Positions 1 through 35,005 of a stretch of DNA of 35,005 nt are shown one piece after another. The notes under the pieces were generated by a model. The model saw only the letters and a program-made list of their open reading frames with translations, had not been told where the DNA came from and ran no database searches. Position numbers and translations under genes: made by a program. Every line of letters begins with the position of its first letter. The first letter of the stretch is position 1. The stretch is taken from contig JALPYG010000005.1 of NCBI GenBank assembly GCA_023271215.1, forward strand, positions 1 through 35,005, given 5' to 3'. The stretch comes from Dehalococcoidia bacterium (GTDB taxonomy: Bacteria > Chloroflexota > Dehalococcoidia > SZUA-161 > SpSt-899).

Positions 1-930
1 CCCCTCCCTGATAGTCCTCTGAAAGCTATCAACTCCTACGTAATAAAGGATCGAGGGCGATCTTTGATCATCGATACCGGAATGAATCGCCCTGAGTGCC
101 TGACTGCAATATCCTCAGGGTTCAAGGAAATCGACGTAGACCTAGAGAAGGCAGATTTTTTTGTCACCCATATACATGCCGATCACTCAGGTCTGATGTC
201 CGTCCTGGCTCGCGATACCTCGACGGTCTATTTCTCTCAGGTGGAGGCGGCTATTTTTGACCATGCCGGCTCCTGGTTGGAGGAACAGGCCAATTTTGCT
301 CGGATGCACGGTTTTCCCGAGGATGAGCTTCGGAGGGTGTTTAAGAGTCACCCTGGTTCCAGGTACATTTCAAAAGGGCATCTGGACTTACGTTTGGTGA
401 GAGATGGCGACATGATAGAGCTTGGGGATTACCTGTTTAGATGCATTGAAACACCGGGTCATACCAGAGCACACATGTGTCTTTACGAAGCCAACAAGAA
501 GATAATCGTATCCGGGGACCACATCCTTGGTGACATAACCCCCAACATCTCAGCATGGTCCGATGAAGAAAATCGCTTGAATCAATATCTGATAAGCCTG
601 GACAAGGTTCAGGATTTCGATGTTGAACTGGTATTGCCCGGACACAGAGGCACCTTCAAGAATTTCAGGGAGCGGATTCAACAACTGAAGTACCACCACC
701 AGGTGAGAGCCGATGAGGTTCTTTCCATTCTTCAGGAAGGTAGCAAGAATGCCGTTCAGGTGGCATCGGAAATGAGCTGGGACATGACCTACAAGAGCTG
801 GGGTTTATTCCCCAGCGTGCAGAAATGGTTCGCCACCGGGGAGGCGATCGCTCACTTGAGGTATCTTGAGGAAAAGGGGAAGGTAGCGAGGGAGGTCGAG
901 GGGAAGAAGATAGTATTCCTGTTGAGATGA
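1..930 (+). CDS. MBL-fold metallo-hydrolase, 5' end cut by window edge
   Basis: Zinc-dependent metallo-beta-lactamase-fold hydrolase; the substrate cannot be told from sequence. The reading frame is open to base 1 and the upstream codons read like the family's N-terminal strand (..KAINSYVIKDRGRSLIIDTG), so the TTG at 64 is probably internal and the gene starts outside the window. The HxHxDH metal motif is seen as HIHADHSG (about 168-191). Further ligands are the GH of ETPGHT, the D of SGDHIL and the H of LPGHRG. The C-terminal ~75 residues are helical with a winged-helix-like look (AIAHLRYLEEKGKVAREVEG), as in many MBL proteins of this length. The next gene follows after 26 bases on the same strand, so co-transcription is likely. 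The family is clear; the specific function is unknown. Confidence 0.9.
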   Translation, partial: PLPDSPLKAINSYVIKDRGRSLIIDTGMNRPECLTAISSGFKEIDVDLEKADFFVTHIHADHSGLMSVLARDTSTVYFSQVEAAIFDHAGSWLEEQANFARMHGFPEDELRRVFKSHPGSRYISKGHLDLRLVRDGDMIELGDYLFRCIETPGHTRAHMCLYEANKKIIVSGDHILGDITPNISAWSDEENRLNQYLISLDKVQDFDVELVLPGHRGTFKNFRERIQQLKYHHQVRADEVLSILQEGSKNAVQVASEMSWDMTYKSWGLFPSVQKWFATGEAIAHLRYLEEKGKVAREVEGKKIVFLLR

Positions 931-956
931 GTTGAGCTTGAAGTGAGGCGCCAGGT

Positions 957-1898
957 ATGGCAGTGTCTAATTTCCAAAGTCAATTGAGAAGCGGTTTTTT
1001 CGCCGGAGTCGGAAAAGGGTGGAGTAGTTTTCTCTGGATCTCCAAGATTATTATCCCGGTTTCTTTTCTGGTGACCATTCTTCGATGGGCTGGATGGTTA
1101 GAGTACCTGGATGTCCTCTTAGAGCCACTAATGAATCTGATCAACCTGCCTCCCGAAGCAGGTTTGCCAGTGGTCACCGGGATGCTACTGGGCACCTACT
1201 CGGTTATCGCTATCATAACCGTCATTCCCTTCACTATTGAGCAGATGACTTTGATTGCCATGTTCACCCTGATTTCTCATGCCCTTATCGTGGAAGGAAT
1301 CATCCAGCACAAATCTGGACTCAACATCATCAAGGCAAGCGTTATTCGCCTTACCGCGGCTATCGTGGCTGTGCTGGTTGTTTCGCAATTCCTTGGGGAC
1401 ACCAGCCAGAGCGTCGCGGTGCCAGTCGATCTTGCAGCTCACACTCCATTTACGGAGCTTTTATACGTCTGGGGCAGGGATACGGCAGGCTTGCTAGTAA
1501 AGGTTTTCGGGATCATTATGCTCGTAATGATTATACTGGAGTCCCTGAAATCTCTGGGCTGGATCGAATACTCGCTCAAGTTTTTCCGGCCTCTGATGAG
1601 GATTCTGGGGCTTTCTGACCGAACAGCAATGATGTGGGTAGCGGCCATCGTCTTTGGCTTGATGTACGGCGGGGCCATTATTGTCGAAGAGGCCAAAAAG
1701 GGGAGCCTGAGAAAGGAAGAACTGGAACGTCTTCATATCTCCATTGGCATCAATCACGCTATGATCGAAGACCCGGCGCTTTTTGCGGTACTGGGCTTGC
1801 CTGCTCTCTGGCTCTGGGGGCCGAGGTTTATCATGGCCATCATAGCGGTTCAGATCTATCGCGGTATAAGATCTATAACCGCCTCGGCTCAAAAATAA
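957..1898 (+). CDS. Nucleoside-recognition (Gate) domain membrane protein
   Basis: A 313-residue polytopic membrane protein resembling the Gate/nucleoside-recognition family (SpmA/SpmB- and FeoB-gate-like). Two related halves are visible, roughly residues 20-125 and 170-300, each with several hydrophobic segments. Each half has the family's LEPLMxLINLP / FRPLMRILGLS pattern followed by a glycine-rich helix (PVVTGMLLGTYSV; AAIVFGLMYGGAIIVEE). The ATG at 957 is preceded by GTGAGG about 8 bases upstream. The gene sits 26 bases after the MBL hydrolase and converges with the UbiB-like gene 25 bases downstream. Transport of a small metabolite is a family-level guess; the substrate is not known. Confidence 0.8.
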   Translation: MAVSNFQSQLRSGFFAGVGKGWSSFLWISKIIIPVSFLVTILRWAGWLEYLDVLLEPLMNLINLPPEAGLPVVTGMLLGTYSVIAIITVIPFTIEQMTLIAMFTLISHALIVEGIIQHKSGLNIIKASVIRLTAAIVAVLVVSQFLGDTSQSVAVPVDLAAHTPFTELLYVWGRDTAGLLVKVFGIIMLVMIILESLKSLGWIEYSLKFFRPLMRILGLSDRTAMMWVAAIVFGLMYGGAIIVEEAKKGSLRKEELERLHISIGINHAMIEDPALFAVLGLPALWLWGPRFIMAIIAVQIYRGIRSITASAQK

Positions 1899-1923
1899 TT
1901 TTGCTCTGTATCCAGAGGCAGGA

Positions 1924-3615
1924 TTACATCTTTCCGTGTCTGAGGATGGAGATGAGCAACCAAAATCCCATGATCCCCGCCCCGAGGAAGCCGACGATCC
2001 CGATCATCGGGACCCCGTTCCACTGTGGAGGGATCCCGGCAAGTACGATCAGGGCGGAGCTCATCAGCAGAGCAGCCAGGACGATGGCAAAGGCGATGCG
2101 ATTGCTGATCTGATTGTGCGTTTCTTGTATCGGTTCGAGACCCTTATGCTCAAACTCGATCCTTATTTTCCCCCCTTTGAGCTGCGTCAGGATCTCCCGC
2201 ACCTCGGAAGGAAGATCGCGCAGAAGGACACTGAGATCGATCGCCGACAGATAGAGATCCTTCGTCAGTTTGAGCGGGTTCATCCGCTCCTTCAGGAGCT
2301 TCTTGGCGAACGGTTTGGCATGCGTAACCATGTCGAAGTCCGGGTCCAGCATCCGCCCGGCCCCTTCGATGGTGATAAGCGCCTTCGTCAGTAGATAGAA
2401 GTGGGAGGGTACCTTCAACCGGTAGCTGATGATCAAGCTTATCAGTTGGCTCAGTATCAGGCCCACGTTCATACTCTTAAGCGATCGGTAAGAATACTGC
2501 TCCAACAGCGCCTGGATCTCATATTCGAGCTTGTCGGCATCCTTGAGATGCGGGGTTGCCGATAGCTGCAGTAGAGTCTTCGTGATCCGTGCGGCATCCT
2601 GGTTGACGACGCCGGTGAGGATACCACTCAAATACCCCCGATCCTTCATCGAGATTCCGCCCATCATCCCGTAGTCGAGAAAACAGACGACGTTTCCTGG
2701 TAGGGCCATGAGGTTCCCGGGGTGAGGGTCGGCGTGAAAGAATCCGTGTTCGAAGACCTGCTTGAGGACGAGATCCGCCCCCCGGCTGGCGAGCAACTTC
2801 GGATCGAGCCCCGCCGCCAGGAGCACCTCCACACTCGATGCTTTTACCCCGTCAATGAACTCCATGGTCAGAACTCTGCTCGTGCTGTAATCCCGATAGA
2901 CCGTGGGGACATAGATAGTTCGGTCGGTCTGGAAGTTCCCGCCGAAGCGCTCGATCGCCGCTGCCTCAATGTGGAAGTCAAGCTCTCTCTTGATCGACCT
3001 CTCGAACTCCGCCACGATGGCGACGGGATCAAAGAGATTTATCTCCTCGACGTACTTCTCCATCAGCGCCGCCAGATGAAACATGATCTCAATGTCGGTC
3101 TCGATGATCTGCTGGATCCCGGGGCGCTGCACTTTGACGGCGACCTCTTCCCCGTTCTTCAGGACGGCCCGGTGAACCTGGGCGATCGAGGCAGAGGCGA
3201 TAGGGCCGGTCGTATAATCTGAAAAGAGCTCGTCGACGGATTTGCCGAGTTGTCCTTCGACGAGCTCTTTCGCCTCCTCTTCCGGAAACGGGGGAACCGC
3301 ACTCTGGAGCTTCTTCAGCTCGACGATAAGCTCCTGCGGCACCAAATCCGGCCGGTTGCTCATGATCTGGCCGAACTTGATGAAGGTTGGGCCGAGCTCC
3401 TCCAACACCATTCTGATCCGCTCCCAGCGAGAAAGAGAGACGACATCTCGCTCTCGTTCCCCAGGAAGGAGCTTCCGCCCGAAATCGATGTATTTATCGA
3501 GGTTGCTTCTCGTTATGAGATCGTCGAAGCCGTACTTCACCAACACCGTGACGATCTCACGATAGCGGTTGATGTGGCGATAGGTCCGGCTCACCAGCCC
3601 GATCTTGCGAACCAT
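1924..3615 (-). CDS. ABC1/UbiB-family kinase-like protein
   Basis: AarF/UbiB/ADCK atypical kinase family of about 563 residues. Visible family marks are the KxGQ motif (FIKFGQIMSNRPDLVP), the VAVKVQRPG nucleotide-binding lysine segment, the catalytic-loop equivalent FFHADPHPGN and the metal-binding CFLDYG. Two hydrophobic helices close the C-terminus (IAFAIVLAALLMSSALIVLAG and a second ending WLLISILRHGKM), as in membrane-anchored UbiB proteins. A TTG start at 3633 is possible, but the ATG at 3615 has GGGGTGGA just upstream and gives the normal N-terminus MVRKIGLVSRTYRHINRY. It lies downstream of the phasin-like gene on the same strand (81 bases). Family members support quinone or lipid metabolism; no quinone genes are visible here, so the role is open. 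Confidence 0.92.
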   Translation of the reverse strand: MVRKIGLVSRTYRHINRYREIVTVLVKYGFDDLITRSNLDKYIDFGRKLLPGERERDVVSLSRWERIRMVLEELGPTFIKFGQIMSNRPDLVPQELIVELKKLQSAVPPFPEEEAKELVEGQLGKSVDELFSDYTTGPIASASIAQVHRAVLKNGEEVAVKVQRPGIQQIIETDIEIMFHLAALMEKYVEEINLFDPVAIVAEFERSIKRELDFHIEAAAIERFGGNFQTDRTIYVPTVYRDYSTSRVLTMEFIDGVKASSVEVLLAAGLDPKLLASRGADLVLKQVFEHGFFHADPHPGNLMALPGNVVCFLDYGMMGGISMKDRGYLSGILTGVVNQDAARITKTLLQLSATPHLKDADKLEYEIQALLEQYSYRSLKSMNVGLILSQLISLIISYRLKVPSHFYLLTKALITIEGAGRMLDPDFDMVTHAKPFAKKLLKERMNPLKLTKDLYLSAIDLSVLLRDLPSEVREILTQLKGGKIRIEFEHKGLEPIQETHNQISNRIAFAIVLAALLMSSALIVLAGIPPQWNGVPMIGIVGFLGAGIMGFWLLISILRHGKM

Positions 3616-3696
3616 GATCGATCCACCCCACAATCAAAGGAGACCAAGGGCGACGAATGCCTGTCTGCAGCCCCGTGCGCTAAGCCATTACACAGG

Positions 3697-3999
3697 TTAC
3701 TCCTCAACGCTTGTCTGGCCTTCCAGCTTCTCGATTCGTGCTTTCAGATCTTGCAACTCCTCTCGTGAAGGGATGTTCATCGTCTTCAGGGCCTTCTGCA
3801 TACTCTTTTCCACCTGATCTTGGAACTCCTTCCGTGCCTCCTCCGATTTTTCCAACAGCTCTTTGACCAGTTTTCTCCCCTCTTCCTCGCTGAGTTTGCT
3901 CTCCTCGGCGATCTTTTCAACCAACTCCTCGACCCTGTCCTTCGTCAGGGACGCGACCCCGATCCCGATCAATATCCCTTTTTTCATCAGATCCAGCAT
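3697..3999 (-). CDS. Phasin-like coiled-coil protein
   Basis: A 100-residue protein with a short hydrophobic N-terminal stretch (KKGILIGIGVASLT). The rest is one long charged, heptad-rich amphipathic helix (VEELVEKIAEESKLSEEEGRKL.. ..DLKARIEKLEGQ). This matches the phasin / PHA-granule-associated regulator type, which frequently lies next to ABC1/UbiB genes. The ATG has a strong ribosome binding site (AAAGGAGGG, 6-7 bases upstream) and a near-consensus promoter about 72 bases upstream. No PHA synthase is in the window, so a granule role is unproven; a membrane- or lipid-surface coiled coil is the safer description. It is transcribed toward the UbiB-like gene and is probably in one unit with it. 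Confidence 0.72.
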   Translation of the reverse strand: MLDLMKKGILIGIGVASLTKDRVEELVEKIAEESKLSEEEGRKLVKELLEKSEEARKEFQDQVEKSMQKALKTMNIPSREELQDLKARIEKLEGQTSVEE

Positions 4000-4070
4000 T
4001 GTACTCCCTCCTTTAGAAATTTATTCGAAGCCTCCGCATTGCATCGTGATTGCCACCGGTATGATGAGCT

Positions 4071-4100
4071 ATTATACCGCTAAATCCCCGAATTTGTCAA
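4071..4100 (-). promoter_or_regulatory. Near-consensus sigma70 promoter for the phasin/UbiB unit
   Basis: On the minus strand a perfect -35 box TTGACA (4100-4095) and a perfect -10 box TATAAT (4076-4071) are separated by 18 bases. Transcription would begin near 4064 and give a leader of about 65 bases before the ATG at 3999. Both hexamers match consensus, which is rare by chance, and the position upstream of a gene with a strong ribosome binding site supports it. Confidence 0.8.
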
Positions 4101-4169
4101 TGACTTTGAAACACAATCCTTCTACGCGGCTTGCGAAATCGTCTATCGTGTGCCATAATACTCTTGGAT

Positions 4170-5489
4170 ATGGCATTTATTTGCTTCGTCGGAACATACA
4201 AACCCATAATATGCGGCATAGCCGATTACACCAGCTTCATAACCCGTGCGAGTCCGGCCGGCAAGTGGAGCGTGCTGTCCTTTGACCTGGAGAAATACGG
4301 GGCATCGCTGAAGAGTCGAGAGTCGAGAGTCGAGAGTCGAGAGTCGGGGAGGGACGGGGGACTCCAGACTCCAGACTCCAGACTCCAGACTCCGGTTTGG
4401 TACGGCATACCAGGGCGCCACGATTTCTCAGCCGCGGTCGTTCTGCAAGGATTGAAAGAGCTTGGATTGAAAGATGAAGATACGGTCCTGTGGTTTCAAC
4501 ACGATGATCTGATCTGGGCCGATAGCCAAAAGTTCGTGACCATGCTCATGGATCTGGAGCTGCCCAAGGTCGTCACTTTTCACACTCTCCACTTCCAGAG
4601 CTCTGAAACCCCAACCGGCCTACGGAAATACCAGTACAACCTCCTACAATCCCTGCTGCCTCATGTCCAGGCTATCACGGTTTTCAGCCACGGGGTTTAT
4701 GATGCAGTTACCTCAGCATTCCCCGAACACCGCAACAGAGTATATGTGGTGAAGCACGGCATACATTCATACCCAGCGGTAAGCAAACTGAGCAGGAAAG
4801 AGGCCAAAGAGAGACTCAATGACTTCTTGCTCTCTGAAGCGGGACTTGACCAGGCAACGAGGGACGCCCTGCGTAAGCAGCGCACATTCCTCGATCCAGA
4901 CACCTCGGTGATAGGACAAACTGGGTTCCTGTGCCCTCTTAAACACTCGGAGTCGCTTTATCTTCTCAGAGATAAGCTGCAGCAGATCACTCCTCACAAG
5001 AGAATCGCCGCCGTACGTATTGGAATGACCAGAGAGGAATCCCAGAAGATCTATGCCGGCGAACTACGAAGGGAGCAGAACGGCAGAGACAGCTTTCTCC
5101 TGGAAACCTGGTTGCCTCAAGATACCCTTGCGCTGGCGCAGCGGGCTTTCGATGTCAACTTCTATTGGCCTACTGAATGCACTCAAAGCGGCATAATGGC
5201 ACACGCGCTGGGTGCCGGTGCAATGGTCGCTGGCCGCGATCTAGAGGGGGTCGGCGAGACCCTGAAAGAGGCCGGCGGGCTTGTGGACACAGATCTGAGG
5301 CGTTTGTTAGTGAAAATCAGGGAGATCATCATAAACCCGGCTCTCAGAGAAAGGATGGAGGGAGCGGTGCTGAAGTATGCCGCAGAGTTCTCCTGGAAGA
5401 ACCAGTCCCGCAGGCATTACGAATTGGCCGAACGCATTCTGCGCCCCAAGAGATGCCCTTCGGGCAAAATCCCAAATCCGAATATCTAA
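4170..5489 (+). CDS. GT-B-like glycosyltransferase with in-frame repeat insertion
   Basis: A protein of about 439 residues resembling GT4/GT-B glycosyltransferases. The N-terminal part has a Rossmann-like beginning (FICFVGTYKPIICGIADY) with a Gly-rich loop. A middle segment reads TFHTLHFQ and FSHGVYDAV, followed by VVKHGI. The C-terminal domain shows the family pattern (FYWPTECTQSGIMAHALGAGAMVAG..GVGETLKEAGGLV) followed by helices typical of these enzymes. The ATG at 4170 begins the conserved part; an ATG at 4131 would add 13 unlikely residues. Two oddities are visible. An 81-base block (4313-4393) encodes 27 low-complexity residues between EKYGASLK and VWYGIPGR. The last residues (PNPNI) and the stop codon lie in a dispersed heptad repeat. 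Acceptor and donor are unknown. Confidence 0.75.
   Translation: MAFICFVGTYKPIICGIADYTSFITRASPAGKWSVLSFDLEKYGASLKSRESRVESRESGRDGGLQTPDSRLQTPVWYGIPGRHDFSAAVVLQGLKELGLKDEDTVLWFQHDDLIWADSQKFVTMLMDLELPKVVTFHTLHFQSSETPTGLRKYQYNLLQSLLPHVQAITVFSHGVYDAVTSAFPEHRNRVYVVKHGIHSYPAVSKLSRKEAKERLNDFLLSEAGLDQATRDALRKQRTFLDPDTSVIGQTGFLCPLKHSESLYLLRDKLQQITPHKRIAAVRIGMTREESQKIYAGELRREQNGRDSFLLETWLPQDTLALAQRAFDVNFYWPTECTQSGIMAHALGAGAMVAGRDLEGVGETLKEAGGLVDTDLRRLLVKIREIIINPALRERMEGAVLKYAAEFSWKNQSRRHYELAERILRPKRCPSGKIPNPNI
4313..4393. repeat. Paired heptad arrays (GAGTCGA)5 and (GACTCCA)5, hairpin-forming, inside a gene
   Basis: Five tandem copies of GAGTCGA (4313-4347, the last ending GG) are followed by a 12-base G-rich spacer and five tandem copies of GACTCCA (4360-4393, the last one base short). 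The GAGTC and GACTC cores are complementary, so the arms can pair as repeated 5-bp blocks. The whole block is 81 bases, exactly 27 codons, so it keeps the host reading frame. Confidence 0.95.
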
Positions 5490-5501
5490 ACTCTAAACTA
5501 T
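5453..5501. repeat. Dispersed hairpin plus AAATCCG-type heptad array, copy 1
   Basis: A small hairpin GCCCTTCGGGC (5455-5465) is followed by heptads AAATCCC, AAATCCG, AATATCT, AAACTCT, AAACTAT (5467-5501). Bases 5453-5490 match 19439-19476 with a single mismatch, so this is a dispersed element. It supplies the stop codon of the glycosyltransferase-like gene. Confidence 0.9.
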
Positions 5502-5569
5502 ACCCAACGGCGAAGGTCGAGACCTGTTTTCGTGAGGCGAATTTGCCAATTCGGACCTTTGCTTTTTCC

Positions 5570-7351
5570 TCACCGGCGTCCAGCAACCGCCCCCTGAAGC
5601 AGATTCTGAATCTGTGCCGTCCGCCTGGAGAATATCCCCCTCAGAATGGAAGTCCGTCCGCCGAGATAACGAAATCGCTTGTATCTGGATTTAACCAGCT
5701 TGGCGGGGGGTTGCGTCTGAATCTGAAGCAGCTCTCGGAGAATGAGATTCCGCAGCATTCGGGCGGCCTCCGCCGGGTCAGTATGAGCCCCACCTTCCGG
5801 CTCTGGAACCACAATGTCGGCCACTCCAAGCTGCTTACAGTCGGCTGCCGTCAGCCTTAAGGCTGAGGCAAGTTCCTCTGCCCTTTCGACATCCCTGAAG
5901 AAGATGGAGGCCGCTCTCTCGGGTGAGATCACCGAAAGGAAGGCATTTTCCATGATGAGAACCCGATCAGCGATACCGAGTGCCAGTGCTCCCTCGCTCC
6001 CCCCCTGTCCGATGATTACCGAAATAACCGGTGTCGGGATATCGGAGAGAAGAGCCATCGTAGAGGCAATGGCATTCCCGATCCCCCTTTCCTCCGATTC
6101 CGCTCCCGGATAGGCGCCGGGGGTATCAACAAGATTTATCAGGGGCAAATCGAACTTGGCTGCCAGCCTCATGGCGCGCTGTGCCTTGCGAAAGCCCTCC
6201 GGTGCAGTGTGCCCTTCGTTGCGGTCGCGCTGTTGCCCGATGATCACCACGGCCTCTCCTCCAAGCTCAGCCAGCCCGCACACGATGGCTGGATCATCAC
6301 TGTAGGAGCGGTCGCCATGAATCTCAATGAAGTTTGAGGTGATCCGGGTAATGTAGTCCATCGAGGTGGGCCGCTGCGCATGACGGGCTAATTGAACAGC
6401 TTCCCAGGCCTGCTCCTGCGGACGAGTGGGGGCAAGATACGGGCGTACCTTTTTCTTCACGCCCAGCCGATACCGGGAACTGAGCAGATCCAGGGTGATG
6501 GAGATCAGATGGCGAAGCCGGGTCCGATCAACGATCTGGTCCACCAGCCCATGCTCCAGATGCGATTCTGCGGTATGCCCCATCTCTGTGGGTGAGGTCT
6601 CCTGCGTCTCTCCCGTAACGCGTAAGGGGGCAAATCCAATCATAGCCCTGGGCTCGGCGATAATGAGGTCGCCGAGATTGGCGAAGCTGGCATAAACCTC
6701 ACCTGTGGTGGGATGAGTTAAGACCGAGATATGTGGCAAGCGACGAGCTTGCAGCTTTCTTGCGGCGGCCACCGTCCTGGCCATCTGCATCAGGGAGAGA
6801 ACCCCCTCCTCAATTCTAGCGCCACCCGACGAAACCACGGTAACCACGGGGAGCTTCCTTCTTGCTGCTATCTCAAATGCCTTAGCTATTCGATCACCCA
6901 CCACTATACCCATGTTACCGCCAAGGAACCCAAAGTCAAGCACTGCCAGTACCACGGGATTGCCGCCGATGGTACAAGTGCCGGTAACTACTGCCTCGGA
7001 GAGCCCGGTCCTTTCCTGGGCCTCACGTATGCGCTGCTGGTAAGCGACATTACCCAAAAGGCGAGATGGTTCTGCGGCTGTCACCGTCTGATCAAGTCCA
7101 TGGAAGCTTCCCGGGTCAACCAGAAGGTATATCCGTTCCCATGCCGAAAGACTGTGATGGAAGCGGCACACCTGACAGACCCGATAGTGTTGATACAACT
7201 CAGAGCGAGAGAGATCGGTCCCGCACCAGAAACACTGTGCTTCCTCTTCCGGCACCTCCTTCGGGGGCTTCAGGAAGACAGTCTTGGGCCTCTTTCGGCG
7301 TAACCTCTCGCGTTCTGCCAGATAAGCGGTATAGGAGACAACTTCTTTCAT
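5570..7351 (-). CDS. accD-accA: Fused acetyl-CoA carboxylase carboxyltransferase, beta-alpha
   Basis: Both carboxyltransferase subunits of acetyl-CoA carboxylase are in one 593-residue chain; the complex moves the carboxyl group from carboxybiotin to acetyl-CoA, giving malonyl-CoA. The beta part (about 1-300) starts with the AccD zinc finger, Cys40/43 and Cys59/62, then a crotonase-like core with SSGGARIEEG. The alpha part (about 335-593) has EIHGDRSYSDDPAIV, LINLVDTPGAYPGAESEERG and IGQGGSEGALALG, as in AccA. No biotin carboxylase or BCCP gene is near. The ATG overlaps the ftsK stop by 4 bases (ATGA), implying translational coupling. Malonyl-CoA made here would feed FabD in the nearby fatty-acid cluster. 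Fusion of the two subunits is uncommon among bacteria, which usually split them. Confidence 0.95.
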   Translation of the reverse strand: MKEVVSYTAYLAERERLRRKRPKTVFLKPPKEVPEEEAQCFWCGTDLSRSELYQHYRVCQVCRFHHSLSAWERIYLLVDPGSFHGLDQTVTAAEPSRLLGNVAYQQRIREAQERTGLSEAVVTGTCTIGGNPVVLAVLDFGFLGGNMGIVVGDRIAKAFEIAARRKLPVVTVVSSGGARIEEGVLSLMQMARTVAAARKLQARRLPHISVLTHPTTGEVYASFANLGDLIIAEPRAMIGFAPLRVTGETQETSPTEMGHTAESHLEHGLVDQIVDRTRLRHLISITLDLLSSRYRLGVKKKVRPYLAPTRPQEQAWEAVQLARHAQRPTSMDYITRITSNFIEIHGDRSYSDDPAIVCGLAELGGEAVVIIGQQRDRNEGHTAPEGFRKAQRAMRLAAKFDLPLINLVDTPGAYPGAESEERGIGNAIASTMALLSDIPTPVISVIIGQGGSEGALALGIADRVLIMENAFLSVISPERAASIFFRDVERAEELASALRLTAADCKQLGVADIVVPEPEGGAHTDPAEAARMLRNLILRELLQIQTQPPAKLVKSRYKRFRYLGGRTSILRGIFSRRTAQIQNLLQGAVAGRR

Positions 7352-9630
7352 GGCTCCCCTTCCCAGGGTCTTGCGTATTCCCTGGATTCAACTAGCCCTT
7401 CCCCCTCCAGTTGCTCCATAAGCCTGGCTGCTCGCGGATAGCCGATACGAAGTCTCCGCTGCAGAAGAGAGGCGGAAATGTGGCCGGACTCCTCACATAA
7501 CTGTCTTGCCTTTTCCAGGAAAGGATCCAGATCCAGTTGTTCGACGGACAAAGAAGAAAACTGTTGAGCCACACGATCAAACGACTGCGGGAGGTTTTTC
7601 TCCCCCCACTTTCTCCAGAAGGCGACCACCCGGTCCATCTCCTCGTCGGAGACAAAACACCCCCGCAAACGCTTTGGTTTATGGGCATCAGGAGATAGAT
7701 AGAGCATGTCACCCCGACCCAGGAGCTTCTCGGCCCCGATGCTATCGAGAATGGTGCGCGAATCAACGGCTGAGACCACCGCGAAGCTGATGCGGGTGGG
7801 GAAATTGGCCTTGATCAGCCCGGTAATAACATCAACCGAGGGGCGCTGCGTGGCCACAACGAGGTGAATCCCGGTAGCCCGGGACAGTTGAGCCAGGCGG
7901 CAGATCAGGGGTTCGACCACGTCTGGAGCAGTCATCATTAGATCCGCAAGCTCATCGACGATCACTACGATGTAGGGCAGTGGCTCAGCCACCTTGGGAC
8001 TGCGGTTGTAAGTATCGATATTACGAACCCCGAGGGAGGCGAATTTGCGATAGCGATGATCCATCTCCAGGGTTACGCGGCGCAATGTTTCAATCGCCTT
8101 ATCGGTCTCCACTACCACCGGAGTTATAAGGTGTGGGATGCCATTGAAGGTTATCATCTCCACTCGCTTGGGGTCGATGAGAACCAGCCGCACCTCAGCA
8201 GGTGTGGCCTGCATCAGGAGACCGGTGATAATGCAGTTAAGGCAGACCGTTTTGCCACTCCCGGTAGCCCCGGCGATGAGGATGTGAGGCATCTTGGCGA
8301 TGTCAGCGATAACTGGCTCCCCGGCAGCCCCCTGTCCCAAAGCCACTACCAACCGGGATTTGGTCCGGGCTTTGTGAAAAGCCGGGCTTTCGATAACGTT
8401 GCGCAAGGAGACTAGAGCGGTACTGATGTTGGGGACCTCGATCCCCACCAGCGGCTTCCCCGGAACCGGGGCCTCGATACGCACGTGGGTGACTGCCAAA
8501 GCCAGGGCCAAATCATTGGCCAGGGAGGTGATGCGATCTACCTTGACCCTGGTTTTGGATACCTCCTCGAGGTGAACCCTGGGATTGCCATTCTTGTCCA
8601 GTTTGGGCTTGCCATTCTGATCCTTCTCCACCACTCTTCGGTACCGGCGAATCCAACCGGGCTCGACGCCAAACTGAGTCACCGATGGGCCTGGATTCAC
8701 CTGCACCACCTTAACCTCTACCCCGTAACTGGCCAGTGCCTCCTCAATCAACTCAGCACGCTCGGCATCATTTCCTCGCGCGAAGCTAGCTTTTGGGGCC
8801 TCGTCCAGCAGTTGGATGGCAGGTAGTTCCCCGTCAATACCGGGTAACACGACATCTTCAGCTACTGGTTGCTCCGCCAACCCCAGGGTCGCCTCGCTCG
8901 ACTCCGGCTCAGTAGTTGCCGGCTCTACGGGTTCTGTCTCTCTTGCCACCTCCTGGCTCCGTGGCAGTGGTGAAGCAACGGGTTTTGCCTCAAATAGGGC
9001 AGCTATTTTGATTTTGAGAAGGCCGGCCAGGGAAAGCAGCCCGGACAGGAATTTCTGTACTAGATGCCAAAATCCCGTTGCGAGCAGGGTGAGCAGATTA
9101 AGAACCAGCATCCAGGCGAAACTAGCCAGAGCCCTGGCAAATCTGAGGGAACGCCCAGGGGTCACCAATATCACACCCAGCGAAACCAGGCCCAGAAGCC
9201 TGGCCCACTCGTAAGACGTTCCCACGATACGCCCTCCCAGATATCCAGCCAGGGTTACCTCACACAACGAAACACCGGCTATAGTTACCGCGGGACGAAA
9301 GAGGGCCATTACACCTATAACGGCAGCGCTGAGCAGCAAAGCCCCCAACCAGGAGTTCCAGTGCCGCAGCAGACTGCCGAAGCGGCCTCTCCATAGTATC
9401 CAGGCAAGGATAACAATCCATAGCAGCACCGGGATTATGGCCAGCCCCAGGGAACTCAGTGTCACTCTGGCGATGGTCTCGTGGCGGAAGAATAACACAC
9501 CAACGATAAGTCCAACCAATACCACTCGCAGAAACAGTCCGGACATAATCCATCGCAAAGTACGCCGGCCTATACCATTCCTGCGCGATCTCGGCGCGGT
9601 TCGTCTTCGCCTCGTGCTAACTTTTGCCAT
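7348..9630 (-). CDS. ftsK: FtsK/SpoIIIE DNA translocase
   Basis: Septal DNA pump of 760 residues that segregates chromosome ends during division. The N-terminal ~190 residues hold four to five membrane helices, then a charged, proline- and glutamate-rich linker (about 215-270). The alpha/beta motor domain carries Walker A GATGSGKT (near residue 455), Walker B VVIVDELADLMM, and the SRATGIHLVVATQRPSVDVITG segment. The C-terminal gamma winged helix (HISASLLQRRLRIGYPRAARLMEQLE) would read KOPS-like sites. The ATG at 9630 starts MAKVSTRRRRTAPRSRR, a basic N-terminus expected before the first helix. It is coupled to accD-accA by a 4-base overlap, an unusual partner. Length is typical of short FtsK/SpoIIIE forms. 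Confidence 0.97.
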   Translation of the reverse strand: MAKVSTRRRRTAPRSRRNGIGRRTLRWIMSGLFLRVVLVGLIVGVLFFRHETIARVTLSSLGLAIIPVLLWIVILAWILWRGRFGSLLRHWNSWLGALLLSAAVIGVMALFRPAVTIAGVSLCEVTLAGYLGGRIVGTSYEWARLLGLVSLGVILVTPGRSLRFARALASFAWMLVLNLLTLLATGFWHLVQKFLSGLLSLAGLLKIKIAALFEAKPVASPLPRSQEVARETEPVEPATTEPESSEATLGLAEQPVAEDVVLPGIDGELPAIQLLDEAPKASFARGNDAERAELIEEALASYGVEVKVVQVNPGPSVTQFGVEPGWIRRYRRVVEKDQNGKPKLDKNGNPRVHLEEVSKTRVKVDRITSLANDLALALAVTHVRIEAPVPGKPLVGIEVPNISTALVSLRNVIESPAFHKARTKSRLVVALGQGAAGEPVIADIAKMPHILIAGATGSGKTVCLNCIITGLLMQATPAEVRLVLIDPKRVEMITFNGIPHLITPVVVETDKAIETLRRVTLEMDHRYRKFASLGVRNIDTYNRSPKVAEPLPYIVVIVDELADLMMTAPDVVEPLICRLAQLSRATGIHLVVATQRPSVDVITGLIKANFPTRISFAVVSAVDSRTILDSIGAEKLLGRGDMLYLSPDAHKPKRLRGCFVSDEEMDRVVAFWRKWGEKNLPQSFDRVAQQFSSLSVEQLDLDPFLEKARQLCEESGHISASLLQRRLRIGYPRAARLMEQLEGEGLVESREYARPWEGEP

Positions 9631-9680
9631 CTATCTGGATTCCTGGGCAGTAACTACTCACCCGGCCATTGATAGCCACG

Positions 9681-9702
9681 CTTGTCCCTGCGAAGGCAGG
9701 GA
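9681..9702 (+). repeat. Left arm of imperfect inverted repeat bracketing the Uma2 gene
   Basis: The 22-base sequence starting CTTGTCCCTGCG and ending AGGGA matches the reverse complement of 10345-10366 at 19 of 22 positions. Each arm is itself a small hairpin (CCCTGC-GAAG-GCAGGG), like REP elements. Confidence 0.8.
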
Positions 9703-9706
9703 GAGC

Positions 9707-9755
9707 TCACAGAGAGAATGAAAGGGCTCAAGCTTTCGAAAGAATCTCTCTGTGA
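9707..9755. repeat. 11-bp stem hairpin in ftsK-Uma2 spacer
   Basis: TCACAGAGAGA (9707-9717) is perfectly complementary to TCTCTCTGTGA (9745-9755) across a 27-base loop that contains the palindrome CTTTCGAAAG. Bases 9746-9774 also show a loose 9-nt pattern (CTCTGTGAT-like). It lies downstream of the Uma2 stop and upstream of ftsK. No T-run follows on the minus strand, so a classical terminator is not supported. Confidence 0.7.
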
Positions 9756-9781
9756 TCTCAGTGTGCTCTGTGGCTGAAAAT

Positions 9782-10330
9782 TTAACCTGAGAATATCCCC
9801 CGAACCTCGATGGAAAGCCCCCTCAGAAGGGGAGATCTTAGAATGGCTCCCTCGTGGTACAGCCCGACGCTCTCAAACCCGGCCTCTGCCAGGCTCATCA
9901 CTTCGATTGTCCTGGCGCTCGGGTCCGCCAGCCAGTATTCCCGAACGCCGAACCTGGCATACAGCTTTTGCTTGAGTTCCTTGTCCCTCTGGGCCGTGGC
10001 AGGGGAGAGTATTTCCACAACCAGATCGGGAGCTCCCTGGATGTTTCTCTCGGTGATAATATCTAGTCGCTCGCGGGAAACAAACAATATGTCCGGCTGA
10101 AGCACGTTCTCCTCGGAGAGAACGACATCCAGTGGGGCGTAGCGAACTTCGCCCAGTTTGTGAGTCCTGACGTAGTTGTCTATGGCTCTGAACAGGCGAG
10201 CAGAGATCGTTTGATGTGACCAACCTGGTGAAGGAACCATAAAGAACTCCCCCTCAATAAGCTCGTAGCGTTTGTCCTCCGGCAGTTGAAGATAATCGCC
10301 ATAGGTGAATTTGATCCTGGTGCTTATCAT
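9782..10330 (-). CDS. Uma2-family (DUF820) putative restriction endonuclease
   Basis: A 182-residue Uma2-type PD-(D/E)XK nuclease-fold protein. The family opening is seen as YGDYLQLPEDKRYELIEGEFF and PSPGWSHQ. The nuclease core is seen as QPDILFV and APDLVVEILSPAT, followed by RDKELKQKLYARFGVREYWLADP, the usual Uma2 tail. The ATG has a very strong ribosome binding site (AGGAGGGGG, 4-5 bases upstream). Uma2 proteins are expanded in cyanobacteria and Chloroflexota and often behave like mobile or orphan genes; their biological role is poorly known. Here the gene is bracketed by 22-base imperfect inverted repeats and by a second hairpin, with housekeeping genes on both sides, which suggests acquisition as a cassette. 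Confidence 0.9.
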   Translation of the reverse strand: MISTRIKFTYGDYLQLPEDKRYELIEGEFFMVPSPGWSHQTISARLFRAIDNYVRTHKLGEVRYAPLDVVLSEENVLQPDILFVSRERLDIITERNIQGAPDLVVEILSPATAQRDKELKQKLYARFGVREYWLADPSARTIEVMSLAEAGFESVGLYHEGAILRSPLLRGLSIEVRGIFSG

Positions 10331-10344
10331 TGCCCCCCCTCCTC

Positions 10345-10366
10345 TCCCCGCCTTCGCGAGGACAAG
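10345..10366 (-). repeat. Right arm of imperfect inverted repeat bracketing the Uma2 gene
   Basis: Reverse complement reads CTTGTCCTCGCG...GGGGA and matches 9681-9702 at 19 of 22 positions. It lies 15 bases upstream of the Uma2 start and downstream of the uracil-DNA glycosylase stop. Confidence 0.8.
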
Positions 10367-10383
10367 TCTTATTCGCCATTTCC

Positions 10384-11022
10384 CTAAAACATGCTCAGTT
10401 GCCTGGGCTCCGGAGCTGGTTTTGTGTCCGCAGCCTGGGCCAGCCCCTGAACCCCTGCTTCCGCACGGGCAGGCTTATCAGGGGCCAGTAGGCCGGGGAT
10501 CTTGAGCATGTCCGCCTCGATGGTGCGGCGCAGGCTCTGTTGATGCAGGGCGGCAGCCGGATGATACATCGCAAAGCATATCCTGCCATCGAGGTTCCGC
10601 GCCGTGCCGTGAACCTTGCTTATGCTTGCACCGGGGAAGTACCTGCTCATAGAGTGCCTCCCCAGAGTGACGATCATCCGGGGATCGATGAGCTCAATCT
10701 GGCGCTCAAGCCACCTCCGGCAGGCATCCACCTCCCTGGGGAGTGGATCCCGATTGCCCGGAGGCCGGCACTTGATAATATTGCAGATGTAGACCTTGCT
10801 TCGATCAAGGCCAATTGAGTGCAATAGATTATCGAGAAACTGCCCGGCAGCGCCCACGAATGGCCGCCCCTGCTGGTCCTCGTGAAATCCCGGGGCTTCG
10901 CCGATGAACATTATCGCGGCATCGGCGGCCCCCTCTCCAGGCACTACCATATTGCGGCATTCTGCCAGCTCACAATCTCGACAGAGCGAGATTTCGCGAT
11001 ATAGATCAGCGAGAGTTGCCAA
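10384..11022 (-). CDS. Uracil-DNA glycosylase, family 4 (4Fe-4S type)
   Basis: DNA repair enzyme of 212 residues that removes uracil formed by cytosine deamination. Visible marks are the family 4 active-site motif GEAPGFHEDQQGRPFVG and the iron-sulfur cysteines near the N-terminus (CRDCELAEC). Also visible are the NIIKCRPPGNR motif with a further cysteine, a fourth cysteine at DACRRW, and the C-terminal MYHPAAAL (HPAxxL) motif. The last ~40 residues are a proline/alanine-rich tail with no recognised domain. The ATG begins MATLADLYREISLCRDC, the expected N-terminus. It precedes the Uma2 cassette and follows acpP on the same strand (48 bases), so it may be the distal gene of the fatty-acid cluster. 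Confidence 0.94.
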   Translation of the reverse strand: MATLADLYREISLCRDCELAECRNMVVPGEGAADAAIMFIGEAPGFHEDQQGRPFVGAAGQFLDNLLHSIGLDRSKVYICNIIKCRPPGNRDPLPREVDACRRWLERQIELIDPRMIVTLGRHSMSRYFPGASISKVHGTARNLDGRICFAMYHPAAALHQQSLRRTIEADMLKIPGLLAPDKPARAEAGVQGLAQAADTKPAPEPRQLSMF

Positions 11023-11070
11023 CTTGAGACCCCACTTCGAAGGCGAGAGGCCCTTAGCCCTTTTCAGGGA

Positions 11071-11331
11071 TTAGTCATCCTCAAACCCGCGTTCTTTCAG
11101 GTAATCAATCACGTCCCTCACGGTTAGTAATTTCTCAGCGTCCTCATCTGGTATCTCCAGCGGATTGGTGTCACCTCCGAACTCCTCCTCAAACGCCATC
11201 ACCAGCTCCACCAGATCAAGAGAATCCGCATTTAGATCATCAGCGAATGAAGCCTCAGGTGTTACCTCTTCCTCTTCGACACCAAGTTGCTCCACGATGA
11301 TTTTCTTGACTCGCTCGAAAACTGTAGCCAT
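11071..11331 (-). CDS. acpP: Acyl carrier protein
   Basis: Small acidic carrier of growing acyl chains, 86 residues. The phosphopantetheine attachment serine is Ser37 in the consensus [19 protein letters not shown]. Predicted helices and acidity (very rich in E and D) match AcpP. The ATG is preceded by GGAGGAGA within about 10 bases. It follows nusB by 79 bases that contain a GC-rich hairpin (11374-11403). Malonyl groups from FabD (two genes upstream) load onto this protein and FabK reduces its enoyl-acyl form, so three of the four enzymes or carriers lie together. Confidence 0.97.
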
Positions 11332-11373
11332 ATCTTCTCCTCCCTAGTAAAGTTGTAAGTTCCTGACAAGACT

Positions 11374-11403
11374 GCCCCTGGACCTGACCAGGGGTTCAGG
11401 GGC
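11374..11403. repeat. GC-rich hairpin between nusB and acpP
   Basis: GCCCCTG (11374-11380) pairs with CAGGGGC (11397-11403), with an inner CCTGACCAGG palindrome. There is no T-run after it on the minus strand, so it is more likely an RNA-processing or stability hairpin, or a REP-like element, than a terminator. Confidence 0.55.
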
Positions 11404-11410
11404 ATGCTAT

Positions 11411-11824
11411 TCAATGCTCTAAGATCATTGCGCTAACCGAACCCAGAACTCCATTAATGAATTTAGAGGAATTCTCATTGCCGAAGGCCTTTGCCAGTTC
11501 CACGGCCTCATTTATAGCAACCTTGACCGGCACCTTGCCACCGATCATCATCTCATAGATGGCCATCCGCAGTACGGTTCTGTCCACCATTGAGAGCTGT
11601 TCCACCGGGAAGCTGGGGGCGAATCTCCGTATCTGGGCATCAAGTTCCTCTTTGCTATCCAGAACCCCGTTTACCAGTTCATGGGCAAACGAGGCAGCAT
11701 CCTCAGGAAGTAGCCTCTCGCGGATCAGCCGCGAGGTGGAAGAGGCCGGATCGTGCCCGGCACAATCGAATTCGTATAGAGCCTGCAAAGCGATTATGCG
11801 GGCTTTCCGTCGAACGCCAGTCAT
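11411..11824 (-). CDS. nusB: Transcription antitermination factor NusB
   Basis: RNA-binding antitermination factor of 137 residues; with NusE (S10) it binds boxA in rRNA leaders. Visible features are the basic start TGVRRKARIIALQALYEFD, typical of NusB, and the C-terminal half VDRTVLRMAIYEMM, KVPVKVAINEAVELAKAFGNENSSKFINGVLG, which is nearly family consensus. The ATG at 11824 is 20 bases downstream of the fabD stop. Placing nusB between fabD and acpP is unusual compared with the textbook fab cluster but the reading direction and spacing fit one operon. Confidence 0.96.
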   Translation of the reverse strand: MTGVRRKARIIALQALYEFDCAGHDPASSTSRLIRERLLPEDAASFAHELVNGVLDSKEELDAQIRRFAPSFPVEQLSMVDRTVLRMAIYEMMIGGKVPVKVAINEAVELAKAFGNENSSKFINGVLGSVSAMILEH

Positions 11825-11844
11825 AATAGTATTTGGGAAGTTCC

Positions 11845-12762
11845 TTAGGGACGCATCGCCGAAAGGGAGTCCACATCGCTGATGTTGAGAACCTCAACAT
11901 CTTTAGTGATTCTCTTGATCAGCCCGGTGAGTACCCGCCCGGGGCCGATCTCCACAAAAGTCGAAACCCCGGCATCGATCATGTACTCGATAGAGGATTG
12001 CCAGTGGACGCAACCACACACCTGCCGCAGAATTCCACTTCTTATCTCTTCCGCTGTGGAAGCGGGATGGGCAGTGGTGTTGGCAACGACCGGAACCAGG
12101 GGATGGGAGAAATCAAATCGCGAAACTGCTCTGGCCAGGCCTTCGGCGGCAGACTGCATAAGGAAGGAATGGAAACCACCGCTGACGCCCAATCGCACCA
12201 CTCTCTTTGCGCCTCTGGCCTTGGCCAGGTCCATAGCCCACGCCAGGCCATTGTTCGTGCCGCTGATCACAGTTTGATCGGGGGAGTTGATATTTGCGAT
12301 GGCAGTGCCGGTCTCCTGACAAACCTCTTCCAGGGAGATCAGATCGAGGCCGATAACGGCAGCCATCCCACCGGGGTGTTTCTGCCCAGCCTCATGCATC
12401 AGACGAGCGCGCTCCTGGACCAGACGTAGGCCATCAGAGAAGCTCAGTACCCCCGCAGCCACCAGGGCGGTGTACTCCCCCAAACTATGTCCGGCAACAA
12501 ATGCCGGCTGTAAGCCATTCCCCTTCCCAAACGCGGCTCTCAGGCAGGCTAAGCTGGTGGTCATTACCGCCGGTTGGGTATTCACGGTCTGGCGCAGCTT
12601 GTCCTCCGGGCCACTAAAACAGAGTCTGGAAAGCAAGAATCCAAGCGTTTCGTCGGCCTCTTCGAAGACTTGCCGTGCCCGGGGAGATACCTCAAATAAA
12701 TCACGCCCCATCCCCACTACCTGAGACCCCTGACCGGGAAAGACAAAGGCGACCTTACCCAT
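11845..12762 (-). CDS. fabD: Malonyl-CoA:ACP transacylase
   Basis: Transfers malonyl from CoA to ACP. The 305-residue chain has the N-terminal AFVFPGQGSQVVGMG, the nucleophile elbow GHSLGEYTAL with Ser93, the arginine motif RARLMHEA, and the catalytic His198 in VSGGFHSFLM. The C-terminal VEIGPGRVLTGLIKRI is family-typical. The ATG overlaps the fabK stop by one base (TAATG), which implies coupling. The gene next downstream is nusB. Malonyl-CoA would come from the AccD-AccA product encoded 5 kb away on the same strand. Confidence 0.97.
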   Translation of the reverse strand: MGKVAFVFPGQGSQVVGMGRDLFEVSPRARQVFEEADETLGFLLSRLCFSGPEDKLRQTVNTQPAVMTTSLACLRAAFGKGNGLQPAFVAGHSLGEYTALVAAGVLSFSDGLRLVQERARLMHEAGQKHPGGMAAVIGLDLISLEEVCQETGTAIANINSPDQTVISGTNNGLAWAMDLAKARGAKRVVRLGVSGGFHSFLMQSAAEGLARAVSRFDFSHPLVPVVANTTAHPASTAEEIRSGILRQVCGCVHWQSSIEYMIDAGVSTFVEIGPGRVLTGLIKRITKDVEVLNISDVDSLSAMRP

Positions 12763-13715
12763 TACCCCTTACCTCCTTTTCCGAGACGGGCAAGTATCGA
12801 TTCCGCCTCAGCTACCGTATCCTCGACGATGGTGCGAACCGGCTTTATCGATCCTACCAGCCCCGCAATCTGCCCGCTCATCAATGACCCGTTCTCCACA
12901 TCTCCCTGGATCACTCCTAGCTGCAGCTTGCCCTCTCCGAAACGTTCCAAAACTTCGATGGATACGCCATCCTTCTCCATCGCCATGAACTGACGGGCCA
13001 GCTTGTTCTTGATCACCCTCACTGGATGCCCGGTGGATTCTCCGGTAACCACTGTAGCTCTATCCTGAGCCTTGAGAATCGTCTCCTTGAATTGGGAATG
13101 GGCGACACACTCAGTGCTGCAGATGAAGCGCGTGCCCATCTGAATTCCCTGCGCCCCCAGAGCCAGTGCCGCTGCCATGCCCCTTCCATCACCAATCCCC
13201 CCTGCAGCGATCACCGGGATACTCACGGAATCAACCATCTGGGGAACCAGTGCCATCGTTGTGGTATCGCCGACATGCCCCCCCGATTCCAACCCCTCGG
13301 CTACCAGGGCATCGGCCCCTGCTCGCTCCAGACGCCGGGCCAGAGCAACGCTGGAGACCACCGGGATCACCTTCGTGCCAGCCTCTTTGAATCTGCGGAT
13401 GTAGGCCCCCGGGTTGCCTCCACCGGTGGACACAATGGACACCTTCTCGTCCAATATGACGGCAATGACCTCCTCGAGAAATGGAGACATGAGCATAATA
13501 TTCACCCCGAAGGGCTTCTGAGTTTGCTCTCTAGTACGGCGAATCTGCTCTCGCACCCACTCAGGCGGGGCATTACCTGCCCCGATAATGCCCAGTCCGC
13601 CCGCTCTGGAAACGGCGGACGAAAGCTCCCAGGTGCCCAGCCAGGCCATCCCTCCCTGGATGACCGGATATGCGATGCCGAGAAGATCACACAGGATGGT
13701 CTTCATCTTGGTCAT
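12762..13715 (-). CDS. fabK: Enoyl-ACP reductase II (FabK-like flavoprotein)
   Basis: FMN-dependent TIM-barrel protein of 317 residues. The family start LLGIAYPVIQGGMAWLGT, the HVGDTTTMALVPQMVDSVSIPVIAAGGIGDGRGMAAALALGAQGIQMGTRFI core and the following CVAH segment are typical of FabK and nitronate monooxygenases. Placement between rpmF and fabD favours the fatty-acid role: reducing enoyl-ACP in the elongation cycle. Translation could start at ATG 13715 (overlapping the rpmF stop by 4 bases, ATGA) or at the ATG three codons later (13706). Nitronate monooxygenase is the alternative, less likely by context. Confidence 0.9.
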   Translation of the reverse strand: MTKMKTILCDLLGIAYPVIQGGMAWLGTWELSSAVSRAGGLGIIGAGNAPPEWVREQIRRTREQTQKPFGVNIMLMSPFLEEVIAVILDEKVSIVSTGGGNPGAYIRRFKEAGTKVIPVVSSVALARRLERAGADALVAEGLESGGHVGDTTTMALVPQMVDSVSIPVIAAGGIGDGRGMAAALALGAQGIQMGTRFICSTECVAHSQFKETILKAQDRATVVTGESTGHPVRVIKNKLARQFMAMEKDGVSIEVLERFGEGKLQLGVIQGDVENGSLMSGQIAGLVGSIKPVRTIVEDTVAEAESILARLGKGGKG

Positions 13716-13900
13716 CTCTTGGTTTTCTTAACCTCATACACTTTTCTCCCGCGATAGCTTCCACACGCAGGACACACCTGGTGAGGAGGTTTGGGTTTGC
13801 GACATTGCGGGCAAAGAGCGAGACTAGGCAGGGAATATCCCTGGTGACTTTGCCTGGTAGCCTGACGATTCTTTGATGTTTTCCTCTTAGGTAGAGCCAT
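13712..13900 (-). CDS. rpmF: Ribosomal protein L32
   Basis: A 62-residue large-subunit ribosomal protein. The start MALPKRKTSKNRQATRQSHQ and the zinc ribbon CPQC...CPACGSYRGRKV are characteristic. A longer frame to 13960 exists, but the ATG at 13900 has GGAGAT 6 bases upstream and gives the family N-terminus. All four zinc cysteines are kept, so this is the zinc-binding form. It overlaps the end of the yceD-type gene by 14 bases, as often seen for this pair. Confidence 0.97.
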   Translation of the reverse strand: MALPKRKTSKNRQATRQSHQGYSLPSLALCPQCRKPKPPHQVCPACGSYRGRKVYEVKKTKR

Positions 13901-14429
13901 AATTATCTCCGGCGATTTCAGTGGAAAGCAGTGCCCCCAATGGAGTCCAGCGAGGGTCACCTTGCTTCTCTACACAATTGCAGGGACCGTAATTCAGATT
14001 ATGGCCGCATCTCTGACATAATCCCGCACACTCTACCTGACAGAGAGGCTTCGCGGGAAGGTTAATGAGAATGTTCTGCCGCACAGCTTCGTTCAGGTCG
14101 AGGATGTGGTCACCTCCGATGGCAAAACCATCCATATCATCCGGACCTGCCAGTCCGTTCGGTACGGCGCCCGCCGGAAAGTACTCTTCTTCCATTTCAA
14201 ATTCCAATGGGCATTCGAATTCTTCCAGGCACCGGCTGCAGGTGCATCTGACGACGGTTATAAACTGCCCGGTGACCAGAATACTGCGGTTAGTACGGAC
14301 TAACTTTGCTTCCCCTCGTATGTGGAAACCTTCCCTGGTAGTCTCATCAATAGAGTAATAACGGGTATCACCCAGAGGGCTCTTAAGTTGCTGAGCAGCG
14401 TTAATTTGCACGACCAGAGAGACCCCCAC
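13887..14429 (-). CDS. YceD/DUF177 family protein, ribosome-assembly partner of L32
   Basis: DUF177 protein of up to 180 residues, nearly always encoded just upstream of rpmF and linked to large-subunit rRNA maturation. The signature cysteine motif is seen as RCTCSRCLEEFECPLEFEMEEEYF. A second cysteine-rich end (CQVECAGLCQRCGHNLNYGPC, then DPRWTPLGAL) is also typical. The start is uncertain: GTG at 14429 is taken here, but no clear ribosome binding site is visible and a GTG six codons later (14411) would also give a good protein. It is the first gene of the rpmF-fabK-fabD-nusB-acpP run. Confidence 0.9.
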   Translation of the reverse strand: MGVSLVVQINAAQQLKSPLGDTRYYSIDETTREGFHIRGEAKLVRTNRSILVTGQFITVVRCTCSRCLEEFECPLEFEMEEEYFPAGAVPNGLAGPDDMDGFAIGGDHILDLNEAVRQNILINLPAKPLCQVECAGLCQRCGHNLNYGPCNCVEKQGDPRWTPLGALLSTEIAGDNYGST

Positions 14430-14446
14430 AGGTTTATCTATTCGTA

Positions 14447-14548
14447 ACTACTCAGGTTGTCAGGCCTGGTGTATGTTCATCGTTTTCTAACCCTTCGGGG
14501 TGACCCTCAGGGGAACCCTTGAACGCCGGAACTCTGAACCTGAGTAGT
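14447..14548. repeat. 12-bp perfect inverted repeat enclosing a REP-like hairpin
   Basis: ACTACTCAGGTT (14447-14458) is repeated as its exact reverse complement at 14537-14548. The 78 bases between hold further GC-rich hairpins (AACCCTTCGGGGTGACCCTC..). The unit sits between the yceD start and tRNA-Glu. The short string AACTACTCA also occurs near 9650, so this may be a dispersed element. Nothing coding is visible in 14430-14621. Confidence 0.75.
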
Positions 14549-14621
14549 CACATCTATTCTAAATACAAAACTCGCTTCCTGTCAAGCCTTGGTTTCGAGT
14601 ATAGTGCTGATCTGTAAAATG

Positions 14622-14697
14622 TGGTGCCTCCAAGGGAATTCGAATCCCTGTTTGCGGCTTGAAAGGCCGCTGTCCTAGTCCCCTAGACGATGGAGGC
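14622..14697 (-). tRNA. tRNA-Glu (UUC), CCA encoded
   Basis: On the minus strand a 76-base cloverleaf is visible. The acceptor stem is GCCTCCA with TGGAGGC. The D-arm region is TCGTCTAGGGGACTAGGACA. The anticodon stem GCGGC/GCCGC encloses loop CTTTCAA with anticodon TTC. The T-arm is AGGGATTCGAATTCCCT with the GTTCGA-like loop (ATTCGAA). The CCA end is encoded (14624-14622), with discriminator A. This reads tRNA-Glu. Confidence 0.96.
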
Positions 14698-14740
14698 CCG
14701 AGTTTCCTCAGAAGCAAATCTCCAAGCGCAACAGAATCAT

Positions 14741-14759
14741 CAGGGGGATTCTCCCCCTG
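14741..14759. repeat. REP-like hairpin upstream of tRNA-Glu
   Basis: CAGGGGGA-TTC-TCCCCCTG forms a perfect 8-bp stem with a 3-base loop. It is followed on the plus strand by AAACCCCCC. No T-run follows in either direction, so a Rho-independent terminator is unlikely. Confidence 0.65.
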
Positions 14760-14789
14760 AAACCCCCCAAAAAGCGGTCATGCCTGTAA

Positions 14790-14818
14790 AGTATACCAGA
14801 TAGCGGAGATAGAAACAA
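14790..14818 (-). promoter_or_regulatory. Possible promoter upstream of tRNA-Glu
   Basis: On the minus strand TTGTTT (14818-14813) and TATACT (14795-14790) are 17 bases apart, matching sigma70 at 4 of 6 and 5 of 6 positions. The predicted start is about 85 bases upstream of the tRNA, with the 14741-14759 hairpin between. Plausible only. Confidence 0.4.
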
Positions 14819-14842
14819 CACCTCTCGCCGCATACCGCCGAT

Positions 14843-15121
14843 TTACCCGCCGGCCATAAAGACCATAAATACAAGCTGGTCACCACTACGCACCTTGACA
14901 TCCTTGTCATCCGGCCAGGATAGGTGCTCCCCGTTGAGTATCAGCTGATAAACAAAGTCAATTGTTCCGTCAGGATAAAACATTTCATCTTTCAGTTGCG
15001 GATACAATCGAAGCAATTCCTCCATTACCTTCTCTAGTGTGCTAAAGGAAGGATCCAGCTCCACCGACGGGGTGCCCGTGACGCTTCGCAGTGCCGACAT
15101 GAACTTCACTTTGATAGACAC
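14843..15121 (-). CDS. MoaD/ThiS-like sulfur carrier of the AOR operon
   Basis: A beta-grasp protein of 92 residues ending VFMAGG. The C-terminal Gly-Gly is the site where MoaD-type carriers are adenylated and thiocarboxylated to give sulfur to molybdopterin. Inner marks are LEKVMEELLRLYPQLKDEM, the long LNGEHL loop and the KVRSGDQLVFM strand. A GTG at 15121 with GGGGGA 7 bases upstream is preferred. An in-frame ATG at 15154 would put the start inside the heptad repeat at 15147-15160. Location after the tungsten oxidoreductase and ferredoxin suggests a dedicated carrier for the tungstopterin cofactor, a common arrangement near AOR genes. Confidence 0.85.
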   Translation of the reverse strand: MSIKVKFMSALRSVTGTPSVELDPSFSTLEKVMEELLRLYPQLKDEMFYPDGTIDFVYQLILNGEHLSWPDDKDVKVRSGDQLVFMVFMAGG

Positions 15122-15146
15122 GCTTTGTCCCCCAAATCTCCGCATC

Positions 15147-15167
15147 AGGTTCAAGGTTCAAGGCTGC
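15147..15167. repeat. Short heptad repeat AGGTTCA x2
   Basis: AGGTTCA occurs twice in tandem (15147-15160), followed by AGGCTGC. It is the reverse complement of the TGAACCT unit of the array at 23050-23077, so the same family occurs twice in the window. It sits between the ferredoxin stop and the MoaD start. Confidence 0.6.
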
Positions 15168-15170
15168 TTC

Positions 15171-15638
15171 CTAGGCAACCGTTGGCCCGGCAAAGAACGG
15201 CTCCACCCGAGCATCCTCTCTTTCCTTATAAACCAGCGCGCCATTAGGACAGACATCCACACACACCGGCCCGGATAAATCCTTGCACTGGTCGCACTTT
15301 ATGGCCACCTGCTTGGCCAGATCCCGCCTCATGCCGCCATAGGGGCACACCATGACACACATCCAGCAACCCACACAGCGATCGTCATTGGTGATGATGC
15401 CTGTTCCCTCATCCTCCTCAATACAGCCAACCATACAGGCATCGATACAAGGAGCATCTTCGCAATGACGGCACAATTCCTGAAACTCATACCGCTCAAG
15501 AAGGTTCTGGTGTATCGCGATACGCCCCAACCGCGGATTAGCCACCCCGTCGTGGGCTACCGCACAGGCGTTGGCACATATGCGGCAGCCGGAACATAGA
15601 GTCGGCCGGCAGTAAACCAGTTTCTGTTTGGTAATCAT
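15171..15638 (-). CDS. 4Fe-4S ferredoxin subunit (HycB/AorA-like)
   Basis: A polyferredoxin-type electron carrier of 155 residues. Four cysteine clusters are visible: CSGCRICANAC, CRHCEDAPCIDAC, CVGCWMCVMVCP and CDQCKDLSGPVCVDVCP. This gives room for four 4Fe-4S clusters, as in HycB-type and AOR small subunits. The ATG has GGGAGGTCAA directly upstream, a strong site. It begins 18 bases after the AOR stop and would pass electrons between the tungsten site and the FAD subunit or free ferredoxin. No signal peptide is seen, so it acts in the cytoplasm. Confidence 0.93.
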   Translation of the reverse strand: MITKQKLVYCRPTLCSGCRICANACAVAHDGVANPRLGRIAIHQNLLERYEFQELCRHCEDAPCIDACMVGCIEEDEGTGIITNDDRCVGCWMCVMVCPYGGMRRDLAKQVAIKCDQCKDLSGPVCVDVCPNGALVYKEREDARVEPFFAGPTVA

Positions 15639-15656
15639 TTGACCTCCCTGGGCGCG

Positions 15657-17510
15657 CTAAATCAGATCCTTTAACCTGTTGAGCTCGGCCACTCTCTCCG
15701 GGGGTAACATCCCCTCTTTATCCCATCCGTGCAGGGCATAGTACTCGTCCAGCATCTGGCTGAAGCTCTGGCGATCGATGCGGCTGCCCTTTGCCCGTGC
15801 ACTCGGCATGGGCTCATCGAAATAACGGGCCGGCAAGGTGTCATCCTGGCGGGTAATCCCCTTCTCCTGATAATTTATCAGTCTCTCCTGGTCAATTACC
15901 CTCTGGCCGCCTTCCACCAATTCTTCCTTGCTGAACTCCAGTCCGGTGGCCAGTTTTATCAGTTCCCGGAAATGGTCGTAATTCAGGTTGCGCGGGCTGT
16001 TGAAGCCGTGGCAAATAAACTTGCATATCCCCAGGCAGTCAACGACGGCAAAGATGGTCTCGCTAAAGGTCACCACCCGGGCCTTGGACCGATAGGAGGT
16101 GGGATTTGGATCCACCGGCTCGCCGTATATCTGCTCGGTGAATGAGGCCGGCAGGTCCAGAATCTCCAGGGTCGGCCGGCTTCTCAGGTGATCCGCTCCC
16201 CGGGAAGAGGTGGCAATGCCTAACGCAAAGGCCTTGAGATACCGCACGTCATGAGGGTCGGACTGCGGTAGACCCTTGATTGCGATCAGGAAATCAGCGG
16301 TCTCCGGCCCGAACCTGTCTACCAGCCGGCTGCCTTCGGCCAGCATGTCACCGAGGCCGCGCCGGTAGGCTATATCATAGATAAGTTCTCTGGCCATCTC
16401 GTAGTCGCCGAAACGCAGGACACGGCCAGCGGTTTTCTCGTCGAGGTATCCCCTCTCAAAGAGCTCTATTGCCCAGGCAATGTAGGTGCCGGTGGAGGAA
16501 ACATCGAGGCCCAGATCGTTGACGATGTTGTTCAGGTCGATTATCTGTCTGGTATCGGCGACACCGATATTGGCCCCTAGCAACACTTCTGCAGTATACT
16601 CTGGTCCCTCACCGCCCAGGGTGTTGCGGTGACGGCAATGCACCACACAGCCGTAGCAGCTCAACATCTTGTTTACATACTTATGAACCTCTTCCGCATT
16701 CAGGGTATCGAAAAAGACCGTCTGCTGGCTGTTGTGGGTACGAATAGCCCCCAGGTAGTTGCTGACATCGTAAAGAAGCGGAGTGCCCACCCTTCCCAAG
16801 ACACTGATAACTCTGGACTGCTGCAGGTAGTCCCTCAACTCGATGTATTTCTCGATCATCCCCTGCGGATCCTTTACCGGCAACCCGCGGGTACCCCGGG
16901 CAACTACCGCCTTGAGGTTCTTGGAACCCCAAACCGCTCCGGTTCCGCAACGTCCCGCCGCATTCTTGATCCCGCTGCGCGTGCAGGCAAAGCGCACCAT
17001 TTTCTCCCCCGCCGGACCGATACATTCCACTTCTATATCCGACCCCAGATCATATCTAATTTTGCGCTCGGTCTGGTTACAGGTGAGTCCCCAGTATGGA
17101 GACGCATCCCGGATCTCGATCTTGCCATCCTCCAGGTAGAGGTAGACCGGGGCATCCGCCTTGCCGAGGATGATCAAACGGTCGAATCCGGCAAAACGCA
17201 TCTCCGGGCCGAAAAATCCCCCGATGTTGGAATCTCCCAGGATGCCGGACTCAGGCGACTTGCAGGTGATGCTGTGCCGCCCACTGTTCGGCGCTATCGT
17301 CCCGGTCAAAAGCCCGGTTCCCAAAATCAGGACATTGTCCGGAGAGAGGGGATCAGACTGCGGCTTCAAGTACTTGTACAGATAGTACACGTTCAAGCCC
17401 CGGCCCCCGAGAAAATTCCTTATCGCCTCTTCCTGCGTCTCCACCAACTCCACAGTACGGTCGCTGAGGTTCACCACCGCATTAATACAAAGCGGTCTGC
17501 TGTTTTCCAC
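15657..17510 (-). CDS. Aldehyde:ferredoxin oxidoreductase, tungsten-type catalytic subunit
   Basis: AOR family protein of 617 residues that interconverts aldehydes and carboxylates using a tungsto-bispterin and one 4Fe-4S cluster. Visible marks are the N-terminal FLGGRGLNVYYLYKYL, PNSGRHSITCKSPESG, and GRCGTGAVWGSKNLKAVV. The cluster motif is CYGCVVHC (residues 285-292 counted from the chosen start), with a later cysteine pair in CLGICKFICHG that includes the fourth ligand. The start is moved to GTG 17510 because AGAGGAG lies 8 bases upstream of it; GTG 17519 would sit on that site. With its ferredoxin and an FAD subunit this resembles the AorABC enzymes, which can also use NAD+. The substrate is not predictable. 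Confidence 0.94.
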   Translation of the reverse strand: MENSRPLCINAVVNLSDRTVELVETQEEAIRNFLGGRGLNVYYLYKYLKPQSDPLSPDNVLILGTGLLTGTIAPNSGRHSITCKSPESGILGDSNIGGFFGPEMRFAGFDRLIILGKADAPVYLYLEDGKIEIRDASPYWGLTCNQTERKIRYDLGSDIEVECIGPAGEKMVRFACTRSGIKNAAGRCGTGAVWGSKNLKAVVARGTRGLPVKDPQGMIEKYIELRDYLQQSRVISVLGRVGTPLLYDVSNYLGAIRTHNSQQTVFFDTLNAEEVHKYVNKMLSCYGCVVHCRHRNTLGGEGPEYTAEVLLGANIGVADTRQIIDLNNIVNDLGLDVSSTGTYIAWAIELFERGYLDEKTAGRVLRFGDYEMARELIYDIAYRRGLGDMLAEGSRLVDRFGPETADFLIAIKGLPQSDPHDVRYLKAFALGIATSSRGADHLRSRPTLEILDLPASFTEQIYGEPVDPNPTSYRSKARVVTFSETIFAVVDCLGICKFICHGFNSPRNLNYDHFRELIKLATGLEFSKEELVEGGQRVIDQERLINYQEKGITRQDDTLPARYFDEPMPSARAKGSRIDRQSFSQMLDEYYALHGWDKEGMLPPERVAELNRLKDLI

Positions 17511-17531
17511 TGGTGTCACTCCTCTACATCA

Positions 17532-17573
17532 TTGCAAATTGAAAATTGCAAATATCAAATTTCAAGTTTTCAT
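17532..17573. repeat. Heptad array TTGCAAA-type, left bracket of four-helix-bundle gene 1
   Basis: Units TTGCAAA, TTGAAAA, TTGCAAA, TATCAAA, TTTCAAG, TTTTCAT run without gaps. GCAAATTGAAAATTG (17534-17548) matches the reverse complement of the CAATTTA array at 17941-17989 at 13 of 15 positions, so the two arrays are inverted arms. The stop codon of the four-helix-bundle gene (17572-17570) lies inside it. Confidence 0.85.
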
Positions 17574-17929
17574 TTGCGTTTCTTTGCAGTTATGATTGAT
17601 CTTCCAATAATAGCACTTATTTGCTGAGTTTCATTTGTAGCCTCTTTAATCTCTTCACTGCTCAAAATGTCAGACCGTTCAACCAGCCTTAGCCAATACA
17701 TCGATTCGCGTATCTCTTTCAACACAATCTGCAACTTGTGTATAAAGTCTGCTCTACTTTGCGCACCACGAGCTTCTTCATAATTTGCTCCAACAGATGT
17801 TGCGGCACGTAACAATTGATTTCCAATGTGCCTACCAATCTCTGTCTTATTCAGTTCCCTACAGATTTTAATGATTGTTACACCGTAAGCAAGCAATCGG
17901 TCTGATATTTGAGTAGCTTTATCTTCCAT
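17570..17929 (-). CDS. Four-helix-bundle protein (23S rRNA-IVP family), copy 1
   Basis: A 119-residue all-helical protein of the S23/IVP four-helix-bundle family (Avd-like fold). The family pattern is seen as IGNQLLRAATSVGANYEEARGAQSRADFIHKLQIVLKEIRE followed by the YWLRL helix. Relatives are encoded in intervening sequences of 23S rRNA, in diversity-generating retroelements (Avd) and as orphan genes; a general function is not established. It lies between the FAD oxidoreductase and AOR genes of one operon, in the same direction. It is bracketed by inverted heptad arrays, and its stop codon is inside the left one. GGGGA directly precedes the ATG. No reverse transcriptase or rRNA is nearby. Its lower G+C than its neighbours also points to insertion. 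Confidence 0.85.
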   Translation of the reverse strand: MEDKATQISDRLLAYGVTIIKICRELNKTEIGRHIGNQLLRAATSVGANYEEARGAQSRADFIHKLQIVLKEIRESMYWLRLVERSDILSSEEIKEATNETQQISAIIGRSIITAKKRK

Positions 17930-17933
17930 TCCC

Positions 17934-17994
17934 CAATCTACAATTTACAATTTACAATTTACAATTTACAATTTACAATTTACAATTTACAATT
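17934..17994. repeat. Heptad array (CAATTTA)7, right bracket of four-helix-bundle gene 1
   Basis: CAATCTA (17934-17940) is followed by seven perfect tandem copies of CAATTTA (17941-17989) and a partial CAATT. It begins 4 bases upstream of the start codon of the four-helix-bundle gene. Confidence 0.97.
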
Positions 17995-18025
17995 CGACAT
18001 TCGCAGAATGTCGCCCACCGGCATA

Positions 18026-19420
18026 TCAATGCCATGGCCTTTCGTCCCGTTCCCTCTCCGTCCAGCTTTCCTCATTGAAGCTCTTCTGGTAGCGCTGAGG
18101 AGAGCTATAGGTTTCCGGCCACTCGACGTCTTTACCTTCCACCTTTTCCTGCCGCTTCTTGCGCAGGAAGGCGTACAGCTGATACTTCTCCTCCAGAATC
18201 GAGTCCTTTATGATTCCTACCAGTGATTGATCCTGGATCAAGTCTTTGACGGCACCGCAGTAACCGAGATCGCCAATAAATATGGCGCCCTTTAACCGGT
18301 TGTCCCTGAACACCAGTTTCTGGTATATGTTCTGTTCCAGATTGGCCCTTATCTTTACGTCGACCTGGTTGATGCCCTCGGATTCGGGGTCAAATATCCC
18401 CAAAGATACGATGGGTATATTGTATAAGGAAACTGCGTTCATACCTAAGGAACCGGGATATTGCACCATCTTGCCCGCCATGCATAGGCCGGCATACCTT
18501 CCCTGCTCATGGGCATTGGGCCAGTTAGCATTTACCATGCCGCCAGCCCGGGGGATGTCAAAGGTTTCCGCTACGTCGCCGGCGGCAAAGATATTGGAGA
18601 CGTTGGTCTGGAAAAACTGGTTGACCGGGATGCCCCGGTTAACTTTGATAATCGTGTCCTTCACCAGGTCGACATTGGGAACCACCCCGGTAGCGATAAT
18701 GACTATCCGGCATTCCAACGTCGCGCCGTTATCCAGAATCAATCCCCTCACCTCTCCGTTGCGCCCGCTGATCTCGGCCACCGAGCGACCGGTCAAGACC
18801 CTAATGCCGCCTTTTTCCAGGATGCTCTGAACCAGGTGCGAACCCCGAGCGTCCAGCACACGGCTGAGTACTCTGGGCAGCAGCTCCACTACGGACACCT
18901 CCGCTCCCCTCTCCTGCAGACCGTAGGCAGCCCGTAGCCCAATGAGACCGGCACCAATTACTACTGCTTTGGTGTCGGTGGCGAAGCGGGAGACAATTTG
19001 CCTGGCGTCATCATAGGTCTGGAAGATGCCCACCCCTTCCAGGTCGGTCCCCTTTAGCGGCGGCCTCATTGCCTTCGACCCGGTTGATATCAACAGACGA
19101 TGATAATGGAGAGTGGATCCATCATCCAGAATCAGGTTTTGACCGTCGGCATCTATCCGCGTTACATTGAGACCGAAGCGTGTTTCGACGTTATACCTTT
19201 CATAAAAATCAGCGGGGCGGTAAGCCATACGCTCTTCTTGAACCTCACCTGCCAGATAATGGGCTATCAGAGGGCGGGAATAGACGTGGTGCCTTTCGTT
19301 GCTTACTACAGTTATACCGCCGTCCCGATCTATTTTGCGGATGGACTCGATGGCCCCAATCGCCGCAGCACTATTGCCGACTATTGCATACTCACATCTT
19401 GTTCCCGAACCGATGCCCAT
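18026..19420 (-). CDS. FAD-dependent NAD(P)H oxidoreductase (AorC-like)
   Basis: Pyridine nucleotide-disulfide oxidoreductase-fold flavoprotein of 464 residues. The FAD-binding start CEYAIVGNSAAAIGAIESIR, the RPLIAHYL segment, the second dinucleotide motif AVVIGAGLIGLRAAYGL, the IIATGVVPNVDLV strand and the FAD-closing IFAAGDVAE are all visible. The C-terminal ~130 residues resemble the nitrite-reductase/rubredoxin-reductase-like tail. The start is placed at ATG 19420: a frame to 19453 exists, but those 11 codons lie in a dispersed repeat. It heads the AOR operon and likely links AOR to NAD(P)H, like AorC. The four-helix-bundle cassette separates it from the catalytic subunit. Confidence 0.88.
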   Translation of the reverse strand: MGIGSGTRCEYAIVGNSAAAIGAIESIRKIDRDGGITVVSNERHHVYSRPLIAHYLAGEVQEERMAYRPADFYERYNVETRFGLNVTRIDADGQNLILDDGSTLHYHRLLISTGSKAMRPPLKGTDLEGVGIFQTYDDARQIVSRFATDTKAVVIGAGLIGLRAAYGLQERGAEVSVVELLPRVLSRVLDARGSHLVQSILEKGGIRVLTGRSVAEISGRNGEVRGLILDNGATLECRIVIIATGVVPNVDLVKDTIIKVNRGIPVNQFFQTNVSNIFAAGDVAETFDIPRAGGMVNANWPNAHEQGRYAGLCMAGKMVQYPGSLGMNAVSLYNIPIVSLGIFDPESEGINQVDVKIRANLEQNIYQKLVFRDNRLKGAIFIGDLGYCGAVKDLIQDQSLVGIIKDSILEEKYQLYAFLRKKRQEKVEGKDVEWPETYSSPQRYQKSFNEESWTERERDERPWH

Positions 19421-19438
19421 TAACTCAAACCTCAAAAT

Positions 19439-19494
19439 ATGCCCTTCGGGCAAAATCCTAAATCCGAATATCTAAATCCTAAACAATATCTAAG
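19439..19494. repeat. Dispersed hairpin plus AAATCCG-type heptad array, copy 2
   Basis: Hairpin GCCCTTCGGGC (19441-19451) is followed by AAATCCT, AAATCCG, AATATCT, AAATCCT, AAACAAT, ATCTAAG (19453-19494). It matches 5453-5490 with one mismatch over 38 bases. It lies in the 243-base spacer 19421-19663, which has no gene. Confidence 0.92.
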
Positions 19495-19530
19495 TCGGAA
19501 CATTCAAAACTGTTTTGGACATTGGGATTT

Positions 19531-19565
19531 GTTTAGGATTTCGGATTTAGTGCTTAGGATTTGGA
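19531..19565. repeat. Inverted partner heptad array TTTAGG/ATTTCGG
   Basis: GTTTAGG, ATTTCGG, ATTTAGT, GCTTAGG, ATTTGGA are heptads whose reverse complement resembles the AAATCCT/AAATCCG units at 19453-19494. The two arrays therefore form long imperfect inverted arms around a 36-base centre. Confidence 0.8.
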
Positions 19566-19606
19566 TCGGATTGAAATTCCGATACAGCAAGATAACCCTC
19601 ACTCCG

Positions 19607-19628
19607 CTTATGAAGCTTTCCTTGCGTA
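19607..19628. repeat. Dispersed CTTATGAAG segment, copy 1
   Basis: CTTATGAAGCTTTCCTTGC is close to 28269-28287 (17 of 19 positions). Both copies stand near a CCTCACTCCG string and heptad arrays, so intergenic elements here seem assembled from shared modules. Confidence 0.6.
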
Positions 19629-19663
19629 GGGCTAATTTCTATCTTACTTCATTGATGGTAAGT

Positions 19664-21511
19664 TTACAAGAGATACTTCAGCACCAGATACAGGAGAAAC
19701 ATGGCCAGCATCAGGGCGACCAGGAACAAGGCTGAATCTATACCTCTGACGTCTACCTCTCCTTGCGCCAGCGCTGCCATCTTCTCCCTTTGCGCCCTGC
19801 GCTTGGCGGCCTCTTCCGCCGCCAGGGACAGCCGATCTATCCACCCGGCCACACTTTCGAGGGCCCTCAGTGGTGAATATCTGGACGTCCCCACGAATAT
19901 TCGGGCAACCAGAGCAAACATTGAATCCACACCAGCCGCCAGGGATGAGACAGGATTCCTGCAAAACCACAAGAAACCGCCGGCCAGTCTGGCGAAAGCC
20001 AGATCTATCCAAGCGGCAAAGGCTGAGGAAGGGCTCCGGCAGAACCATATGAAGTCCCTTGCCAGGCTGCTATAGACGTAATCGAACTCGGGAACCTCTC
20101 TCTTGCGAGGCGCAAGGAGTTTTCCCCCGAGCAGAAATATTGCACCTGAGCCTAATAAGAGCGGCATGATTGACATGACTTTTCCCCACGTATAGGCAGG
20201 CAACTCGCTCTGATATGGGAGAATATCGGCAATCAAATTGGGGTAAAGACCTCCCAGAACGCATAAGAAAGCGACGATGATCATGGGGATGGTCATCGTC
20301 AGCGGCGCTTCCCTGGCTTCAATTTCCTTTTTTCTCAGAAATCCAAAGTAGGTGAACTTACAAAAGGATAGGAAGGTCCCTACCGATGCCAGTTTCAGCA
20401 TCCAATATAAGACGTCATGGTAATAGGCCGCTTCGTATACCATCGCTTTGCTTACAAACCCATTGAATAGAGGCACACCAGAGAAAGAGAGGGCGGCGAT
20501 GATGCAGGCGATCGTGGTTATGGGCATCTTCCTGGACAGTCCTCCCAGTTCGGTGAGATCATGCCTTCCTGTTCGATAGATCACCGCACCGATGCACATG
20601 AAGAGTAAGGATTTGTACATTACACCGTTCCAGACATGGGACAGTCCCCCATCTATGCCCAGTTGAGTCCCGATTCCTACACCGGCCACCATGAAACCAA
20701 CCGAGCTGATTATCATGTACGATAACAGTTTCCGGGCATTACTCTGGAGTAAGGCGAGGGTAACTCCGTAGAGAGCCATGACTCCCCCCATATAGGCCAC
20801 CACATCCACTCCCGTGAATGACCTTGCCAGAGCATACACCGCCGCTTTGGTGGTAAAAACAGACAGAAAGACGCTGACGGTAAGGGAGGCTTTGGGATAG
20901 GCATCCGGCAACCAGGTATGAAGAGGGATAAAGGCGGCCTTGAATCCGATGCCTGTCAGGATAAGGGCAAACGGCACTCCGGTTAACCCAGCGATCTCCA
21001 TTGAGCCTGTAGCGGAGAAATGCAGCAATATCCCTATGAGCAAAATGCCCCCGCCGATAAGATGCATTATGAGGTACCTGAATCCCGCTCCCATCGATCT
21101 TACGTCCCTCTTAAGCCATATGAGAACCGCAGCGGTAACCGCCATCATCTCCCAGAGAATGAAGAAGGTGAAGAAGTCGCCGGCAAACACCACCCCCAGC
21201 GAACTGCCTATGTAGAGGAAAGAGACAATGTGATGTTCATTTTCTTTGACGTGAATAGAGTAGAGAATAATCAGCAGCCCGATGAGGACGAAGATACATC
21301 CCACAAAGAGGCTTAATCTATCGGCGTTGAGGAGAACGACATTGAACCCTAAGAAGGAAAACCCCCATCCTTTTTGAGGCTCGAGAAACAGCATATAGAT
21401 AAAGGAGGCTAGAGCCACACCCACTATGAATATCCTCTGGGCCTTCCCCTTGAAGAGGGGTATCACGGCCGCCCCGACAAAGAATATGGCTGCTGGATGA
21501 ATCGCTCCCAT
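19664..21511 (-). CDS. MrpD/NuoL-like antiporter subunit with C-terminal extension, paralogue A
   Basis: Ion-translocating membrane subunit of 615 residues in the MrpD/NuoL-M-N family. Residues 1-480 form the usual 14-helix channel, with the TM5 glutamate at E121 (ILWEMMAV), TM7 lysine (GIGFKAAFIPLHTWLPDAYPK), TTKAAVYA, and NGFVSKAMVYE. The last ~125 residues are an extension not normal for MrpD. It has two tandem ~28-residue repeats built on F(I/L)WFCR(S/N)P, an arginine-rich cytoplasmic segment (AAEEAAKRRAQREKMAALAQ) and a final membrane helix. ATG 21511 is chosen because it overlaps the upstream stop by one base (TAATG); a longer frame to 21589 is spurious. It is the last gene of the Rnf-Mrp run. 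Confidence 0.88.
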   Translation of the reverse strand: MGAIHPAAIFFVGAAVIPLFKGKAQRIFIVGVALASFIYMLFLEPQKGWGFSFLGFNVVLLNADRLSLFVGCIFVLIGLLIILYSIHVKENEHHIVSFLYIGSSLGVVFAGDFFTFFILWEMMAVTAAVLIWLKRDVRSMGAGFRYLIMHLIGGGILLIGILLHFSATGSMEIAGLTGVPFALILTGIGFKAAFIPLHTWLPDAYPKASLTVSVFLSVFTTKAAVYALARSFTGVDVVAYMGGVMALYGVTLALLQSNARKLLSYMIISSVGFMVAGVGIGTQLGIDGGLSHVWNGVMYKSLLFMCIGAVIYRTGRHDLTELGGLSRKMPITTIACIIAALSFSGVPLFNGFVSKAMVYEAAYYHDVLYWMLKLASVGTFLSFCKFTYFGFLRKKEIEAREAPLTMTIPMIIVAFLCVLGGLYPNLIADILPYQSELPAYTWGKVMSIMPLLLGSGAIFLLGGKLLAPRKREVPEFDYVYSSLARDFIWFCRSPSSAFAAWIDLAFARLAGGFLWFCRNPVSSLAAGVDSMFALVARIFVGTSRYSPLRALESVAGWIDRLSLAAEEAAKRRAQREKMAALAQGEVDVRGIDSALFLVALMLAMFLLYLVLKYLL

Positions 21512-22989
21512 TATGGCCCCAATAATGCCCTGGCTGCAGGAATTATGGCGGAGAAGCTCAGGTTGGTGAATATGCCGAACACTATGCACCCCACCGCCAG
21601 TATCACCAGTGGTACCAGCATCGATGGAGGCGCATCATCATATCCTCCTTCATATTTACCGCCGCCAAAGTATGCTCTGACTATGATGGGCACGAAATAG
21701 ATGGCGTTCATAATTCCGCTCACGACGAGCAACAATATAGATGCCATGAATACCGGTTCACCCGTCTCCAGGGCGCCTATAGCAAGTGTCCATTTGCTGA
21801 TAAAGCCGCAGAGGAGCGGAATTCCGATCATCGAGGCCGCCGCTATGCTGAAGGTACGCATGGTGATTGGCATCCTCTTTGCCATGCCGGCCAACTTGTC
21901 TATCTCCCTGATTCCGGTCTTATAGATGATCGCCCCCGCAGCGAGGAACAAGGCGGTTTTCATCATCGAGTGGTGGGCAATATGCACTATCGCTCCCTGC
22001 AATCCCCCCGAGGTGAGGAATGACATGCCCAAAAAGATATACCCCATCTGTGCGACAGTCGAATAACCCAGCATAACCTTCAGATCAGTCTGTTTTATGG
22101 CCAGTGCCGAGCCGAAGATCATGGTAAATCCGGCAAGGACCGCCAGGGCGATGTGGAGGCCCATCGTGGCCACCAGATCTGCTCCAAACACATCGTAGAT
22201 CACCCGTATCATGAGGTAGCAACCCTCTTTGACCAGCACCCCGGAGAGTATGGCGCTCGCCGGAGACGGCGCTATAGGATGTGCCACCGGCAACCAGATG
22301 TGGACCGGGAAGATGCCTGCCTTGGTCGCGGCGCCGATCAGAAAAGCGATAAAGATGAGATACGTTATCGGCCCCTGATATTCGAGGATTCCCCCCTGGC
22401 TAAAGTTCAGCGTTCCGGCAGTCATATAAGTCATGACTATGGCCAGGAACAGGATGAGGCCGGCACCAAGGCCGAGGAACAGATACAGCCTCCCCGCCTT
22501 CATCGCCTGTAGCGTCTCCTCGTGAATGACCAGCACGTACGACGTGAGCAGCATTAACTCGAAGAATATGAAGAGACTGAACAGATTCTTGGCGAACAAA
22601 ACGCCCAGTACCATGCCCAGTGTTAAGGACATGAACGTGTAGAACCGGTTCCTGGCGTGCTGACGACCGATGTATTTTATCGAGAAAACCGTAGCCAGGA
22701 CCCAGTCCAAGGAACATATCATGGCTATGCTCACGCTGAGTTTATCCACTCTGAAGGCGATTTCGATGGGGGCAATCTCGCCGGGGACAAGTACGAATTC
22801 GATAACCTTGCCGCCAAGGACAGCAGGAGCCATTGCCGCTACGGCCAGGAAAGACGCCACACAGATTGCGATGGAGAGGATGTCTCTGGCCTTTTCGGAT
22901 TTCCCTCCGACATAGTAGACCAGAATGCCAAGCAGTATCGGCGACAACACTGCTACGACAGGCAAATATGAAATTACCACTTCATTCAT
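21511..22989 (-). CDS. MrpD/NuoM-like antiporter subunit
   Basis: A 492-residue polytopic protein of the proton-conducting MrpD/NuoM/N family. TM5 glutamate is kept (LFIFFELMLLTSYVLV), as are the TM7 lysine with GAATKAGIFPVHIWLPVAHPIAP, SGVLVKEGCYLMIRV, and CGFISKWTLAIGALE. These form the half-channels that translocate H+ or Na+. It sits between the two extended paralogues, its stop overlapping the next start by one base. The ATG at 22989 lacks a strong ribosome binding site. It is the second standard MrpD-type subunit of the cluster besides 25259-26737. Confidence 0.92.
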   Translation of the reverse strand: MNEVVISYLPVVAVLSPILLGILVYYVGGKSEKARDILSIAICVASFLAVAAMAPAVLGGKVIEFVLVPGEIAPIEIAFRVDKLSVSIAMICSLDWVLATVFSIKYIGRQHARNRFYTFMSLTLGMVLGVLFAKNLFSLFIFFELMLLTSYVLVIHEETLQAMKAGRLYLFLGLGAGLILFLAIVMTYMTAGTLNFSQGGILEYQGPITYLIFIAFLIGAATKAGIFPVHIWLPVAHPIAPSPASAILSGVLVKEGCYLMIRVIYDVFGADLVATMGLHIALAVLAGFTMIFGSALAIKQTDLKVMLGYSTVAQMGYIFLGMSFLTSGGLQGAIVHIAHHSMMKTALFLAAGAIIYKTGIREIDKLAGMAKRMPITMRTFSIAAASMIGIPLLCGFISKWTLAIGALETGEPVFMASILLLVVSGIMNAIYFVPIIVRAYFGGGKYEGGYDDAPPSMLVPLVILAVGCIVFGIFTNLSFSAIIPAARALLGP

Positions 22990-23049
22990 ATATCTCTCTT
23001 AATTTCTAATGATTCATTTACCATAAAAATTCCGGTTGTCAGGTTCACA

Positions 23050-23077
23050 GAACCTTGAACCTTGAACCTTGAACCCT
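23050..23077. repeat. Heptad array (GAACCTT)4
   Basis: Four tandem copies of GAACCTT (the last is GAACCCT), preceded by GGTTCACAGAACC, a short inverted repeat. It lies in the 94-base spacer between two antiporter subunits. The same unit in reverse complement occurs at 15147-15160. Confidence 0.92.
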
Positions 23078-23083
23078 GAGCAA

Positions 23084-24961
23084 TTACCACAGATACTTCA
23101 CTGCCAGATACAGGAGGAAAAGGGCCAGCATCAGGGCGACCAGGAACAAGGCTGAATCTATACCTCTGACGTCTACCTCTCCTTGCGCCAGCGCTGCCAT
23201 CTTCTCCCTTTGCGCTCTACGCTTGGCGGCCTCTTCCGCCGCCAGGGATAATCTATCCATCCATCCTACCACGCTTTTGAGAGCCCTTAGCGGTGAATGC
23301 CTCTGCCTCCCAACAAATATTCGGACAACAAAAGCAAACATTGAATCCACACCGGTCGCCAGGGCTGAAGCGGGATTCCTGCAGAACCAGAGAAAACCGC
23401 CGGCCAGTCTGGCGAAAGTCATGTCTACCCAACCGGCAAAGGCTAAAGCGGGATTCCGGCAAAACCACATGAAGGCTGTTCCCGCTTTCCTATAGAACCA
23501 GTCTGTGTCAAGACTAATCGTTGGTTGCCCTGCAATTTTGTCTTTCAAGAGCCAAAACCCCAGGAAAGTAAATGAAAGAAGGGCGATTTTCTCCACCACC
23601 TTTTCAATCGTGTAGGGAACGAAGTCAACGGGATAGGGAAGGATATTATAGAGAATTGCTGGATATATGCCGATGAAAAGGCACAAAAAGGCGGTAATGC
23701 CCATGCTCATCAGCATATTGCGGGGAGGCTCTTGGGCTTCTATACCAGCATCCCTGGCGAAAAAGGTATAGTATGGGAGTTTTAGACACGTGTGAAGGAA
23801 TGTTCCCACCGAGGCTAAGACCAGCAGGATATATACGGCGGCTTCGCCTTGCAAGCCTGCGGCCGCAACAATCATTGACTTGCTAACAAATCCGTTAAAT
23901 AACGGCACCGCCGAGATAGAGAGTCCGCCGACCATGAAAAGAATAAGGGTTATAGGCATAGTCTTATACAGCCCCCCTAATTCAGTGAGTTTTTCTTTCC
24001 CTGTTACATAGAGCACTGCACCCGGACCCATGAAAAGCAACGCCTTATACAGGATATGACAGAAGGCATGAGCAATTGCACCGTTTATCGCCATCTGAGT
24101 CCCCATTCCCACACCCGCCACCATGTATCCTACCTGACTGATAATGTGGTAAGCCAGGAGTCTCCTGCCATCATTTTCAATTACAGCATAAACGACCCCA
24201 TATACCGCCATTATGGCTCCCAGCCATATCAGGATGTCAGCTCCGGCGAATGCCCTGATCAGCACATATACACCGACCTTGGTAGTAAACGCAGATAAGA
24301 ATACACTTCCGGTAGCAGTCCCTTCAGGATAGGCATCAGATAACCAGGCATGGAACGGAGGAACAGCAGCTTTCACCAGAAAACCAATCATTACGAGGTA
24401 GAAATACAGTCCGCCACTTTCCAGGGGTCCAAAGTGCGTATGTCCTGTGAATGTGTAATGGAGTACTATTCCTGCCAACAAAAGACTTCCACCAAAAAGG
24501 TGAAACATAATGTACCTGAATCCCGCACCTGTGGCAGATTTCCTCCGTCGGTAGAAAATAAGGGGGGCAGAGGAAAAAGTCATCATCGCCAAAAAAAGAT
24601 AGAGGGAAATATAATCGCCAGCGAAGACCGCGCCAAGAGATGCGCCGACAAGGATGAAGGCAGCCACATGTTCGCCGCTCCCTTTTAAATGGATGGCATA
24701 GAGTGCCCCCAGGAATGCCATAATGATGAATATATATCCAAAAGGAAGGCTCATTGAGTCAACCCTGCCAAAGATAAGCTCAAATCCTCCTATGTGATGG
24801 ACCCAAAAGACACTGTGGGGCAGATACAGAAGGTTTACAAAGGCTACTACAGGGAGTGTAACGAGATATATTTGTTTGAGTCGCCCTTTAAGAAGGGGGA
24901 TCACAAGGGCGCCCAGAATAAATATAGCAGCAGGATGCACGGGGAATATATGCTCAATCAA
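23084..24961 (-). CDS. MrpD/NuoL-like antiporter subunit with C-terminal extension, paralogue B
   Basis: A 625-residue paralogue of the 19664-21511 product with the same layout: antiporter domain (1-480), duplicated FMWFCRNP/FLWFCRNP repeats, arginine-rich segment and last helix. Channel lysines are kept (GFLVKAAVPPFHAWLSDAYPEG, TTKVGVYV, NGFVSKSM). The conserved TM5 glutamate is not: residue 125 is Ala in LYLFLAMMTFSS, where paralogue A has Glu in ILWEMMAV. This suggests a non-pumping or differently pumping subunit. The start is TTG (24961) with a G-run upstream, overlapping the position where the small upstream gene probably once ended. Its last ~130 bases are almost identical to paralogue A's. 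Confidence 0.87.
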   Translation of the reverse strand: MIEHIFPVHPAAIFILGALVIPLLKGRLKQIYLVTLPVVAFVNLLYLPHSVFWVHHIGGFELIFGRVDSMSLPFGYIFIIMAFLGALYAIHLKGSGEHVAAFILVGASLGAVFAGDYISLYLFLAMMTFSSAPLIFYRRRKSATGAGFRYIMFHLFGGSLLLAGIVLHYTFTGHTHFGPLESGGLYFYLVMIGFLVKAAVPPFHAWLSDAYPEGTATGSVFLSAFTTKVGVYVLIRAFAGADILIWLGAIMAVYGVVYAVIENDGRRLLAYHIISQVGYMVAGVGMGTQMAINGAIAHAFCHILYKALLFMGPGAVLYVTGKEKLTELGGLYKTMPITLILFMVGGLSISAVPLFNGFVSKSMIVAAAGLQGEAAVYILLVLASVGTFLHTCLKLPYYTFFARDAGIEAQEPPRNMLMSMGITAFLCLFIGIYPAILYNILPYPVDFVPYTIEKVVEKIALLSFTFLGFWLLKDKIAGQPTISLDTDWFYRKAGTAFMWFCRNPALAFAGWVDMTFARLAGGFLWFCRNPASALATGVDSMFAFVVRIFVGRQRHSPLRALKSVVGWMDRLSLAAEEAAKRRAQREKMAALAQGEVDVRGIDSALFLVALMLALFLLYLAVKYLW

Positions 24962-24988
24962 GATGCCCCCCTTTTTTGTTGTTCATAT

Positions 24989-25026
24989 CATAGTAATCCT
25001 CACTCTTCATAGTAATCCTCACTCTT
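24989..25026. repeat. 19-bp tandem duplication at a gene end
   Basis: CATAGTAATCCTCACTCTT is present twice, exactly in tandem (24989-25007 and 25008-25026). It covers the last codons of the small membrane protein gene on the minus strand. Nineteen is not a multiple of three, so the duplication changed the frame and brought in the present stop. Confidence 0.95.
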
Positions 25027-25245
25027 CATGAGCCAATAACGCCCCAGCGTCTTGCATATAATGATAGTAAGAATGCACCCGAGCAATCCAAACACCGAAT
25101 AAAATACTGGTAGTCCATCAAACCAGAAATAAGGATCGCGAGGGATGAAGATTTCCAGCAGGGCGAGCAATAAAAGTCCGAGGTAAAATAGGTGTTTTCG
25201 GTATCTCACGATTCTCTTTTTCTCTGAATTATTCAAATATCTCAT
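25000..25245 (-). CDS. Small two-helix membrane protein of the Mrp cluster
   Basis: An 81-residue protein with a basic N-terminus (NNSEKKRIVRYRKH), a first hydrophobic helix (LFYLGLLLLALLEIFI), a short loop with PRDPYFWFDGLPVF, a second helix (VFGLLGCILTIIICKTL) and an acidic end KSEDYYEE. Small proteins ending in an EDYY-like tail are, from memory, often found beside Mrp-type or complex-I-like clusters, but I do not recognise a named family. Spacing to the upstream MrpD gene is 13 bases, so it is in the operon. A 19-base tandem duplication defines its stop; without it the frame would run some six residues further and end at the next gene's TTG start. Confidence 0.7.
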   Translation of the reverse strand: MRYLNNSEKKRIVRYRKHLFYLGLLLLALLEIFIPRDPYFWFDGLPVFYSVFGLLGCILTIIICKTLGRYWLMKSEDYYEE

Positions 25246-25258
25246 ATCTCTTACATAC

Positions 25259-26737
25259 TCACATTCCCGACAACACCATTACTGCCGGCTCCACCAATCG
25301 TAAGGGTATTCCCACAAATATACCGAAGACCGCACACCCCAGGGCCAGTATAATTATAGGAACGAGCATGCTAAGAGGAAGCTCATCCCTCTGAACTTTC
25401 CCCTCATGCTTATCTCCGCCAAAAAATATCAGGTTAATAACTCGCAGATAGAATACCGCGGTCATAAGGCTGGCCAGGAGTATTACGATGACAAATATCC
25501 ACTCTCCTGCCTCCAGAGCCCCCAGGGAGAGGTAAAACTTGCTCACGAATCCAGCACTCGGCGGGATTCCCACCTTCGAGACCGCCGCCAGAGTGAATGC
25601 TGCCATAGTGAGAGGCATCTTACCGCCCAAACCACGGAGATCATCTATGCGACGAATCCCGGTCTTATAGATCACCGCCCCGGCGCAGAAAAAAAGACAT
25701 CCTGTTGCCAGGGCATGGTTAAAGATGTGAAGTATGCCTCCCGTCATTCCCATCTCCACCGCCAGTGCCACGCCGAGCACCACATAGCCAATGTGAGCCA
25801 CGCTGGAATAGGCTAGCATCCTCATGAGACTCGTCTGCGATATAGCAAACATAGAAGCCACGAGTATGGTCGCTGCCGCCACCCACGTCAGTGCCGGTGC
25901 AACAGGTACCAGGTCGGTGATGAATTCGAGCCCGAAGATGGTAAAAAGTACCCTGATGAGGGAATAGCCGCCCACTTTTGAGACCGCGGCGGAGAAAATG
26001 ACGGTTACCGGCGTCGGGGCGATGGAATATGCGCCCGGCAGCCAGGTGTGCAGGGGGAAAAGGGCGGTCTTGATGCCGAAGCCGATCAGGAGAAAGGCAA
26101 GAGCCCCAAATACCACCCAGGAGTCGTAAAAAGCGGGGAGTCTGACGGAGAGATCCGCCATGTTAAGCGTACCGGTGATTATATAGAGGTAGCCGGTTCC
26201 CAGCAGTATGAGACTGGTACCGATTGAGGCCAGTATCAGATAGCGGTAGCTGCCTATGAACGAGCCTCTTTTCCCGGATATAGCTACCAGTGCGTATGCA
26301 GCTACGGAGAAAATCTCGGTCAACACAAATAAGTTAAAAAGATCACCGGTAACCACCACCCCAAGCATGCCACCGATTAAGAGCAATATCAGGGTATAAT
26401 AGGAAGTCATCTTTCCCCCGGGTAGCTCTTTCTCTATGAAGTTCTTAGAATATATCACCGCAAGGAGGCTGACCAGGGATATGGTGAGGCACATAAAAGC
26501 GCTGAGGGGGTCCACCACTAACTCAATCCCCCAGGGGGGTTCCCAGCCCCCCACCCAGTACCGAATGGTACCCGATGTGAGTACGGAGCCAGCCAGTCTG
26601 AATGAGAAGAATAATGAGAGCAGTGCCGCTGCCACAGCTACCAGATGGCAAAGCCTTTCTCTCCATAGCCCCAGTAATGGGCTCAGGTACGCGCCGACAA
26701 ATGGCGTCATGACCACCAGTATAATGGAATCGTCCAT
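25259..26737 (-). CDS. mrpD: MrpD/MbhH-like antiporter subunit
   Basis: A 492-residue MrpD-family subunit, the H position of an Mbh-type module. TM5 glutamate is visible in LFVLTEIFSVAAYALVAI, TM7 lysine in FGIKTALFPLHTWLPGAYSIAP, SAAVSKVGGYSLIRV follows, and SAGFVSKFYLSLGALE closes the channel region. ATG 26737 is used; GTG 26746, which overlaps the mrpC stop as GTGA, is equally possible and would add MIV. It is the ordinary MrpD of the cluster, while the three later copies are extra. It would act with MrpA-like pieces (MbhD, MbhE) to exchange Na+ and H+. Confidence 0.93.
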   Translation of the reverse strand: MDDSIILVVMTPFVGAYLSPLLGLWRERLCHLVAVAAALLSLFFSFRLAGSVLTSGTIRYWVGGWEPPWGIELVVDPLSAFMCLTISLVSLLAVIYSKNFIEKELPGGKMTSYYTLILLLIGGMLGVVVTGDLFNLFVLTEIFSVAAYALVAISGKRGSFIGSYRYLILASIGTSLILLGTGYLYIITGTLNMADLSVRLPAFYDSWVVFGALAFLLIGFGIKTALFPLHTWLPGAYSIAPTPVTVIFSAAVSKVGGYSLIRVLFTIFGLEFITDLVPVAPALTWVAAATILVASMFAISQTSLMRMLAYSSVAHIGYVVLGVALAVEMGMTGGILHIFNHALATGCLFFCAGAVIYKTGIRRIDDLRGLGGKMPLTMAAFTLAAVSKVGIPPSAGFVSKFYLSLGALEAGEWIFVIVILLASLMTAVFYLRVINLIFFGGDKHEGKVQRDELPLSMLVPIIILALGCAVFGIFVGIPLRLVEPAVMVLSGM

Positions 26738-26742
26738 TACAA

Positions 26743-27093
26743 TCACAGGTCCATCAGTTTATCTGAATCTAAAGTCCCATATTCTTTATATATCTTAATC
26801 GTTAGAACGAGGGCAAAACTGGTCAGTGCCAGGGCGACCACAATTCCAGTGAGCACTAAGGCATGTGGTAGTGGATTCACATATACTTCTACCTCAGAAA
26901 CTCTGATGGGAGGGGCCCCGCCCTCTTTATAAGCCACTGATATGAGATATAGGAACACTGAGGTAGAGAGGATATTCAGTCCCATAATCTTCTTGATGAG
27001 GTTTCTCCGCACTATCATGGCATAGAGACCCACGAGGAGCAGGGACACAGAAACAAGATAAGGAAAATTGACCGCAATGAACTCAAGTATCAT
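26743..27093 (-). CDS. mrpC: MrpC/NuoK-like antiporter subunit
   Basis: A 116-residue three-helix protein of the MrpC/MnhC/NuoK family. Visible are the first helix (FPYLVSVSLLLVGLYAMIVR), NLIKKIMGLNILSTSVFLYLIS, and the last helix with NPLPHALVLTGIVVALALTSFALVL, which is nearly family consensus. The start is ATG 27093, with GGCGGAAG upstream and an 11-base overlap with the preceding MrpB-type gene. A longer frame to 27162 is rejected because its first 23 residues are unlike the family. It holds the G position of the Mbh-like order. Confidence 0.95.
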   Translation of the reverse strand: MILEFIAVNFPYLVSVSLLLVGLYAMIVRRNLIKKIMGLNILSTSVFLYLISVAYKEGGAPPIRVSEVEVYVNPLPHALVLTGIVVALALTSFALVLTIKIYKEYGTLDSDKLMDL

Positions 27094-27508
27094 GTTCTTC
27101 CGCCAAGTGCAAAAATAATGAGGCTGCCAGCGCCATAATGTGAATCCCGATTGCCACCCCAACGAGTAGAATCATGAGCCCCCTGACTTCGGCCGGAGCC
27201 ATAGGGAGTGGAATTATACCATATTCCAGGAAAACTCCCCCGACCAGCAAACACAAGAGTCCCATTCCGGCAAAGAGCAAGGCGCCGGTGCTATCCATAG
27301 CGATTCTCACCTTGTGGCTTACCTTGGTTTCGGCGCTGGATAAATCGTAAGACAACGCCAGCAGTATCATACTCGCCCCCACAATTACCCCACCCTGGAA
27401 GCCGCCGCCAGGGCTAACCGGTCCATGCACTATGATATAGAGCCCGAACAGTTGCAGGAATGGCACCACTACCCGAGCAATCGTCTGAATAACTACGGTT
27501 GTCATCAT
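27083..27508 (-). CDS. mrpB: MrpB/MnhB-domain antiporter subunit
   Basis: A 141-residue MnhB-domain membrane protein, F position of an Mbh-type module. The signature FGLYIIVHGPVSPGGGFQGGVIVGASMILLAL is diagnostic of MrpB. Three or four hydrophobic helices are visible. ATG 27508 (or the adjacent ATG 27505) is chosen because the longer frame to 27541 runs into a heptad repeat and reads unlike the family. AGAAGG lies about 11 bases upstream. Its end overlaps mrpC by 11 bases. Confidence 0.94.
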   Translation of the reverse strand: MMTTVVIQTIARVVVPFLQLFGLYIIVHGPVSPGGGFQGGVIVGASMILLALSYDLSSAETKVSHKVRIAMDSTGALLFAGMGLLCLLVGGVFLEYGIIPLPMAPAEVRGLMILLVGVAIGIHIMALAASLFLHLAEEHDT

Positions 27509-27541
27509 AAGCGTTTTGGCCTTCTCAGTGCACCAGAACAC

Positions 27542-27663
27542 CAGTCACCAGTTTACGGTTACCCAGTTTACTGTTTCTAACCGTTAACTGTAAACCGTGA
27601 ACTGTAAACCATTTTTTAACCTTGAACCGTGAACCTCTGAAGCGATTAGCGATTAGCTCTCCT
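27542..27663. repeat. Composite heptad arrays between MbhE-like gene and mrpB
   Basis: Units ACCGTTA, ACTGTAA, ACCGTGA, ACTGTAA, ACCATTT (27580-27614) form a 14-nt (2x7) array. CAGTTTACGGTTA (27549-27561) pairs with TAACCGTTAACTG (27578-27590) at 12 of 13 positions. Next come TTGAACC, GTGAACC, TCTGAAG, CGATTAG, CGATTAG (27622-27656). The stop codon of the MbhE-like gene (27655-27653) is formed by the CGATTAG unit. Confidence 0.9.
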
Positions 27664-27949
27664 CTTTTAGCTTTCTCCCCACCAGAAGCGATAACACCGC
27701 TGCCCCGGCGGCAAATATTACGGTGAGCTCGCCCAGAGTGTCGTATCCGCGATAGTCGGCAAGAACTGCGGTAACCATATTGGGCACCCCGGTTTCCTCA
27801 TAGGCCATAGCGATATACCGGGGGGCGACATGGCGATGAGCGGGTGAGGCAGGATCGCCAAATGCCGGCATATCGATCACCGCCATGGTGAGTATGACCC
27901 CGATCCCTAAAAGCACAATAAGTGGCACCACATGCTTTGCTCTAATCAT
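27653..27949 (-). CDS. MbhE-like subunit (MrpA C-terminal piece)
   Basis: A 98-residue protein matching the C-terminal part of MrpA (MbhE). The two helices and the diagnostic ETGVPNMVTAVLADYRGYDTLGELTVIFAA stretch are visible. In Mrp antiporters this piece is usually fused in MrpA; in Mbh-type modules it is a separate gene, as here. ATG 27949 overlaps the end of the MbhD-like gene by 8 bases. Its stop codon lies in a heptad array, so its last residues could have been altered by the repeat. Confidence 0.9.
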   Translation of the reverse strand: MIRAKHVVPLIVLLGIGVILTMAVIDMPAFGDPASPAHRHVAPRYIAMAYEETGVPNMVTAVLADYRGYDTLGELTVIFAAGAAVLSLLVGRKLKEES

Positions 27950-28187
27950 CTTCTTCCCTCCGGGTTGTCTTGGCTATGGTGACAATGAAGAGCAGGGTGG
28001 TAATTCCTGCCCCCACTGCTGCCTCGGTTAGGGCCACATCGGGGGCTTTTAACTGAGTGAACACTATGGCCATGATGAGACTGTAGACCAGGAAAACAAC
28101 GGTTGCGGCCAGCAAATCCCGCACAAAGACCACTGCGATGGCCAGCAATATCAGAAAAGACATCAGTATGAACTCAAATATCCCCAT
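27942..28187 (-). CDS. MbhD-like subunit (DUF4040)
   Basis: An 81-residue three-helix protein of the MbhD/DUF4040 type, equal to a segment of MrpA. The diagnostic segment AIVFTQLKAPDVALTEAAVGAGITTLLFIVTIAKT is present. It is preceded by the repeat-rich 140-base spacer 28188-28327 and overlaps the MbhE-like gene by 8 bases. ATG 28187 reads MGIFEFILMSFLILLAIA. Separate MbhD and MbhE are the mark of Mbh-like or group 3 Mrp modules. Confidence 0.92.
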   Translation of the reverse strand: MGIFEFILMSFLILLAIAVVFVRDLLAATVVFLVYSLIMAIVFTQLKAPDVALTEAAVGAGITTLLFIVTIAKTTRREEDD

Positions 28188-28223
28188 CGCTCAAGATACC
28201 CCTCACTCCGTTCGGGTAAATCC

Positions 28224-28258
28224 AAATTGGAAATTGCAAATTGCAAAAGTCAAATTTT
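28224..28258. repeat. Heptad array AAATTGC-type (left arm)
   Basis: AAATTGG, AAATTGC, AAATTGC, AAAAGTC, AAATTTT in perfect register. It resembles the reverse complement of 28294-28321, so the two form inverted arms in the 140-base spacer downstream of mrpG. Confidence 0.88.
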
Positions 28259-28268
28259 TCCAGTGAGT

Positions 28269-28290
28269 CTTATGAAGTTTTCCCTGCATT
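28269..28290. repeat. Dispersed CTTATGAAG segment, copy 2
   Basis: CTTATGAAGTTTTCCCTGC matches 19607-19625 at 17 of 19 positions. It forms the centre between the two heptad arms 28224-28258 and 28294-28321. Confidence 0.6.
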
Positions 28291-28293
28291 TTT

Positions 28294-28321
28294 CAATTTG
28301 CATTCTGCACTTTGAAATTTC
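28294..28321. repeat. Heptad array CAATTTG-type (right arm)
   Basis: CAATTTG, CATTCTG, CACTTTG, AAATTTC in register. It is the approximate inverted partner of 28224-28258 and ends a few bases from the mrpG stop. Confidence 0.82.
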
Positions 28322-28327
28322 TATGCT

Positions 28328-28654
28328 TCAGGGCAAGTCCTTGTATCTATCCACCACACTTTTGCCCCATAGTTTCACACCGTGTTTATAGCTTGCCCGG
28401 GCCAGGGCATGGGCCGCGGTGGGACCGGTTAGAAAGACAAAGATTATAATGAAAGCAATTTTGGCAGTGGAAAGAGTTGCCCCCTCATGCAGCATTAGCC
28501 CCGCCAGTATCAGACCCAGTCCCAAGGTATCGCATTTGGTTGCAGCGTGAAGCCTGGTATAGACATCAGGAAATCTAAGGAGAGCGATAGTTCCTATAAG
28601 GAAGAACAATGCCCCCACCGAGAGAAAGAAAACCATCAATATCTCGACTATCAT
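28328..28654 (-). CDS. mrpG: MrpG/MnhG antiporter subunit
   Basis: A 108-residue MnhG-type protein with three helices. Family marks are FLIGTIALLRFPDVYTRLHAATKCDTLGLGLILAG and FLTGPTAAHALARAS. ATG 28654 overlaps the mrpF stop by four bases (ATGA), so the two are translationally coupled. It holds position C in the Mbh-like order and helps assemble the antiporter core. Confidence 0.95.
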   Translation of the reverse strand: MIVEILMVFFLSVGALFFLIGTIALLRFPDVYTRLHAATKCDTLGLGLILAGLMLHEGATLSTAKIAFIIIFVFLTGPTAAHALARASYKHGVKLWGKSVVDRYKDLP

Positions 28655-28911
28655 CCTACCTTCCCTCGCTCCAGGTATCTGGCGACCGCCAGGACCGACA
28701 GGAATGCCAGCACAGCATAGGTTAGGGAGATGTCGAGGAATATCATCTGCTCATACATAAAGGCAAGCAGCGTCAGGATCGCCAGGGTCTTGGTGGTGAT
28801 TGCCTGTGCCGCTACTATCCGGTCAGGCAGAGTGGGTCCGGATATAAGTCTATAAGTACACAGCAGAGCGGTAAAACACAACGCCAGCACAATCACCAGA
28901 AAAACGCTCAT
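28651..28911 (-). CDS. mrpF: MrpF/MnhF antiporter subunit
   Basis: An 86-residue three-helix protein. Family marks are LCTYRLISGPTLPDRIVAAQAITT and DISLTYAVLAFLSVLAVARYLERG. The ATG has GGAGATAAGAA immediately upstream. In normal clusters mrpE directly precedes mrpF; here a ~600-base cassette with a four-helix-bundle gene and repeat arrays separates them. Confidence 0.95.
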   Translation of the reverse strand: MSVFLVIVLALCFTALLCTYRLISGPTLPDRIVAAQAITTKTLAILTLLAFMYEQMIFLDISLTYAVLAFLSVLAVARYLERGKVG

Positions 28912-28936
28912 TTCTTATCTCCAAACACTGAGATTC

Positions 28937-29062
28937 AGACACTGGACTTCAGACTTTAGACATCAGACACTAGACTTCAGACACTGGACTTCAGACTTTA
29001 GACATCAGACACTAGACTTCAGACACTGGACTTCAGACTTTAGACATCAGACACTAGACTTC
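28937..29062. repeat. Higher-order array: three 42-bp units, each of three 14-mers
   Basis: Three perfect 42-base copies start at 28937, 28979 and 29021. Each is made of CAGACACTGGACTT, CAGACTTTAGACAT and CAGACACTAGACTT-type 14-mers (2x7). A degenerate part runs on to about 29080. TAGACATCAGACACTAGACT (29041-29060) is the inverted match of 29446-29465, with 19 of 20 positions. It is the left bracket of four-helix-bundle gene 2. Confidence 0.96.
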
Positions 29063-29067
29063 AGCCA

Positions 29068-29433
29068 CTAGACTTCAGACTTTTCTATGTAGGTAATTAG
29101 TCCTTGGAGTGTCCTCAAACTTTCCTCGCTCTTTACCCATAATTCTTCATATCCATTGGTGTCTAAATATCCCAATTTCTTTGTAAACCTGATATAGTAA
29201 CTCAATTCTACCAATGATGATATAGCTATGTATAAGAACTGCAAATATTCTTTCCTGTTTTTCCTGGCTGAACCTTCTACTATATTTGCTGGTACTGATA
29301 CAGATGCTTTCCTCATCTGAGATGTTAATCCCCAAACTTCACTCTTTGGGAATTTTTTCGTAGCCTTATATACCAAGAGTGCTAATTCATCTGCTAACTG
29401 CCATGCCTTTATTTTTGTATAGTCTCTGCCCAT
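29068..29433 (-). CDS. Four-helix-bundle protein (23S rRNA-IVP family), copy 2
   Basis: A 121-residue all-helical protein of the IVP/S23 family. The family pattern is seen as WQLADELALLVYKATKKFP, WGLTSQMRKASVSVPANIVEGSAR and EYLQFLYIAISSLVELSYYI, the standard subgroup with the VPANIVEG motif. The ATG has AGGAAG 6-7 bases upstream. The protein is only distantly like copy 1 (shared fold and the S/T-V-x-A-N core), so the two were not made by recent duplication. The stop codon TAG and the last residues (SEV) are encoded by the heptad array downstream. It interrupts the mrpE-mrpF pair in the same direction. A+T richness above its neighbours also suggests import. Function unknown. Confidence 0.9.
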   Translation of the reverse strand: MGRDYTKIKAWQLADELALLVYKATKKFPKSEVWGLTSQMRKASVSVPANIVEGSARKNRKEYLQFLYIAISSLVELSYYIRFTKKLGYLDTNGYEELWVKSEESLRTLQGLITYIEKSEV

Positions 29434-29445
29434 TTTTTCTTCCTG

Positions 29446-29538
29446 AGTCTAATGTCTGATGTCTATGGTCTATGGTCTATCGTCTATCGTCTATGGTCTA
29501 TGGTCTATCGTCTATGGTCTATCGTCTATGGTCTATGG
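29446..29538. repeat. Heptad array (TCTATGG/TCTATCG)11, right bracket of four-helix-bundle gene 2
   Basis: AGTCTAATGTCTGATGTCTA (29446-29465) runs into eleven tandem heptads TCTATGG or TCTATCG (29462-29538). The first 20 bases are the inverted match of 29041-29060. The last units supply the stop codon and last residues of mrpE on the minus strand. Confidence 0.97.
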
Positions 29539-30050
29539 TCTGCATCACGGTCTCCAAACAGCCGTTCTACCTGTCTCTCAAACTCTCTCTCTATATCCAG
29601 AATCTTTTCTTCGTCCTCAATTGCCAGGCAGTGAATGTAGAAGTCACCTCCCACCACATCCACGGTCATGGTGCCTGGCGTCAGGGTAATTGAATTTGCA
29701 AGCGTCGTTTGAGCCACATCGCTTTTCAAATTGGACTTGAATTTTATGATTCCTGGTAATATTGGCATTTTGGGATCGATCACCCGGCGCGCAACATCGA
29801 TGTTAGCGATAATGATCTGCAAAACTAACCACCCAAGGAATGGTATAAACTTGCTGAAGATAACCAGAGGACGAAGGATGCCTTCAGGCTCCTTTACAAG
29901 CAAATTGTGAGAAAAAAGAGCGACCAGGAGGGAGCAAACAAGTCCGAGGCCAAGGTGCATTATGTCCATCTGGCCGGATAGCAGCAGCCAGAAGCCAAAT
30001 AAGAGGATGAAGGTCAGCCAAAATCCGGACGCATTTTTCAGTTTGGTCAT
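29526..30050 (-). CDS. mrpE: MrpE/MnhE antiporter subunit, C-terminus altered by repeat
   Basis: A 174-residue MnhE-domain protein and first gene of the antiporter part, 15 or 36 bases after rnfB depending on the start. Visible are the two N-terminal helices (WLTFILLFGFWLLLSG), the LVLQIIIANIDVARRVIDP segment, IIKFKSNLKSDVAQTTLANSITLTPGTMTVDV and the soluble end VERLFGD. Start ATG 30050 fits the family; GTG 30071 would add seven residues. The last residues (RDADHRP) and the TAG stop come from the TCTATGG heptad array, so the natural C-terminus was probably replaced when the array arrived. The core is intact, so function is likely retained. Confidence 0.9.
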   Translation of the reverse strand: MTKLKNASGFWLTFILLFGFWLLLSGQMDIMHLGLGLVCSLLVALFSHNLLVKEPEGILRPLVIFSKFIPFLGWLVLQIIIANIDVARRVIDPKMPILPGIIKFKSNLKSDVAQTTLANSITLTPGTMTVDVVGGDFYIHCLAIEDEEKILDIEREFERQVERLFGDRDADHRP

Positions 30051-30086
30051 TGCAGACAAGCGAAACCGCACTTAATAATTATAGCG

Positions 30087-30914
30087 CTATATGGCGGGGC
30101 TTACAAGAGAACGGGGGCGAAAGCCGGCTAGTGTATTCTGCTCACAGGCCTCTATACATTTTCCGCAGAGGGTACATTTCTCAATATCGAATTCAGGTAT
30201 AGCCCTCTCCTTGTTCCACACTATCGCTTCGTCTTCACAACTCTTAAAGCACTTCCGGCAGTGTATGCAACCGGCATCGCATTTCTCCCTACCTGGAATA
30301 TCCCGCAATAGTGCGTAATTACAGAGAAAGGCAATCTTCGTCCCCGCTGGGACCAGCTCGATGAGGTTCTGGGGGCACTCAGCTTGACAAAGGCCGCATC
30401 CGGTACACTTTTCCAGATCTACAACGGTTGCTCCGTCTTGTTTTGATATTGCATCTTGGGGGCAGGCCCTCACACAATCTCCAATGCCCAGACAGGCGTA
30501 CGGGCACTTCCTATACCCCCTGAGAAGCAGGGCTGCCGCCTTACACGTCTCAACCCCAGAGTAATTGTATATCGTCTCCGAGTTTCCCTTACAATGGACG
30601 AGAACCTTTTTGCTCATCGCTGATGCATCCAGGGTAATCCCAAGGGCCTTCTCCAGGCGCTCCAGCGCCTCAGCGTCCTGCAACACAGCGCCGCACGGGG
30701 TCTTAAATATTACGTCTGCATCCTTTGTCAGCGCCTGGGCATAACCAAAGCACCCCGGTAGACCACAGGCACCGCAATTTATCCCCGGCAGGATGCCGGC
30801 AATCTCCTCCGTTTTCTCAAGCCCTTGCACCTTATGGGGCACTGCAACGTATACGACGTATACCATTACCCCGCAGATAAGCCCTATTCCGGTGAGTATA
30901 ACTGTAATATCCAT
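30087..30914 (-). CDS. rnfB: Rnf complex iron-sulfur subunit B
   Basis: The ferredoxin-facing iron-sulfur subunit of Rnf, 275 residues. One N-terminal membrane helix (VILTGIGLICGVMVYVVYVAV) is followed by the RnfB cysteine domain INCGACGLPGCFGYAQAL. Then come 4Fe-4S motifs CPYACLGIGDCVRACP, CTGCGLCQAECP, CIHCRKCFKSC and CTLCGKCIEACEQN, more clusters than the short enterobacterial form. The ATG is one base after the rnfA stop, with GGAGGG upstream. Ferredoxin reduced by AOR would donate here, linking the two operons of the window. Confidence 0.96.
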   Translation of the reverse strand: MDITVILTGIGLICGVMVYVVYVAVPHKVQGLEKTEEIAGILPGINCGACGLPGCFGYAQALTKDADVIFKTPCGAVLQDAEALERLEKALGITLDASAMSKKVLVHCKGNSETIYNYSGVETCKAAALLLRGYRKCPYACLGIGDCVRACPQDAISKQDGATVVDLEKCTGCGLCQAECPQNLIELVPAGTKIAFLCNYALLRDIPGREKCDAGCIHCRKCFKSCEDEAIVWNKERAIPEFDIEKCTLCGKCIEACEQNTLAGFRPRSLVSPAI

Positions 30915-30915
30915 A

Positions 30916-31491
30916 TTATATCATCCCTCCCAACCCAATCAGCGCAAGGCTCAGCATCATCGCCGCTATGAAGGCTATCGGCAATCCCCGCATTGATCTG
31001 GGGCAATCAGCTATCTCCAGCCTTTCTCGTATGCCAGACATGAGTATTAAAGCAAAGGCAAAACCAATACCGCTGGCTAGTGCAGACACTATGCTCTCGA
31101 TGAAGGTATAGTCGTGTAGAGCGTTCCACAAGGTAACAAACAGCACCGCGCAGTTTGTGGTAATAAGCGCAAGAAATATTCCTAAGGCATTATAAAGCGT
31201 AGCACTCGTCCTCTTTACGAACAGCTCTGTTATCTGAACCAGCGACGAGATCACCAGTATAAAAATGACGATTTGCATAAATTGAACATTAAACGGAATA
31301 AGGATATAGTGGTTAATTAGCCAGGTTGCAGCCGCGGCAATGAGCATTACAAATATGACTGCCATCCCCATACCTAAGGCAGGGCCCGTTTTCTTGGAAA
31401 CGCCGAAGTAAGGACAAAGTCCCAGGTATCTAGCGAAAACAACGTTGTTGACGAAAGCCATGCTGACGAATATCACAATGAGTTCATTCAC
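30916..31491 (-). CDS. rnfA: Rnf complex membrane subunit A
   Basis: A 191-residue six-helix protein of the RnfA/NqrE family. Family marks are VNNVVFARYLGLCPYFGVSKK and ALGIFLALITTNCAVLFVTLWN; its paired cysteines help hold the membrane 2Fe-2S cluster between RnfA and RnfE. GTG 31491 overlaps the rnfE stop by 8 bases, so translation is coupled. Hydrophobic throughout, with short loops. Confidence 0.97.
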   Translation of the reverse strand: MNELIVIFVSMAFVNNVVFARYLGLCPYFGVSKKTGPALGMGMAVIFVMLIAAAATWLINHYILIPFNVQFMQIVIFILVISSLVQITELFVKRTSATLYNALGIFLALITTNCAVLFVTLWNALHDYTFIESIVSALASGIGFAFALILMSGIRERLEIADCPRSMRGLPIAFIAAMMLSLALIGLGGMI

Positions 31492-32098
31492 TTTGTGCTA
31501 CCCCCCTCCATCTGAGTAGTGCAAGCAAGAGCCCTATAACCAGAAATGCCCCGGGTGGAAGTATGAATAGGAGTATCGGATCTTCCCCCAGGACGGGCAG
31601 TGTGAACAGGTGCACACCAAACAGTGACAGGCTACCTGTTCCAAACAGCTCCCTGAAAAAGCAGATGGTGACGAGCGCCAGGGCAAATCCCACAGTAGCA
31701 CCCAGTGTATCGGCAATAGTGCTGGCCACCGGGTTCTTGGAAGCAAAGGCCTCCGCCCTTCCGAGTATTATACAGTTCACCACAATTAGTGGGAGGAACA
31801 GCCCCAACGCTTCGTGAAGGGCCGGAATCCATGCCTCAAATACCAGCGTCGTAATGGTGACAAAAGTGGCGATTATAACGATAAATATGGGAATCCTGGA
31901 CATGCTCGGGACAAACTTCCTGATAAAGGATATTACCGTGTTCGACGCCATAAGAACAAACATAACCGCTCCGCTCATACCTATCCCGTAGTCAATGGCG
32001 ACGCTCACCGCAAGCACCGGGCATAACCCCAGGCCGAGCATAAATACCGGATTGGCGGCAATTATTCCCGATACAAACTGTTTCCGGAATTTACCCAT
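31484..32098 (-). CDS. rnfE: Rnf complex membrane subunit E
   Basis: A 204-residue six-helix protein of the RnfE/NqrD family. Visible are NPVFMLGLGLCPVLAVS, LFLPLIVVNCIILGRAEAFASKNP, the inverted-topology partner of RnfA, and FILPPGAFLVIGLLLAL at the end. ATG 32098 is two bases after the rnfG stop; overlap with rnfA is 8 bases. Together with RnfA it forms the symmetric ion-conducting core. Confidence 0.97.
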   Translation of the reverse strand: MGKFRKQFVSGIIAANPVFMLGLGLCPVLAVSVAIDYGIGMSGAVMFVLMASNTVISFIRKFVPSMSRIPIFIVIIATFVTITTLVFEAWIPALHEALGLFLPLIVVNCIILGRAEAFASKNPVASTIADTLGATVGFALALVTICFFRELFGTGSLSLFGVHLFTLPVLGEDPILLFILPPGAFLVIGLLLALLRWRGVAQSE

Positions 32099-32100
32099 AC

Positions 32101-32628
32101 CTATTCCCTCCCCCTCAGGGATTCAATGATGTCCATCGCCGCAGCTCTAACCGCATCGGCAACCGTCCTGGAGCTTATCGTTGCTGCAGTTATCGCATCT
32201 ATCTTGCCGTTATCCCGCCTGAGCGCAACATCATCAATATGTAACCCGGCAAATTGATCCCTGAATTCATCCTCAGTTATCCTGGCACCCAACCCCGGAG
32301 TCTCAAGGTGTGAGAGTATGGCTATTCCCTTTATCGTCTCGTTCTCGATCCCGACCAGGATATTGATAGCCCCTCCCCACCCGGTACCTACGGCAAAGAA
32401 AGCAGTGCCGATCTCATCCCCATTAGCGTATATCCGGTATATATCATTGACATCGGTGCGGTCGGTCATATCCGGGAATATTTCCTTGAGCATACGCTCC
32501 ATCCTCAGTTCCCTCTGACGTTCAATCGCAGGAGCGGCAACGGTATATGTTGAGTTAAGCAGAGCGACCGCTGTGAAAACGACTATCGTAATGGCGATTA
32601 TTGGATAAACTTTCTTCAAGATCCTCAT
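32101..32628 (-). CDS. rnfG: Rnf complex FMN-binding subunit G
   Basis: A 175-residue protein with one N-terminal membrane helix (PIIAITIVVFTAVALLNSTY) and an extracytoplasmic FMN-binding domain. The covalent-FMN motif is seen as DAITAATISSRTV, where the family has S/T-G-A-T; the second position is Ala here, a small variation. LETPGLGARI is also typical. The ATG has AGGAGGG 8 bases upstream, lying in the last codons of rnfD. It carries electrons from RnfD to the membrane cluster. Confidence 0.94.
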   Translation of the reverse strand: MRILKKVYPIIAITIVVFTAVALLNSTYTVAAPAIERQRELRMERMLKEIFPDMTDRTDVNDIYRIYANGDEIGTAFFAVGTGWGGAINILVGIENETIKGIAILSHLETPGLGARITEDEFRDQFAGLHIDDVALRRDNGKIDAITAATISSRTVADAVRAAAMDIIESLRGRE

Positions 32629-32631
32629 TTC

Positions 32632-33568
32632 TTAACCCTCCTTCTTCAATCCGTATGGCTTCACCTTGATATGCCGGTCAATAAGCGGGGTGACGGCGTT
32701 CATCATGAGGATCGAGAAAGCAACCCCCTCCGGCAGGCCCCCGAAAAGCCTAATAACCACCGTTAATAGGCCCACACCAATGCCAAATATTATCCTTCCC
32801 TTGGGAGTGATAGGGGAGGTTACGTAGTCCGTGGCCATAAAGAAGGCCCCCAGCATGAGGCCCCCCGGCGAGGACATGAAATATGGCATCTTGCCCGAGG
32901 GCGAAAGTAAAGAGAGCCACAGTTGCTATGTAGGCTAGAGGGATCCTCCAATCTACGATACGGAGTGCTATTAGCAAAAGTCCGCCAACCAGTATAAGCA
33001 GGGCTGATGTCTCTCCTATGGAACCACCAATGTTACCTAATAACATCGCCTTATACAATTCGAGCCTATCAAGTTGCCAGACAAACCCCTCAGCCAGCGG
33101 AGTGGCTGTGGTTACCGCATCGGTAACGAAACCCCTCGGCAACACCCATGAGGTCATCTCCGCTGGGAAGCTGACCATCATAAAAGCCCTGCCCCCCAGT
33201 GCCGGATTAAATATGTTGTGCCCCAGACCGCCAAAAGCCTCCTTGACAATGGCGATAGAAAACACCGAACCAATCGCCACCATCCACAGGGGTACCGTTG
33301 GAGGGAGTGTCAATGCCAGGAGAAGCCCGGTAAGGATCGCGCTCCCGTCCATAACGAACGGCCTTTTCCTCAATTTCTTGACCCCATACTCCGTCAGCAC
33401 TGCTACTGCAATGCTCACTGCCATAACCAACAGGGCGCGGTAACCAAAGAAATAGATGCCGGCTATCGTGGGAAACGTGAGGGCAAGCACCACGATATAC
33501 ATTATCCTGCTCGTGGATTGCCCTCTCCAAAGATGCGGGCCGGGTGAGACCAAAAACTCCCTCATCAT
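32632..33568 (-). pseudogene. rnfD: rnfD with a frameshift at a G6 run
   Basis: The RnfD/NqrB-type membrane subunit is split between two frames. From ATG 33568 the frame reads normally through SPHLWR-like start, TLPPTVPLW, FNPALGGRAFMMV and the FMN-threonine motif TTATPLAEG, up to [11 protein letters not shown], then turns to nonsense (PHAGGLLYG..). The proper continuation, [21 protein letters not shown] to the end KPYGLKKEG, is in another frame. Dropping one G from the G6 run on the minus strand (32866-32861) restores a single 311-residue protein of normal RnfD length. A homopolymer sequencing error, a real mutation, or slippage are all possible. The start overlaps the rnfC stop (ATGA). Confidence 0.9.
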
Positions 33569-34893
33569 CTGGTTGCCGCCCTCTTGATGAGTTCACTTTT
33601 GGCTATCTTTGTGTACTGCACTATCGGTATATTTGCTGGGCAGACATAGGCGCAGGTCCCGCACTCAAAACAATTATCAATGTAAAACTTTTTGCAGTCG
33701 TCGTATCGGCCGGCCTTGGCATATTTGGTCAGCATGGTGGGCATAAGATGCATGGGACAAGCCTTAAGGCACCTCCCGCAACTGATGCAATCCCGCTCTC
33801 TTATTGGGCTGCTTTCCTTCACCAACACACAACCGGTTCCCTTAGTCACCGGAAAATCAAGGTCGGGCTGGGAGATGCCCATCATAGGTCCACCAAGAAC
33901 GATCTCACCGGCTTTCCCGTCTATTCCACCGCAATAGTCTATCAGATTCCTTAACGGTGTGCCCAACCTTACTAAGAGATTTTTCGGATTCTTAACGGCG
34001 CCGGTGACGGTCACCACCCTCTCAACAAAGGGTCTGCCTTCAAAGACGGCGTCGTGAATTGCCTTAGCGGTACCTACATTGTGAACGACTACACCAACAT
34101 CTAAGGGGAGGCCGCCGATGGGAACCTCTCGGCCCAGCAAGGTATTTAGCAGGGTTTTTTCAGCACCCATGGGGTACTGCGATTTTAGGGGAATTATTTT
34201 GAAATCCTCTTTGAATCCCATTGCCAGTATCAGCTTTTCCAGGTGATCTATGGCATCAGGCTTGTTATCCTCTATCGCGATATAGATATTATGAGGAGAG
34301 AGCACCTTCCTTATGATGTTCAACCCGGAGAGTATCTTCTCCCCATATTCGAGCATCACCCTGTGGTCTGAGGTTATATACGGCTCGCACTCGCATCCGT
34401 TTAGAATGACAGTATCTATTTTCTTCCCTTCAGGGGGTGAAAGCTTAACGTGAGTAGGGAAGGTAGCCCCTCCCAACCCTACCAGGCCCGCCCCCCTTAT
34501 CTTCCCCAAAATCTCCTTTACAGAGAGCGCCTCTGGTTCCTCAGGAGGTTCAAGTTCCACCCATCTATCCGCTCCGTCGGAGGTGATAACGAAAGCCGCT
34601 ACCGGTTGCCCTGTCGGGGGATTTATCACCGTGGTGATAGCGGATATTTCGCCGGATATCGTAGCGTGGACAGGGGCGTTGACAAATCTCTCTGAATCGC
34701 CTATCTTCTGACCAGCGAGCACCTCCTGCCCTCTCTTGACCAAGGCCTGGCATGGCGCCCCTAGATTCTGATGCAGGGGAATGATCACCTTTTGTGGTAG
34801 GGGAATAGGCTCAATGGGGCTTTCGTGAGTAAGTTTATTCTCTGGCAGCTTCACTCCGTATGAAGTGCCCTTAGTTCTTAATCGGATGCCCAT
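33565..34893 (-). CDS. rnfC: Rnf complex NADH/flavin subunit C
   Basis: The soluble NAD-side subunit of Rnf, 442 residues, resembling NuoF. The N-terminal barrel-sandwich region (VIIPLHQNLGAPCQALVKRGQEV) is followed by the Gly-rich nucleotide/FMN-binding segment AGLVGLGGATFPTHVKL and the LNGCECEPYITSDHR motif. KSQYPMGAEKTLL and LLGREVPIGGLPLDVGVVVHNV are family consensus. Two 4Fe-4S motifs, CISCGRCLKACP and CFECGTCAYVCP, close the chain. The order C-D-G-E-A-B is that of clostridial-type Rnf. ATG 34893 follows a possible upstream stop by one base; no strong ribosome binding site is visible. Confidence 0.97.
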   Translation of the reverse strand: MGIRLRTKGTSYGVKLPENKLTHESPIEPIPLPQKVIIPLHQNLGAPCQALVKRGQEVLAGQKIGDSERFVNAPVHATISGEISAITTVINPPTGQPVAAFVITSDGADRWVELEPPEEPEALSVKEILGKIRGAGLVGLGGATFPTHVKLSPPEGKKIDTVILNGCECEPYITSDHRVMLEYGEKILSGLNIIRKVLSPHNIYIAIEDNKPDAIDHLEKLILAMGFKEDFKIIPLKSQYPMGAEKTLLNTLLGREVPIGGLPLDVGVVVHNVGTAKAIHDAVFEGRPFVERVVTVTGAVKNPKNLLVRLGTPLRNLIDYCGGIDGKAGEIVLGGPMMGISQPDLDFPVTKGTGCVLVKESSPIRERDCISCGRCLKACPMHLMPTMLTKYAKAGRYDDCKKFYIDNCFECGTCAYVCPANIPIVQYTKIAKSELIKRAATR

Positions 34894-34894
34894 C

Positions 34895-35005
34895 TTATTG
34901 CTCTTTGCTCACAAATCCAACGGTAGTTGAGCCCCAGCGGTATTGCCTGGCTGATGTCGGGTCGCCAAAGCCCATTAAGATTTTACACCTGAAATGGTGG
35001 ATTGT
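34895..35005 (-). CDS. Possible C-terminal end of a gene upstream of rnfC, cut by window edge
   Basis: On the minus strand a frame is open from the window edge to a TAA at 34897-34895, one base before the rnfC ATG. It encodes 36 residues (ending TTVGFVSKEQ) that I do not recognise. The tight spacing is what one expects for an operon partner, but 36 codons may be open by chance. An internal ATG (34975) would give a 26-residue peptide. Confidence 0.3.
   Translation of the reverse strand, partial: TIHHFRCKILMGFGDPTSARQYRWGSTTVGFVSKEQ

What the first reader, a model, noticed from the sequence alone, without database searches (positions are those of the whole stretch)
28937..29538. Four-helix-bundle cassette inserted between mrpE and mrpF, bracketed by inverted heptad arrays
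An IVP-type four-helix-bundle gene (29068-29433) breaks the normally adjacent mrpE-mrpF pair. The left array unit 29041-29060 and the right flank 29446-29465 are inverted matches at 19 of 20 positions. The arrays supply the stop codons of both the cassette gene and mrpE. This looks like a small insertion unit with cargo that kept operon direction. Inverted arms around an IVP-family gene echo the rRNA intervening sequences, where such a gene sits in the loop of a stem, but here it is in a protein operon.
Basis: partly seen in the sequence, partly recalled or inferred. Interest (0 to 1): 0.85.

Follow-up and report, generated by a model that had tools for sequence, protein, structure and literature searches.

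The report
Heptad-armed S23 insertion in mrp operon
A small gene of the "23S rRNA intervening sequence" family, wrapped in mirror-image arrays of 7-base repeats, has inserted as one unit between two genes of an ion-transport operon, and similar units sit in protein operons and in an rRNA gene across many bacterial phyla, which gives a testable link between two old puzzles: rRNA intervening sequences and bacterial 7-base repeats.

Summary
A PF05635 (S23/IVP) gene at 29068-29433 (-) lies between mrpE and mrpF and is bracketed by inverted heptad arrays. Its flanks have the highest inverted-match score of 592 ORFs in 737 kb of this genome. A congener (G002) has the junction without gene or arrays, and another (G003) carries the unit. 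Short direct repeats (TGTTTGGAGA) bound the insert. Two reciprocal empty/occupied sites occur in Nostoc plasmids, and gain, loss, inversion and replacement occur at one Chloroflexota site. In 86 S23 loci from about nine phyla, upstream flanks match the reverse complement of downstream flanks (median 22 versus 10.5 in control windows, p=5e-41); the period is 7. One such S23 gene sits inside a 23S rRNA gene, and the Coxiella rRNA IVS is reported to carry heptameric repeats before its S23 ORF (PMC4990558). Genomes rich in one heptad type nearly always carry S23 (19 of 21; p=5e-9). I read it as a non-rRNA member of an S23/IVS element class, with ORF-less heptad hairpins as relatives. The mobility enzyme, RNase III excision and the protein's role are inferred.

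The parts
29068..29433 (-). S23/IVP four-helix-bundle gene, 121 aa
   Evidence: PF05635 4.5e-32, TIGR02436 9.5e-31; nearest solved structure XCC0516, 2gsc, 3.7e-19
29447..29541 (-). 5' arm (sense of the gene): heptad array AGACCAT/AGACGAT..AGACATC
   Evidence: TRF period 7
28925..29083 (-). 3' arm: heptad array, 42-nt higher-order unit, inverted to the 5' arm; overlaps the 3' end of the S23 gene
   Evidence: TRF periods 14 and 42; 84 nt (2 x 42) longer in G000 than in G003
29446..29465 (.). inner stem half, 19/20 complementary to 29041-29060
   Evidence: arms paired in the predicted fold
29041..29060 (.). inner stem half, partner of 29446-29465
28918..28927 (.). direct repeat TCTCCAAACA (TGTTTGGAGA on the gene strand), target-site-duplication-like, distal copy
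   Evidence: comparison with the G002 empty site; coordinates read
29551..29560 (.). direct repeat TCTCCAAACA, copy at the mrpE end
   Evidence: coordinates read
28928..29550 (-). inserted unit, 623 bp (array-S23-array), absent from G002
   Evidence: 639-nt gap in the G000/G002 alignment = 623 + 10 + 6
29526..30071 (-). mrpE, C-terminus rewritten by the insertion (..RLFGDRDADHRP*; inferred original ..RLFGDKK*, G002 ..RLFKK*)
28651..28911 (-). mrpF
28192..28334 (.). ORF-less heptad-bearing insert in the same mrp operon, present in G000 and G002, absent in G003; its RNA does not fold better than shuffles
   Evidence: related repeats in G004
17570..17929 (-). second S23 gene of the window, with heptad arms 17926-17994 (ACAATTT) and 17531-17569 (inverted, ATTGCAA)
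   Evidence: PF05635 69.2 bits
4312..4393 (.). ORF-less heptad hairpin: 5 x AGAGTCG / 5 x GACTCCA; predicted ladder of 5-bp helices with 2x2 internal loops
   Evidence: z = -2.3

Best explanation
The cassette is an S23 intervening-sequence-type element: a small insertion unit made of an S23 (IVP) gene between two arrays of 7-nt repeats that are reverse complements of each other. It inserted at the mrpE/mrpF junction and left a short direct repeat. Read as RNA, the arms can pair into a long stem (5-bp helices separated by 2x2 internal loops, once per heptad, plus an inner stem of about 20 bp) with the S23 ORF in the loop, the architecture of 23S rRNA intervening sequences. Most likely (inferred) a double-strand RNase such as RNase III cuts this stem in the polycistronic mRNA, so that mrpE and mrpF are still translated from their own pieces and the insertion is tolerated; the arrays close the reading frame of the upstream gene. 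The S23 protein, a homopentamer in its solved Xanthomonas relative and a distant homologue of the accessory protein Avd of diversity-generating retroelements, probably binds the heptad stem (RNA or DNA) and acts in spread or processing together with a host enzyme, since it carries no recognisable nuclease or transposase. ORF-less heptad hairpins of the same build are its likely non-autonomous relatives. Shown: insertion of gene and arms together, polymorphism between congeners, recurrent insertion elsewhere, complementary arms, selection on the protein (in homologues at another site), occurrence in rRNA and in operons. Inferred: RNA cleavage, role of S23, route of mobility.
For: Empty site in congener G002 without gene and without arrays, occupied site in G003. 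Nostoc plasmid operon with two reciprocal empty/occupied sites, arms and gene absent together, direct repeat TTCTA at site 1. Genus-wide site in g75: occupied in G076, G369, G377, G378; inverted in G367; without S23 in at least G064, G365, G360, G375; a 26-nt heptad remnant in G376; a different PF05635 gene in G383. An S23 family of G002/G003 (downstream of rmlC) recurs elsewhere in G000 at 96-97% nt identity with homology beginning in the array. Arms: 86 loci, median inverted score 22 against 10.5 for displaced windows, p=5e-41, 84% above the control 95th percentile; period 7 or 14 in 107 of 125 arms; G-rich strand reads inward in 57/62 5' arms, C>G in 50/60 3' arms. Within G000, S23 genes are ranks 1, 4, 5, 6 and 7 of 592 ORFs. 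Fold z = -4.98 with the heptad ladder. S23 inside 23S rRNA with heptad arms; heptamers in the Coxiella IVS. dN/dS 0.05-0.13 in the pairs with measurable dS at the g75 site. Heptad pattern tracks S23: 34/92 against 15/209 genomes, p=8e-10; genera p=8e-8.
Against: No transposase, reverse transcriptase or ribozyme in the unit; the mobilising activity is unknown. 60 of 67 heptad arrays sampled in G000 are not at S23 genes, and two array-rich genomes (G191, G302) show no S23 match. 14 of 87 S23 loci have no arm above my threshold. Direct repeats vary (4, 5 and 10 nt) and G002 lacks six more bases, so the duplication is ambiguous. G000 and G003 may share one insertion event. No transcript data. S23 is reported as probably not made and decaying in Coxiella (PMC4990558).
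Confidence: 0.72

Rival explanations
1. Heptad arrays are ordinary slippage-made intergenic repeats and the S23 gene is a horizontally moved gene that happens to land in or next to them; gene and arrays are not one unit.
For: Heptad arrays are abundant and mostly not at S23 in G000; array length changes by whole 42-nt units between G000 and G003, as slippage or unequal recombination would give.
Against: Empty sites at mrp and at both Nostoc sites lack the arrays as well as the gene. Arm complementarity is specific to the locus: permuted partners 10, same locus 22. Slippage does not explain inverted arms with the G-rich strand nearly always inward.
Confidence: 0.12
2. The arrays are an operator or mRNA-control region for an autoregulated S23 gene (S23 binds repeats and controls its host operon), kept for regulation and not a mobile unit.
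For: S23 is under purifying selection; repeats of fixed period suit a multimeric binding protein; the nearest solved relative is a homopentamer (PMC4990558).
Against: Host genes differ at nearly every locus (antiporter, sugar synthesis, CRISPR, ribonucleotide reductase, rRNA), and sites are empty in close relatives. Heptad sequence differs from locus to locus.
Confidence: 0.12
3. Assembly or binning artefact of a metagenome-assembled genome.
For: The genome is a 150-contig MAG, 68% complete.
Against: The same insertion is in G003, and equivalent units occur on finished plasmids and one-contig genomes.
Confidence: 0.01

Closest known systems
23S rRNA intervening sequence (IVS) with S23p ORF (Coxiella, Leptospira; helices 9, 25, 45)
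   Same: S23-family ORF enclosed by complementary ends that form a stem; sporadic distribution; heptameric repeats next to the ORF in Coxiella (PMC4990558) and in the Azospirillum 23S rRNA here
   Different: Lies at a junction of a protein operon, not in rRNA; arms longer and built of many heptads; RNase III cleavage untested
Heptameric short tandem repeats of bacteria (GGGAATC in Xanthomonas, STRR of cyanobacteria, TAACTGA of Beggiatoaceae)
   Same: 7-nt tandem units, mostly intergenic, in Xanthomonas often in convergent inverted pairs of G-rich repeats (PMC4692102)
   Different: Those papers do not mention S23; here the arrays bracket an S23 ORF and are absent together with it from the empty site
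REP/REPIN elements with RAYT transposase, and MITEs
   Same: Logic: a gene-bearing unit plus many ORF-less hairpins with similar arms in one genome
   Different: No RAYT or other transposase; heptad arms differ in sequence from locus to locus; mobilisation in trans not shown
Avd / bAvd of diversity-generating retroelements
   Same: Distant sequence similarity (bAvd PF22296 38.2 bits, just below its cut-off of 40; NF033474 32.9 bits, far below 80)
   Different: No reverse transcriptase in the unit; template/variable repeats not looked for

Membership tests
S23 / IVP protein family (PF05635, TIGR02436) | match above curated cut-off | tested here: met
   110.9 bits against 33.8; 106.2 against 24
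rRNA intervening sequence (IVS) | located inside an rRNA gene | tested here: not met
   Rfam on the window: one tRNA only; the unit lies between mrpE and mrpF
rRNA intervening sequence (IVS) | complementary ends that form a stem around the ORF | tested here: met
   fold z = -4.98, arms paired; SW score 37.5
rRNA intervening sequence (IVS) | encodes S23p (in the ORF-bearing kind) | tested here: met
rRNA intervening sequence (IVS) | cut out of the precursor RNA by RNase III without religation | not testable with these tools
   no transcript data
rRNA intervening sequence (IVS) | sporadic presence between relatives | tested here: met
   present G000, G003; absent G002
DNA transposon / insertion sequence | transposase gene | tested here: not met
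   the only long ORF in the unit is S23
DNA transposon / insertion sequence | target-site duplication of fixed length | tested here: inconclusive
   direct repeats 10 nt (mrp), 5 nt (Nostoc site 1), about 4 nt (28192 insert)
Group I / group II intron | catalytic intron RNA | tested here: not met
   no Rfam match
REPIN/RAYT | RAYT (Y1 REP) transposase in the gene-bearing unit | tested here: not met
Diversity-generating retroelement Avd | Avd above cut-off, with a reverse transcriptase | tested here: not met
   NF033474 32.9 against 80 bits; no RT in the unit; one partial RT elsewhere in G000, none found in G001-G003
Bacterial heptameric tandem repeats | tandem 7-nt units | tested here: met

The most novel reading that the evidence does not exclude
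S23-heptad units are a widespread class of mobile element without a known transposase. rRNA intervening sequences are those members that landed in rRNA, and a large share of the over-represented heptanucleotide repeats of bacteria (STRR, GGGAATC and the like) are the arms or ORF-less derivatives of this class.
Probability: 0.4. Interest if true: 0.9.

Novelty: new variant of a known kind. Interest (0 to 1): 0.78.

Why it matters
Two old questions meet here: what rRNA intervening sequences and their S23 protein are for and where they come from, and why 7-nt repeats outnumber other long simple repeats in many bacteria (the proposed cause is polymerase slippage; PMC4692102 notes no detailed literature on heptameric repeats). 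The data tie them together in protein operons, CRISPR operons and rRNA across phyla, with empty sites that allow tests of mobility, RNA cutting and protein binding.

Tried and rejected
Heptads as 4 constant + 3 variable bases: not beyond a simulation control. Co-direction with the operon as a special property: same as for other small genes. Stop codons in all frames as the reason for period 7: not clearly enriched in arms. RT as the partner enzyme: absent from G001-G003, though these genomes are incomplete. Phages: no match in INPHARED to one S23; one viral contig with heptad arms. Array density in five genomes sampled at 80 kb each was too sparse to be useful; replaced by the phylum-wide pattern count. 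The search for related loci with an S23 alignment failed for lack of conserved stretches. Defence role: no PADLOC match. The shuffle column (29 at every lag) is an artefact of missing filtering and is not used.

Full report
Observation. The gene at 29068-29433 (-) is an S23/IVP protein between mrpE and mrpF. Ranking 592 ORFs in 737 kb of this genome by the match of the upstream flank to the reverse complement of the downstream flank puts this gene first (37.5; 99th percentile 21) and other S23 genes at ranks 4 to 7; rank 2 shares an S23 array. Folded as RNA, the insert pairs its arms as a ladder of 5-bp helices with 2x2 internal loops, one per heptad, and an inner stem of about 20 bp next to the ORF; z = -4.98 against 20 shuffles.

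The unit inserted. Congener G002 reads ..CGGCTGTTTAAGAAATGAG.. across the mrpE/mrpF junction, with neither gene nor arrays, while G003 carries the unit. In G000 and G003 the insert is bounded by TGTTTGGAGA on both sides; G002 lacks a further six bases, so the duplication could be 5 to 10 nt. The S23 gene is 365/366 identical between G000 and G003, while the adjacent 300-bp flanks are 93% identical, which suggests recent transfer or conversion. The 3' arm differs by 84 nt, two 42-nt units.

The pattern recurs. G000 has ten PF05635 matches, several of them fragments; most have inverted arrays or their remains, each locus with its own repeat. Between rmlD and rmlC, G000 has an S23 unit with 10-nt repeats, G002 has an empty junction and G003 has a hicBA-like pair. 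A second S23 family stands downstream of rmlC in G002 and G003, while G000 has only an array remnant there and a truncated 96-97% identical copy elsewhere, homology starting in the array. In a conjugative-plasmid operon of Nostoc, two S23 units occupy two neighbouring junctions reciprocally: each site is empty, without arrays, in the plasmid(s) carrying the other unit. In Chloroflexota genus g75 one site is occupied in four genomes, occupied in inverted orientation in one (G367), reduced to 26 nt of heptads in one (G376), without S23 in several, and holds a different PF05635 gene in G383.

Statistics. For 86 S23 loci from Chloroflexota, Acidobacteriota, Cyanobacteria, Armatimonadota, Methylomirabilota, Nitrospirota, a deltaproteobacterium, Pseudomonadota and Bacteroidota, plus one viral contig and one unclassified MAG, the inverted-flank score has median 22, against 10.5 in displaced windows of the same loci and 10 for permuted partners; p = 5e-41 (first set). 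Arms are periodic at 7 (or 14) in 107 of 125 cases; 52 of 87 loci have both arms above threshold, 21 one, 14 none. The G-rich strand reads inward from both ends (57/62 and 50/60). Across 301 Chloroflexota genomes, the heptad pattern TCAGCNNTCAGCNNTCAGC is found in 34 of 92 genomes with S23 and 15 of 209 without (p = 8e-10; by genus p = 8e-8); 19 of 21 genomes with ten or more hits have S23. These tests do not fully remove relatedness.

Link to rRNA. On Azospirillum lipoferum plasmid AZO_p2 an S23 gene with arms of GAGGACG-type heptads lies inside a complete 23S rRNA gene. The Coxiella IVS paper reports three tandem heptameric repeats (GACAGAT) before the S23p start, varying in number between strains (PMC4990558). 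On plasmids S23 is nearly confined to cyanobacteria (25 of 72,556 records with this query), among them Nostoc, Calothrix and Trichormus; heptanucleotide tandem repeats have been reported in Calothrix and Nostoc (PMC4692102). That paper describes 70-75 convergent inverted pairs of heptamers in Xanthomonas and does not mention S23. The best solved relative of this protein is XCC0516 of Xanthomonas campestris.

ORF-less relatives. Of 60 heptad arrays in G000 not at S23, 20 have an inverted partner within 150 nt, against 3 of 670 random segments. The hairpin at 4312-4393 folds into the same ladder of 5-bp helices and 2x2 loops. A 142-bp heptad-bearing insert at 28192-28334 of the same mrp operon is present in G000 and G002 but absent in G003; it does not fold better than shuffles.

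How it probably works. Shown: gene and arms arrive and leave together; arms are complementary and of period 7; the protein is conserved (dN/dS 0.05-0.13 where measurable). Inferred: the RNA stem is cut or masked so that the operon tolerates the insert, as with rRNA IVS; S23, which has no recognisable catalytic domain, binds the stem and helps its spread or processing with an unknown host enzyme. Variable direct repeats (4, 5, 10 nt) would fit a target-primed or other staggered mechanism but are too few to decide.

Limits. Genomes are mostly MAGs without names; the phylum is inferred as Chloroflexota because a same-class contig (G044:C37, 14,459 bp) corresponds to JACPQD010000050.1, a Chloroflexi MAG. 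Only open-access papers were searched, so a prior report in a subscription journal cannot be excluded.

Noticed in passing
window 19433-19593: 160-bp ORF-less inverted repeat with GGATTTC/TAAATCC heptads; copies at 91-99% identity on several contigs of congener G002, so a dispersed repeat family.
   Followed up: partly
G003:C117 (L126) about 830-1360: A hicB-hicA-like pair sits in the rmlD-rmlC junction where G000 has an S23 unit and G002 is empty.
   Followed up: partly
L280, L281, L291: S23 units inside CRISPR operons: between cas6 and cas4 (Pseudanabaena galeata, Anabaena sp. 90) and between cas10 and cmr3 (Picosynechococcus PCC 7003).
   Followed up: no
L042 (G001:C124): S23 gene with AAATTACG-type arms inside what reads like a type I restriction specificity (hsdS) gene.
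   Followed up: no
L001:1459-2004, L041, L058: Array sequence is translated as repetitive C-terminal tails of S23 proteins, e.g. TTNPKPMTMNPKPITMNPKP in L041.
   Followed up: no
L331, L341, L344, L345: At the g75 site, S23-free genomes have short hairpins, some terminator-like, between apparently convergent genes; the heptad unit takes the place of this region in the occupied ones.
   Followed up: partly
G191, G302: Two Chloroflexota genomes with 30-32 TCAGC heptad hits but no PF05635 match; loss of S23 or another driver.
   Followed up: no
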